Assembly: GCA_963971425.1 (NCBI GenBank)
Contig: OZ020519.1
Location: 5,596,028 to 5,660,027 of the forward strand
Source of the DNA: Bryoerythrophyllum caledonicum
Taxonomy: Eukaryota > Streptophyta > Bryopsida > Pottiales > Pottiaceae
Direction: 5' to 3'
Length of the DNA stretch: 64,000 bases
The position numbers and the translations under genes are program-made. The first letter of the stretch is position 1. Each line of letters opens with the position of its first letter. The notes below the pieces were generated by a model, which made no database searches, was not told the DNA's origin, and saw nothing but the letters and a program-made list of their open reading frames with translations. Of this stretch, positions 1 through 64,000 are shown piece by piece.

Positions 1-5
1 CATTT

Positions 6-739
6 CAATTCATAACAATGTCACCCACTTTGGTAAGGGACTCTAGTACAGTCTTCATGAGATCTACAGATTTCTCTCGAGCCCCTCGCTTTGGTAACTC
101 TCCTTGCATAAGTTGTGATGCAGAGTTAACTAAATTAAATAAGATGTCAAGTTCTGTAAGAGGGAGCTAACTGCAAACTTGGAGGCAATACCATTGTCAC
201 AAACAAAGAACTGAACACAAAAACACGTTCCTTGGAATTAAATGCCCATAAGTATCACAAAATCGATGCAACCATTTGAAATTATAATCATTACGTATAG
301 AATACATGTTCAGGGCAATAACCGTTGCAATAGGATCTGAAAGCAAAGCTAGAGGAAGTTCGTTTAAAGCTCACCAGTCGATTAACAGCTTGAACTCACA
401 AGTGGAAGCCCAATCATCAATTTTCAGCTATAGATCTTTATCATTTGGATGCGGTAGAAGTAATGCCGCATCGTCGTATCAATAATTGTTGGCAAACTCG
501 AAAATTGTATCAATATAATTTTCCGGCTTAGCATTCCATGAAGGATTGCGGAAACTATATGGAGAGAATTTTTGAACTGGCAAGTTCTCGGGAATGTCAG
601 CGACGATGAGATCCAATTCAGTGTGCTTGCAATTCTTGCCGGAAATTGGCCGCGAACGACTGCCACCAATATACAAGACAAAAATATAATGTACTTGAAA
701 GACTTTCGTTGGAACAACATTGAAAGATTTGAATGCCAA
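6..739 (-). pseudogene. decayed DNA N4/N6-methyltransferase-like coding region
   Basis: One minus-strand frame reads through nearly the whole interval with protein-like composition but carries several in-frame stops, so it is not functional as read. Near the start of the frame is TELDLIVADIPENL, which sits where the catalytic (D/S)PPY motif IV of amino-methyltransferases would be. It is followed by WNAKPENYIDTIFEFANNY and a segment like DDAALLLPHPND, resembling the helix and strand after motif IV. At the low-coordinate end is EKSVDLMKTVLESLTKVGDI, which matches the 'KP..L...I...T..GD.V.D' lead-in to the AdoMet-binding motif I. Motif IV before motif I is the beta-class order. The motif I glycines would lie to the left of the window. 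The family call is inferred from pattern only. It could instead belong to a transposon protein that carries such a domain. Confidence 0.35.
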
Positions 740-2440
740 TATAGGTAATAAACATTAATTTTTGAAATAAACTAATGGAGTTCTTCCCAAATCGGTGGTA
801 AACCATCACTTTCAGAAAGTAATTCCATGATTAAAAAGTGAGAAACATTCTTGATGAAGGATTCTGATGAGACGACAGACACAACAATAGAAGATTTTGA
901 AATTTGAAACTGACGTTCCTGCTACTGCATCTCCATCCGTGTGGCTTCAATTAAACTATATTTAGCAACATAAATAGACTCCATGATTAATAAAGAGTTC
1001 TAAAAGAGGACCTCAGTTCTTGTTGCACCTCTAAGATTAGGCAACGCAGACTAGGAAATTCTGGCGTTCATAATTAGGGTGGCTGCAACGGCGGTTTCAA
1101 TATTCACCTTCTTAACAACATTGGCTTCCTTAAGGACGTTCTCCTTCTCGACATTTATGAGGCGCTTCCTCTTGCCCGATGCTTGATTTTTGAACACGAG
1201 GTTGAGGAGATGGTGATTGTTACATAACCTCAATGAACGGCTCGTCTGTAGATACTAAAATCGCGACGGATGTTCTTCCTAATAAACCGTTGTAGAATTC
1301 ATTTTTTCCATGAGGGATATAACTACGAGAGCACTCAAGGTACCATCCATCACTATGTGACAGCAGAGTAGCAACCGCCGCATTTGAACGTTTGTGGATG
1401 TGCATAAATCTGAAGACGGTTGAATCCACATCGACAAGAATAAAAGGGACGTAGGCTACTGAAGTGCATTCTTAGGCACCAACTCCCTATCAATTTATTT
1501 GAATATTCGAATTTAAAATATCTTAAGTATTCTGTAAGTACAAACCGAAACATTAAAGAATAATGTTAGAGGCAAACCCGTATAACAAGCGCTTAATGAC
1601 AAGGTCGGCATCGAGCAAGACATCTAAGTTTGAACCCTTCTGAAATGGTGATGACATGCTCGGATGAACGAAAACCATAGAAGTCTTCTGCCAAAAAATC
1701 ATCTGTCATTTTTTCACATGCTCAGCGAATTTATCAATTCCTGGGGAAGCATCCCAATTAACGGAAATAATGCCCATTGCATTTATCTCGTCATGATAAG
1801 CTTGAAACCTTTCTCCAACTGTCATCAATAAAACAAAAGTTGTGTACTAAATTCAAGAGCAAGGTTTAGTACAACGCTAATGGTGAATATATCAAATACA
1901 AGTTGGGCACTACATATGTGCCAAAATGCCTCCTGATTGAGGAATGAATCAAGAACATTTTCTTTAAAATGTAGTGCGAGAAAATAAAAAGCTGAGCGAA
2001 CAACCGAGGAAGAGTTCCAAATGTGTAGCCATCTTGCTTTGAAACTTGGCTTCACAGCCGCAATGGCCACCTTTTGTAACTTTTGAATTGTCATTTCAAT
2101 CTTTTTGAAGTAATTGAAATGAAAATTTATCTGCACAGAAAGTCGACGCTCAATTGAAATATTATACAACTGTACTAATCTCATTAAAAGAATATTTGAA
2201 CTTCAAATCACTGTAGGAGATAGTAATATCAGAAGATCACTTCGTCAAAAAACTTCTCCTTCTCTTGGGATTCACAACGGCAAGATACTTTTGAAAATTC
2301 TTGCTCTTAATATACTTAATAGTATTATTAGCGGCATCAGACATGACCTCTCACATGCCTTCCGCATTTCTTTCTTCGACAGATGTCTTTGTTTCACGAT
2401 TAAACGTCGCCTCATCCGAAATCTGAGCAATATCTTACTG
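740..2440 (-). pseudogene. decayed coding-like tract, family not recognised
   Basis: Minus-strand frames hold several protein-like blocks in order: one starting MSDAANNTIKYIKSKNFQKY near 2340, a 119-codon open stretch at 2184-1825, a block containing NAMGIISVNWDASPGIDKF near 1800-1700, and one containing DVDSTVFRFMHIHKRSNAA near 1440-1220. They lie in different frames and are separated by stops and AT-rich spacers. The spacers could be old introns or decay. The blocks lead toward the methyltransferase-like block at 739-6 on the same strand and may be upstream parts of the same dead gene. I do not recognise a family. Confidence 0.25.
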
Positions 2441-4130
2441 CAAAAAAATAATTTACATATTTTAATTTAATTTTTATAGGTTACAATAATACACTTTGTT
2501 CATAAAACTTACAACAAAATGATCATTGGAAATTTTAAATAGCTTACTTGATATAAGAACGATATAAATATATCGATAATTAGTGGGAACCAAGTTGAAC
2601 GGGACCGCTCTACATTTGCGCACGTTTTGAACTCATTGGTAGTCAAAAGTTCCTTGAAGTCCTCTAATTATAATCCGCCATACTACCGCATTTGTTGTAA
2701 TCGTGCTGGTACTTGGCAACCATTGGGAAGACAGATTCCAAATTCGTTGCTCGCTAATCTGATACGTTGCATATTGTGGAATTTTAAAATGATTAAAATT
2801 ACTTCCTTTCAACAATGAAATCAAGGTAAACGACTTTGTAAAAGATTATAGAAAAGGACTTTGTAAAAGATTATGTAAAAGATTGCGGAAAATTCTTCTC
2901 ATTATCCGCTCTGTAGATATATTTCATGCTTAGCCACTACCTCAATCAAGGATAATACTAGTTTATGGAATCATAAGATTTAAAGCGGAGTTGACAGACC
3001 ATTGCAGATGCTTTGCCGATGTTCTAGTAAGTGAATTATTACCCTCAATTATCATTCATGATGTACCTTAATGGATAAAAAAATTGAATAAAGTAAAAAC
3101 AGAGATAAATAATGATGTGTGGCCATCTATTACATCTCTAAATTTCAAATTTGAAAAGTGCATTATCCACAAGACCCAATCCTGTGAGCCCTCAAGTTGA
3201 ATTTTATTGTCTTCATGAACAATTGATTCAAAATAATTAAAAAATATATTACTTGAATAATTTTTTGATACCAAAATCTCTATACATGAAACTATTTGAA
3301 TCTAGTGAACAATTATTGGACAAAAATTATTTTACATAAATTGCATACAGTATCAAAAATTTAAGTAGGAAATCTTTTAAATTTATCAAAATTCAAAAAA
3401 CAATCGGGGCTCTAAAAATTATTATATTTTGAACACAAATGTAGATTTCAATAGTTATTTAGTTGGTCATTGCAAGAGTAACTATTGATAACTCTATAGT
3501 ACGTAATAACTATTATGTAATAGTTTCAATAGTTAACTAGTTTTAGTAGTTATTTAGTCATTGCAAAAGAAAGGTAACATATCTATTAAATAAAACTGGT
3601 ATTTACTTTACTTTCCTAAATTAAATTAAAATAGAATAAAATAAATTTCTTTTTTTCAATAAAAATTATTTAAAATTTTCTTTGAGGATATATAAAATGT
3701 GACATTCCGAACCAATACCTTACTTATTCAAGTCTCTTACTCTCTCTTCTTATCATTCTCCTTTTCAATTCCTTGTTTTTAAAGAGTTTCTTTGTCTGTG
3801 TTTTGACAACATGCAAAGACTTAATGGTCTCCTGCATACAAGCTTCTAAAGCATTTATCAAGATTAAAATGGTCTCCTGCGTAGGTGAAGATTCTAAAAC
3901 AAGCAAAGATTATATTTATTTTGAGCTCAAGGTCATTTATCAAAAAAATTGTGAACTTAAAGAAGACGTTGTAAAAGCAACGACGACCCTAATTACACTA
4001 TTTCAGGCACATCGATCTCTAAATGCTAAAGAAATTAGAAAATCAATCGGGGATTGAAGGAGCCAAAAGCTTTTTACACAACCTAATGAACTTCAACCAC
4101 ATGAATATAATTATAGATCAATTGTTGTGA
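2441..4130. other. AT-rich stretch, no gene seen
   Basis: Very AT-rich, with short scattered ORFs of under 95 codons that look random. Around 3450-3560 there are loose repeats of the kind 'aatagttattta(g)'. No recognisable gene or complete mobile element was found. Confidence 0.4.
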
Positions 4131-4360
4131 TAATTCTACCGTCAAAGGTTTGAGAAACTACACATGGACCGCAAGATGTTTTTTTGCATACATGATGTGC
4201 AAGGTGCAAGAATTGATATATAAAATAGTTATAAAATTTGTATTTGTGATGAACTTGATCCAATAACAAATGGCATTTTAAATTTAGAAAATTATTGCAA
4301 GTCCTACTACATGCTTGAGAAGTTACAAAATGGTCATATATTCTACATGTATACAACGGC
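4131..4360. repeat. diverged copy of the 315-bp unit
   Basis: This stretch matches, with many differences, the unit duplicated in tandem at 25840-26470. Shared landmarks in the same order are 'gagaa(g)ccacat', 'acaaggtg(c/t)aagaattg', 'atagttataa', 'ttattgca' and 'ggtcat(g/a)tattctacatgt'. Confidence 0.5.
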
Positions 4361-4679
4361 TTTCTTGGAAGTTTAAGGTTTAAAAAAACACTCAAGTTTT
4401 TATATCGCACACATTGGTCAGGTTTTGATACTCCTCGTCAAATTCATTATTTTTTCCAAATTATAGTGGTTTGATTACAACGGATATCACCTAGGTATTA
4501 CATGAGTATTGCCTTCCTACTAACCGTTTGGATTCTCATTCTAGAACATATTAAGTTTACAAAAAAGAAAACGTGATTTGGCAATTTTGGAACCTCCACT
4601 TGGCACATTTGTTTTCAATATGCTACAATCCTTTTTTACCTCTAAACTCTTGTGTACAAGGAACTAACATCATGCTTAA

Positions 4680-5487
4680 CCCCTAAAGGACCAAGGCAAT
4701 TTTTCCTCAAAAACACTCCAAAACTGCCATTTTCAGCACATTCAATACAAAATGATACAAAATCATTTTTTTGAAAATTTAACCGTAGGATCTTGTACTA
4801 GACTTGTATGAGAGTGTGTGGTGAAATTTTTGGTAAGTTTGACCGTACGGATTGAAAGATATTAGTCTTTGAAGTGCGACATAATCTCTTTTTCAGGTCA
4901 TACTATACACCTTCAACAAACTTCGACCACCTTCTATGACAACTTTTTGCACTACGGGCCCTGATTTTATTGTCTTAACTTGAAAAGGATCATGTTAAGC
5001 ACATGTGCACCAAATTTTAGAAGTAGAAGAGGTGTAGAAGATGTCCTAAAAAATCCTGCAATGCACCTATGTGCCGAGAATCAACAATACACTTTATATT
5101 TTGCATATATCATATCCTTCTCAAATATTTGAAATTCACAAATCCATACGGTAGATGCAAAGATCTCAATTTCCTTTCCAAGAGGACATTTTCAATCTTT
5201 TAAATGGACAAAAACTCGAATTTCTATTGAATTTAGAAGTTATTAAAGTTTGGTGACAGTATTTGTGATATGTCACACTAAATTGCTGCACTATTTGTAT
5301 ATGTAAGTGAAAATAAATTGTAACTTTTGAACCGTAAGTCGGAATTCTACGAAATTTGTGTCTACGCAAAGCTAATGAAAAGTTGGCCATTCAATAAAAG
5401 ATCTCAGAAAATAATGCCTAGAATTGAGAACGTGGTACCTTACCCAAACTCAAAATGTGCCCCGAGGGGACATCGGTCCTTTAGGGG
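4680..5487 (+). mobile_element. TTAA-flanked MITE, 808 bp (family A, copy 1)
   Basis: It begins CCCCTAAAGGACCAAGG and ends CGGTCCTTTAGGGG, so the ends are inverted repeats. TTAA flanks it on both sides (4676-4679 and 5488-5491). Comparing the flanks with the uninterrupted sequence at about 30630 ('atgcttaacacgatgg') shows the insertion site was a single TTAA. No transposase ORF is present, so the element is non-autonomous. CCC...GGG ends with TTAA duplication fit the piggyBac superfamily; Kolobok also duplicates TTAA and cannot be excluded. Confidence 0.7.
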
Positions 5488-5657
5488 TTAAAATGATGAT
5501 AATGATTTCAGACTTTGTGTAGTGCAAAAATTTGACACCAAATGAAGTCAAAGTTTGTTGTTACACTCAATGCAAGGAAGACATTGACCATTTTTATTAC
5601 TTCGAACACTATAATCTTTCAATCCATGCGGTCAAAGTCTATGAAAGTTTTAATTAA

Positions 5658-6463
5658 CCCCGAAGAGACCAAAGTCCCCGCGGGGGACATTTTGAGTTTG
5701 GGTAAGGTACCACGATCTCAATTCTAGGCATTATTTTCTTAGTTTTTTTACTGGATGGACAACTTTTGATTAGCTTTGCGTAGACACGAATTTTGTAGAA
5801 TTTCGACTTACGGTTCAAAAGTTACAATTTATTTTCACTTACATATACAAATAGTGCAATAGTTTAGTGTGACATATCACAAATACTGTCACTAAACTTT
5901 ATTAACTTCTATATTCAATAGAAATTCTATTTTTTGTCCATTTAAAAGAAAGAAAATGTCCTCTTGGAAAGGAAATTGAGATCTTTGCATCTACCATACG
6001 GATTTGTGAATTTCAAAATTTGAGAAGGATATGATATACGCAAAATATAAAGTGTATTGTAGATTCTCAACACATAGTTGCATTGTAGGATTTTTAAGGA
6101 CATCTTCTACACCTCTTCTACTTCTAAAATTTGGTGCACATGTGCCTAACATGATCCTTTTCAAGTTAAAATAATAAATTCACGGCCCGTAGTGCAAAAA
6201 GTTGCCATAGAAGGTGGTCAAAGTTTGTTGAAGGTGTTTAGTATGACCGCAAAAAGAGATTATGTCTCACTTCAAAGGTTGATATCTTTCAATCCGTGCG
6301 GTCAAACTTACCAAACTTTTCACCACACACTCTCATACAACTCTACTACAAGATCCTATGGTTGAATTTTCAGAATTTTTTTCTGTATCATTTCGTGTTG
6401 AATGCGCTGAAAATGGCAGTTTTGGAGTGATTTTGAGGGGAAAATGTCTTGGTCCTTTGCTGG
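5658..6463 (-). mobile_element. TTAA-flanked MITE, 806 bp (family A, copy 2, inverted)
   Basis: This is the reverse complement of the copy at 4680-5487 over its whole length, with scattered differences. The left flank is TTAA (5654-5657). The right flank is TCAA (6464-6467), a one-base departure. The end near 6463 reads GGTCCTTTGCTGG where copy 1 has GGTCCTTTAGGGG. Together the two copies form a foldback with arms of about 800 bp and a 170-bp spacer. Confidence 0.65.
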
Positions 6464-6580
6464 TCAAGATCCTACCGTTCAATGTAGAAATACAAGTTTT
6501 TGTTTTCTTCCTTACTCATTGCACTAGAACAAGCAGTTTTGAAGCATTTTTGGTGTGAAAATGCCTTGGAGTTAAAAATA

Positions 6581-7050
6581 AAAAATAAAAAGATTAACCT
6601 CAATTTTTTTTGTTATTATCATGAAATTTAAAAAACATTTGAATCATCTCCACATATAATTTGAAATATAGTAAATATTCCTCAGTAAAGAATGGGTGGA
6701 AGTAATAGGTCTACGCACATGCACCCTTATTCAAAGTTTCAGGCACCTGATGCGGTTTAGATGGGGACCTTTTTGGGTTTGCGGGCCCTGACATATTGAG
6801 CTTCGTCTCATGTATGTTTGGGAGGCCAAACCTACATTTGAAAGTAAAAGATCATTTGAGATAAATTTGAGGTACGGGGCGGGGAAAATTTCCTTTGACA
6901 TCACAGTTGAAGTAAATCGCCAAACCGGTAAACAACCCGACGTAACTCTGATATGGTAAAATGTGTGGGTTTGGAGGCTCCGTCAGGTGGGGCCCACCAC
7001 CTAACTTCAGTGCTGGAAAGGGATGCAGTCTGGGACCATGTGCGGGGGCC
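6581..7050. other. intergenic, no gene seen
   Basis: Contains G/C-rich words such as 'ggtggggcccaccac' and 'gcgggccctgac' that recall degraded Mutator-like or hAT MITE ends, but no paired ends or target duplication were found. Confidence 0.3.
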
Positions 7051-7453
7051 TAAGGTTGGATGACCTATAACCACCATGAACCCCAGAACGGACAAGCTAA
7101 AGTGGACCAAAACCACCACAGATCCACCCCATTTCCAAAATTTTAGGAAGTCAGATATGATTGGGTGTTAGTTCATGATTGGTTCAAAGCTGCCAGTTTT
7201 TAGTCAATGCAGAAGTGGTTATTACTACAACTTAGTGTGGAAATAGAGAGTTTTGTATGTCGAGGAATGGGTCACGGCTTACTATCCACTTTGAAAATTT
7301 GTAGCAATTTCAATATGAAGAAATAAATGGTCATGACAATTGCAATATTCATGAAATCCTATTTTGAATTCCCAAAAAATGTCTTACCACGCATACAAAG
7401 GGTATAAATAGGTCAGCAAGCTTAAGTTGGTGGTTATAGGTCATCCAACCTTA
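7051..7453. repeat. inverted-repeat element, 26-bp arms
   Basis: 7051-7076 (taaggttggatgacctataa and six more bases) is exactly reverse-complementary to 7428-7453. The arms enclose about 350 bp. A 400-bp unit with perfect 26-bp arms suggests a MITE or foldback element. No clear target duplication was seen. It lies just upstream of the GGCT gene and contains a TATA-like sequence. Confidence 0.55.
7403..7410 (+). promoter_or_regulatory. candidate TATA box upstream of the GGCT gene
   Basis: TATAAATA in the context 'gggtataaatagg' is the best TATA match upstream of the coding region. It is about 665 bp before the start codon, so a long leader or a leader intron would be needed. It falls inside the inverted-repeat element. 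A TATA-less promoter in the CpG-rich stretch nearer the gene is equally possible. Confidence 0.3.
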
Positions 7454-8074
7454 ATGTCTGGTGATGAAAAGTCAAGCATGGAAAATTTCATTTGCGGTCT
7501 CCCCAACAATCTATGAATGAGCATGAGATTCCGTTGCATAGGCACCACTTGCATCCGCAACCGACCGTCGGGATCCGACGCCGCCCCCGCGACGCGGCGC
7601 CACGGCCGCCGCCTCCAACCACAACCTTCCACTCCGCAGCGCCTCACAGGCCACGCGCCGCCCCGCTCTCCCGTCCACAAGCAGCAACCGAGGGCCACCC
7701 GTCGGATTTCTCGCCACAACGCCACTGCCTCCGCGTCCTCTGCGCAGGCTCATCCTAGTCAGTCCGATCCCAATATTATCACTCTGAGTAACTTTCCTAG
7801 CCATGGGACGATCAGTCGTCGATCGATGGATTGGATCGAACTGGTCGGATTCCTGCACACGCTTCCGTGGCTCCTCTAAAAGGTTGCTGAATTCACAGCC
7901 GGAGTGCGTCATTCTAATATTCCTGGTGCGAGAGTCTCCGGTCGATCGAGGCGTGAGAGTTTCTAGAGAGGTCGAGGACCGGAGAAGTGGGCCTTCGGGT
8001 CGCTTCCGCCAATCCTCCTACTCTCTGGTGCTCGAGCTCGTCTAGATTGTTGGGCGTACTTGTGATTTGCAGAG
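7454..8074 (+). other. GC-rich leader/promoter region of the GGCT gene
   Basis: From about 7540 the base composition changes sharply to GC- and CpG-rich (for example 'gacgccgcccccgcgacgcgg'), continuing into the coding region. Open frames exist on both strands, but they are the by-product of high GC and resemble no family. It is most simply read as promoter and 5' untranslated region. A 5' exon cannot be ruled out. Confidence 0.4.
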
Positions 8075-8668
8075 ATGGCGTGTCGGGTGATGATGAGTAC
8101 TACTCCTGGTGTGGCGGCCGTGGCACTGGCTCGGCCGATGCACCTGGAGAGTCCGCCGTGCTCGCTGGCGTTCGTGTACGGGACTCTCAAGCAGGGATTC
8201 TCGAACCACTGGCTGATCGAGGACGCGGTGGGCGCGGGCCACGCGCAGTTCCTGGGCGCGGCGCGGACGAAGCAGCGCTACCCACTGGTGTGCGGGCCGT
8301 TCCAGGTTCCGTTCCTGCTCGACATGGCGAGCTCGGGCGTGCACGTCCGGGGCGAGCTCTACGCGGTGGACCAGGCGGCGCTGGCGCTCCTGGACGAGCT
8401 GGAGGGAGTCACCAAGGGCCACTACGAGCGCCGGCCCGTGGTGCTCACGGACCTCGAATCCTCCCACCAGGAGGTTCTGGCGGAGGCCTACTTCGCGCAC
8501 CCCACGCTGCAGCGCGGCTTGTCGAGCGCGCCGCACCTCCCCGCCTACACGAAGAAGGAGACTGTGAACTACGTGTACCGCAAGGACCGCCCCAAGAACA
8601 GGACGTTCCTGGAGCACGTCCACCACTGGATCGACGCCCAAGGCCCTCTGTCCTACATCCATGTGTGA
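8075..8668 (+). CDS. AIG2-like gamma-glutamylcyclotransferase family protein
   Basis: A single-exon frame of 197 residues. It matches the GGCT/AIG2-like fold family, closest in my memory to the plant proteins related to At3g02910 and to animal GGACT. These enzymes release 5-oxoproline from gamma-glutamyl amines or dipeptides, probably in the cytosol. The signature FVYGTLKQGFSNH lies at residues 33-45, where the YGTL loop binds the substrate. YPLVCGPFQVPFLL follows at about 69-82, GELYAVD at 93-99, and LLDELEG at 105-111, with E110 aligning with the catalytic glutamate of GGACT. About 30 residues precede the conserved domain; there is no clear transit peptide, and later ATGs (M6, M7, M22) could also serve. 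The GC content is far above that of the flanking DNA. The exact substrate is not deducible. Confidence 0.9.
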   Translation: MACRVMMSTTPGVAAVALARPMHLESPPCSLAFVYGTLKQGFSNHWLIEDAVGAGHAQFLGAARTKQRYPLVCGPFQVPFLLDMASSGVHVRGELYAVDQAALALLDELEGVTKGHYERRPVVLTDLESSHQEVLAEAYFAHPTLQRGLSSAPHLPAYTKKETVNYVYRKDRPKNRTFLEHVHHWIDAQGPLSYIHV

Positions 8669-9133
8669 GGGAATCATCACAATCACCGTCGTTTTCCTCC
8701 GCATCTCAAACACAGAGAAATCTTCACAGCACAGCACCGAGCAACTCACGTCGGCTTCTAGAGCTTCACTTCAACTTCAGCAGATCGAGGCCATCATGTC
8801 ACTCTGGTTGAGCCCTTCATGCATAACTATGATTCAGACACCAGATGCCCGGACTTCAAGACAGAACCAGCTTCTTTATGAGCGTAATCTCATCGTGAAT
8901 GCTCATTTGGTAATTGCAGGAGTGATAATGTACGCTATCCTTGTGTTACTCTGAGATTGTGCTGTGAGCGTTTGTTTCGTTCTCAGATGGAAGGAGAATT
9001 TTGTCGGTGACTAGCACAGGAGTGAACTAGTTCATTCCTGTGCCGAATTTCTAGTAAGCGAATGTGATCATTCGCGCTGACACCTCACGATGAGCTTGTT
9101 TCTCGCTATCATCCATAAAAGCAAGCTTTGTGT

Positions 9134-9139
9134 AATAAA
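9134..9139 (+). terminator. candidate poly(A) signal of the GGCT gene
   Basis: AATAAA in 'gtgtaataaaagcag' lies about 465 bp after the stop codon, in otherwise unique sequence. Plant signals are loose, so this is only a candidate. Confidence 0.35.
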
Positions 9140-9159
9140 AGCAGTGTCAGTTTCTCTTC

Positions 9160-10490
9160 AAAACCAGTGCTACCTTGTGGATTTTTAGAGCACTGTTGAT
9201 GTGGATGTGGACCTAAAATTTGAGGACAGCCAAATTCTACACACAGAACCATGGATAAATCATGAGTTGTATGGCTGTGAGTTGCAAATTTTACTATGTT
9301 AGGATCATTGAAGGTGATGTGGATGTGTGCATTGCGCAGAGTACTGCTGTGTAACCGTACAATATTGGGCCATTGAGCGTCATTGTGTATAATCAATTTC
9401 ATAGACAAACTCCTGACCACTGTAATACAATTTATACATCTAACAATGATGATGTTTTAATTGTGATCATGGCATGATTTCGACAGTCTAGAGTCAAGGT
9501 GTTAATAAAGGTTAGGGATCGTTAGATGACATGAGCAAGGAATTTCATCGAAATTGCCTTCAAACTTACGCAAAACAACCAAGTAGAGACTTTGCACAAT
9601 CAGAAGCAGGAACAACTCATTATGCATAAATTAGGCAACCAAATTCATAGCTCACCACTAAGTGAATCTGGGTATCGCTTATACTTGGGTATTTAAAGTT
9701 AATTTCTAAACTAATTGCATGTCCAGTTTTCATCCAGGACAACCACCAATCAAAATCCATAGTACTTTTTCCACGATCCAACAATTATGATTTCATACTT
9801 CTGCCATCCAGCAATAATAATTAGCCGTCTCCGCAACACTTTGAATATCCCTAAAATTGTGGGTAGTTTTGGTCATGTTGACTTGTCATGGCACCAAAAC
9901 AAGCCACAAATTTGTATTGCAAAACACGAACAGTGGACTTGCTCCATGCAATCATGTTCTTTGGATTTTGGAGGTTAATTCCATGGTTAATTAGTTTGAT
10001 TGTATAGAGTTGTTTGAAAATTCATTCAAAGTTTTGATAGGATATTAATTTTTGGGTTTAAAATACTACTATTTGTTTGCTCTTTATGCTATTAAATGTG
10101 AAGGAGCATGGTAGTGTCAAAAAAAAAGACTTCTTATTGAGTATGGAAGAGCTTGGTGACTAGTCTTTTAATTCATGTAAGAAATAGTTTTAGCAACCAT
10201 GTTTGAGAATGAGGAAGAAGTCATATTGTATTGAGAACATTAGCCTTCTAAATTATTTCTTTGAGTTGAATATAGAAACTTAGAGCTATAAAGGTTGATT
10301 TCAATATTTATAACAAACAAGAAAAGAGGTAAAAAAAAATTGCAATATCTTCATCCCACTTTACAAACAACTCTAATATATGTGCACAACGCCAACTGGG
10401 GTTGTCTCCAAGCTGTGTGAAACAGACACGGTGACCGAGTGTCTTGGGTTCACAAGTTTTGCTAGTTGATCGGTTGTGTCTTTGGTGTGG
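9160..10490. other. intergenic, no gene seen
   Basis: Only short random ORFs. Around 10390-10470 there is sequence with tRNA-promoter flavour ('gaccgagtgtcttgggttcacaag' in two pieces), just upstream of the retroposon tail copy, which might be the head of a SINE. The match is too weak to call. Confidence 0.35.
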
Positions 10491-10494
10491 TTGG

Positions 10495-10627
10495 TTGTCT
10501 ATCCTTGAGAGGAGGGAGTAGTTCCATACTACTAAACCTATGTCTGGTGGACCTCAATTTAATAGTAGAATGAACGACACTTTATTCACTATGGCCCCCA
10601 TTTGAAGCCCGGAGTTCTTCATCTTGT
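10495..10627 (+). mobile_element. retroposon tail copy (structured 3' end family)
   Basis: Shares the tail sequence found after the LINE relic at 59568. It runs 'tgtctatccttgagagg', 'gtagttccatactactaaac', 'ctatgtctggtggac', 'gacactttattcac', then 'cccggagttcttcatcttg'. The pairing halves of the upstream stem are present. Target-site duplication not determined because the 5' limit is unclear. Confidence 0.6.
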
Positions 10628-11050
10628 GGCTGGCCATGGCGCGCTCTTTCTGTAGTTTCTGGTTTCTTCCTTGCAATCAAATCTCGATTTCTTCGTGGAT
10701 TTTTATTTATTTATAAATCTTTGCAGAGGCCAGGAATTGATCATGCAATTCACAAGGAATTCGTGGCAGTTAACGATGTCCATTTGTATTTGAATAGTGG
10801 CTTGTTTTTTGAAACTCAGAGCTGGATCAGGTGTCAGACTCACAACTTATGGGAATGTAATGTTGCAGTGCAGACTAAATCAAACAATATTAAAGGAGTC
10901 AATATAATTACCCTGCGAGCTCATTCACAATTCTACTGTCAAACATGTGGTTGTCCATCTGTTAAGCCTCATGTTTGTTGGGGTTGTTAATATTTGAATG
11001 TATTCGGACACAATCACAAATGTTTTGACAAATATACTGAAAAAATGTCC

Positions 11051-11570
11051 GGGCCGCTTCACACCTAACGCCCAAGTGGAGAGTCTGTCGGTTTCCGCCA
11101 ATGAGATTGCTTGAATGGCCAAAGTCCGGTCTCTCGGTTTCTCACCAAAGGCTAAAGTCAAAAGGCCGTCGTCTTCCAATGTGCCTACATGGTAGTACTT
11201 TTGGAGAGTTTTGGCGTTAAGGCGACGGACTCTCGAGCAAAACTTGGGTCGCCATTTTAATTCGACCCAAACTTCCTTCGACAGTCTGTTGATTTTTTCA
11301 ATTAAATAATCAAAATTTGACAAGATCTGGACCACTAGATGAAAGAGGCTGAAGTTTTTGGCTAATTTTTATTGGCTGATTTTTTTTTTGGCGTTTTGAT
11401 ATGGGGTTTGGACTTTGGACTTGGGCATTGGGGCTTAACACCACAGCGACCCAAAGGCTTCAATATGTATATTTTAATGTTTTTTTAATCCAAAAGTTTG
11501 GACTCTCGCCATAGTTTGGGCAAAAATTTTGACGGACAGACTCTTGACTCGGCCAGGTGTGAAGCGGCCC
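11051..11570. mobile_element. Harbinger-derived MITE, 520 bp
   Basis: Begins GGGCCGCTTCACACC and ends GGTGTGAAGCGGCCC. The left 270 bp and right 130 bp match the ends of the full Harbinger element at 17667-21037, including 'aatgagattgct', 'ggccgtcgtc', 'ctctcgagcaaaacttgggt' and 'ttgacaagatct'. The internal genes are deleted, so this is an internal-deletion derivative that depends on another element's transposase. The flanking 3-mers do not match; they may have decayed. Confidence 0.75.
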
Positions 11571-11621
11571 TTAGTCTACCACATCTGAGTGACCTTGCCC
11601 ATCTATGTAGAACCTTCTTAA

Positions 11622-12310
11622 CCCTTTAGCGCCCAGGAAGCCTGAAATGGGACTCTGGAGACGCTAAAACTCAATTTGCATGAAATCCATGAGGAATTTG
11701 GCTTCGAGATACGAAGCTCTGATTTCCACACACATTACATGAACACTCTCCAACAATCTAATCATGATTTGGATTTATAGAACTCTTGGAAAAGCTAGGA
11801 ATACAACACAAAATACACCAAATACGCTAATTATTGTGAATACAGTGGATACCATGCCACATACTATGTTGTATTTCACACACATGCACATTGATTTTGG
11901 TCTTAAATTTTGATTGAACTTTGTCTTTAAGACATTCTTCATTGTTTTGTGATTGTTGATCTCTCTCCTCACATACGAAACTTCCGTTTTGATTCGTATA
12001 AGGTTGGAACATTTTTGTATACAATCAAGTAGAAAAAAGCAAAAAAATCACCAACAATTGTGTATAAATATTTTCTCCACATGTGATATGTCAATGCAAA
12101 GCTGCCAACCTAGTGCATATGTGAACTACTCTTATTCAAAGTCAAAAATTTCTTGCAAGAATCTATTGATGGTTTAAGTAGTACACCCTCCAAAATCTAC
12201 AGTTTTCACTACCAATATATGGTAGCTTTAAACACTACAATCTATTCCATCAACCGTTGGATGTTGTGCAAAAATTCCCCAAAGTTCAGGTTAACATCAA
12301 TGACAGTGTT
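11622..12310 (-). mobile_element. TTAA-flanked MITE family B, copy truncated at one end
   Basis: Starts directly after TTAA (11618-11621) with CCCTTTAGCGCCCAGG and matches the reverse complement of the complete family B copy at 30942-31733 up to about 12290, where similarity stops before the far terminal repeat. Landmarks are 'aacacaaaatacacca', 'ttgattttggtctta' and 'ggttggaacatttttgtata'. Confidence 0.7.
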
Positions 12311-13589
12311 TTAAACACTATTATATACGTAAGTTTGGGAACATGATTTCACAAACTTGGTCGACATCAATGTCCAAAATCCTGAAAATTTCTTAAAAGG
12401 GAGAGTTTGTGAAATATTACGTGAAGTTGCCAACTACAGGCACTCTAGCATGCAATGAATCATGAGGTGAAGCTGAGCCTCTACATTCAAAAAATCAAAT
12501 GAAGGTCACCGCAAATGAACTTGCTCACTTCATTGACATGCACTTCTCCGAATTGGGAATTTCAACTTCATAAACATGCACTTCAGATAAGGTGGAAAAT
12601 CCCTATCAATGGTTCCATGGGCATTACTATGAGCACACTATCAAAGTGGTACCATTGTCAAAAATCCTTGTAGGAGAGGGAGTCAAGGTGTGTGGTCACA
12701 TAAATGTACTGTATCCACATTGAATAACAAATGATTGGTACAACATGAATCAAGCAACATTCGTGGGCATCCACACCAGCCAAGTTTGCACTTCATGCAA
12801 TGCAAGGTAGTTCGTGGAAGTACATTGAATGATTTACTCTATTGCTGTGACCTCTGAATGACTATTCGATCTGCACATTACAAGACTAAACTTCAGAGCC
12901 ATCATTTCATCATGCACAAAACCAAGTGAACCCACCTCGGTTCTACCAAGCTTGTGGTGCAAACTTCCACCAGTTGACATACCCGCTGATCGATTGCCGT
13001 GGTCCACACTCACTGGGATTGTGTACATCGACTGATGGGGCCTTTCAGTTGTCCTTACCTTGTGAACGCCTGACCTATGGCCATGGATTCATTGTGGTCA
13101 TATGATTTTTTTTGGTCCAATTTCACACTCATATATACAAAAGTAGTCATTAATATATTTCCTACACAAAGCATAGGAGTATCTGTGTGTAGAGTTTTTT
13201 TAACTTTCTTTTATATAAAGAAACCAAAGTTATTATGAAAACATAAGAAAACTTATATCAACCAGAAAATTACACAGAAAACTTATATCAACTAGAAAAA
13301 TCAACTACACAAAATTAATCAGGTTTTTCCACTTACCCGTAATTTATTTTGAAGATTCTACTAGTGGGTGAAAGTCATTCATGTTTAGAAATTAGTAGAA
13401 AATATTATCCCATGATAATAGGTATTGAACATGCATTTGTTCGAAATTCATCAATTTTAGTAATTTAAAGATATAAAAAAATTTGAGTCAAAAGTTGACT
13501 TTATAAACTTCTTTAAATTACTAGTAAGCTTAAATGTATCAAAGATAATCTTCATGGTTAATTTTTTTTTGGTAGAATGGCTAAAAGTT
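12311..13589. other. intergenic, no gene seen
   Basis: No recognisable coding region. Short ORFs only. The stretch 12470-13030 is slightly more GC-rich and appears single-copy in the window but gives no family match. Confidence 0.35.
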
Positions 13590-14480
13590 TTAAAAGAGAC
13601 CCGTTTGACCCTTAGCTTTCTACGACAAGTTCCTACCAAAAAACACTTCAAAATTGTTGATCCTAGTGCAATAAGTAAGGAAGCAAACAAAGACATTTAC
13701 TTTCAATTCAAACCATAGGATCTCTATTAAGACTTATTGAATAACAGAGTCAATGGTCACAAAGTTTCATACACTTTGACCGCATGGATTGAAAGATTAT
13801 AGTCTTTGAAATAGAGAAAATAGTTCATTTTCTTCCCTGCATTTTTTTAGCAACAGACTTTGACTTCACTTGGTGTCAAATTTTTGCACTACACAAGGTC
13901 TAAATTTTATACCATCATGTTAAGCATGGTATTAGTTCCTTGTACACCAATTTTTAGAAGTAGAAAAGGGGTGTAGCATATTCAAAACAATTGTGCAAGG
14001 TGTGGAGGTTCAAAAATTGCCAGTTTAGTTTTTTTTGTGAGCTTAATATGTTTTTAAATGAGAATCCAAACGATCAATAAGAAGGTTTGTACCACATCTT
14101 ATAGTACAAAAATAAAAAGTAAAAAGCATTAAGACATCCAACATTGTCACACATTGTTCGGCATGCAAATCTTGGGCACGTTCTCATGGTTGAAGTTTAT
14201 ATATGCAATTCTTGAAATTATGTATAGCAATGTAAGTAGACAAGAGCCTAGAGGTATATAAGAGTATAATTTTTATTTTCATCAAACATAAAGAAAAAAA
14301 GTTGTGCCATTTTAAGGAAAAAATTGTTGAGTGCGGGCACGTCGGGCAACTCCAAAAACCTTTGCTAGGACACTCTAGTAAATTTGAGATTTTCAATACT
14401 AGCAAGTAATATGATTTCCTTTCATATTGTGAAAAAAAATCTTGTCTTTAGTGAAAAATGAGTTTTAAGCCAAGTCAAAT
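13590..14480. mobile_element. rearranged fragments of the TTAA family A (long subtype)
   Basis: 13600-14160 matches the right half of the long subtype in reverse orientation ('aaacacttcaaaattg', 'ttggtgtcaaatttttgcactacac', 'ggaggttcaaaaattgcc'). 14330-14480 matches the left half in forward orientation ('gggcacgtcgggcaactcc', 'tttgctaggacactct'). The two pieces cannot come from one intact insertion. Terminal repeats are missing. Confidence 0.55.
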
Positions 14481-15359
14481 ATTTTCACACATTGCCACAA
14501 TATTGTTGTGTAAAAGAAGATCGCTAAATACAACATATTGAGAATCACAACCAACATCAAAAAAACAAAAAATATAGCCAAAGAAAACTAAGCTAAGCAC
14601 ACCTAGAAGTGCCCCCTAGCTAACAAATAGCTCCTCTAACTAGCTAGGACCATACAACACTAACAAGACAATTGCCACGGTGATGTTGATGCAACAACTA
14701 TACGCATCCAGTCAAAGATGTCGCCGTCGTCGAATCAATAAGCATATGGAGAAGTAACTAAGAGAAGGTAGGTTGGGTGCAACGTGAGCCCCATGCTTAA
14801 TTGCCATAGGCAACTTTGTTGCCAATCCCTTGATTAATCACCACGGTACATATCCCTGAATCAAAACTAGGAACTACAAGTGGATGGCAGCGCACCACAC
14901 ATTGATAAGTCCACGAGGAATTCAAGTCGTTTCATCAAGTGAAACGTGGCTTGAAGACCTCTTACAACGAAGGCAAGTCCAATCCCTAGACGGTAGAATG
15001 GAAAGAGACCACGTCAAACAAGCTATATGCCAACCACGCTAGCAATGGTCTCAAAGCAACATGGTAGCCACGCCCTACTTTTCACCACAGACAAAACATA
15101 GAAGGCCGTGTGACACAACGCCCAAATCGGGATGAAAGAAACATCGATGGATAAATGGCAGGGAGCACAATTCTTAGAGTGCTTCCAACATCCCGGCAAT
15201 CTTGCCTACTAGCAACAAGATAGCACTACGCAACACATCCTTCACGCGAAGAATAATGTGCCGAGCCTACCGTAGTGCCACAAGCTCAATCCTCTTGCTA
15301 AATTGCTCTATCATCACCAACACATATTTGGTTCCACGTAGGGGTGACAACAAGCGACC
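14481..15359. other. no gene seen; probably flank of the Gypsy fossil
   Basis: No intact ORF. Composition is like the adjacent Gypsy remnant, so it may contain decayed parts of the same element, but no terminal repeat pair was found. Confidence 0.3.
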
Positions 15360-17110
15360 CTAGAAAATCCAAAGATCAGCGGTAGCTCCACCCCATAATC
15401 AGCAAAGGCTGCAACTATATTGACAAGGTGTTGAAGTTGGATCGAATCCAATCATATACTTCACATTGAGAAACATACATGGCGACCTCTTGATACATGA
15501 CGGTCCACCAATACTGGCGGTGCAACATCAAATGAGTCCATCGCATATCAAAATGTCCTAGGTCTTCATGTACTTGCCGTATCAAAGAAGTTGTCTGATC
15601 TGGCCTACAAACTATGCGCCTAGTCCCATCCCGCCACACTCAAAATAGAAGGTTGTTCTTCCAATGAAACCTTGTTGTCTGGTGTCTAACTCAATCACGC
15701 TCCATAGCAGAAAGAGCTAGGGGAAGTATCCAATGTTATAGCTTGTGCAAGACTGGACCGTCTTACTACACAACCCTAACAACTTGAGCCTTATCCGGTT
15801 CCTCATCCGGTGCCACATCAAATGACGTAGATGCGACGCTTGACATCAACATGAGGTAGATCGATGCATGCCACTCCAAAACTGACTCTTTATTACAATC
15901 CCTATGCCCCCTAGCACTAGTTAGATCCTCCTTCAATGGACTTCGATTGCGAGATAGACCATCTACATCCAAGTTCGTGATGCCGGCCCAATGTACAACT
16001 TCAAGTCATACTTTTGAAGCATCAAAGCCCACCTAGCGAGCTTGCAAGTGAGCTTGTCAGACTCCATGAGCCCCTCCAAAGGCTGATAGTCGATCACCAA
16101 TGTAAAACACTACCCATACAAGTGGTGCCTAAAATGGGCTATGGCCAAAATTGCGGCGAAAGCCTCCCCCTCATAGGATAAATAGTTGGACTCCACGTCG
16201 TGATTACTCTTGGAAGCAAATGCTACAATATACTCCCGTCCTTCCTTATCCTTCTGAGTCAGCATTGCCCCCAGTTCGACAGCATTTCAATCTGTGTGCA
16301 ACTAAAAAGGTCGTGGAGCATCTGGACGCAGCAGCATAGGCGCTGAATCAAGTTTCAGCTTCAAAGTAGCAAATGTTTGTTGCTACTCCCGTCTCCAAGT
16401 CAATGGTTGATCCTTTCTCGTGAGAATAGTCAACGGCTTAGCAATCAAACTAAAGTTTGTGACAAACCGGCAATAATAATTTGCAAAGCCAAGAAAAATT
16501 CAAAGCCGTGATACTTTGATTGAGGCACGAATCTTCTTCAAGGCATCCACCTTGGCCTACTCCACGCCAAGACCTTTTGGAGCAATTGTGTGTCCCAAAT
16601 ATAGCAACCAGTCATGGAAGAACTTGCACTTGCCATAGTGCAAAAGCAATCTCCACTGTCATAATCTCTCGAACACCACCCAAAGATGCCTCAGATGCTC
16701 TTGAGGGCTATTACTAAGAATGATAACATCATCAATGTAGCATTGGGCAAACGGTAAACCGGTCAACACCTTGTCCATTTGCCTCTGAAACCCAGCGGGC
16801 GTGTTCTTGAGGCCAAATGAGAGAAACTTTCAATGATAAAGTTGATCTCTTCCATCTTGATTAACTCCCTAGAATGCACTCTTCACTCAGTCATCTACCA
16901 TCAATTGTAACTCGTGATAACCGAACCACAACTCTAGAGTATTAAATACTCTAGCGTGTCCTGCCCCATCAAACAATTCCTCCGGAGTGGGCATGGAATA
17001 TTGGTCTGACTTGCTCTTATAATTGACCGGCCTATAATCCTCATACATTTGCTTTTCTGTTTAATTGTCAAAGATATCTTTCTCAATGGCGTTAACGTGG
17101 CACAAACGTA
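15360..17110 (-). mobile_element. Ty3/Gypsy retrotransposon fossil (pol region)
   Basis: On the minus strand the interval carries recognisable pieces of a Ty3/Gypsy polymerase gene in the usual order. The reverse transcriptase region includes a YIDD box near 16720. The RNase H region follows, and then the zinc-binding region of integrase near 15640-15420, with a HEDLGHFDMRWTHLMLHRQY-like block. The element is broken, with many breaks, and no LTR pair was found in the window. It is an old fossil, older than the Copia element at 36.8 kb judging by its decay. Confidence 0.8.
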
Positions 17111-17663
17111 CTCATTGTTGTCTTGGTGGAAATTCTTCTACCATCTAGATGTAAATATTAAACTTGATGTGTATGGATTTTGATAAACTAAGAGTTGAGG
17201 GAAATGGAGTTAGTTGTGGTGAGAACCACGGTTTGAGGATAACGGAGTGCCCGTTAGCATGCGCATGTTACACCGCTCTTGTCACTATACAACACTAGGG
17301 GGTAGATAGTGGGTTGGCTGGTCCGATTTCATGCCTAACCAAGGAGCCAAGCCATGGGCCGCTCGGGCCGCTCGACGACCTCGATCAATTTCAAACTCGG
17401 ACCAACGGACGACCACTGACCACCGCATCTCAAGCCAACCAAGTCTATGAGTGGGCGACCAAAATAACAATTCAACGCTTTTATGCATTCATAAGAGGGC
17501 GTGGATACTCTATGGTAGTTTTTTATGTTTATCTATTTTGTTTTTACTTATCTAGATGTTTGGAAGTTCCATGTATTTTGCCTTTCAATTGAATAAAATC
17601 AATAACAGATTTAGGTGGTTCCGGAAGTATGGATAGAAAGGGAATAAACATCTTTGATGGAAT
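17111..17663. other. no gene seen
   Basis: Intergenic sequence between the Gypsy fossil and the Harbinger element. The ORFs here are short and unlike known proteins. Confidence 0.35.
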
Positions 17664-18130
17664 TTATGGCCGCTTCACACTTGGTGGCCAAGTCGAGTGG
17701 CCATGGATTTCCACCAATGAGATTGCTAGAGTGGCCAAAGTCCAAACTTTGGGCCTTCACACTTGTGCCCAAACTCCAAAGGCCGTCGTCCTACGTGGCA
17801 AAACTTTTGGGTTGTTTTAGCGCCAAAGCGACGACCTCTCGAGCAAAACTTGGGTCGCCCATTTTAGTTGACCCAAACTACAATCGAGAGTCCGTCGATT
17901 TTTTTAATAAAATAATAAAAAATTGACAAGATCTAGACCGTTAGATCAAAATGGCAGACTTTTGGGGTAAGTGGAAATGGCCGTTTTTTTCTCCAGAAGT
18001 AAAAGTGGTTGTCTCTCTCTTTCTCTTGCTTTCTCTCTTCCTCTCTCTCTCGACAAATTTTTTGGTTGACAATTTTTTGAGCTGTTGGTGTTTTTGGTGT
18101 CAGTTTATATTTTTTGCACAATTTTTGAAG

Positions 18131-19317
18131 ATGGATCGTTTTTCTCAAGACCTCCACTACCGTAGCGACGGAAGCCGTGAGGATGCGGAAATTTTTTTTG
18201 GGCCCAATTTGTATGGCGCATTTGAACCCTTTTTAGCTCAAGTTAGAGAGCAAGTGATAGAAAGAGTGGAAATGGGAAGGATTGAAGAGAAGTATGTTGA
18301 TAGAGAGGAATGTGAAATTATAGGGTCCTCAAAAAAAAGTTGCTCCAAAAAAGAAGGTTCCCCCAACAAAAAAGTTTGCAAAGGAGGTGGTGGTCAAAGT
18401 TGAAGGAGAAGAAGGAAACCGAACTTGGTTGGATTTGGAGGTCCTTCAATTGATTGCATTGAAGAGAGAGATGCAGCCCAAATTTGAGAGAAACGGCAAG
18501 AAATAAGGTAAGTTTTTAAAACCCTAAACCCTAAATTAATTGAAACATTGGTTTTTTGCAAAAGCTTTGTGAGGATTGTGAGGCTAATTGGACGCCTAAA
18601 GGCCTTTGCCTTTTAGGCCGCCGATGCCCGGCCACCACGGCCCCCTTTCCCTCTATTGAGGGAGCATGGAGGTCGTTGGGATTTGAACCCTAATCTCCTC
18701 CTTACCACCCGGTAGCACCCCTACATTCCTACCTACCTCCTTGGATGTACAAAAATGTGATTCATCTCCTTTTATGGCAATGTTTTAGCTCCCTACATGT
18801 GTTGTAATTGTTCTTCCACTCACATTTTTGAGCATTTTGACTCATTTTTTTAATTGTTTTGAGTGTAGGAATTGACACATGAATGCGGTTATATGCTAGG
18901 ATGGTCGTAATGCTTTCAAAATTCAACCGCACAGCCACGGCATGCCGCAAGAAATTCACTCAAGTATTTGTTTCTTACAAAGAAGACAAATTGGCTAATG
19001 GGATTTCAGGCAACAACCGTCAAAAAAGAAAATTCTATGATGCAATGGACGAGTGGTATCATCAAGCCGGACAAGTGTTCAAGCATGTTTCGGCTACAAC
19101 TAATGACAACAATGATTTTATGGCCGACTCTCCTCCCCAAGTGAATAGTGTGCCATCATCGACACCATCTTCAATGACGCCATCATCATCTTCAAAAGGT
19201 AAGCACGATTTTCAAGAACGATTGCTAGAGATTTTTGAGAAGATGGCAAAAACTAGTGTAGGATTAATGAGAAACTTTGAGAGAAGAAATAATCTCTTAG
19301 AGAAAGTAGATCAATAA
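18131..19317 (+). pseudogene. Harbinger ORF1 (Myb/SANT-like DNA-binding protein), damaged
   Basis: The first block starts MDRFSQDLHYRSDGSRED and runs in frame to about 18330. A run of A near 18332 then shifts the frame; the next frame continues with KKKVPPTKKFAKEVVVKVEG and TWLDLEVLQLIALKREMQPK, the start of a trihelix/SANT-like domain. A GT-AG intron (about 18513-18868) would join this to the 144-codon block ending at 19317, which contains ATACRKKFTQVFVSYKEDK and KRKFYDAMDEWYHQAGQVF. An in-frame TAA lies just before the donor. In Harbinger elements this protein helps the transposase bind DNA and enter the nucleus. Damage is one likely frameshift plus at least one stop. Confidence 0.7.
18600..18720 (-). 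repeat. tRNA-like SINE head or fragment
   Basis: On the minus strand GGGTTCAAATCCC (18678-18690) is a perfect pol III B box, preceded by TGCTACCGGGTGGTAAGG, a loose A box. A hairpin (gcctaaaggc / gccttttaggc) lies at the other end. No cloverleaf can be drawn, so this is not a tRNA gene. It lies in the intron-like part of the Harbinger ORF1. Confidence 0.4.
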
Positions 19318-19346
19318 TTTGATCGCCTAATCAATAAGTTGTAGTT

Positions 19347-20674
19347 TTATGCTGACTTAGAAATTGAATCACTAGAGCTACAATCCTCGAATTGAACCTT
19401 CAATTTTTTAGCCAAATGAACCTTGTAAAAATTGTCCGCTAATATCAAATGGACTCGTGTTGCTTCAACTAGCATATCCTTCATTTTTTGAGCTCGCTCC
19501 TTGGTTTCTTCATATCCTTCATTGTCTTCCTCTATTTCTTCTTCTTCTCTCGGTTCTATGAATGGTGTGTATTCAACTTCAGGATTGACTTTTTGTAATT
19601 TTCTCATTTCTTTTAATGAAGACCCCAGGACTTTATACATGTCTACTTTTCAAAAATCACCTAGACTTCTATTAGCTTCTTCCTGCAACTCCATCTCTGC
19701 ATCCTTCGCCCATTCCATGTTGAATTTGTCATTTTCCATAATACACAAATTATGGAGACATAATGCAACAGTTACCACATCCAGTACATTTTGAAGCGGC
19801 ATGTTAATTCGTTTCAGTAATATACGCCATCTACCCTTTAAAATGCCAAATGCTCTTTCAACCGCCATTTGAGTGCTCGATTGGATAAAGTTCCAATGAC
19901 CCTTTTTCATAGGCAAACCTTCCCTCTCTCCTTTGAATGGTGAATAAAACCAAGGCCGCAGAGGATATGCGACATCACTTATAAACTTAAAAGGTAAAAA
20001 TGAATCCCTCATGGTTTTCTTCCCTACTTTTGGTTTTTGAAATAGAGCCCAATCATGAATTCTTCCAGCCCATCCAATGCCATAGTCTTAAAACTTACAT
20101 TCCGCATCTACAACCCTGTGGAATAAACATGAATAAAACCTTTTCTACAATAAAAAGCTAGAGGATCTTGAAATGGTGCTAGGATAGAAATATGACTTCC
20201 ATCTATTGCACCTAATATAAAGGATATGCCATGTAATGCTTCAAAACCGGAAGCAATCTCCCTCATCATTGTAAATGTGGGCTTCTTAAAAATCAATGGT
20301 CATAAATGAACTCTAATTGCTTCACAACATTCCCTCACAATCACCGAAGTAGTACTTAAACCTATTCCAAATAAATCACCAATCACGGCTAAAGTATTTC
20401 ATGTTGCCAATCGCGATAATATTATAGCGAGCCTACATTCGACAGTAATACTCTTCCTAAGTTTTGTATCTTTTCTCTTCAAAACAGGCCCCAAAATATT
20501 ACACAAATATTTAAAAGCGGATGGACTAACCCTCATTCGCTTTTGAAACTTTCTCTCCGAAGAAGACCCCATAAGACTATGCTCCAAAAAACCTCCATAC
20601 CTTTGAAATTGCCAACAAGACCTCCCAAAATCCACCCTCCGTCTTTGAGCCATAAAAACCGCCATCACCATCAT
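19347..20674 (-). pseudogene. Harbinger DDE transposase, damaged
   Basis: Minus-strand blocks in order: 20674-20399 (RMRVSPSAFKYLCNILGPVL, the N-terminal region), 20296-20108 (LGAIDGSHISILAP, holding the first catalytic Asp), 20012-19650 (SDVAYPLRPWFYSPF, second Asp; VERAFGILKGRWRILLKRIN, catalytic Glu; CLHNLCI), and 19640-19347 (acidic C-terminal tail). All belong to the DDE_4/Harbinger nuclease family that cuts and joins element ends. The blocks lie in different frames with short gaps, which may be frameshifts or introns, so this copy is probably inactive. The plus-strand ORF1 partner ends 30 bp away. Confidence 0.85.
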
Positions 20675-21040
20675 TTGAACATTTTACTATCACCAAGTTT
20701 TTGCATTGCCAAAATGCCCACTATAACATACTTCATCACCACAAACACCGAAAGATGAACAAGGATACGTTCCCTTCTAGAATCCATGGTAAAAGAATGA
20801 GAGAGGAAAATTTCAGCAAATTGCTCTATTCATATTGTAAGAAATGAATGGAATCTTGGCGAATGATATGGGTTCTGCCACTCAACTTGGCCTTGGGGCT
20901 TCACACCACGACCGGCCAAACCTTCAATCTATATTATTTAATGTATTTTTTTGGCAAAAAAATTTGGCCTCTCGACATAGTTTGGCCACTCATTTTGACG
21001 GATGGTCACTCGACTTGGGCATAGTGTGAAGCGGCCATTA

Positions 21041-22180
21041 GAAAGGACAGCATGGGCTGATGTGCCCCACCTCCACTTTAAATAGGGGAAGAAATTAGAA
21101 AGGTGCTTCCTAAGAGAGAGTTTGGGGTGTGTGTGCAAGCGAGTATTTAGGGTTTTGAGCCAAATTTCGACTGGATGTAGTTCACTCAGCAAGAATTTTT
21201 TGCAATTGGAACTTGAAATAAATTTTTTTGTCTGAGAGCTTTTCAAATTATGTTTGCAAATTGGATTTGGAGCTGTATTACAAAAGTTATGAAGGTTTGA
21301 AATTGTGAAATCCGAAGCCATCCATTGAGAGGGCAAGGTTTTGACAAGCTATAACTTTTGTTTTATTTTTCACCTTCCTTCAAATATTAGAGGATTTGTG
21401 TATCATTGTTATAGGTCTTTAGAAAGTTATTACAATTGAGATTTGGAGCTTTGAAAAAGAAATTATGGAGAACTGAAAATCTAGAGGAAGACAAAACTTT
21501 GAACGACCATAACTTTCAAAATGTAGTTTGGAATGGTTCGAAATTTTAAATGTTGTTAGTTTGTTGCATCATCTATTTTTAAAACTATTACACTTAGCAT
21601 TTGGAGATTTAAATCATTTGTGGGTCAGTTTGAAGCGCACAGCTAGTATATGAGTTATTTTTTAGGAGTTTCTTTTGTGTTTTGAAGACTTGAAGATAAG
21701 AAGACATCAAGACTTGTGTGTTGTGGTTTGTGGCTTGTTACTCTAATTGGTTTTGGAGGCTCGTTGTCTTTATTTGTTATTCCCAGCCGATTTTGGAGGC
21801 CAGTTGTTTTCAATTCTTCTGAGTAAACATTGTTGCGGTGAAGTAGGATTGATCACCCACATGGTCGTATTTATGCCGTTCCCACTAATGAGGTACAACT
21901 GTTAGTCACCATGGATTTGAAATTTAGGATCCATCTCTTGGACGGTTTCAGCTCGTGGTCTAGCCATCCCGTTTTACACATCCGAAGTTTGTGGGTTTTT
22001 ATTACCTCATCCTTATCCTCAAACATGTTTAGAACCACTACATGATAGGCAAGTGGGGAGCGGCTAGAAGACTTGAAGATTGGAAGTCTTGAAGACAAGA
22101 AGAATTTAAGACACGACAATACCCTCTAGCCATCTATTCCCAGTTGCAACCGATTTCCCTATGAATTCTCAAAGCGCAGT
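21041..22180. other. no gene seen
   Basis: AT-rich sequence with phrases like 'cataacttt...aaaatgta' and 'gaagacttgaaga' repeated loosely (near 21680 and 22065). No coding region recognised. Confidence 0.3.
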
Positions 22181-22189
22181 CCTATCTAC

Positions 22190-22720
22190 TAAACACCCTT
22201 GGAGAGGTTAAACAAGCTGGCGGCCAACAACTTCTGACGAGTCAAAATCCCAGCTTTTTCTAAAAGACTGAGTTTGTATAGTCGTTGGAAAATCGGGTGG
22301 TCGTCTTCCAATTCCTTTAGCGTAGTCACCAACTCCACACGGTTGCGCCAGTACTCCTCAGCTAGACGCAACCCTTGCTCGTGCTCCGTGGTCCACCTCC
22401 CATTTGTTTGAAAGGCCTGGAGCTCAAAGTACTATGGCAACAAGTCGAACGCGTACTAGTTGTTAAACGACAGCGTCTTCACGCGCTTTTCCTTCATCAA
22501 TGTTTGGAATTAAAGCCACCAATCGGATAGAAAGATGCCCCTAACCCGTCCCGAGAACCGATCTTGCATGACAGCATAGTGATCGTCATCCATGACGTCA
22601 AACGTGTCCATGCCTCAAACCCAAAGCCTACAATCAGTATATAACATCGAAATAGGCTCAAAAGCCTCGTCGATATCCGACCATGGCCCAAAATGTGCGG
22701 TGCAAGCACTCTTTGGTTGG
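22190..22720 (-). pseudogene. decayed ORF, family not recognised
   Basis: The minus strand has protein-like sequence in more than one frame: MQDRFSGRVRGIFLSDWWL near 22550, then MKEKRVKTLSFNN, then a clean 60-codon stretch starting MRLAEEYWRNRVELVTTLKE at 22371. Stops separate them. It may be a transposon-borne gene in decay; I cannot place it. Confidence 0.25.
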
Positions 22721-22740
22721 TCTGGTGAGGGGGAGTAATA

Positions 22741-24215
22741 TTGCATGCTTCTAGTATTCACCATAAACACAACCGCCTAGTAAAACTATCTACCGGTAAT
22801 ATTTAAAGGATAAGGATAAGAACAGGTAATCCGCACCTGCAAAATTACCAGACTATTTGATTGATCAATCATCACCTTTGGCAATCAGAGACCCAACAAT
22901 CTTTTATAGAAATGCCCCGCCAATCATCACCCCGGTTTTTCCCCTACAATATTCTATCACAAACTAATCGCAACGATAAATGGTGCGACCGAAAAACTCC
23001 AGCAACAACACCCCACAGCACGGGGAAGGTACCATGAACGAAATCCAGAAATTCAAAATTGGATCATCTCCCGTTACAACATAAAAGCAGGATTTGAAAG
23101 GGCCAGCACCAGTGGCACCAGCTTGCAGTGGATGGCCTCAAATCTCAACACTTGCAAAGCAAAGGGAACACTAAATGTGTTTCTCCCAATGTTTCAACTA
23201 AAGGAGTAGTGGGACAATTGACCGCACTCTTCAAAAACATAAATCTCCTCAATGTAATTGACACAATGGATGATATAATGAGTCAACAAGCTAATCCAAC
23301 ACTATAATTGGATTAAATGGCAAAATCCCCAATCAAAGGCGCAAATTTCAATCACATCCAAGTCAAAATGCCCTCACAAATTACCTCCAAAGTTTAGACA
23401 CTAATCTTCTTTTTAAAAGCCACATAAAAATGTGATTTTTCAAAGTTTTGAAACCTAGAATTTTTTTGTACAACTTGTCTTACAATTCCGCTCCGAACTC
23501 AAATCTGCATTCAAAATCGCAAATAACTAAAGTTGTAAAAGTTAGATTTTTAATGTGCCAATTCCAGGGATGATCTAAAATTTGCACAAAAACAAGGGGC
23601 TATAGTTGCCGCGGCACACTTTTGGGTACTTGTGGTGTGTTAGTCCCTGCCCGATTTGCGTGCACTCATAACAGCCCCTTGGCCATCGGCTAGCCTTTGA
23701 CCACGGCATTCCACGTACCTTTAAATCCACTATCATGTGTTGGCGCCCGCAACCGTTGAGACCCCGTAATCTTGTTGACTTTGGGGTCTTGCTCCCACGA
23801 GTAGCTTGCATGCCTGGGCTCCCAACAGAACCGCCCCGGATGCTCATAGATACCCTCCGTAGCCCTCCCTTGTTCTCTTCTATTAAAACTTATGCCATCG
23901 GTTGGCCACGAGGATGATATCCCATGGATGAGACCCGGATGATTAAGGGCTCGGTCTCATCTCTTCAACACTCGCTCCAATCGCCCACAAACACAATCAA
24001 CGTTGTACGCTTGCTCCGACCAAATCTCAGGTTGGCGTCTCCGTCGGGCACAACCAGCGCCCTTGGGATGTGTCAGCGTCCCCTCGGTTCCCTCCAAGTT
24101 CCCACTTTGGTGCTCATGTTTCGAGTGCATGGTTTCTCCATTCTCTTGCAAGCTTGGGTTGTTACGCTCCAGCAGCCTCTTTCCTCCAAAAACGACTCCC
24201 TCATAAAACACAAGC
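22741..24215. other. no gene seen
   Basis: Mixed composition; the GC content rises between 23590 and 24190 and short ORFs occur on both strands, none resembling a known family. No repeat ends found. Confidence 0.3.
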
Positions 24216-24218
24216 AAG

Positions 24219-24220
<2 letters not shown>

Positions 24221-24276
<56 letters not shown>
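24221..24276. repeat. (CT)28 microsatellite
   Basis: An uninterrupted run of CT dinucleotides. It creates spurious ORFs with Ser-Leu or Arg-Glu repeats on both strands. Confidence 0.95.
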
Positions 24277-24281
<5 letters not shown>

Positions 24282-24789
24282 ACAACTTCAAATACTACTG
24301 AAACTAACATTAACACAACATTTCATTTGTATACTATTTTCCTCTACTTTTCCTATTTTCTACAACTCTTCAAATGCAAAAATAGTGGAAATATAAGAGA
24401 AATATGAGAGGGTCTTTGTAAAGTGAGAATGTAGTCTATCACTGAAGTAGTCAAGCGTCTCGCACTCCATAAGGGGAGGATTAATGGGGTGCAAGCGGAA
24501 ATGGAGAATGTGGAGCCTTCACTAATGATAAACCATCACTTACAAGCAAGAAAATCACTAAGCACTCTTTAAACGCACTCACAAAGCTTAACTTGACAAA
24601 GTCATCAAGTCAAGTTCCTACACACCGCTATACGCACACACGTAAAACCCTAATAGATGAAATATATCCCTTCGCTGGATGTGGTTTGGCGGACGTACAT
24701 CACTAAGAAACGTAGATTAGAACTAGCTAATCTACCCTAACGCTATACGATGAGTTGCGGTCCTCGACGCCACATCTTGTGACAAGACA
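24277..24789. other. no gene seen
   Basis: Sequence between the microsatellite and the next TTAA-family fragment; no coding or repeat structure recognised. Confidence 0.35.
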
Positions 24790-25015
24790 TTGTCAGGTAA
24801 GGAACCAAAAAACTTCTTCTTTTTCACATAAAACTTTGAAATCTTAGTATTTTTCATTTTTTTCTATTACAAGACATGGTGTAAACCTTCGTATTGATTG
24901 TTTGCATTACCATTCTAAGACATATTTTGTTCCCAAAAAACTAAAACGTGAATTGGCACTTTTTGAACCTCCACTCCTTCCACAATTTTTTGAATATGCT
25001 ACACCCCTTCTCTAC
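24790..25015 (+). mobile_element. internal fragment of TTAA family A (long subtype)
   Basis: Matches the middle of the complete copy at 30004-30937 ('aaggaaccaaaaaacttcttcttt', in two words, 'cacataaaactt', 'gaacctccactcctt', 'gaatatgctacaccccttct'). No terminal repeats remain. Confidence 0.55.
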
Positions 25016-25610
25016 CATATATAATGTACAGACATCCAAACCTTGACATTCACCTTGAAGCCATATTTTAGAAGTAATAGAGGGTACAACAAGTTGGAAG
25101 AAAATATTGCATGAGAGTATATTTTATACTCATCACCTCTTGATGATATTTTGAGGGGCTTGTGGACGCTGGACACGTGGGTAGTCCAATTCCCAACCAA
25201 GTCTTTGAAAGGTGGCAACAATGGCTGCATACGTACCTTGACCACCATGAGGCTTGGATGGGGCTCTTTGAATTTCTCGAATGGGGAATAATTTTTTCTC
25301 AAGAGCTGGACTTTTATGTACCTACAATTTGCATAGGTTGTCGGAATCCTAATAGACAGTTTCGTGTGTGATCATCACTTCAGGGTTGTGCCAGTGAGGG
25401 GGTGGTCTTACGGTAGGCTTTGACTAATTGGGGGTCAAATGGGATCTCGTGCCATTGCTCATCTCCAGAAGAAAAAAAAATCTTGATTTGCAACTGGCCT
25501 GTGAGAGTTTCGTGAGGATACATGCACTTGTACAGTTTTTGTTGCAAGTCAGCCATCACCACTTGTTAATGTAACTATTTTCTCAGGTGGTGACACCTAG
25601 ATATTAATAT
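25016..25610. other. no gene seen
   Basis: Contains ORFs of up to 96 codons on both strands with no family resemblance. Confidence 0.3.
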
Positions 25611-25815
25611 TCCTGAAGGACCAAGGCATTTTAGAGGAATTTCTGCTCCATTGTTTTAAAACTCCCAATAAGAATTTTTTGAGAAAATAACCATAGGATC
25701 TTCTTCCAAACTTATATGAGATGATGTGGTAAAAATATTGTGAAATTCGACGGTGCGGATTGAAAGATGATTGCAGACAAAGTGGAAAGATTTGTACCCC
25801 GTAGATACATTTGGT
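25611..25815 (+). mobile_element. short subtype of TTAA family A, about 205 bp
   Basis: Starts TTCCTGAAGGACCAAGGC and ends TTTGGTCCTTTAGGAA, imperfect versions of the family A ends. The interior ('ataggatcttcttccaaactt', split here, and 'gcggattgaaagat') is shared with the copies at 45846-46240. Flanking TTAA is degraded. Confidence 0.5.
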
Positions 25816-25839
25816 CCTTTAGGAATCGACCCTTAAAGG

Positions 25840-26470
25840 TCTGAGAAGCCACATTTGGATTGCAACATGATGCTTTTTGTGTGTTTGACATACAAGGTGT
25901 AAGAATTGGTACATACAATAGTTATAAGAGTTTGAATTTGTCTTGAGCCCAATCCAACGAGAGATGACCATTCTAATTTAGATCATTATTGCACCTACAT
26001 GTTTGAGAAGTTGCAATATGGTCATGTATTCTACATGTTTGGTGTCGTATTTGAGCATGATAAGGTCCAGATATTGAAATGACCTCCAAATGAAAGATGT
26101 TAGCTGAAGAATCTTCAATCCAAAGGTGTATGTCGTGCTAAAATTTAGTACATTTTTTGTATGTTGATTTGGGATGCAACATGATATTTTTTGTGTATTT
26201 AACATACAAGGTATCAAAATGATGTATACAATAGTTACAAAATTTTGTATATATGTTGAGCCCGATTTGATGACACATGATATTTCAATTTAGATCATTA
26301 TTGCACCTACAACATATTTGAGAAGTTGTGAAGTGGTCATGTATTCTACATGTATGGTATCATTTTTGAACATGATAAGGTTCTGATATTGAAATGACCT
26401 CCAAATGAAACATGTGAGTTGAAAATTTTTCAATCCAAAGGTGTAAGTCTTGCTAAATATTGATATTTTT
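25840..26470. repeat. tandem pair of a 315-bp unit
   Basis: Two diverged copies in direct tandem, period about 315 bp (for example 'gacctccaaatgaaa' at 26081 and 26396). Shared landmarks are 'acatacaaggt', 'aatttagatcattattgcacc', 'gagaagttg' and 'tcaatccaaaggtgta'. Further partial copies lie at 4131-4360, 27690-27800 and, inverted, 56405-56480. No coding capacity. Confidence 0.75.
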
Positions 26471-26521
26471 TGTAATCTAAGAATAAAATAAACAACTTTA
26501 TATATGACTTCTATTGTACTC

Positions 26522-26740
26522 TCATGTAGATTCGGGTATAATTCTTCAACTCCTACATGTTTGACCTCTAATATGGTACGAATGGAAAAAGTACATGTAT
26601 TGTATTCTCATGTAGATTCGGGTATAATTCCGCAACAGTACTCCTACATGTTTGTCCTCTAACAAGGTTGGACTCAAACATATTATAAATGGAAAAGAAC
26701 ATGTATTGTATTCTCGTGTAGATTCCGATATAATTCTGCA
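26522..26740. repeat. tandem repeats of about 86-106 bp
   Basis: The word 'tcatgtagattcgggtataa' recurs at 26522 and 26608, and in altered form at 26714, with 'cctacatgtttg' and 'gaatggaaaa' between. About 2.5 units. Confidence 0.65.
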
Positions 26741-27053
26741 CCAGGTCTGATAAGTCAAGATGTGGGAGTTTCATGACTTGTGGCAAGTTTCCAAAAGTAT
26801 CCGAAATCTTGCTATCTAGGAGCTTGAGCCTTGGACTTGTCAAGGGAAAGGAAGAAGCGCCTCTTTTGCCCATACTATCTCCACCCAAAGATTGGTTGCT
26901 ATTGGCAACATTGCTTCGTTGACTTCAAACCAGAAATGCTCTCCCATTTCAACCAATAACCCACACAAGTAACCTGTACGTATTGTGACCATCTGTTTAC
27001 AATAGGAAACTCACGCACCTGAGTTCAATGCACCTTCATCTCCAAATTAGCCC
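26741..27053. other. no gene seen
   Basis: Nothing recognised on either strand. Confidence 0.35.
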
Positions 27054-27057
27054 TTAA

Positions 27058-27650
27058 CCCCTGAATTCCCTTGACAATTTCACACCAAAAACACTTCGTA
27101 ACTATCAATTTTAGTGCAGTGAGTAAGAAAGGGAAAAAAAAATTGTATTTCCAGTCTTGACCATAGAATCTCATTTAACATTTAATAAATAATATACTCA
27201 CAAAGTTTCATCAACTTTGACAGCACCGATTGAAAGATTATAGTGTTTGAAGTAGAAAAATTGGTTCATTTTCATCCCTGCGTTCAGTGGATTAGCATAC
27301 TTTGATTTCATTTGGTGTCAAAGTAATGCACTACACAAGGTCTAAATTTTATATCATCATGTTAACCATGATACTAACTATTTGTACGCCAGTTTTTAGA
27401 GGTAGAGAAGGGGTGTAGCATATTCAATACAAGCGTGCATCAAGTGGAGATTTAAAAACTGTCCAGTCGCAATTTACTTTTTTGAGAATTTGACATGTTT
27501 AAGAATGATAATCTAAACGGTCAATAAGAAGGTTTACACCACATATTGTTGTAGAAAAAATAAAAAGTGAAAAATATAAAGATCTCGAGGTTATGTAGAA
27601 AAGATGAAGTTTTTTCCCCGCTTGCCCAAAATGTGTAAAAACGTTTAACT
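27058..27650 (-). mobile_element. TTAA family A (long subtype), right half, inverted
   Basis: Begins after TTAA (27054-27057) with CCCCTGAATTCCC, a degraded terminal repeat, and continues as the reverse complement of the right half of the long subtype ('caccaaaaacacttc', 'ggtgtcaaagtaatgcac', 'gtggagatttaaaaactg'). The other end is missing; 27690-27800 then matches the 315-bp unit. Confidence 0.6.
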
Positions 27651-27817
27651 TTAATACATTCATTATATCATAAGTCATATGGTGCCCTTGGTGGCCACCA
27701 TATTCTACATGTATGGTGTTGTATTTGAACATGGTAAGTTTTAGATATTGAAATTACCTTCAAATGAAACATGTTAGTTGAGGAATTCTCATTCAAAATT
27801 TGTAAGTCTCCTTAACC

Positions 27818-28745
27818 TCTAAATTTCCAATTGTCCCTTTGGAGGATCGGGCTGGTTCCTATTGTGTCAATTCCTAACATTATTTTTTGAACTTTTTACT
27901 ATAGATGGGCATTGCTGAAAGCTTTGTGTGAGTACAATATATTCTCAAATCTCACATTTAATGAAAAAGTTATAGGGTTTTGAAGTTCAAATAGGGAGAA
28001 TGGGCAAGTTGGGCAACTTCAAAAACGTTTGCTAGGACACTCTATTGAATGTGAGATTTTCAATACCAGCAAATAATATTATTTCCTTTCATATTGTCAA
28101 AAAAAATCTCTTGTCTTTACTGAAAAATAGCATATTAATCCAAGTCAAACATTTTCACACATTGACGCACATTGCTAGGCAAGGTACCAAAAAAGTTCCT
28201 TCCTTTCCACATAAAACTTAGAGATCTTCATATTTTTATAAAATTATTTCCTCACGGCATTATGTGGTATAAACCCTCTTATTGATCATTTGGATTCTCA
28301 TTCTAATACACATTAAGTTCACAAAAAAATATAACGTGAGTTGACAATTTTTAAATCTCCACTCCTTGTACAATTTTTTTGAATATGCTACACCTTTTCT
28401 TTACCTCTAAGAATTGGTGTACAAGGAACTAATACAATGCTTAACATGATGGTAATGAATTTAGACCTTGTGTTGTGCAAAAACTTTACACCAAGTGAAG
28501 TCAAATTTTACTGACCCACTATATGCAAGGAAGAAAATGAATCCTTTTTTGTACTTCAAACACTATAATCTTTCAATTTGTGCGGTGGAAGTTTATGAAA
28601 TTTTCTGAGTATGTTCATTAATAAGTCTTAATTTTAATCGTACGATTTAAAGTAGAAATAAAAGGTTTGTTCTTCTTCCTTGCTCATTGCACTAAAACAA
28701 GCAGTTTTGAAGTGTTTTTGGTGTGAAATTGTCAAAGTAATTTAG
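27818..28745 (+). mobile_element. TTAA family A (long subtype), near full length, old
   Basis: Co-linear over about 930 bp with the copy at 30004-30937: start 'taacctctaaatttccaa', then 'ggttcctattgtgtcaattcc', 'ttgctaggacactcta', 'gtgtacaaggaactaat', and right part 'ttttggtgtgaaattg'. Both terminal repeats are eroded, so it is older than the copy at 30 kb. Confidence 0.6.
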
Positions 28746-29117
28746 GACTTCATTTTTTATTTATTTTTTTGTATTACACAAAGTAAAATATGTGCATGTA
28801 TATATAGTTCCCGGCTGACGTTAAAGGATTAGAGGGTGTTAGTGATAGTACACCATTTCCAAAGTATTTGAAATTTTTTACACAAATCCGGAATTGCATG
28901 CAATCTTTGATAGGCACACTTGCTTGAGAATGAACACCCTCTCAAAACCTGGCATCCACATGTTTGATGGATGTAAATTAGTGTACATGATCCACATTAC
29001 ATTTCAATCCACATTATATAAGCAATGTTGCATAATTATACCCAATGTAACATGAGAATTCAATACACCCACCTTCTAGCTCAGGTTCTACATAGGCAAG
29101 TTTTAATGTTTACGCAA
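28746..29117. other. no gene seen
   Basis: AT-rich spacer between mobile elements; nothing recognised. Confidence 0.35.
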
Positions 29118-29126
29118 TACCTTACG

Positions 29127-29406
29127 GCCCAGGGCGAATTGACCCCCTTTTTTGTACTTACCCGAGGGGGCCATGAGGTGGTGGGGCCAAATCTGGCCCT
29201 TATTTTGTTTTTGGATGGGGCCCTAATTATTGTAAGGGAAGGTCCCCCAGGGTAAACAATGGCCGTGGGCCCCAAATTTGTCCAAAAAAAATCCAAAAAA
29301 GCCTCTAGACCCCCCAAAATAAGAGGGCCAGAAAAATGACCCCATGCAATTAAGACAGGGCCCACCTCGGATAAGTACCAACGAGGGGGGTCAATTCGCC
29401 CTGGGC
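29127..29406 (+). mobile_element. Mutator-like MITE, 280 bp
   Basis: Terminal inverted repeats GCCCAGGGCGAATTGACCCC / GGGGTCAATTCGCCCTGGGC. The 9-bp direct repeat TACCTTACG flanks both ends (29118-29126 and 29408-29416), and one further base is shared in position but differs. A 9-10 bp duplication points to the Mutator superfamily. No ORF of note. A second copy, inverted, is at 59650-59914. Confidence 0.85.
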
Positions 29407-29432
29407 GTACCTTACGGGTGTTAATCCTTTAA

Positions 29433-29502
29433 CCCCTAAAGGTCCAAGAATCCCTTGAGGGACTTTAACAATCTTTGGAGGGGACTTTTAGACCTTTAGG
29501 GG
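29433..29502. mobile_element. 70-bp minimal TTAA family A element (hairpin)
   Basis: CCCCTAAAGGTCCAAGAATC at the left pairs with the right end GACTTTTAGACCTTTAGGGG; the whole 70 bp can fold into an imperfect hairpin. TTAA flanks both sides (29429-29432 and 29503-29506). It abuts the family B element that begins at 29507, sharing one TTAA. Confidence 0.7.
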
Positions 29503-30003
29503 TTAACCCTTTACCGCCTGGGCATGTTTATGGAAAAACCAAGATTTTTTTGTTGATTTTTTTTAATTGAACCGGATTTGATGGAAATACAATGCCTAAT
29601 GTTAATACCTAACCTTAAAAAATTGAACTTAACCCATGACCTAAACTTTGGGGAAATTTTGCACAACATCCAACGATTAATGGAATAGATTATTGTGTTT
29701 AAAGCTACCATATATTGGTAGTGAAAACTGCGGAATTTGGAGGGTGTACTACTTTAACCATCAATAGAATCTTGCAAGAATTTTTTTACTTTGAATAAGA
29801 GTGGTTCACATGTGCACTAGGTTAATAGCTTCGCATAGACATATCATATGTGAAGAACATATTTATACACAAGTATTGGTGATTTTTTGCTTTTTCCTAC
29901 TTGATTGTATACAAAAATGTTCCAACCTTATACAAATCAAAATGGAAATTTTTTATGTGAGGAGAGAGATCAACAATCACAAAACAATGAAGAATGTCTT
30001 TAA

Positions 30004-30937
30004 CCCCTAGAGGACCAAGTGTAAGAAATGGGCTTTTTGAAAGTTTGGTCAGGTTCCTGTGGTGTCAATTTCCAACATTCTACTTTGAAATCTTTACTAT
30101 AGAAGGACATTACTAAGACCTCACTGGGAGAATTTTTTTCTACTAAATTCAACATATAATGAAAAAGTTATAGGGTTTTTAATTTCAAATGGAGAGAGCG
30201 GGCACTTCGGGCACCTCCAAAAACTTTTGCTAGGACACTCTATTGATTGTGAAATTTTCAATACTAGCAAGTTATACTTTTTCCCTTCATATTGTCAAAA
30301 AAAAGTTCTTGTCTTTAGTGAAAAATAGCATACCAACCCAAGTCAAACATTTTCACACATTGTTGGGCAAGGAACCAAAACAACTTCTTCTTTTCCACAT
30401 AAAACTTAGAGATCTTAATATTTTTGAATTTGTTTTCTTCCACGACAATATGTAGTGTAGATCTTCTTATTGACCATTCGGATTATCAATCTAAAACATA
30501 TTAAGTTCACACAAAATTAATACGCGAATTGGCAAAATTTGAACCTCCACTCCTTGCACACTTGTTTTGAATATGCTACACCCCTCCTCTACCTCTAAAA
30601 AATGGTGTACAAGGAACTAACATTATGCTTAACACGATGGTAATGGATCTAGACCTTGTGTAGTGCAAAAATTTGACACCAAGTGAAGTTAAAGCCTGCT
30701 GATCCAGTGAACGCAGGGAAGAAAATGAACCATTTGTTTGACTTTAAACATTATAATCTTTCAATCCGTGCGGTCAAAGTTCATGAAATTTTGTGAGTAT
30801 GTTCCTTAATAAATCCTATTTGAGATCCTACGGTCAAAACTAGAAATTGAAGTCTTTGTTTCCTTTGTTATTCATTGCACTAGAATCTAACGATTTTGAA
30901 GTATTTTTGGTGTGAACCTGTCACGGTACCTTAGGGG
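30004..30937 (+). mobile_element. TTAA family A (long subtype), 934 bp, complete
   Basis: Starts CCCCTAGAGGACCAAG after TTAA (30000-30003) and ends CTTAGGGG before TTAA (30938-30941). This is the best reference copy of the long subtype. The interior has no ORF over 70 codons. It sits inside a family B element at that element's 'gtcTTAAagac' site, as the uninterrupted copies at about 31428 and 11925 show. Confidence 0.8.
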
Positions 30938-30941
30938 TTAA

Positions 30942-31733
30942 CCCTTTAGCGCCCAAGAATGTTTCTGGAGAAACCAATAATTCTACTGATTTTTTTTCTT
31001 TGAACCGGAATTGATGGAAATACAATGACTAATATTAATATCTAACCTTATAAAATTGAACTTAATCCATGATCTCAACTTTGGGGAAATTTTGCACAAC
31101 ATCCAACCGTTGATGGAATAGATTATAGTGTTTAAAGTTACCGTATATTGGTAGTAAAAACAATGGAATTTCGAGGGTGTACTACTTTAACTATCAATAG
31201 AGTCTTGCAAGAATTTTTTTACTTTGAATTAGAGCGGTTCACATGTGCACTAGATTGATAGCTTCGCATTGACATATTATATGTGAAGAAAATATTAATA
31301 CACAATTATTGGTGATTTTTTTTCTTTTTTCTACTTGGTTGTATACAAAAATGTTCCAACCTTATACGAATCAAAATGGAAGTTTTGTATGTGAGGAGAG
31401 AGATCAACAATCACAAAACAATGAAGAATGTCTTAAAGACAAAGTTCAATCAAAATTTAAGACCAAAATCAATGTGCATGTGTGTGAAATAACAACATAG
31501 TATGTGGCATAGTATTTACTGTATTCACTTTATTTGGTGTATTTTGTGTTGTATTCCTAGCTTTTCCAAGAGTTCTATAAATCCAAATCATGATATGATT
31601 GTTGGAGAGTGTTCGTGTAACGAGTGCGCAAATTTGAACCTCGTATCTCGAAGCCTAGTTCCTCATGGATTTCATGCAAATTGAGTTTGAGCACCTCCGG
31701 AGTCCCATTTCAGGACTCTTGGGCGCTAAAGGG
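30942..31733 (+). mobile_element. TTAA family B, 792 bp, complete
   Basis: Starts CCCTTTAGCGCCCAAG and ends CTTGGGCGCTAAAGGG, a 16-bp perfect inverted repeat. TTAA on both sides (30938-30941 and 31734-31737). No transposase ORF. Its left TTAA is shared with the right end of the family A element, so it entered the TTAA created by that insertion, or the reverse order occurred. Confidence 0.8.
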
Positions 31734-31976
31734 TTAAGAGGAAGTTCAACCAAAATTACAGATGAAAATCAATGTGCATGTGCGTGAAATACAACATAAT
31801 ATGTGGCATGGTATCCACTGTAGTTTACTGTATTTGATGTATTTTGTGTTGTATTCCTACATTTTCCAAGAGTTCTGTAAATCCAAATCATGATCTATGT
31901 GCGCAAATCTAAAACTCGTATCTTGAAGCCTAATTCCTCCCAGATTTCATGCAAATTGACTTTTAGCACCTCTGGC

Positions 31977-32669
31977 ACCTCAATCAAGCAACCAAACATA
32001 AATGATCATGAAGCAAGTGATCAATTCATCAAGGTTAGGGTTAGTCCACGGCAATAACCCGTAGAGGACCAGAGTCTCCTTCGGGGGGATTCTTTGATTT
32101 TTGGGCAGGTTCCTAAAATTTAAAAAAATCAATTTTCTCTGAAATTTTTATTCTAGATTGCCTTTGACAAGAGCTTCGTGGACATATTTTTATTTTATTT
32201 TTTGCATTTGTGGTTTGAAAGTTAGTACCACTTATAGTTTTTGAGGGAAATTGTCAAGGAACTTTAGGGAACCTGATCAAAACTGGGAACCTGATCAAAA
32301 CTACAAACTCACAACTACAGTAAACAATAAACCTATTTTCTGCACCAAGTGAAATTTGGTCCAAAAAACTCTGCAGAGTGGTGGTACTGTAGCGAAGGCC
32401 TAGCACCACGTGAAAATTGATGGGTAAACTCTACAGTGTGGTGGTATTTGAAGGACTACAGTAGCGTGATGGGTCATCAGGCGAAATCTTCCAATGCATC
32501 ATTCATACTGGAAAGGTGTTTTTCAACTGTCTGCACGGTATTGTTTTCCATGAAGAGTACGGGAAAGGCAATATTTTCCAGCTAGCCGCTAGCAACTGAA
32601 AGGCGTTGTGCATAGCTGGGAGTAACCAAAAGCAATGTTACAGCCAGCAGAGAAAGTAGTTACTCTTTT
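31977..32669. other. no gene seen; partial TTAA family A copy at about 32050-32265
   Basis: 32048-32265 begins 'aacccgtagaggaccagag' and ends 'ggaactttagg', like a short decayed family A element. Just after it, 'gggaacctgatcaaaact' is repeated in tandem (32268-32302). The rest shows words such as 'gtggtactgtagc' in both orientations but no clear element. Confidence 0.4.
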
Positions 32670-32673
32670 TTAA

Positions 32674-33609
32674 CCCCAATGGGACAAGAGTCTCCTCGGG
32701 GACTCTTGAAGGTTCAAGCAAGTTCCTATGGTGTCAATATGTAACATTCTTCTTCGGAATTTCTGTCGGAGATGGACATTACTAAAAGCTTTGTGTGAGT
32801 ACAATTTTTTCTTGAATCTGACATTTATTGAAAAAGTTATAGGGTTTTGAATTTATGATGGGGAGAGCAAGTACATTGGGCAACTTCAAAAACTGTTGCT
32901 AGAACACTCTATCAAATGCGAGATCTTCAATAGTAGCTATAAATATTAATTCCTTTCATGTTGTCAAAAAAAATTCTTGTCTTTAGTGAAAATAGCACAT
33001 TAACCCAAGTCAAACATTTTCACACATTGTCACACATTGCCGGGCAAGGTACTAAAAAAACATCTTCTTTTCCACATAAAACTTAGAGGTCTTCATGTTT
33101 TTTCAATTTTACCTTTTCTACTACATGATGTGGTGTAAGCCTTCTTATCAATCGTTTGAATTCTCATTCTGGAACATGCTTAGTTCACAAAAAAATATAA
33201 GGTGAATTGGCAATTTTGAACCTCCACTACTTGTACAATTATTTTGAATATGCTACACCCCTTCTTTACCTTTAAAAATTGGTGTACAAGGAGCAAACAT
33301 CATGATTAACATGATGGTAATGAATTTAGACCTTGTGTAGTGCAAACATTTGAGACCAAGTGAAGTCAAAGTCTAATGATCCGCTCAACGCAGGGAAGAA
33401 ATGAACCGTTTGCTCTAATTCAAACACCATTATCTTTCAATTTGTGCAATCAATGTTTATGATTTTTTTTGTAGACTTTACTTATTAAATCTTAACTGAG
33501 ATCCTATGGTTAGATGTAGAAATAAAAATTTGTTTCCTCCTTACTCATTGCTCTAGAATGAGCAGCTTTGAAGTGTTTTTGGCATGAAAATGCATTGGGC
33601 TTTTAGGGG
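32674..33609 (+). mobile_element. TTAA family A (long subtype), 936 bp
   Basis: TTAA (32670-32673), then CCCCAATGGGACAAGAG; right end GGGCTTTTAGGGG, then TTAA (33610-33613). Co-linear with 30004-30937 throughout. The left terminal repeat has diverged more than the right one. Confidence 0.75.
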
Positions 33610-34150
33610 TTAAAAAAATGGATACATGCTAACAATGGTTTCATATATGTAGGCATTCATAATTTTGCCATCGGAAAACTACAATTAGCACTTTCTTCAA
33701 TGCTTTGGATAACCAAACTACCCCTTACTACAACAAACACTGAGGGGGGTTTTACAGTATGGTGGAGAACTCCACCGGCCGGTCAAGAAGTCTCGGCCAA
33801 GACATGGTTATTTGAGGCGAGCGGTGGATGTTGGACAAGACAACAAAGAATAAAGTAATGCATGAAGAAGTCTTGACCGGTTAATAGTGTAAACACCCAA
33901 CGGTGAAGTCCACCGGCCAACTTCATAAGGTGAAGACCACCGGTGAACTTCACCACCAAGAAAGTTTATGCTAGCCAATGGAAACCACAATATGTAATGG
34001 TCCTCATGGACATGTTATGTAACATTATGGGCTCCATTGAACTACAAAAATTTATATCTTTTGCATCAAATGTCCAAATGTAGTACAGTAACACTTGTTG
34101 GAAAAAAAGCCCCTACTTGTCTAGTTTGTGTGGAAAATTTTAACATGAAT

Positions 34151-34214
34151 AGAAGAAGAAGAAGAAGAAGAAGAAGAAGAAGAAGAAGAAGAAGAAGAAG
34201 AAGAAGAAGAAGAA
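34151..34214. repeat. (GAA)n tract
   Basis: Uninterrupted GAA triplets, which are the 3' tail of the minus-strand retroposon. It creates a spurious poly-arginine ORF. Confidence 0.9.
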
Positions 34215-34334
34215 CGCCGGTGTCCGAAGGAGACCGGCGTGAATAAAGTGTCTGTTCGTTCCACTACTAAGACCATGCCCACTGGACAAGGAATTAGTAA
34301 GCTGGAACTACTTCTCTCTCTCGAGGGTAGACAC
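34152..34334 (-). mobile_element. short retroposon with TTC-repeat tail and target duplication
   Basis: On the minus strand it starts GTGTCTACCCTCGAGAG, carries the stem 'ttactaattccttgtcc / gggcatggtcttagta', then 'gacactttattcac', then the hairpin CGCCGGT...ACCGGCG, and ends in about twenty TTC repeats. The 11-bp direct repeat TAACATGAATA flanks it (34141-34151 and 34335-34345), showing target-primed insertion. It is either a SINE or a 5'-truncated LINE tail. Confidence 0.8.
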
Positions 34335-35566
34335 TAACATGAATACAATATACATGTTACTAGCACACAACCATGTTATAATTGATTTGTTTCAAACCTT
34401 TTAATGATTTGCTTGCCTTTTCTTCAATTACCACATAAGGCTTGTTGATGCTGACATTAGACTAGGTAACAACACATCTATGTGCTTACTGTGGGTTCTA
34501 CTTTATAATATTTATACTACCAAAAAAAATCGATTTGGTTGTTCAAAATTTATTTACCAAAAGTACATCAGGAAAATAGAAGGAAATTTTGTTCATATGT
34601 AGAATATATGAGAGATATATGTTTCTTATGGTCATATTGATTCCATATGGGTCATAAATCGCATTCCATATCAATATTGACATAAAATCAATATTGTTTC
34701 AATCCTTCTTGAGATCATATTGTAAAAAGACAATATGAAGTTGGTATAAAATATTTTCAATACAATAATTTTTAAAATGAAATATGAAAAATAACACATA
34801 ATTTGAAAAAATATTAGTATGAACTTTAGGACATTGTTTTTTTGTCTGGACAATAATTGACCCAATTATTAGAAATGAAATGATTTTTGCATATTAGACG
34901 AGTGTGTAAAAGAAATCTCAAAAGATGTCAATATTAAAGTTAAAATAAAAATAAGATATACCTTGACAACGATTGATGTCCAAATATAAGGTCAAACTCA
35001 AAAGCAACTATTCTAGACAAAACATGTACCGTCAATGTAAGTTGTTTTTTAAAATTTCCTTCCCGCTTTTTGCCAATGTCATCTTGTCTTTTCCTTTTAA
35101 TTTCTTCAATGCGCCAACTCTTTGTAGATGAAAAATCATTTTCCAAATTAGCTTTTGATTTCTTTGAATAAAGGATGGATATCTCCCCTCTACTTATTGT
35201 TATAAGGTCCCCCATGCATTTTTGGCCATAATCACCTTTCAAAATCTATACATTTTACATCAAGTGTAAAAATGTAGTAAAACTTGTTGGAAAAATGGTC
35301 CTACTTGTCTAATTTGTGTGGTAAAAGTTCACATGAACTCAACATACAATGTAATTTTGAGAGCCATTTATTACACCGGGTTAACTCTACTTCTTGTTTA
35401 GAAAACATAATCTAGCATAGAGTTTTTGGGTTACAATCAACTTTGAAAATCTAAGAAAAAGTAACAAGTAGTAAACTCCTACTTGAAACACAAGCCCCAT
35501 AATCATGTCATTTACAAGTAAAGAACAATTCAAAATCAATAGCAATAAAAATTTGCAAATATGCAA

Positions 35567-36040
35567 AACCCCCTTCCACTAAAATGCACGTAACACACTC
35601 AATACTAACCAAACAAACTTGAAATTTACACCACATAAACTAGACAAAAATGCGCATCTTTGAATAAGACAAGTGTTGTAAAAGGATCTTCTACCAAGAA
35701 GTTACAGCACGCCGAAGTAGCAGTGTTCAAAACTGACCCTGAATTTTATGGCAGAACCCCTTTCCACTAAAATGCACGTCACTCAGTGAATACTTATCGA
35801 ATGGACTTGAAATTTGTACCACATAAACTAGACAAAAATGCGCATCTTTGAAAAAAAAAACGAGTGTTGGATAAGAATCTTCCACCAAGAAGTTACATCA
35901 CGCCGAAGTTGCAGTGTTCAAAATTGACCCTGAATTTGTTTGAAGAACCCCCTTCCACTAAAATGCACGTAACTCACTCAATACTTATTGAATGGACTTG
36001 AAATTTATTCCACGTAAACTAGACAAAAATGCGCATCTTA
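35567..36040. repeat. tandem array, period about 190 bp, 2.5 units
   Basis: Units begin near 35567, 35755 and 35946 with 'aacccc(c)ttccactaaaat', and contain 'gacaaaaatgcgcatctt' and 'accaagaagttaca'. The third unit is cut short near 36040. Located inside the 33744-36415 element. Confidence 0.85.
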
Positions 36041-36170
36041 CCCACCAATTTTTTTTTTTTCAAAATTGATACTCATGGAAGGAGAAACAAGAACTTGAAC
36101 TGCAGTAAAATTCAACGAATTTGGAGGGGGAAAGATTTTTTTTAGTAAGTTCTTCTTCTCCAGTGGTTTG

Positions 36171-36206
36171 GTTTCTTGTCCGGGGGGTTGAGGTCGGACA
36201 AGAAAC
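36171..36206. other. 12-bp perfect hairpin
   Basis: GTTTCTTGTCCG (36171-36182) and CGGACAAGAAAC (36195-36206) enclose a 12-nt G-rich loop. It lies in the subterminal part of the inverted-repeat element. Confidence 0.7.
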
Positions 36207-36415
36207 TAATCCAGAGGAGAGGACCTCTTCAAAAAAGTGTTGCCACATAGGCATCCATGTCATTTTTTCATCCATGCTTGAAGTTCTTCACCGGTCAAGT
36301 CTTGGCCATAGTGTAAACCCAATCCGGTGAAGAACAAATTGTTCTCCAATCATATTGCTCCATTTCCCTTGAATTCTTGGCCGGTGGAGTTCTCCACCAT
36401 AGTGTAAAGCAGGCC

Positions 36416-36820
36416 TAAATATGGTGTGCATGCATTGGTAATGTAGGTGAAAAATGATGTGGACCACATCAGTATTGGTTTTGGAACATAATTAGTGTGG
36501 ACGCATTTCAACATTGTGTCATGCCTCTCCCTGTCACCTCGCCGCCACTCAACCAAATATTTTCCACTCCCCACTACTCACCACCACCTCTCCATCAATC
36601 CACATTACTTGTGTCAACAATTTTGAAACATCCCACACTATTTTCTAAGGTACATGAATTGTTGTGGATTGAGGATTGAGGTGCACCACTGTAATTCACA
36701 TAAGCTCGAATTAGTGCAAGGTACTTTAAAACGGTTTGGTCTACAATATGTGCAGTGTACAGTACAGTACAGTATACCGTACTTTGAACTACACCTCGGC
36801 AACTTTAATCAGCATTATGC
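36416..36820. other. no gene seen
   Basis: Short flank between the inverted-repeat element and the Copia element; contains 'gtacagtacagtacagta', a small tandem repeat at about 36757-36774. Confidence 0.4.
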
Positions 36821-37101
36821 TGTTGAGATAGCCTAAAATAGCCTAGCTACTCTTACTTAAACTCCCGGGTCCACTGTAGTTAGGCGGTATTTATGAGACT
36901 TACCTACCTAATTAGGATAGGTAAGTAAACTTACCTACCTAATTATGGCAGTCTTGATTACATCGCCCACTACTGAATTAGGTGGCTGATTGGCTATTAA
37001 TGCCACCTAACCACCTCTTAAGTATATAAGAGCTGACCTCACCCGGTCAGAGCTCTCTTTCATGTGGACATGGTGGTGTTGTATATTGTCCTCTCCTAAC
37101 A
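36821..37101 (+). repeat. Copia 5' LTR
   Basis: Contains a direct repeat 'cttacctacctaatta' (about 36900 and 36931) that may be an enhancer-like element, and a TATA box TATATAA at 37023-37029 that probably drives element transcription. Ends in CCTAACA. Confidence 0.95.
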
Positions 37102-37292
37102 CGTTATCAGCACTGTATAGCTCATATTCCTAGAAAGCACAATTCGTTTCACTGTTCATTTTTCTGACACACTCCGAATCTGCACTACAGTTGTTTAGAC
37201 AGAAGACTTTATTACCAAGAGATTGAGCGGCCGGAGTGACGTCAGCTTTTTAGGAATCCCCCACTAGAGCCATAGGCACACACCACCTCGCG

Positions 37293-40200
37293 ATGGCGAC
37301 GGTGATAAAACCAAGAGAGACACGAACCACCCCACTTTTCTTCGACCCACTTGAGGCAGACGGCTCGAATTACCTTAATTGGTACGTCGATATGAAGACC
37401 TACTTGAGCGCGGAGGAGCTGATCGTCACGCTGGAGGGAGAGCCCGAGGCGGAGATACTAGCCACCTACAAGTGGCAGACGCTTCTCATCATCCGGCGAC
37501 ACATCGATGCGTCCCTGCGTCAACAATACATACAGGTTGAAGATCCGGCGGTACTCTGGTCAGCATTGGAAGCGCGCTTCAAGCATGAGGAAACGATTTT
37601 CCTCCCCCAAGCCCACAGCGACTGGCTCAGTCTGCGCGTACTGGATTTTCCGAATTTCATCGCGTTCAACTCCGAACTACACCGCATCGTCGCGCAGCTT
37701 CGCCTCTGCGGCGACACGGTTACCGACGTCGACTTAATCGATAAGACCCTCTCAACTTTTCCCCCCGCATGTGCTATTCTAGCTCAGCAGTACCGTAACA
37801 TGCGATTTACACAACATTCGGAGCTTATGTCATATTTGCTTTTAGCTGAAAAGCAGCAGCAGATGCTCCTTAAAAACGCCGAGGCGCGACCTGCGAAGGA
37901 GGTTCACACAAGCGAAGTAAAGGAGAGCTGCAAGCAGCCCAACTCGACGACGCCGTCGAAGTCGACAAACCCCAGGCGAGAAACCCACAGCGCGGAGGCT
38001 CCCAGGCGACGATCCCGAGGCGATTGGCGCCCCCCACGTCGTGATCAACAACAATCAGACAAGAACCCGAGGTACACACATCGACCCGATAAGTCGACAA
38101 GTACATCAGGGAGTGGATCGCGAGGGTCATGTCACAACTGTGGTCGTCCAGGGCACTTTCTTAAGGATTGTCGAGCGTCACAATATATCGTCGACATGTA
38201 TAGAGAGTTAAAGTCCTTAAGGGAAGGAAAGAGAGAAACCCATACTCTCGATGCCCCCTCCCTTACGCTAAACGATGTCGACCCAGAAAACTATATGGTA
38301 CAGTTTGGGTCACAACCTAGCAAAGCGAGAGTTGCTTTGTTAGACAGTGCGTCCACTCACACCATTCTCCAAGACCCGGCGTTCTTTGAGTTCAGAACTA
38401 GGAACGAGCCGTGGCAAATTTGTGATATAATCACCATCGCAGGCAAGCGGACCTTTAAATTCCGCGAGGGCCGGGCAAACATAGTCTTGCCCGGGGGAGC
38501 CCCCCTCACCTGCAAGAGGGCAATGTATGTCCCGGATGCCCCCCGGAGTCTGATCAGCTACCGGGATTTACGGGCCAATCAAATCCACGTTTCTACCGCG
38601 GTAAGAATTGATGATGAGGTCCTCGAGCTACGGCAAGGCGAGAGACTCCTTGCCACCGCACACGCGGGAGCCACCGGCCTGTACGAGCTGCCCCTTGTTG
38701 GCGCTGTACCTAGCCCCGCTCGTAAGAGTGAGGAAGAGGATGGCGGACGTAGATCCCCATGCCTACCCCTGAAAGGGGTGCCGATGTCCTTTTTGACAAC
38801 CAGCACGAAGGCTGATGTTTGGCATCGCCGGCTGGGGCACCCTGGGACGACCATGATGAGAAAAATGGTCCCGACCTTAGTCGGTCACGACCTCTGCACA
38901 CGGGACGCGGAGCGCGTAGAGGAGTGCGCGGCGTGTATACAAGGCAAGCTCATCCGCCAGCCGTCGCGATGGACGCTCCCGACAGAAATGCCCGCCCCGC
39001 TGCATCGGCTCCACGGTGACATATGTGGGCCGATCAACCCAAAATCAGGTCAGTTCCAGTACTTCTTTGTCTTGGTCGACGCATCGGGTAGACATGCTGA
39101 GGTTTCCCTGCTCACAACCCGTAACATGGTTTTTCCTAAAACCCTAGCTATGATTATCCGGTTTAGAACCCATTTTCCCGATAATCAGATTTGTTTTCTT
39201 AGGATGGACAACGCCTTAGAGTTCAAATCACAAGCTTTTGAGGATTTTTGCACCGCAACTGGTATATCACTCACATATTCAGCCCCTTACGAGCACTCAC
39301 AAAACGGACTAGCAGAAGCCTATATCAAAAAGATCCAACTGATCGTTAGGCCCCTCCTAATACACGCTAGCTTAGCACCTGAGTTCTGGGGTCACGCCGT
39401 CTTACACGCGGCCGTCCTGCTGCGCCTAAGACCCACACTATTACTCACACAGTCACCCCTCGAGATGGCGTCCGGTCGGACACCGAACGTAGCCCACCTC
39501 CGCACCTTTGGCTGCGAAGTGTGGATCCCAGCCCCCGAACCCCAACAGAAAACCATCACCCCTCATAGAAATCGAGGGATTTACCTTGGTTATGATTCCC
39601 CCAGTGTTATTAGATATAAACTGATCAATAGAGATGATATTCACAAAGCTCGGTTCCAGAATTGTAAGTTCATAGAAACTAGATTCCCGAGTGCCCAAAC
39701 CAAAACCAAACATAGCAATCTAAACTTTAGATCACCAGAAACCTTGACCCTGAATCCAGATCCTCGTACGGCGTTAACCGACTCAGAAGTTAGAAAGATT
39801 TTAAATCTCCAGAACCTCGCCGAGAAGATCCCAGATGGCTTCTACTCCGGTCCCCGGATAGTTCGTAGCCCGGTCCCCGGATCAGGAAATCCCGCATCAG
39901 AACCCGTTAAGAAACGGAAACTAAACCATACACCCCGTTCCCGGGCACCCACAGTATTAAACACCGAACTAGAACAGCCCTGGGACGACGTAGAAATGTT
40001 TTTGTCAAGTCTTGCGACCCTGGACTCAGATCCCCTTACATTAAAACAGGCCCAAAAGAGTGACGAATGGCCCCAGTGGGAAAAAGCCATAGAAGCAGAA
40101 TATAGTTCCCTTAGAAAACGAGGAGTTTTCGGACCACTAGTGACCAATCTGCTAGATAAACCAATTGGACACAAGCTAATATTTACACGCAAACGAAACG

Positions 40201-41639
40201 ACCTAGGGGAAGTCATCAGATTTAAAGTAAGATTAGTCGCCCAGGGTTTCACCCAAAAACCCGGCATAGACTTCGAACAAACTTACTCCCCCGTTATGGA
40301 TAGTACATCCTTCCGCTACCTTCTAAGCTTAGCCGTCCAGCTTTCCTTAGAAACCCGCTTGCTCGACGTGGTGACAGCATACTTATACGGCGACCTAGAC
40401 GCCGAAATCCATATCCAGCCCCCTCCCGGATTTCTCCCCGATCAGACCAAGCCTATCCCTGGAAAATATTCTGGTCTCAAGATCAGAAAGGCACTTTATG
40501 GCTTGAAACAAGCCGGCCGAGCTTGGTATCACCATCTCAAAACCTACCTACTGTCGCAGGGATTTACAAATGACCCTGCACTTCCGTGCATATTTGTCCT
40601 CAGAGACACGACGGGTTTTGTAATTCTTGCAGTTTATGTGGATGATTTAAATTCAATAGGCACCGTAGCGCTTAGCGCACGAGTTGAAAAGTTACTCACA
40701 GACAAATTTGAGATGAAAGTGCTAGGCCGTACTTCATTTTGTCTTGGCCTGCAAATTCAACACTATCCAGATGGAAGCATCCTTCTACATCAGCAGACCT
40801 ACGTGAAGAAGCTTTTGCTGCTCTTCAACATGGCCGACGCCAACGCGCTGTCCGCCCCAATGATCGGGAAAAGTCGCACCGACGAGGACCCTTATCGGCC
40901 AGCAGAAGAGGAGGAAGAGGAAGTGGATCGGCCCAAGTATTTAGCAGTTGTTGGAGCGCTACTCTATTTGGCGACCAACACCAGACCCGATATCTCCTTC
41001 GCCGTCAGCGTGCTTGCTCGCCACAATCAAAAGCCAACCGATAGACACTGGCGAGGAGTTAAGCATCTCCTACGGTATCTGCGAGGGACGACAGACCTCG
41101 GCCTCCACTTCCACAAAACCAAGTCCAGCGCCATCACCGGCTATGCCGACGCCGGATTCAAGACGGATCCAGCCACGGGCAAATCTCAGACAGGCTACGT
41201 ATTCATCAAGAACGGAGCGCCGATATCCTGGCGATCAACCAAACAGACGATCACGGCCACATCAACCAACCACGCGGAGTTAGTCGCATTTCACGAAGCA
41301 TCCCGCGAAGCGGTTTGGATCCGCACAATGCACTACACCATCTTCAAGATGAGCGGTATTTCACACCAGGAGGAGCCGATCACTTTATTTGAAGACAATG
41401 CAGCTTGTATTGAACAGGTTTCTTCTGGATTTATTAAGGCCGACCGTGTCAAGCATATCAGCCCTCATCTATTCAGTTACACACAAGATCTAATCGAAAC
41501 ACGGCAAATTCAAGCAAAGAAGATTGCTTCAGCAGAAAATATTGCGGACGTACTTACGAAGGCTCTACCCGCACATCAACACCGCAAGCTGATCAAAGCA
41601 GCTGGCATGCGGACCCTCACGGAGTTAGCAAGCGAATAA
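37293..41639 (+). CDS. Copia gag-pol polyprotein
   Basis: A single frame of 1448 codons in Copia order. Gag occupies about residues 1-300, with a zinc knuckle (CHNCGRPGHFLKDC) near 282-295. Protease follows (LLDSASTHTILQD near 350). Next come the GAG-pre-integrase zinc region (WHRRLGHPG near 510) and the integrase core (HGDICGPI near 575). Reverse transcriptase lies at about 1000-1140 (VRLVAQGFTQKPGIDF; catalytic VYVDDLN). RNase H (GYADAGF, DNAACIEQ, KTLPAHQ-like end) runs near 1285-1440. Integrase before reverse transcriptase identifies Copia rather than Gypsy. Gag and pol are fused without a frame change, as is usual for this family. Confidence 0.95.
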   Translation: MATVIKPRETRTTPLFFDPLEADGSNYLNWYVDMKTYLSAEELIVTLEGEPEAEILATYKWQTLLIIRRHIDASLRQQYIQVEDPAVLWSALEARFKHEETIFLPQAHSDWLSLRVLDFPNFIAFNSELHRIVAQLRLCGDTVTDVDLIDKTLSTFPPACAILAQQYRNMRFTQHSELMSYLLLAEKQQQMLLKNAEARPAKEVHTSEVKESCKQPNSTTPSKSTNPRRETHSAEAPRRRSRGDWRPPRRDQQQSDKNPRYTHRPDKSTSTSGSGSRGSCHNCGRPGHFLKDCRASQYIVDMYRELKSLREGKRETHTLDAPSLTLNDVDPENYMVQFGSQPSKARVALLDSASTHTILQDPAFFEFRTRNEPWQICDIITIAGKRTFKFREGRANIVLPGGAPLTCKRAMYVPDAPRSLISYRDLRANQIHVSTAVRIDDEVLELRQGERLLATAHAGATGLYELPLVGAVPSPARKSEEEDGGRRSPCLPLKGVPMSFLTTSTKADVWHRRLGHPGTTMMRKMVPTLVGHDLCTRDAERVEECAACIQGKLIRQPSRWTLPTEMPAPLHRLHGDICGPINPKSGQFQYFFVLVDASGRHAEVSLLTTRNMVFPKTLAMIIRFRTHFPDNQICFLRMDNALEFKSQAFEDFCTATGISLTYSAPYEHSQNGLAEAYIKKIQLIVRPLLIHASLAPEFWGHAVLHAAVLLRLRPTLLLTQSPLEMASGRTPNVAHLRTFGCEVWIPAPEPQQKTITPHRNRGIYLGYDSPSVIRYKLINRDDIHKARFQNCKFIETRFPSAQTKTKHSNLNFRSPETLTLNPDPRTALTDSEVRKILNLQNLAEKIPDGFYSGPRIVRSPVPGSGNPASEPVKKRKLNHTPRSRAPTVLNTELEQPWDDVEMFLSSLATLDSDPLTLKQAQKSDEWPQWEKAIEAEYSSLRKRGVFGPLVTNLLDKPIGHKLIFTRKRNDLGEVIRFKVRLVAQGFTQKPGIDFEQTYSPVMDSTSFRYLLSLAVQLSLETRLLDVVTAYLYGDLDAEIHIQPPPGFLPDQTKPIPGKYSGLKIRKALYGLKQAGRAWYHHLKTYLLSQGFTNDPALPCIFVLRDTTGFVILAVYVDDLNSIGTVALSARVEKLLTDKFEMKVLGRTSFCLGLQIQHYPDGSILLHQQTYVKKLLLLFNMADANALSAPMIGKSRTDEDPYRPAEEEEEEVDRPKYLAVVGALLYLATNTRPDISFAVSVLARHNQKPTDRHWRGVKHLLRYLRGTTDLGLHFHKTKSSAITGYADAGFKTDPATGKSQTGYVFIKNGAPISWRSTKQTITATSTNHAELVAFHEASREAVWIRTMHYTIFKMSGISHQEEPITLFEDNAACIEQVSSGFIKADRVKHISPHLFSYTQDLIETRQIQAKKIASAENIADVLTKALPAHQHRKLIKAAGMRTLTELASE

Positions 41640-41707
41640 AGATTTTACTCTTTTTCTGCATTTTTACCACAGTTTTTTAACGAGAAAATCATTTATTCGA
41701 GGAGGAG

Positions 41708-41988
41708 TGTTGAGATAGCCTAAAATAGCCTAGCTACTCTTACTTAAACTTCCGGGTCCACTGTAGTTAGGCGGTATTTATGAGACTTACCTACCTAATT
41801 AGGATAGGTAAGTAAACTTACCTACCTAATTATGGCAGTCTTGATTACATCGCCCACTACTGAATTAGGTGGCTGATTGGCTATTAATGCCACCTAACCA
41901 CCTCTTAAGTATATAAGAGCTGACCTCACCCGGTCAGAGCTCTCTTTCATGTGGACATGGTGGTGTTGTATATTGTCCTCTCCTAACA
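41708..41988 (+). repeat. Copia 3' LTR
   Basis: Nearly identical to 36821-37101. Followed by the right-hand TATGC of the target duplication. Confidence 0.95.
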
Positions 41989-42099
41989 TATGCGTTTACA
42001 CTCACCTATATTTATTTTTTCCTTTTTATTCCACCAAAGAGAAATGAAAGTACAATGTCAAGGCCACAAGCCATGGCGAGAGAAAAATTCAACCTCCAA

Positions 42100-42355
42100 A
42101 ATGCCATTAACGCTTCAAAGTTGCTCATTGTAGTGCAATGAGTGAAAAAGAAAAAGAAATTGATCATTATTTCCATCTCTAACCGTAAAATCTCAATCTA
42201 ACCTTATGAATCCACATGTTCACAAACTTTCATAATCTATTACTACACTGTTTGAAAGATTTCTATAGTGTTTGGAATCAAGAAAAATATTTTCTTCTTC
42301 CTTGTGTGAAAAGGTGAGGAAACTTTGACTTGTCTTGGAGTGAAAGTTTTGTATG
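42100..42355 (-). mobile_element. fragment of TTAA family A (long subtype), inverted
   Basis: Matches the reverse complement of the right end of the long subtype ('cttcaaagttgctcattg', 'gtagtgcaatgagt', 'aaccgtaaaatctcaat'). The outer terminal repeat is eroded. Confidence 0.5.
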
Positions 42356-43779
42356 ATTTTGGTCTAAAATTTTGATTGAAATTTGTCCTTGAAAGATTCT
42401 TTATAGTTTTGTGATTGTTGATCTCTCATGGCATACAAAACTTTTGTTTTAATTTGTATAAGTTTGGAACATTTTGGTATACAATCAAGTAGACAAAAGT
42501 AAATAATCATTCATCAACATGTATAAATGTTTTCTTCACATATGACATGTCAATGCGAAGCTATCAACCTAGTGCACATGTGAACCTCTTTTATTAAAAG
42601 TACATAAATTCTTGCAAGAATATATTGATGGTTGAATTAGCATACCCTCCGAAGTTCACAATTTTCCTAACCAATGTACGGTAACTTTAACCCCTAAAGG
42701 ACCACGACCACTTTCGCTCTAAAACTAGTCCAAAACTGCCACTGCCAAAAAGAGACATGAAAATCACATTTTAAAGTGAATTTCGCATTTTCAACCGTAA
42801 GATCTTAAAATAGACTTATATACAAACATGCCATAGAAGTTTGGTTGCAATCCACTGCACATATTGATAGATTTTAGTGTTTAAAGTCAAAACAATGGTT
42901 CATTTTCTTCCCTACGTTGAGTAGATCAGCAGACTTTGAATTCACTTTGTATCAAATTTTTGCATTGTACAAGGTCTAAATCCTTTACCATTGTCTTAAG
43001 CATGATGTTATTTCCCAACACACCAATTTTCAGAGGTAAAAAAAGGGTGTAGCATATTAAAAACAAGTGTGCAAGGAGTGGAGGTTCAAAAATTGCCATT
43101 TCACGTTTTATTTTTTTGTGAACTACATACGTATCCAAACGGTCAATAAGAAGGTTTTCACCACAAATTGTTGTTGAAAAAAAAAAAGTGAAACATATGA
43201 ACATCTCTAGGTTTTATGCTGAAAAGATGAATTTTTTTTCCTCCATTGCCCGACAATGTGTGAAAATGTTTGACTTGGAATAAAATGCCTTTTTACACTA
43301 AAGACAAGATTTTTTTTGAAAATTTCCAAAGAAGGAAATATTCTTTATATGTGTGAAAAATCTCAATGTCAATAGAAACTTTTGTCAAAATTTTTGGAGG
43401 TGCCCAGAGTCCCCACTTTTGGCTTTAAGTGGTACTAACTTTCAAACCACAAATCCAAAAAATAAAATAAAAATATCTCCACAAAGCTCTTATCAGAGGC
43501 AATCTTGTATAAAATTTTCAATCAAAAAGGATTTTTTTTGAATTGTAGGTACATGCCCAAAATCCAATTTGACCCTGGGGGGACGTTTGGTCCTTTAGGG
43601 GTAAAACACTATAATCTATTCCATCAACCATTGGATGTTGTGCAAATTTTCCCCAAAGTACAGGTCATGCTCTGAGTTGGATACTATAATTAGGCATTGT
43701 ATTTCCATCAAAGTCACTTCAAAGATAAAAATCAGCACATATCTTAGTTTTGGAGAAACATGACCTAGGCGCTAAAGGG
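42356..43779 (-). mobile_element. TTAA family B copy, inverted, interrupted by a family A element
   Basis: 42356-42690 and 43602-43779 together match the reverse complement of the family B reference ('ttgtgattgttgatctctc', 'tttggaacattttggtata', 'attccatcaaccattggatg'). It ends GGCGCTAAAGGG followed by TTAA (43780-43783). The other terminal repeat is missing. Confidence 0.7.
42691..43601 (+). mobile_element. TTAA family A element, 911 bp, inside family B
   Basis: TTAA (42687-42690), CCCCTAAAGGACCACG ... TTTGGTCCTTTAGGGG, then TAAA (43602-43605). Uninterrupted family B copies read 'ctttaaacac' at this point (for example about 12227), which fixes both the boundary and the TTAA duplication. Confidence 0.8.
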
Positions 43780-43783
43780 TTAA

Positions 43784-45120
43784 TCAAATTTTCCCCAAGA
43801 GATTTGAAATTACCTTGTGATCTTGCCACCTAACCTATAGGGATATTTTTAAACCACGTAGACAGATGGTACGGGAAGGGGGGTGTGGACAAAACCTAGC
43901 CCCTATTTCTATGTTGAAGGGGCCATATTTAGACCAAGGTGGAGCCTTTGAGGGTAATATGGAGTCGCAGGCCCTGAATTTGGCAATTTTATTTCTTCCA
44001 AAAAATGCTTCTAGACCCCCAAGTAAAAGAAATCTAGAAAAAGAGGCCTACCCTGACCCACCCTCCCGTGACATCCGTCTCGTGAAATAAAGAGATCCAA
44101 CCTATGGCTTTCCAATGACTCATTCTAAAGGCATTCTTCAATCAGCGTCCATCATTTCTGCAACTTGTGAAAAGCTTGTTACAACACGTACACTTTCTCT
44201 ACATTCGGGCCATATTGTTTGCTTCAGAACCATTCTTAAAGTTACCAGCCTCAAACCGAGTCAAATTTGACTCATAACTAAGGCATTGTTTATTGCATAG
44301 GCCACATTACATGTAATTTCCACCCATACTCACTCTTTATGCATGATGAATTTTTTACATAGGTCACATTACATACTAGTGCCACCCATACTCACTCTTT
44401 ATGCATGATGGATTTTTCACGCAAAGAAAAAGTAATGATATATTTATAATAGGAGGTGGCGCTAATGGGTGTAGTGGGATGGGATTAACTTTTAGCTCGA
44501 TAATTGAAGAGTAACCCCATTGTAAGGAGGCAAAAGGGAGCGTAGTGAGGCAACCAGCAAGGTCGGCATTGGGACACCCCCGAAAAGCTAAATTGGGCGT
44601 GGATAAGTTGAGTGAATCACTCTTTAAACACCACGAGCATTTAATTTCATGCATGGCAACACAAAGTAAAAGCCTACTGCCAAATGCAGTGTTTCATCAA
44701 AGCAGCATGCGTGCCCATCGAACCTGTTATTAAGTTGGTCAGAGCTGCAAAAGAAGAGTACAAAGACGAGGAAAAAAAGGAGTTAAAAAGGTTGAGTAGA
44801 AATATACATTGGCTTTGAGTGTATCTACCAAACCGTTGGGAACAGGGAAAAGAAAGAATACTTGATCATGTGATTGAGTAGAGATACACATAAAAAGAGT
44901 TCTCCCAAAAGTCCTAGCAAAAAAGGAAAAAGAGGAGAAAGAGTAGGTGAGATTTCAATACAGAAAGAGAAAGAGTTTGAGGATTTTCATGCTTTCTTTT
45001 TTCTCCACCAATGAAATGCATCAGTAGAAATGGGAATCAATGTTCTTGGGCCCTACCCCAATGCAAGGTATTGCTGCTCCGTAGTACAGTCGACTCCCTC
45101 TACAACAACCCTTTTTTTGT
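43784..45120. other. no gene seen; old MITE relic and a 62-bp tandem duplication
   Basis: 43860-44095 shares layout and words ('ggccctgaatttgg', 'tgcttctagaccccc') with the Mutator-like MITEs and may be a diverged relative. 44296-44420 is a 62-bp direct duplication ('ccacccatactcactcttta' twice). The rest has only short ORFs. Confidence 0.45.
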
Positions 45121-45124
45121 TTAA

Positions 45125-45705
45125 ACCCTTAAGGACCACGCCCAATTTTACTCAAAAACTAGTCTGAAATTAAAATTGTCTGAAAGAGGCATGAAAATCA
45201 CATTTTAAAGTGAAAGTTTGGACTTCTAACAACAAGATCTTATAAGGGACTTTTCTATAAACATGCCATATTTTTTTGGTTGCAATCCATCGGACATACG
45301 TGAAGATTATAGCATTTGAAGTGCGAGAATTTTTTTTTCCCTCCCCTTGCTTGACAATGCATGAAAATGTTTGACTTGAATCAAAATGTTTTTTTACACT
45401 AAAGACAAAAAAATTCTTGACACCTTCAAAGAAAGTAATATTCTTCATATATATGAAAAATCTTAATATCAATAGAAAGTTTTAGCAATTTTTAGCAAAA
45501 CTAGGGTTGCTCGGAGTCCCCGGTTTTGCTTTTAGAATAGCATAACTTTCTTTTTAAAGGTATGTGTGAAAAAAAAAATTCCCACAAAACTACTACTATG
45601 CCGCATCTTCATAAAAAGTTTACAGAAATTCATGATCAAAATTGAGACCGTAGGAACCTGCCCAAAATGGAAACATCCTCCACGGAGGAAATGGTCCTAC
45701 AGGGG
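45125..45705 (+). mobile_element. TTAA family A element, 581 bp
   Basis: TTAA (45121-45124), then ACCCTTAAGGACCACGCCC; right end ATGGTCCTACAGGGG, TTAA (45706-45709). The interior matches the 42691-43601 copy with an internal deletion ('aggcatgaaaatcacatttt', 'gaaaatgtttgactt'). Confidence 0.65.
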
Positions 45706-45845
45706 TTAACTAAGATTTTGCTTGCTATGAAGAGGGGCTGATATCTGGAACTCTTGGTGTAGTGGACAAGGTTGAATATGGATGTTACACGCATAGATGT
45801 CGTGAGGGGTGACTTTGGGCTTAATGAAGTAAAAATTATGGTGTA

Positions 45846-46248
45846 CGGCATTTCAAAGGAACCTCTACTCCATTGATTAAAAACTGCCAAAAGGAATTTT
45901 TGAAATGTTATCGTGGGATCTTCTTCTAAACTTACATGAGATGATGTGGCAAAATTTTGTGAATTTTGATAGTACGGATTGAAAGATAATTGTAGTAAAA
46001 GTGAAGAAATTTGTACCCCTAGAGACACTTGGTTCTTTAGGAGTTAACCCAAGTGTACCTAAAAAAATTCACTATGACAATAATTTTCTTTCAATCTGTA
46101 CGGTCAAAATTCACAAAATTTTAACCACATATTCTCATACAAGTTTAGAAGAAGATCCTATGGTTACATTCTCAAAAAGTTCATCTTGACAAATTATAAT
46201 AAGGGAGTAGAGATTTTTTTTAAAGGCCTTGGACCTTTTGGGGGTTAA
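45846..46248. mobile_element. two short-subtype TTAA family A copies, head to head
   Basis: 45846-46038 and 46046-46245 are inverted relative to each other and meet at a TTAA near 46043. Shared words are 'gatcttcttctaaactt' / 'aagtttagaagaagatc' and 'acggattgaaag' / 'ctttcaatctgt'. The right copy ends CCTTTTGGGGG followed by TTAA. Confidence 0.55.
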
Positions 46249-46249
46249 C

Positions 46250-46790
46250 GTAGAAGTACAGCACTTCACCACTAACACAGAAAACAAAAGAATCAGTTGA
46301 GATAGTAACCAAAGAGTAAGACATGTCCTTTCTTGCATGGTCACCATCACAACAGATCACGCATTATTTCCATGCCCGATGTACTGCTCGAGACATTAAT
46401 CTCGATAAAACCAAGAGAGTTACCACTGTTGTCCACGTGGGGGTCCCAGCTGCCCGGGATCCTCCGGAACCAGCTTGTCTGCCGTGTAATCGGTGGATGT
46501 CTTTGTGGTGAAGGTGCATGCCAGTTCTGTCAGTCCATTATCACTTTCCTCAGGCGCAATGTACATGACATTCTAGAACCATTTGCTGGACTAGAACAAT
46601 CCAAAACCGACCACATCGATATAGGTTTATTTGTAATCATTGAGACTTTATTTATTGGGAAAGTAGAATTCATTGAAATTTTCAATTTGTAGTTTTTCAG
46701 CCAATTTTTCTTTAAAACGGACTTCAAGACCTTAGTTCCAGCACCTTTGAACTTTGGATGTGGATAAACGGAAGAAGTGTCTATCCTCTA
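46250..46790. other. no gene seen
   Basis: Short ORFs only (up to 119 codons near 46333-46692 without family resemblance). Slightly richer in GC than its surroundings. Confidence 0.35.
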
Positions 46791-46795
46791 AAGGA

Positions 46796-47086
46796 CCAGG
46801 GAGGAATGACCCGCTTGTTCCCCCTAAGGAAATGGACGGATATGGATGGGGAGTCATCCCTTCTACGTTCCTTCAATAACTAGGTTTTTAGGGTTCATAG
46901 ATCAAAGTTTAGGATTTAGGGTTAGGAGTTTAGGGTTTTATTTGGTGCATTTTAGGATTTAGGGTTTGAATGGGGCTATGAGGACGGGAGGGGAAAGGAG
47001 GTTGTGGGAACAAGGAGGGGGGGATGACCCCATTCATCTCCATCCCTCTCATTTGGGGCCAACGAGGCGGTCATTCCACCTAGGCT
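46796..47086. mobile_element. MITE-like inverted-repeat element with telomere-like core
   Basis: The left end GGAGGAATGACC and the right end GGTCATTCCACC are inverted repeats; similarity extends inward ('cttgttcc', 'ggggagtcatccc' against 'gggatgacccc'). The interior 46880-46972 holds several 'tttagggtt' words. Target duplication not resolved. Confidence 0.5.
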
Positions 47087-47097
47087 TCTCCAAAAGG

Positions 47098-47325
47098 GGT
47101 AGTACATTGAATTTGATGTTTAGTGTAGTGGTACTTTATGATCTGAAAAGTGCTACAACTTTTCTAATTTTTATGAAGATTTTTATTGAGAGTACGACTA
47201 TTTATACTACTCAAAGCGGGTGATCATTGTCAACATGGGTGGTAAAATATTCATCAAGAGAATAACTTACAGTATATATAAATCATAAATCGTGCCTACG
47301 CTAAACATCAAATTTAGAGTAGTAT
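47098..47325. mobile_element. MITE-like inverted-repeat element, about 230 bp
   Basis: 'tagtacattgaatttgatgt' at the left pairs with 'acatcaaatttagagtagta' at the right. AT-rich interior, no ORF. Confidence 0.5.
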
Positions 47326-47344
47326 TTCCTATTCCGCTAACTTT

Positions 47345-47432
47345 TTTGGAGTAGGAATGAACAGACACTTTATTCATGGCTCTGTCTGCTAGAGACAGGA
47401 GTTCAGCTTTTATTTTTCGGTTGCAGAGAATT
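47345..47432 (+). mobile_element. retroposon tail copy, 5'-truncated
   Basis: 'gtaggaatgaacagacactt', 'tattcatggctc', then a hairpin (ctgtctgctagagacag) and 'gagttcagctttta'. The last part of the tail family with a different sequence in the final hairpin. Confidence 0.5.
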
Positions 47433-49038
47433 TCCCTTGTAAAGTCGGAATTCTTTTCAGCTGTCAAAGTTGGGTGCATGCATAGTATGAACTTTTAAAG
47501 GAGTGAACCGCAAGGTAGAGTAAAGGACATGTGTTGGCAATTATCACAGGATGTTTCATGTAAACAGTAGTTCTAGTACTAGGTTGTTGCAAGGGTGAGT
47601 GTGGTGTGGTGCTCATGTACCCAGCAGAAGCTGTTGGTGGGAGCAGCCCTTAGTTTTTTTTTTTTTGCGATTTGGAGCCGAAAGGCAAAGAAAATATCCA
47701 AAAAAGAGCATTCCCGAAAGAGTGGAATATTTTCGATATTATCGCCATAATTTCATTGATGGCCGGTGCCATATCATCATATTGCTACTAACGGGGACTC
47801 CATCCTGTCGCCAGAAAGGATATACAAATCTAGATAATTTGGTTTCGTATGGTTTCAGGAGAAACTTTGAGTTGCCAAATGTGTCCTCTCCAAAAAAAAA
47901 ATTGTGCAGCCACTCTGACTATAACCGTGAAAGCAAACCAAAAAAAAAAAAGCTGGATAGGAGGCCAACTTGTCACAACATGCTACAGTCATAGACCACA
48001 CTGCAATATCATACGGTAACTTATACCTGCAGAGATAACACCTGCAACTCAAAAGTGGTTGGAGACACAATGATGATGGCCATGGATGAATGGGAGGTTG
48101 TGTGTCCCAACTACGAAGCTAACAGAGTTCTTCCAAAAGGTCCAACTGACCAAGTGTTTGGTCAAATCTTACTATTCAAATATCACGGAAGTTACTCTAG
48201 GTAACTCGACCGTGCCTCATATTTCAACACATTTCACGTTATTTAGTGTGGAATGAGATGTCACGTGGATCGTCTACACTATTTAACATGTCAAGTTGTG
48301 GCAGTCAAAAATCGCATGTACACTCCAACTATCTGGTCCACAGGACATAAAATGAATGGTGAAACGTACTCCCGTGGCCACTTCCCTCCTCGCGAGTGGA
48401 TGGTCTTCCAAGCAATGTAAGAGACGAATACGCACATGCTGGTTTTTAGTAATGTACAAGCACAGCCGCTATGACATGTACCCATCAGAAGAGCATAAGG
48501 TGTATGAGATCTCACTGAGTCCTTGATCAGATCAGCCTCAAGCTATGAATGTACTAAGCTGTCAGGAGACATCAAAAGTCAGCTCACCTGATGGCCTTGA
48601 AGCCAAAGCAGTGGACCACCGGACATGCAGTGATCAGTCCGGCTCTGATGACGTTGAATTGACTGTGCTCCCAGCCGCACTCTCGCCCAAGCTCAACCCG
48701 GGTTTTCACACTCACACACACACACAAAGAGCTGGGGACTTCCCCCTCAAGTGACAAAAATAAAATCACAAAATCACGGCAAGGTGGGGGAGCTGGCCCG
48801 ACAGTCAGTGAGCACTGTAGAAGGTACCAATCACCTGCGCTGAAGTTTCTTATTTAAAAAAGAGTATTCAAACAGAGGGGTCATTATAAATGATGATGCA
48901 GACCTGGGGTGGTGCACGAGATGGGAGTTGACTGCGCTGACGAGGTAAGAGTGTTGGACCAGCTTCTTCGGGTTGCAAGCTCGTGAGCTAGCTTCGGGGT
49001 CTCACAGTGCATAGCACAGCCAGGTTCCTTCTTCTCTG
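47433..49038. other. no gene seen
   Basis: Unique-looking sequence with short ORFs on both strands (up to 131 codons at 47599-47994, no family resemblance). A short (CA)n run lies at 48712-48724. Confidence 0.35.
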
Positions 49039-49039
49039 C

Positions 49040-49066
49040 GCTGCTGCTGCTGCTGCTGCTGCCTGC
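49040..49066. repeat. short CTG triplet repeat
   Basis: Seven or so CTG triplets ending in 'cctgctgcag'. Not in a recognised reading frame. Confidence 0.8.
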
Positions 49067-50554
49067 TGCAGATCTGAGGGTGAATCGTTTGCTTTTTGAC
49101 CCGGGACCCGGCTGGACCAGACCTCATGATTATGTCGTCTGGAGCGCGCGTTTGTGTGCAGCAGCATGTGCTCCTCGTGGTCAGTCCACAATTGAACAAG
49201 CTGTGAGGACGAAGCCGCGGTGCACATGACCGACGTCGCAGAAGCAGGCTGCTGGGTTTCGAGGAACCGTCCCCGGCCGAGAAATGACATACGGTGAGAG
49301 ACTACTTTCACCGTAGACTAGATGTTCTTTTCAGGTGTGCAAGGGCGAGGACTCCGCTTTGGTGAGCCTGGCTGTTTGAGTGAAGGTCCCCGAGTTCATA
49401 ACTGGACAGCTGCTTTGGAGCCTAGTGGTTTCGACTACTAGTACAGGCTAGAACAGCGCCTCCATTGGATTTCTAGTCAAGATGAAGCGCTATATGTAGG
49501 ATGGACTGCAGAGGTTGAACTTTCTAGCTAGACCGAGACGGGCGCGATGGTCTTTTCTGCTGGCTCTGAGTGACAGTGTCCTGTGCTCCAAGGACGTAGT
49601 ATTGGATTCAGGAGAGGTGGATCACGAAGGAGGAGCTAGGATTAGTTTGTCGGACATTGTGAGGGTGAAGCTCCTCACTAGTTGATAGGCAGATATTGCG
49701 TACCGGAACAAAATTCGAGGTTGAACGCCGCAGTCGGTTTCGCAGTTGAGGACTTCAGTCTGTTACGACGACGAGCACTTGTAAGCAGTTGATCTCGCTG
49801 GTCCGTCAGGCCAGATATACTTGTGTTTGATGTATCAGTTTAGTCATGAAATTACGTCACCTGCTAGCAATTATTGTCGCGTGTCGCGTCGCCCACCACT
49901 AAACCCAATTGGAGCAGCAGCCCTCCAGAGGTCCACTTAAGCAGACGATCATGGCCGTGTGAAGAGTTAACCTGCTTTGGATCCTGCTTGTTGTTTCAGT
50001 TGCAGGGATTCAGTGCAGAGTGCTGATGGAGCTTCCCTCTTGTGATCCTTCTGACACCCACTCTTGTCTTTCGTGAGACAGTGAAGACGCTCCAACAGTT
50101 GGAAACTTGGCCATATACAAGCGGCTAGTATGACTTTTGACTTGAGGCGTCCTGTTCCGGTTCGGTGGAGTTTGATTTCCTTCAGGTACATTGTACTGAT
50201 CGGACAGATTGGCTCTATTAGTGATTAGAGCAGCGAGACCCCAAAGCGTGAGTAGGAAAACATAACTTACAGATTCTTAATTTGTGATTTGGCTGATTTC
50301 TTAGACCGAGGAGATAGCTGGGCTGTGCAGATATTCACAAGGCGAGGATCATCACGATCGACGTAGGTTCATGTAGATAGTCGAAGGAAATTGGCGATTT
50401 GTACCTTTAGACGAGAGTTGAATCTTTGCTCATTAGTTCTTGTTCTGGAACTGTTGAGGCAAGACTTGAAGAGTTTTTGTCTCCTCAAGGTTTAGACTTG
50501 AGGAGATTTTGTCTTGGACTTTTCTTCAGTGAGAGCTGTAGCTCATCTCACAAC
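49067..50554 (+). other. promoter and leader region of the WRKY gene
   Basis: Single-copy-looking sequence of moderate GC with no coding match. The frame of exon 1 is open upstream to an ATG at 50426, which would add 43 residues that look unlike the rest of the protein. I did not find a convincing TATA box at a usual distance. The leader may be long or contain introns. Confidence 0.35.
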
Positions 50555-52552
50555 ATGGCCGGAAAATCTGCTGCAACCGGGCTCGAGGAAAGCAGCTACA
50601 TGGAGCACATCCTGAAAAGACTAGAGAATGGTGACCAGGAAGCAACAGCTGCAAATTCCATCGAAGGACTCGACGCAGATACGTCGGCAAATCCATGGCA
50701 GGACCTCTCCTCCCCCACTCTACAACGTGATCTCTACAACCTGTCCGCCTCATCTGAGTATCCATGGATGTCGCAGGAGCTGGACCAGCTGCAACAAGGT
50801 GCCATGTTCCAGGCTCCAGATACCACCGACGATGTCAACCGCACTCGAGGTGGTGGTGCTACCTTGCTCCAACGTCGTCAACAGATGAATGCAACCAACG
50901 ACTTGGCAAGAGAGTTGACCACAGCAGAGACCCGTACACGGCAGTCCGATGTCATGTTACAGTATGAAGAACTAGCTGCTGCATGGCACCGCAGCGGTGG
51001 CCACTTCAGAGCCAACTCTACATCGCCCCAGGGGCTCTTTCAAGGCGGCGGCGAGGGGCTGCAAGGCCTCTGGGATGGAGGGCTTCAGGCGTACTCAACC
51101 GAGGAATTTTCCGACAATTCATCAGGATTCCATAACATGAATCCGCAGTTCAACCCGCTTGATGAAGGGAGCAGATGGCCACATCCTGAAGCTGCCGCAG
51201 ATATGGACATCAAACCCACGGCAGCCGATATCAATCCAATCAAATCGAACAACGAATCGGCTGGCTCGCCAAACACGTCTCTGTCCGGCTCTGAATCTGA
51301 TAGCGACGAGGGAAACGCAGCAGATCCCCCCTCTCTGCGCACTCATGAGCTACTCGACGGCAATGGCAAGCGGAAAACTCCAACGGCATCAGGCGATCCG
51401 GACGACAAGGACGACTCCGCCACCACTGACCTCGGAAAAACGGCACCATCAGAGTAAGCCCGCTTCCCCTAACCGTATCCGAAACGATCCTGCCACATGG
51501 TGATTCATCAAATTCTTACATTCTTCTCAACAGGAACGCCACCAAGCCGAGGAAGAAGAAGAACGCCAAGCGACCCCGGGAGCCCCGATACGCCATCAAA
51601 ACGCGCTCCGATGTGGACATCATGGACGACGGCTTTAAGTGGCGCAAATACGGCCAGAAAGCCGTGAAAAACAGCCCAAATCCCAGGTACACCAAAATCC
51701 TCCACTCAAACCTAATCCTCATTTTTCGAAAGAAACGCTAGTTTCGAGTTTTCGAAACAAAATAAAGATGAATCTTACAACATTTCTAAACATCATATAT
51801 TTCGTTCCTTCTTTTCCTGTCTAAAACAATGTGAGATAAAGGGAAACAATATATTTCCAATGACCATTTGGATCAATGCCGCTCACAGAAACTACTACCG
51901 CTGCACGACGCCACAATGCCCGGTGCGGAAGCGAGTGGAGCGCTCAAGCGAGGACGCCGCCATGGTAATCACGACCTACGAAGGCACGCACACGCACCAC
52001 ACTCCGGGGTCGCTCCTGCACCGCCCGGCCCCGGACCTCCCCCTGCCCCCCGCCGCCTTCATCCCGTCCGTGCTCCCCCCTCGCGCCGCCGCGCTCCTCC
52101 CCCTCCCCCCGGAGTTCACCACGCTAGCCGCGCTCCACCAGATGCGCAGCCTGCAACAAATCCTCGCGCGCCAGCACCTCCCTAACAACAACCTCCTCCG
52201 CACGCATCAGCAGCAGCAGCAGCAGCGCCTCCTCGCGAAGCCAGAGCAGTTCTATTTCCCACACCAATTTGCGCAGCGCCGGGACGTGGACGTAGATTTG
52301 AAGGCGTCGCTGGTAGATTTGGAGGCGAGAACGGTAGATTCGCAGGCGGACTTCGTGAGCCAGATACAGAGCAGTTTGCGGAGCCGGTTGGAGATGGAGC
52401 GGCTGGGGGCCGCGGCAAACGGGAGAGGTGGGGGACCTGTGACCGTAGGCGCGCGGAGACAGGCCGCGAGCTCGAGCGAGGACGCGCTCGTGGACAGGCT
52501 GTTGAAGGAGATGAAGCGCGCGGAGCAGTCCCGTGCCACAAATACACAGTAG
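50555..52552 (+). CDS. WRKY transcription factor, group IIc, three exons
   Basis: Exons 50555-51453, 51534-51686 and 51889-52552, joined by GT-AG introns of 80 and 202 bp, give 571 residues. This is a nuclear DNA-binding protein recognising W-box (TTGAC) promoters, typically in stress or developmental control. A basic NLS-like stretch ([15 protein letters not shown], residues 304-318) precedes the WRKY domain: [12 protein letters not shown] (331-342), then NSPNPR, then the zinc finger C356-x4-C361-x23-H385-x-H387 (CX4CX23HXH). The second intron splits the Arg codon of NPR, the conserved WRKY intron position. The sequence around the domain ([35 protein letters not shown]) is group IIc. The N-terminal 300 residues are acidic and Ser-rich. 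The C-terminal half is Pro- and Gln-rich with a HQQQQQQ run, and is GC-rich. The ATG chosen gives MAGKSAATG; one in frame at 50426 would add 43 residues. Confidence 0.93.
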
Positions 52553-52607
52553 CATTATCTTAACAAACTCTTAACCCTTGGGAAAGGCGAATGTGGACAC
52601 AAGGATC

Positions 52608-52692
52608 CCTTTTCTGGTGGACATGGTCTTAGTAGTGGAACGAACAAACACTTTATTCACGCCCATCTACGAAGATCGGTGTTCTTCTTCTT
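52608..52692 (+). mobile_element. retroposon tail insertion in the WRKY 3' region
   Basis: A 5'-truncated copy of the tail family: 'ggtggacatggtcttagtag', 'tggaacgaacaaacacttta', a hairpin, then 'gttcttcttctt'. Flanked by the 12-bp direct repeat GACACAAGGATC (52596-52607 and 52693-52704). It lies 56 bp after the WRKY stop codon, so it is probably transcribed as part of the 3' untranslated region. Confidence 0.85.
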
Positions 52693-52704
52693 GACACAAG
52701 GATC

Positions 52705-53539
52705 GTGGGATTGATTTGGACGGCATGGTGGCGAGGCGTCTATTGCTACTCTCCGAAATGATCTATGACCATACAGTTTGGGCTGGCTGGTTAATAATAG
52801 ACTCTTAATTTATGCTGCTGCCCGGAGAGGTTATTTTGGGAGCGGGTGGCAGGCTTGTTGTGATGCACATTGCATTTGCCTTTGTATTGTTTCTCATGTA
52901 CAGAACTATCGGCTTTGATATATACTGTATTCTGATGGAGATCTCCTTTGACCATCCGTTCCGGGTGATGGTGCTCCAGGAATCATTGTTTATTGTGTAG
53001 TGCATTCTATTCACTTTCTGTTTTGATTTGCTTTGGTGGATGTAAACATGATTCTCTAGGAAGCGATACTGAGAGGGGTTTTTTATACGATTGCTTATGT
53101 ATGCTGCCATCTGCTTATGTATGTTGCCATGTTGTGAGTGATACATTTGGCAGGTCAAGTTTTGATTTTCTGCACTGATGAGTTGACATCATTGTAAGTA
53201 AACCTGTAGTCAAACAATTGTAGCTCAAATCAGCTGCAACTCTTTTGACTGCTCCGACTGCACATGCAACTTCATTTGACTCATTATGATTGTCCGTCTT
53301 GCACTGAGAAGGCATGCAGTAGACGAGCCCTTGAAAATTACGCTCCTTAAACTCTGTTCGGCACTCCCCAGATCTCACTATGACGATTGCTACAGAAAAA
53401 TAAGATATGCACACTTTGTTTGAGTTCAAGGCATCAAGAGAACCACAGCTGATTTCAGCTGCAAGTTTTTCACTGAATACTTTGTGCATGAAATTACTCA
53501 TAGCATTGATGAATTGGACACCCTCATCACATACCTGAA
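52705..53539. other. downstream of the WRKY gene, probable 3' untranslated and spacer
   Basis: Unique sequence with no recognised gene. The first 300 bp are probably transcript tail. No single clear poly(A) signal was chosen. Confidence 0.35.
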
Positions 53540-53765
53540 AATATGATCAAAAGCACTTGAAGAACATTCAACTCCTAGACATTTTACTCCTTTGAAATTC
53601 AAAACCTTTTAACTTTTTCATCAAATGCCGGATTTAGTAAAAAGTTATACTCCCACTAGGGCTTTAGTAATGTTCATCCATAGTAAAAAATCTCAAAGAC
53701 GAAATGCTATGAATTGACACTGTAGGAACTTGACCAAACCTTCAAAGAAACCATTTTTGGGACCA
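53540..53765 (-). mobile_element. fragment of TTAA family A (long subtype), inverted
   Basis: Matches the reverse complement of the left 230 bp of the long subtype: 'gtaggaacttgacc', 'gaattgacactg', 'ctagggctttagtaatg', 'cataactttttc'-like words. Terminal repeat absent. Confidence 0.45.
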
Positions 53766-54902
53766 AAAGTCTTTGTTAAAACAAATATCTTCGCTACCTT
53801 TTTCTTTATTTAAGGTGATTTTTAAAATGTAGAGCTCTAAATGCAAAATAGGTCAAAATTCTTGGTGTCTTTGCTTGAGCTAACTCCATTGGTTCCAGAA
53901 TGGTACGGTCTCGTGAAATAAAAAGAAAAAAAAACAACCAAATGAAGAGAAGAAAGTGAAAAAGGACTGACCCCTGACGCTGCCCTAGGGAAAATTTGAG
54001 GGCGGGCAGATCCAGTCCAGCCTGATGCCCTCACCTGAGCTGGAGAACAGTACAGTAGCAATCTCCTGCACCGCGCTTTAAGGACGCCCTTCCTTTTGAC
54101 CCATGCCCCACCCATCACCATGCATGAACTGGACGGTACTGAAATCCTCTACCTTAGTAGATGTTGCAGATCATAGTCTAGATGAGGTGTACATTTACAC
54201 CCCAAGCCCCCACAACTGCCACCTGGGTCACCTTTTGAATCATCGCCCTCGACTTGCTAAGGATCATGTGAGACACAGAGCCTCAGGAACCATCGCAGCC
54301 AGGGTTCACAAGTAGCTCCCTTTGTGTGTGTGATCACTGGAATGTTGTGTTAGAAAGACCGGTAGACTGATCCGCCCTGTTTGAGTTTGCCTTTGGGACC
54401 ATCGCTCTTCACTAGCTCTGTCCTTATTGACATCCATTTCATCGTTTCATCAGAGAAAGCTTGTGATTCCTGAGCTTGTGGGTGACGGTTTGTGTTAGGT
54501 TGGGGTTGGTGCTCCTTTGTACTTGGGGCTGTGTTTGTGGGTGATGAGGAAGTGGTGGTCTGGATTCCGAAGCCGTGACGCTACCGTGAGGGCTTTGTGG
54601 AGGAGTGGGATCTACGTTTCTGGGGCGTTTTCTGGCATTCGGCAGCTTGGGAACACATATTCCTCACTCTTTCATTGAGATTTATAGAACGGTTTGAAGC
54701 TCTTGACCATGCTTTTCAAACTGGGAGTATGTTACAATCGCTTATGGGAGTGAAGGGACATGGGGATGAGACCAGTGTAGGTTATGAGAATCACCTTCAG
54801 TAGATGTGATTTTGATCACATGGTAGCCGCTAGAAAGTGTCTTTTTTTCGACAGTTTTGAGGCCATAGGAGCATAGATTTGTGATTTTAAAAATCAGAAG
54901 CC
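53766..54902. other. unique spacer; possible leader of the small ORF at 54903
   Basis: No gene family recognised. 54841-54854 ('ctttttttcgacag') looks like a good splice acceptor, which would fit a leader intron ending 49 bp before the small ORF. The donor is not identified. Confidence 0.3.
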
Positions 54903-55037
54903 ATGGCGAGAGAGTGCATCCCCATTGCTCAGGTTGTTTTCCATGGCTTGGTCTGGACATCCGCTTACCTGCTCGTGGGCATCATGATGGCTTTTCCGCT
55001 TCTTCACCAAGCCGTGGGGCTATTCTTGAGGACATGA
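54903..55037 (+). CDS. candidate 44-residue membrane microprotein
   Basis: The ATG is in the strong context 'agccATGGcg' and the frame ends at TGA 55035-55037. The peptide starts MARECIPIAQVVFHGLVW, continues with a hydrophobic run (TSAYLLVGIMMAFPLL) and ends HQAVGLFLRT. One long membrane span, or two short hydrophobic helices, is likely. It falls in single-copy-looking sequence and has an acceptor-like site upstream. I do not recognise the family. It is short enough to be chance, but the balanced codon use, the good start context and the coherent hydrophobic profile argue for a real small gene. Confidence 0.4.
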   Translation: MARECIPIAQVVFHGLVWTSAYLLVGIMMAFPLLHQAVGLFLRT

Positions 55038-56404
55038 GGACAATTGATAGCGTTGTTCTATCAGTTCAGAAATGGCGAACCCGCATCAGACTGAACGTCG
55101 TGTTCAGGTACATGCGAAACCAACATCCTCTCCATCCATGCTCAGTTCATGAGTTTGTCTACAGTAATCCATGTGGTTGGCTGCTTCTACTGATCATAAA
55201 TTATATCTATTAAGGTCACTTCACCGAATTCTCTAATAGCTGTGCATCTACTTTAGATATAAAATGCATCCTCAGAGCTTCGTGTAAGAGTTAATGGATG
55301 CAATAGAGTTCTTTGTAAGGTCACCCAAAGTTTTAATAAGCATGGAAGAGCTTAAACTCAAGTTAAACAAGTTTTAGTTGAGTTTGCATGACATACCTAG
55401 CTGCCTCTTTCTCTTGTGAGCTGATTTGAAAACTATTTGGAGTGCATTTTAAATGAAATAGAGAGGGGTTATTTTATTCAAACTTTGTAGTGATTTTACA
55501 AATACCTCTAATCCTTTTGAGTGGACTCAACCACTATAGCTTCGTGTCATAGGTGCCGCCCGGAACGTCTTTTTGTTGCTTGGCTGTAGCTTTCTAAAAT
55601 ATGGTCCACACACTAAAATGAGAGGGCATGCTAAAACTACATGTGGGTAAGGGTTTGTTGAAGATGTGGTTCTTTTTATTTCCCAGTATTTATGCAATGG
55701 CTTGTAATTGATTATCATCTAATTCTCATTTATGTTTAGAGTATGAATTGTGGCCTCCAAGTTTGACGGGGCCTCTCTAATAATGTTTTGTTTTGAGTGG
55801 CAGTTGCTCAAGGTGTGGTGGTCGAGGCACACATCCCCGGATTATGAGGACATGGTTGTTCCTTTGACTTGAGAAGGCATGCTCCAAAAATATGGTCAAC
55901 ATACTAAAATGATGAGCTAGGCTTTTGTTGAAGATGCGATTGCAAGCAAGCCAAGGAGTTTGAGGTTGTTGCCATATGCCTCATATGTGAATGTATGTGA
56001 GGTCTCAAACACAGGCTCTGGACGATGAGGAGCTTGTGTGACAGGTCTCACATGAGGCTTTCTGATGCAACAGCACCTAAGTTTTGTGTGTTAATTAGGC
56101 TAAAGAGCGATCCATCCAACAGACAATATATATTTCAAACAGCTGAAGATCTAAAACAAAAACTTCCAGGGGTAAAGCTGGGTGCATAGGAGGGTGCCCA
56201 ACTTGCTCTCTTTGAGATGTGTAGAACAATAGTTTTCGGTTACAATAGTGTAACCTGTGGCGTGGGTTTTCTGTGTGCGTTTTCACGTAAGTTTTGTAAT
56301 TGTATTACTTGCCAATATTCTTTCTTAGAGTGCCAGATTCCAGGGGTTTGAACGAGGTTTGGAGTGTCAATCCAGTTTTAGTGGATGTTGCATTTGCAGG
56401 CGTG
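55038..56404. other. no gene seen
   Basis: Unique-looking sequence. 'ctccaaaaatatggtc(a/c)acatactaaaatga'-like words occur twice (about 55594 and 55880), suggesting an old duplication. No coding match. Confidence 0.35.
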
Positions 56405-56480
56405 CGATTAATATTACAAAAAATGAAATAAAATTTAGCAAGACATACACCTTTGGATTGAAGATTCTTCAACTGCACTA
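56405..56480 (-). repeat. partial inverted copy of the 315-bp unit
   Basis: 'taaaatttagcaagacatac', 'acctttggattgaagattct' and 'tcaac' match the reverse complement of 26100-26150. Confidence 0.55.
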
Positions 56481-56498
56481 AAGATCACATTTAGTGTA
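56476..56498. repeat. palindrome shared with 60442-60464
   Basis: The 23-bp sequence around ACTAAAGATCACATTTAGT is identical at both places and folds on itself. It may be the end or core of a small foldback element. Confidence 0.5.
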
Positions 56499-57480
56499 AT
56501 GCTCAATAAATGACTTGTAAATCTAATAAGTTTTTACTTTAAGTGAAAAAGTAGGAGGGCTTGGAGGGCTTTTGCATGGTGTAAAATTACAAGACAACTT
56601 GCATACCCTACCGGTTGATTTGTTTCATACATAATCAATTCACAATGTAGAATCTCCTAAGTATTTGGAAGATTCAAGAGATTTTTCTAAGTGATACCCA
56701 TGTAATGCCTAGGTGATACTTGTGTAATGCCTAGATAATACCCATTGATACCATTGGAAAAGTAAATAATTTGGTAGGGAGGTGTCGAAAGTGACCAATG
56801 CGCACGTTGATTCTTCATCATTTCGTCTTCACTTGAAGAGGTCCTCGTCACCTTATCTCCGTACTCCTATTTGACCTGACGCCTTGTGTGTGCATTGGGT
56901 CCAAGCGAGAGGAATTTCTCTTGGAAAGAGATTGCTCTGAAGCTGAGCCACAACGAACTCTTACACTTGTTCAGGTCGGGTGGAATTGCGTCCAAGGAGC
57001 TGACACGAGTAGCAACTCTGTCGTTGTCTCTCTACCATTTTCTGACGAGATGAGTCATGTCGGTCATCAAGGACAAGGAAAAAGGTACTTTTTCGCAATT
57101 TTAGTGAGTGGAAAGCGATGCTTTTTATTGGGACATGAGGCTTTCTAGTGAGGTGGAACAACCCAAAATTGTACTACTCCTCAAACCTCAAATTTACCCC
57201 GAAAAATGTTATAATTCAGAAAGAGGCGTCATAGTTTTTGGACAACGTAAAAAGAACTTCTCCACACAAGTAGGCACAAAGTTTTGAGAGTTTGCACTTT
57301 TCTTACTTTTCCTACCCCGAAAAAACATGATGCTCTTTCTTGTATGCATTGAGATTACAAAAATATATACATACATATTTGTGTGATTTTGAACCCCTTC
57401 TTGTTACAAGATTCTTTTGGATGTGTCAAACACCTAGGTTCATGCCTATATTTTTTTGAAAAGGTACCTTACTTCATGAC
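56499..57480. other. no gene seen
   Basis: Contains three imperfect repeats of 'tgatac(c/t)c(a/t)tgtaatgcctag' between 56693 and 56750. One 86-codon ORF (56888-57148) has no family resemblance. Confidence 0.35.
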
Positions 57481-57540
57481 TTTCATTTTATCAAAATTTG
57501 CCAAAAGACTACATGGACTTTCATTTTATCAAAAAGACTT
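57481..57540. repeat. short duplication around a filler segment
   Basis: 'ctttcattttatcaaaa' occurs twice, and between the copies lies about 22 bp (containing CCAAAAGACTACATGG) that is identical to part of the LINE relic at about 58139-58160. Confidence 0.65.
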
Positions 57541-57787
57541 AGAGTGTTGACCCTGTAAAGTCAAGGTGCAAAAGGAGCATTGAACCTATTTTAAATGTTG
57601 TAGTCTTCCAATCCATGCGGTCCAAAATATGTAATTTTTAAATGTTTTCTTCTAGTAGTACACAATAAGATCCTATATTTTAAAGTTGAATGAGATGATT
57701 ATTTGTAATTTTGTTATGTTGGCACTATGAATGGTAGTTAAATTCAAGAACTTGTATAATGATACTACCATATCAAAAGAAGAAAAA

Positions 57788-57880
57788 CTCCGGTCCTAGA
57801 GAGGGGGCCGGAGTGACTAAAGCGTATGTTTATTCCACGACTAAATCCATATTCATTGGACATAGGTTTAGTAGTATATA
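57788..57880 (-). mobile_element. retroposon tail copy, 5'-truncated, inverted
   Basis: On the minus strand: 'actactaaacctatgtcc', 'gtcgtggaataaacatac', then the hairpin CTCCGG...CCGGAG, then 'tttttcttctttt'. Same order of parts as the other tail copies, with different but matching hairpin arms. Confidence 0.7.
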
Positions 57881-57999
57881 CTATTACAACTAGTAACTAA
57901 CCTATGTAAACAACAATAAAATAATGGTTTGAGACCCCCTCTATAAACATCTTCACACCACTAACCCCTCTAACCCCATTACTTCCTAAATACCAAACT

Positions 58000-59362
58000 C
58001 ACACCCCTCTAAAATTTGACCTGAACTTTAGTAACTACACCGGCAATTCCTTCAAAGAATCAACCGAAGTAAGTCTAGGACATTGGCATCCAGATAAAGC
58101 CTGCTATGGAATATGCAACTCCACCAAACAAATTAAACTTGCCAAAAGACTACATGGACTCCAAAATATCTCTAGAGCAAAAATGATGGCTATCCATAAA
58201 ACCCTCAAGAAAAGTACCATGCAATACCCCAAAGAACCGGCACACATTTTCATGGATTGCATTAATGTATCATACCTCCTAAACACACACATAAAACACT
58301 CCATTCAACATTGTAGTCATCCGGACCAAACTATCCTAACATCCATGGCCGAAATGCTCCAAAATCGCACACAAATCACCACATTTGATAAAGATCAAGC
58401 TCACACTAACATTGACGGCAACAAACAAGCTGAAAATTTAGCAAAGGAAGGCAAATAGAACGCGTGCCAAGATGCCAAACACCCCCACGAACACGCCTAT
58501 GCCACCCCATACTACTTTCATAGATATGACTGGCCCTCTATGGACAAAACCTCCGACAAAGGCCCTATAAGATTTTTGGATAAACACCTTAGGAAACACA
58601 ACCTCAAAAATAATTTGGAAATACTCATGGAAAAGTTCCCTAATATTGATAAATGGACCGGTATTACAAACATCAACAACAAACTCTCCACGAACTTTTG
58701 GAAAAACCCTAGAATCAAGGACTTACAAAAAAACATGCCTATTCCAATTCTGCACAAGACAATAAATGGGAAACGCCCGTAAACAACTCTTCTTTGACAT
58801 AGAAAGATTTCCCTCCATAACATGTTCAATATACAACACTATGGACCCGGACACATAGTTACACGTTTTACTCAAATGCCATAACCCTCATATACAAGCC
58901 TTAATTGTCAAACGCCACAACAAAGTGGTGTAGGCAATCCGCAAGTTAGTTGTGTCATCAAACAAATTCCACTGCTTCATCCTCATGAATGCCAAAACCT
59001 TTAATGACAATCCGCAAGAAAATACGGTCCCCCCATGGTTATTATCATGCACATGCGATACTGAATGATGTCATTGTAATGCAAGATTTAAATCCAACCT
59101 TTTATATATTAGACGACTACCATACAAAGACTCCCCACCAACCCGCATAAACCCAAATCTCACCATTCAATTTATTGAATTCAAATACTGTAATGATAGA
59201 TTCTCACTAGAAGCTATTGTAAACAAAATAAATAAATACCAACCACTCCTCAATGATATTCATGGACTTGGATGGAACGTAAACCCCCTCATGCGGGTGC
59301 TAGAGCCACCCACCTTTATCCCCTCAATGACAACCCTCGATGAAGCATTCAAATTCTCATGA
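58000..59362 (+). pseudogene. LINE ORF2 C-terminus: RNase H plus possible PD-(D/E)XK nuclease, decayed
   Basis: 58000-58458 shows an RNase H-like fold: RAKMMAIHKTL (position of the catalytic Glu, here Lys), PAHIFMDCINVSYLL (catalytic Asp), then FDKDQAHTNIDGNKQAENLA near the end. A stop follows, then the same frame continues to 58782 (HEHAYATPYYFHRYDWPSM; KGPIRFLDKHLRKHN). A second frame, 58985-59362, has a Cys/His cluster (SCTCDTE, one TGA, CHCNARF). After it comes RRLPYKDSPPTRINPNLTI and then QFIEFKYCNDRF, where P-N...E-F-K could be a PD-(D/E)XK nuclease core. Cys/His cluster before nuclease is the layout of restriction-like endonuclease LINEs; RNase H plus that is Dualen-like. The nuclease part is inference. 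Confidence 0.5.
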
Positions 59363-59649
59363 CCTCAATCAAGACCACCTTTACAAATATTAACACTATT
59401 GCAATCCAGTATGCCATGTCCATACTTTACACAAAAGGAAACTGGAAAACAACCAACCCATCCCGTACACGCTAGACCCCCCATGAAAACCTACTAAAGA
59501 CTTCATCGCATTAGCCTCCTTGGCGTCTTTGGTTCTTTGTTCTTGGTTACTTGTTTTGTGGTACATAGTGTCTACCCTCAAGAGAGGGACGTGGTTCCAT
59601 ACTATCAACCCATGTCCGGTGGACATGAACTTAGTGGTGGTACAAATAG

Positions 59650-59914
59650 GCCCAGGGCGAATTGACCCCCTCGTTCGTACTTACCCGAGGTGGGCCCCGT
59701 CTTAATTGCATGGGGTCATTTTTTTGGCCCTCTCATTTTGGGGGGTCTAGAGGTTTTTTTGACAAATTTGGGGCCACGGCCATTGTTTATCCCGAAGGGC
59801 CCTTCCTTGCTATAAATAGGTCCCCATCCAAAAACAAAATGGGGGCCAGGTTTGGCCCCACCACCTTGTGGCCCCTCGGATAAGTACAAACGAGGGGGTC
59901 AATTCGCCCTGGGC
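59650..59914 (-). mobile_element. Mutator-like MITE, 265 bp, inside the LINE tail
   Basis: Ends GCCCAGGGCGAATTGACC and GGTCAATTCGCCCTGGGC, with a perfect 10-bp direct repeat GTACAAATAG on both sides (59640-59649 and 59915-59924). It is the inverted counterpart of the copy at 29127-29406. Without it the LINE tail reads on as in other copies. Confidence 0.9.
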
Positions 59915-59995
59915 GTACAAATAGACACTTTATTTACATTGGCCCCCCTCCGGATATCAGAGTTATTTTTTACCCAAAGTAATCTTGGGAAACAT

Positions 59996-61334
59996 AAGCA
60001 GATTTATACCAAAGTTGTTGGTGGGAGAGGCCCCAAACGATCAAATTGGACCCACTCACTCTATTTACAGCTACTCCACTCTTTATAAGCATACAAGAAA
60101 TTAAGGGTAAAATTTCCTCAAAGTCCTCCTTAAGCTTGTCTTCTCCATTCTAATTGCTCCACCTTACACTAATTAACTGAGAGACCTCTAAAGATGATCA
60201 TCTCCTTACCGGAAAACTCACCTGCAAAGTAAAGAGAGGTTTACATTTTTCATAGATGTCCAAAAGCACCTCATATGAAAAATTCAGACAAAATTCAAGT
60301 GTGTTATGATCTTCAAAAGGTTGCTTATATTTTCACACCTCTCGGCGGATAGCTGATAATATTCATGGACTTTTCTTTCCACATTTATCAAATTTACATT
60401 ATTAACTACATTACATTATGTTTCGGACACTACACTAACTACACTAAAGATCACATTTAGTGTATGAGCACGAATAGTGTAATTACCTTAGTACAATATT
60501 TGTGAACAAGTTCGCAATTAGTGTTCAATGCAGCCAATTTTTTATTGGCAATTTTTCGCCACGTCGTTATCTCCAATCCACGTTGGCGAATTTGAAGCTG
60601 GTAAAATGATACTTTTTTCTTGAGTTGGTCGCCTTGAACTGACTGGCTGGGGCATCATGGCGGCCTGTCCCGCTCAGCCTCCCCCAGTCACCTCGCCGTC
60701 TCCACTCATCCAGCCTGTCTCTCCATCGCCACCCCACTCCCCCATTGGATCCCATGCACGCCACCCTATTTCGTCGTGAACAGTGCTCGCCAGACTCATT
60801 TCTCTCCCTCCCGCTTTGGTGTTCGCCAACACGCTCTTGCTATTTATGATTCTGTAGCCGTTCTCCCCCGTCGCGCCGATGTGCACTCACCATGGAGATC
60901 GCTTCTTCGTTTAGCATTTTAGTGCCAGGGTTTTGCAATCTGGGAGTGTCGCAGGCTTTGTGATTTCGGCGTGGTGGGTTTTCAGAATTCTTTAATCGGC
61001 TGCTAGCGCACACACAGAAAGGTTTAAGTCCCCTCCCGAACCTGTCGATTACCTCAACTGTTGTTTGCGTGAAGTGTTTGACTGTGGTGCTTGTTTGCAC
61101 TGGGATTGCATTTGTGCAATTTTCGTTGTTGTAATGGCGCCCAAACAGTCGATACTAATTAAGTTTTTGTATGGTGGCAGCGGTGAGGAAGTGGACTCGC
61201 TGGGGGTGGAAATTGGAGAGCTGCGGTTTGGCACCACGTAGGTGGTGGAGAACGGTGGTAGCGCAGCGTCGCCTAATGCCGATACAGAATCCGTTCCGCC
61301 TTTTCTGTGTGCAGGTGCAGCTTCGGAGGGAGAT
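59996..61334. other. no separate gene seen; upstream flank of the hAT gene
   Basis: The GC content rises from about 60560. The region may hold the 5' end and left terminus of the hAT element, but no terminal repeat pair with an 8-bp duplication was found. The shared palindrome lies at 60442-60464. Confidence 0.35.
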
Positions 61335-63676
61335 ATGGTGGCAGCTCCAGCATCGGAAATGCCTCTGCATACGAGCTCGGAGGTGGAGGAGCTCGACCCT
61401 GTTGTAGGGACTGCCGCTCATGAAATGGCGCGAGCTCGCCGGCGTGGGTACGAGAAGAACCGGCATTGGCAGGATACTTGGGCGGCGCGTTTGCCTTGGG
61501 CAGAATTTGTGGTGTCTCCTACTGGGGAAATTCGGCAGGTTCGATGCAGAACCTGTTCAGAGGTTGAGGGGCGTGACAAGCTCTTGGTCCCGAAGATTGA
61601 TTCCTTGTGGAAGCATGCTGGTCGCCGGAAGGCCCTCGCAAGCCATGGGAATCTCCGAGCAGGTCAGTTTTATTTTCTCTCTGGAAATGCTCACGCTAAG
61701 AATAAAAAGATTTATTTTGCTCGTCATGGTAGGGCTGGGAGTATTGTTGTGCAACAAGTACAAGCCGGTGCAGTGAAAGAGAGGCGTCGAAAATTAGTTC
61801 AGTTCAGGGCTGTTTTTTTTCTCCTTCAGCAGGGAGTCCTATATCCGATTTCTATGACTTATGTGAGCTTTTCGAAGTCCTTTGCGTCCGTGATCTCCCG
61901 AAAAAACACTAGTCTGTTGGGTTGGGATGGAATATGGCTGATCATATTGCAATGACCCTCGCTGCTCACACCAAAAAGGTGATATCCAGCGCTCAATTCA
62001 TCTCCATGTCCGCTGACGAGGTCACTACAGTCGACCATCAGTCCTGGTTGTCTATTCATTGCTATGTCTGTGTTCAATTTAAAAGAATCCCCATTCTGTT
62101 GTCCTTGAGTCGATTAGAGGAGGGGAATGGGGCCGCGGCTGTTGGTAGTGCAATACATGAGCAGGTTGCTTTTGACACTGGCTTGGACGATTTGGCTTTG
62201 GCTTTGGCTGGTCGAATTGTATGCTTTGGGGCGGATGGGGATAGTGTATTCCAGGGATGCCGAAATGGTGTCACTGTAAGCATGAGAAACCATGCTGCTC
62301 CATTTATGTTCGGTGTGCACTGCATGGCACATCGCACGAACCTAGCTGTAGAGCCACTCTCTAATCTTCCCATGGTAGCGAAATTAGAGAACCTCTGCCA
62401 TGCCATGTTCTCTTACTTCAGCAAGAGTCCTAAACGGCATTTGGAGTTCCAAAAATTCGCCGAGATAGTGGAAATAGAGGGCCTTCGGATGCTCCGAAAT
62501 GTCAAGACACGTTGGATTTCGTAGCTTTCTCCTTTGCGCAGGATCATGGCGGAATACAAGACATTGTTGGTGAAGATGTGCGAGGACGCTGCAGTGAAGG
62601 AGCCGGAAATGACTGTGAAGCAAATGGCTGCTCGGGAGTGTGCTCGTCGGAATTACAATTCCCTTTGTGATGTCGGCACCTTGCTGGCCATGCCCTGCAT
62701 TCTGCCAATGCTGGAATCTGTAGATTTCTTAATGAAGTTTGTTCAATCCAATAACGTGTTTGTTGCTGATTATGTTGCTCCAGTCCGGATTTGCGAAGCT
62801 GAACTATACATGATGTACAGTGACGATGCTACGGCTTGGCAGGAACAGCATTTCGGCATGTTTTTTTATATTGTTAACAATAATTCCTACGCTATAGTAG
62901 AGGAGTGGGTTACTGACCTGAACACTGGAGATGTGCAGTTGTCATTCAGAATTGGTGACCATACGTATCCTGCTCACTCGATCTGTGCCATCAGCGGGAA
63001 GAAGGTGTCGGTGTCTCAACCGGATTTGGAGCGTATCATTAGCTCAGTCAAGGGGCAATGCCAAGATGCCGTTGAGTTGCTGCGGCTGGAACTGGACACG
63101 CGGTTTCCTGAGGTAGAACTCATGAATGCTTTGGGAATAGTATTCCCACAGTACTGGCTGCAACCTAACGCTGATGATTTGTTCCCCTTGCATTTGAAAA
63201 CCTTGAAGGCGCAGTACAGTGTGTGCTGCCAGGTGAACTTCGGCACCACTGCAGAACCTGAGATGAAGCAGATTGACCCAATCGTTGATGGGCGAAATCT
63301 TAGCTTGCAGTCCAGTCTCTTTAAGCTCACGATGAAGTCTCATGCCAAGGCTGCCATGCAAGAACCGCACGATCAAAATCCTGTGACGAAGCTCCGGTCT
63401 CGGGTTGGCCAGAATGCTCTTATGCTCAATCGGCTTTCAGAGTATATAAAGGTGACGGAAATCGCCATTACGGCTGTGTTGGGCAGTGTGGAAGATGAGA
63501 GGACTTTCTCCACATTAAATTTCGTGAAATCGAAACTCAGGAACCGCCTCGGTGGGCACCTGGACTCATGTGTCAGGCTGTATTCACAACAATTCTTTAC
63601 CTTGGGAACGTTCCCTTTCCATGCTACGATGAGCAGTTGGCGAGATGAATGTGTGCGAAGGGGTGCGGATCAGTAA
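61335..63676 (+). pseudogene. hAT-family transposase (BED-like zinc finger type), lightly damaged
   Basis: N-terminal block from an ATG at 61335: HWQDTWAARLPWAEFVV, then a modified BED-like finger (VRCRTCSEVEGRDK ... SLWKHAGRRK). The RNase H-like core is at about 61922-62521: FISMSADEVTTVDHQSWL (first Asp region), VCFGADGDSVFQG (second Asp), GVHCMAHRTNLAVEPLS, LRNVKTRWIS. The C-terminal block, 62525-63676 in the same frame, ends with the hAT dimerisation domain (ITAVLGSVEDERTFSTLNFV, KSKLRNRLGGHLDSCVRLYS; third catalytic residue in EDERTFS). Damage is one apparent single-base frameshift in the G run near 61831, a TAG at 61910 and a TAG at 62522. hAT enzymes cut and paste with 8-bp duplications; the termini were not found. 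The length is typical. Confidence 0.8.
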
Positions 63677-63739
63677 GTGCTTTGTTTCCACTATCTCGGA
63701 GAGTATTTGAATTCAGATTAAATACGTTACTAACTTGGG

Positions 63740-63830
63740 TGGGGGGGTGGGACTACTACCTGCACCGGGTAGGGCCGATATCGGCTGGGGTTCAACTCCT
63801 CTTAGTAGAAAACCAAACTGATGTATTTTG
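63740..63830 (+). repeat. tRNA-like pol III promoter boxes (SINE fragment)
   Basis: GGTTCAACTCC (about 63789) fits the B-box consensus, preceded by 'ctgcaccgggtaggg' as a loose A box. The wording resembles the head at 18600-18720 in inverse orientation. No cloverleaf, so not a tRNA gene. Confidence 0.35.
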
Positions 63831-64000
63831 CTTGTGTGTGATACGTGTCATATTTTGATTATGCTTATGTCTAGTTTTTATGATGTTTGTCGCCGTTTGT
63901 ACCACCCAGGACTCCCGAGCCTCGCCATATTTGCTCCACTTCCACTGTCCATATGGCCATTAACATAGTAGAATTCTGAAGTTTGTCGCCACAATGAACA
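63831..64000. other. no gene seen
   Basis: Short right-hand edge of the window; nothing recognised. Confidence 0.35.

Follow-up and report, generated by a model that had tools for sequence, protein, structure and literature searches.

PiggyBac-type MITEs with TTAA duplications are known from corals, where the CMITEs, according to the available part of PMC2872659, also form tandem arrays and include an element made by MITE insertion. Reviews differ on the presence of piggyBac in plants, as far as the accessible text of each goes: a 2022 review of land-plant elements counts six plant TIR superfamilies and nowhere uses the word piggyBac (PMC9033089), whereas PiggyBac is included in the lists in the available sections of PMC10794571 and PMC10004981. 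In the C-Fern genome table, part of an article available in excerpt, 1,230 'PiggyBac' copies make up 0.12 Mb (PMC6890710). The available extract of PMC10045372 contains no plant piggyBac, and in that of PMC10619864 one of two occurrences of 'piggybac' turned out to be 'piggybacking'. PiggyBac transposases are thus a group for which land-plant records are scarce: among the papers listed by our searches of the open-licence literature, we recognised none that describes, for a land plant, a piggyBac family with its own transposase.

The window, i.e. the whole stretch of 64,000 nucleotides analysed here, contains a stack of elements at 29429-31976 in the order TTAA, 70-bp palindromic element, TTAA, left part of an outer B element, TTAA, A element, TTAA, inner B element, TTAA, right part of the outer B. 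Element order and coordinates, including the lengths of 70 bp, 934 bp (A) and 792 bp (B), agree with an earlier note made on this DNA. We read the stack as non-autonomous piggyBac MITEs that were mobilised in trans by piggyBac transposases of the same genome, and give this reading a probability of about 0.93. The 70-bp miniature element (29433..29502, no strand assigned) has the ends CCCCTAAAGG...CCTTTAGGGG with TTAA on each side, and its arms of 26 bp, TTAA included, are 88% complementary. It is followed by the left part of the outer B (29507..30003, plus strand), which shares 89% identity with B positions 1-496 and whose final four bases are the target TTAA (30000..30003, no strand assigned). 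When the flanks are joined at this site, they align without gaps to six B copies, among them the inner B, and all six read TAAA there; the duplication at this site is thus without support from any TTAA-bearing empty relative among the six. The non-coding family A MITE of 934 bp (30004..30937, plus strand) shares the stack junction TTAA (30938..30941, no strand assigned, corresponding to C7:5626959) with the inner B MITE of 792 bp (30942..31733, plus strand), which has perfect 17-bp terminal repeats. The right TTAA of the A plus B insertion lies at 31734..31737 (no strand assigned), and the right part of the outer B (31738..31976, plus strand), with 79% identity to B 495-759, lacks the terminal repeat. 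Alignment of the outer B to the inner B breaks off at position 759 of 792, so that the last ~33 bp are missing and the right edge at 31976 is a truncation that has neither a right terminal repeat nor a right TTAA.

The statement of the earlier note that every junction is TTAA therefore holds, by sequence inspection, for five junctions (29429-29432, 29503-29506, 30000-30003, 30938-30941 and 31734-31737) and fails at the truncated right edge of the outer B. Inverted repeats with CCC...GGG ends had likewise been ascribed to each complete element. Those of family B match without error for 17 bp in addition to TTAA, those of family A are imperfect only (CCCCTAGAGGACC / CCCCTAAGGTACC), and the outer B has lost its right end. 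Nor do the two families entirely lack common terminal sequence, as had been proposed: both begin with TTAACCCYT and diverge beyond. Open frames of at least 150 aa are absent from 29429-31976, and A and B are MITEs in that they are short, non-coding and present in many copies, have inverted ends and carry no transposase of their own. Further pieces resembling the two families occur in the window at 11622-12289 (B) and at 27838-28746 and 32706-33588 (A). Directly to the left of the stack lies a 280-bp element (29118-29416) whose inverted ends span 28 bp (GCCCAGGGCGAATTGACC) and whose flanks carry a duplication of 8-9 bp, TACCTTAC(G); we take it to be hAT- or Mutator-like. Three adjoining open frames at 61242-63676 resemble hAT-type transposases by eye; a Pfam scan of one piece of them (61913-62524) gave no match. 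The window also encodes a WRKY-domain protein (PF03106) and a copia-type polyprotein, from which, and chiefly from the WRKY gene, we take the host to be probably a plant.

While the anatomy is observed directly, the chemistry is modelled on known piggyBac elements: the transposase would bind the CCC...GGG ends, excise the element and join it to a TTAA, which would be duplicated. The old B and the 70-bp element would first have come to share one TTAA, and A and the younger B would later have entered one TTAA within the old B. Measured against a consensus built from 29 other B copies, the inner B has 24 deviating sites out of 790 (3.0%) and the outer B 75 out of 729 (10.3%), indicating that the inner B is the younger of the two. 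The 29 copies are those closest to the inner B and lie 0.9 to 2.9% from their consensus. These values fit an old outer B that received A and the younger B afterwards.

Both families are numerous in the 437-Mb assembly of 894 contigs that was searched, with 3,090 (B) and 10,672 (A) first-look candidates, 40 of which were scored for each family. The exact B end including TTAA, TTAACCCTTTAGCGCC, occurs 518 times (268+250) and its reversed control not once, and the same end without TTAA, CCCTTTAGCGCC, 636 times (321+315; control 102). TTAA thus precedes 518 of 636 B-type ends; it also precedes 2,030 of 2,527 A-type 5' ends (CCCCTARAGGACCAAG; controls 0), and TTAA begins at only ~0.5% of positions (0.0046-0.0052 per base in the window and the fetched loci). 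Where TTAA is missing in front of an A- or B-type end motif, as it is in about 20% of cases, we put this down to decay and to chance matches. The scoring of flanks suggested in the earlier note came out as expected for B: among the best 30 of the 40 scored copies, the window's inner B included, TTAA stands on the left in 28, on the right in 29 and on both sides in 27 (57 of 60 flanks in total), the three deviating flanks being TAAA, TCAA and ATCA. The left ends of copies L041, L052 and L061, at which the alignment was trimmed at an end mismatch, were moved by 1-2 bases by hand. Outside the window, the flank evidence for A comes from motif counts and concerns one side, the 5' ends. A different kind of arrangement is seen at C1:6143200-6144900 (L091), a tandem array with an 840-bp unit, two units of which are 99.65% alike; part of the unit matches B positions 397-792 at 93%, and spacings of ~840 bp are also found at C1:6.09-6.16 Mb. 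On the 65-Mb contig C1, the listed B-type ends and stacked junctions crowd into the first ~12 Mb and are few in the other ~50 Mb, suggesting a chromosome region of quite another character.

Elements that share a TTAA, as A and the inner B do, recur in the genome. The motif TTAACCCYTA occurs 14,606 + 14,643 times (control 1,461 + 1,469), a count that takes in simple repeats, for instance tandem TTAACCC copies at C1:455457-455515. Pairs of ends that face each other with four bases between them (TARGGGNNNNCCCYTA) were found at 455 places (control 83), and at 337 of these junctions the four bases are TTAA (control 34). Random use of TTAA predicts ~95-106 such junctions at a TTAA density of 0.0046-0.0052, so the excess is ~3-fold. 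Among the first ten listed TTAA junctions, three have both arms in common and two more pairs are alike, the likeness in one pair spanning only 49 bp on one arm. This kinship leaves about six independent junctions and reduces the excess to ~2-fold. Exact B ends abut another element end in 20 of 518 cases, one of them the junction at 30938..30941, against 3.4-3.8 expected, and 6 of the 30 B copies that were read, the window's included, abut another element, against 1.3-1.5% per copy under random use. Stacking in a shared TTAA amounts to ~3-6 times the random expectation, duplication and regional density being uncontrolled in this figure, and preferred stacking is a lead rather than a result. The related junctions would also suit a reading in which A, TTAA and B were moved or duplicated together as one composite unit instead of arriving by two insertions. 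We regard this as improbable, given that the end sequences beside the six stacked B copies are all different by eye and that a second copy of the exact A-B junction was not encountered among the few of the 20 B junctions whose flanks were read.

PiggyBac-domain proteins, a search for which was proposed in the earlier note, are numerous in this genome. The PF13843 (DDE_Tnp_1_7) profile has at least 120 matches in the genome (best E 6.2e-81) on many large contigs. This is a lower bound, since 116 of 305 candidates were scored, and a few elements give two rows. None of the 14 control genomes in the same search had a match. Contamination was rejected as a source, the matches being spread over many contigs of 20-65 Mb. 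The domain is free of stops in 19 of the 30 best matches. Six transposase-bearing copies were read whole, and all have CCC...GGG ends with TTAA on both sides, in support of the earlier reading of the stack as bearing a piggyBac signature. They form three pairs. The 4.9-kb copies E17 (C9) and E22 (C4) share 97% identity, and E10 (C3, 10.9 kb) and E27 (C4, 10.6 kb) share 92-95%; in both pairs homology ends at TTAA on both sides. E12 (C3) and E14 (C9), of ~6.5 kb, align in two blocks separated by an unaligned stretch, a left one of 355 bp with 100% identity and a main one of 5.8 kb with 99.4%; the blocks stop no more than 1 bp from the TTAA on the left and 5 bp from that on the right.

The frames of E12, E14 and E17, and that of E10 as far as its stop, contain the DDE_Tnp_1_7 domain with E values from 4e-64 to 2e-81. 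The protein L012, encoded by E12, matches piggyBac 6x67 with E 1.4e-28 and piggyBat 9c0f with 1.5e-24, and its aspartates align with those of 6x67 at TIDE, MDNFFTS and GVDVADQ; we take these to be the catalytic DDD residues. In E10 the frame is broken by an internal stop, and the last motif reads GVDVANQ, with Asn at the position of the last aligned aspartate of L012. A cysteine-rich C-terminal tail is seen by eye in the L012, L017 and L010 proteins; Pfam called no domain over it. Thus, the features by which piggyBac is recognised, DDE_Tnp_1_7, DDD, cysteine-rich tail and TTAA target site duplication, all occur here. At the protein level, E12 shares 65% with E10 over 553 residues and 40% with E17 over 417. 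The N-terminal part of L012 contains a GGEGGGEV-type tandem repeat, in which the 8-residue length difference between the L012 and L014 frames may lie. Some of these copies carry MITE-like sequence themselves. E10 and E27 (L010/L071, C3:16.5 Mb; L027/L072, C4:9.62 Mb) harbor a TTAA-bounded A-like element and a B-like piece, and E12 and E14 (L012/L069, L014/L070) an 887-bp TTAA-ended element plus A-like sequence. Since these insides are common to both copies of each pair, the elements have probably moved together with their passengers. More speculative, and in our view rather doubtful, is a picture in which resident piggyBac ends serve as preferred landing sites (or elements move as composites), making the stacks non-random, and MITE-laden copies of 6-11 kb are still mobile in a land plant.

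Comparison of each MITE end with 15 transposase-bearing ends, with shuffle fractions uncorrected for that number, gave different best matches for A and B. With TTAA counted in, 54 of 59 positions at the A 5' end are the same as at the E27 5' end, and the A 3' end contains TTAACCCCTAAGGTACC, which is identical to the E10/E27 3' end. By local score, the A 3' end reaches 25 against the E12 5' end and 22 against the E10/E27 3' end, and the A 5' end reaches 21 against the E12 3' end (0 of 2,000 shuffles as good). On its ends, A belongs with the E10/E27-E12/E14 group, first of all with E10/E27, as a putative non-autonomous relative. The left end of the 70-bp element, the sole end of it that was compared, is nearest to the E10 5' end. 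Between the 3' end of B and the 5' end of E17, 26 of 29 columns agree and there is a single gap, a score that 0 of 2,000 shuffles reached; likeness between the B 5' end and the E17 3' end is weaker (shuffle fraction 0.0055). The transposase acting on B thus probably comes from the E17/E22 family or one closely related to it. A transposase gene between two exact B-type ends was not found. The E17-type 5' end pattern, with one mismatch allowed, occurs at 21 places in the genome, 19 with AAACG (one of them with TTAAT for TTAAC), one with the intermediate AAGCG and one a mismatched B-type; the full E17 subterminal sequence is combined with the exact B sequence CCCTTTAGCGCC at none of the 21. Within ~1.5 kb to either side of the 30 top-ranking transposase matches, no locus showed A- or B-like ends on both sides, because the elements extend further than that; larger regions were read for six copies. 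Local similarity between B and these 30 loci is limited to short, weak matches of at most 32 bp, so the assignment of a partner to B rests on end similarity (~29 bp). Because the closest ends to those of A and of B belong to separate piggyBac families, probably at least two transposase families moved them. The earlier proposal of a TTAA-specific transposase behind both is thus supported, with the refinement that the number of families was probably two or more.

Kolobok and Sola3 also duplicate TTAA, and one of these superfamilies could have moved A and B, the piggyBac copies being there by coincidence; our genome searches covered piggyBac, the two MITEs and the end patterns. The 54 of 59 positions at the A 5' end and the TTAACCCCTAAGGTACC 3' end of the same transposase-bearing piggyBac family speak against this, as do the CCCYT-type starts with TTAA described for piggyBac in the available parts of PMC2872659 and PMC10813416. 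For A, whose ends are common with a piggyBac family, this explanation is largely refuted, and overall we consider it very improbable.

Empty sites support the mobilisation of piggyBac MITEs as well. The flanks of 30 B and five transposase-bearing copies were joined at one TTAA and compared with the fetched genome sequence, and a relative spanning the site was found for 5 of the 35; the nine comparisons printed, from five sites, were chosen by hand. E12 is inserted in a member of family A, and its two printed relatives, of which one is the A of the window, have a single TTAA, as have both relatives of B copy L041. The relatives of E22 read TTAA and TTGA, those of B copy L056 TTAA and TTTA, and the sole printed relative of B copy L049, again the window's A, reads TAAC. 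The expectation that empty sites contain a single TTAA is consequently borne out by at least one relative at four of the five printed sites and fails at L049. PIF/Harbinger elements are common in plants, and TTAA contains both TTA and TAA, so that their three-base duplications (TAA/TTA in the available text of PMC10004981) might resemble TTAA by chance, an explanation that we reject as exceedingly improbable, given four fixed bases on both sides of 27 of the 30 B copies and single-TTAA relatives at those four sites, i.e. a duplication of 4 bp and not 3 bp.

A land plant, if the host is confirmed as such, with a rich native piggyBac system of transposases, partner MITEs and near-identical copies, the last of which point to recent movement as judged from their sequences, would permit direct study of piggyBac in plants and of its origin there, be it horizontal or ancient. 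Possibly, a plant-adapted tool for seamless integration could be derived from such a host. Compared with piggyBac from T. ni (PDB 6x67) and piggyBat (PDB 9c0f), the system is alike in the DDE_Tnp_1_7 domain, the aspartates, the cysteine-rich C-terminus, TTAA and the CCC...GGG ends. It differs in its plant-like host, in the ~300 residues of the L012 frame before the aligned region, compared with 119 in 6x67, and in that some copies measure 10.6-10.9 kb and have internal MITE-like sequence. The coral CMITEs are animal elements of ~100 bp in the available text of PMC2872659, whereas B and A measure 792 and 934 bp. Plant surveys, in the accessible parts of the C-Fern study (PMC6890710) and the angiosperm MITE review (PMC10004981), assign the same superfamily name in plants; there 'PiggyBac' comes as counts and names only, whereas transposase, ends, duplication and empty sites are seen together in the genome studied here. 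The kind of system is already known; what is new is its richness and the presence of two sets of MITEs and partners in a probable plant.
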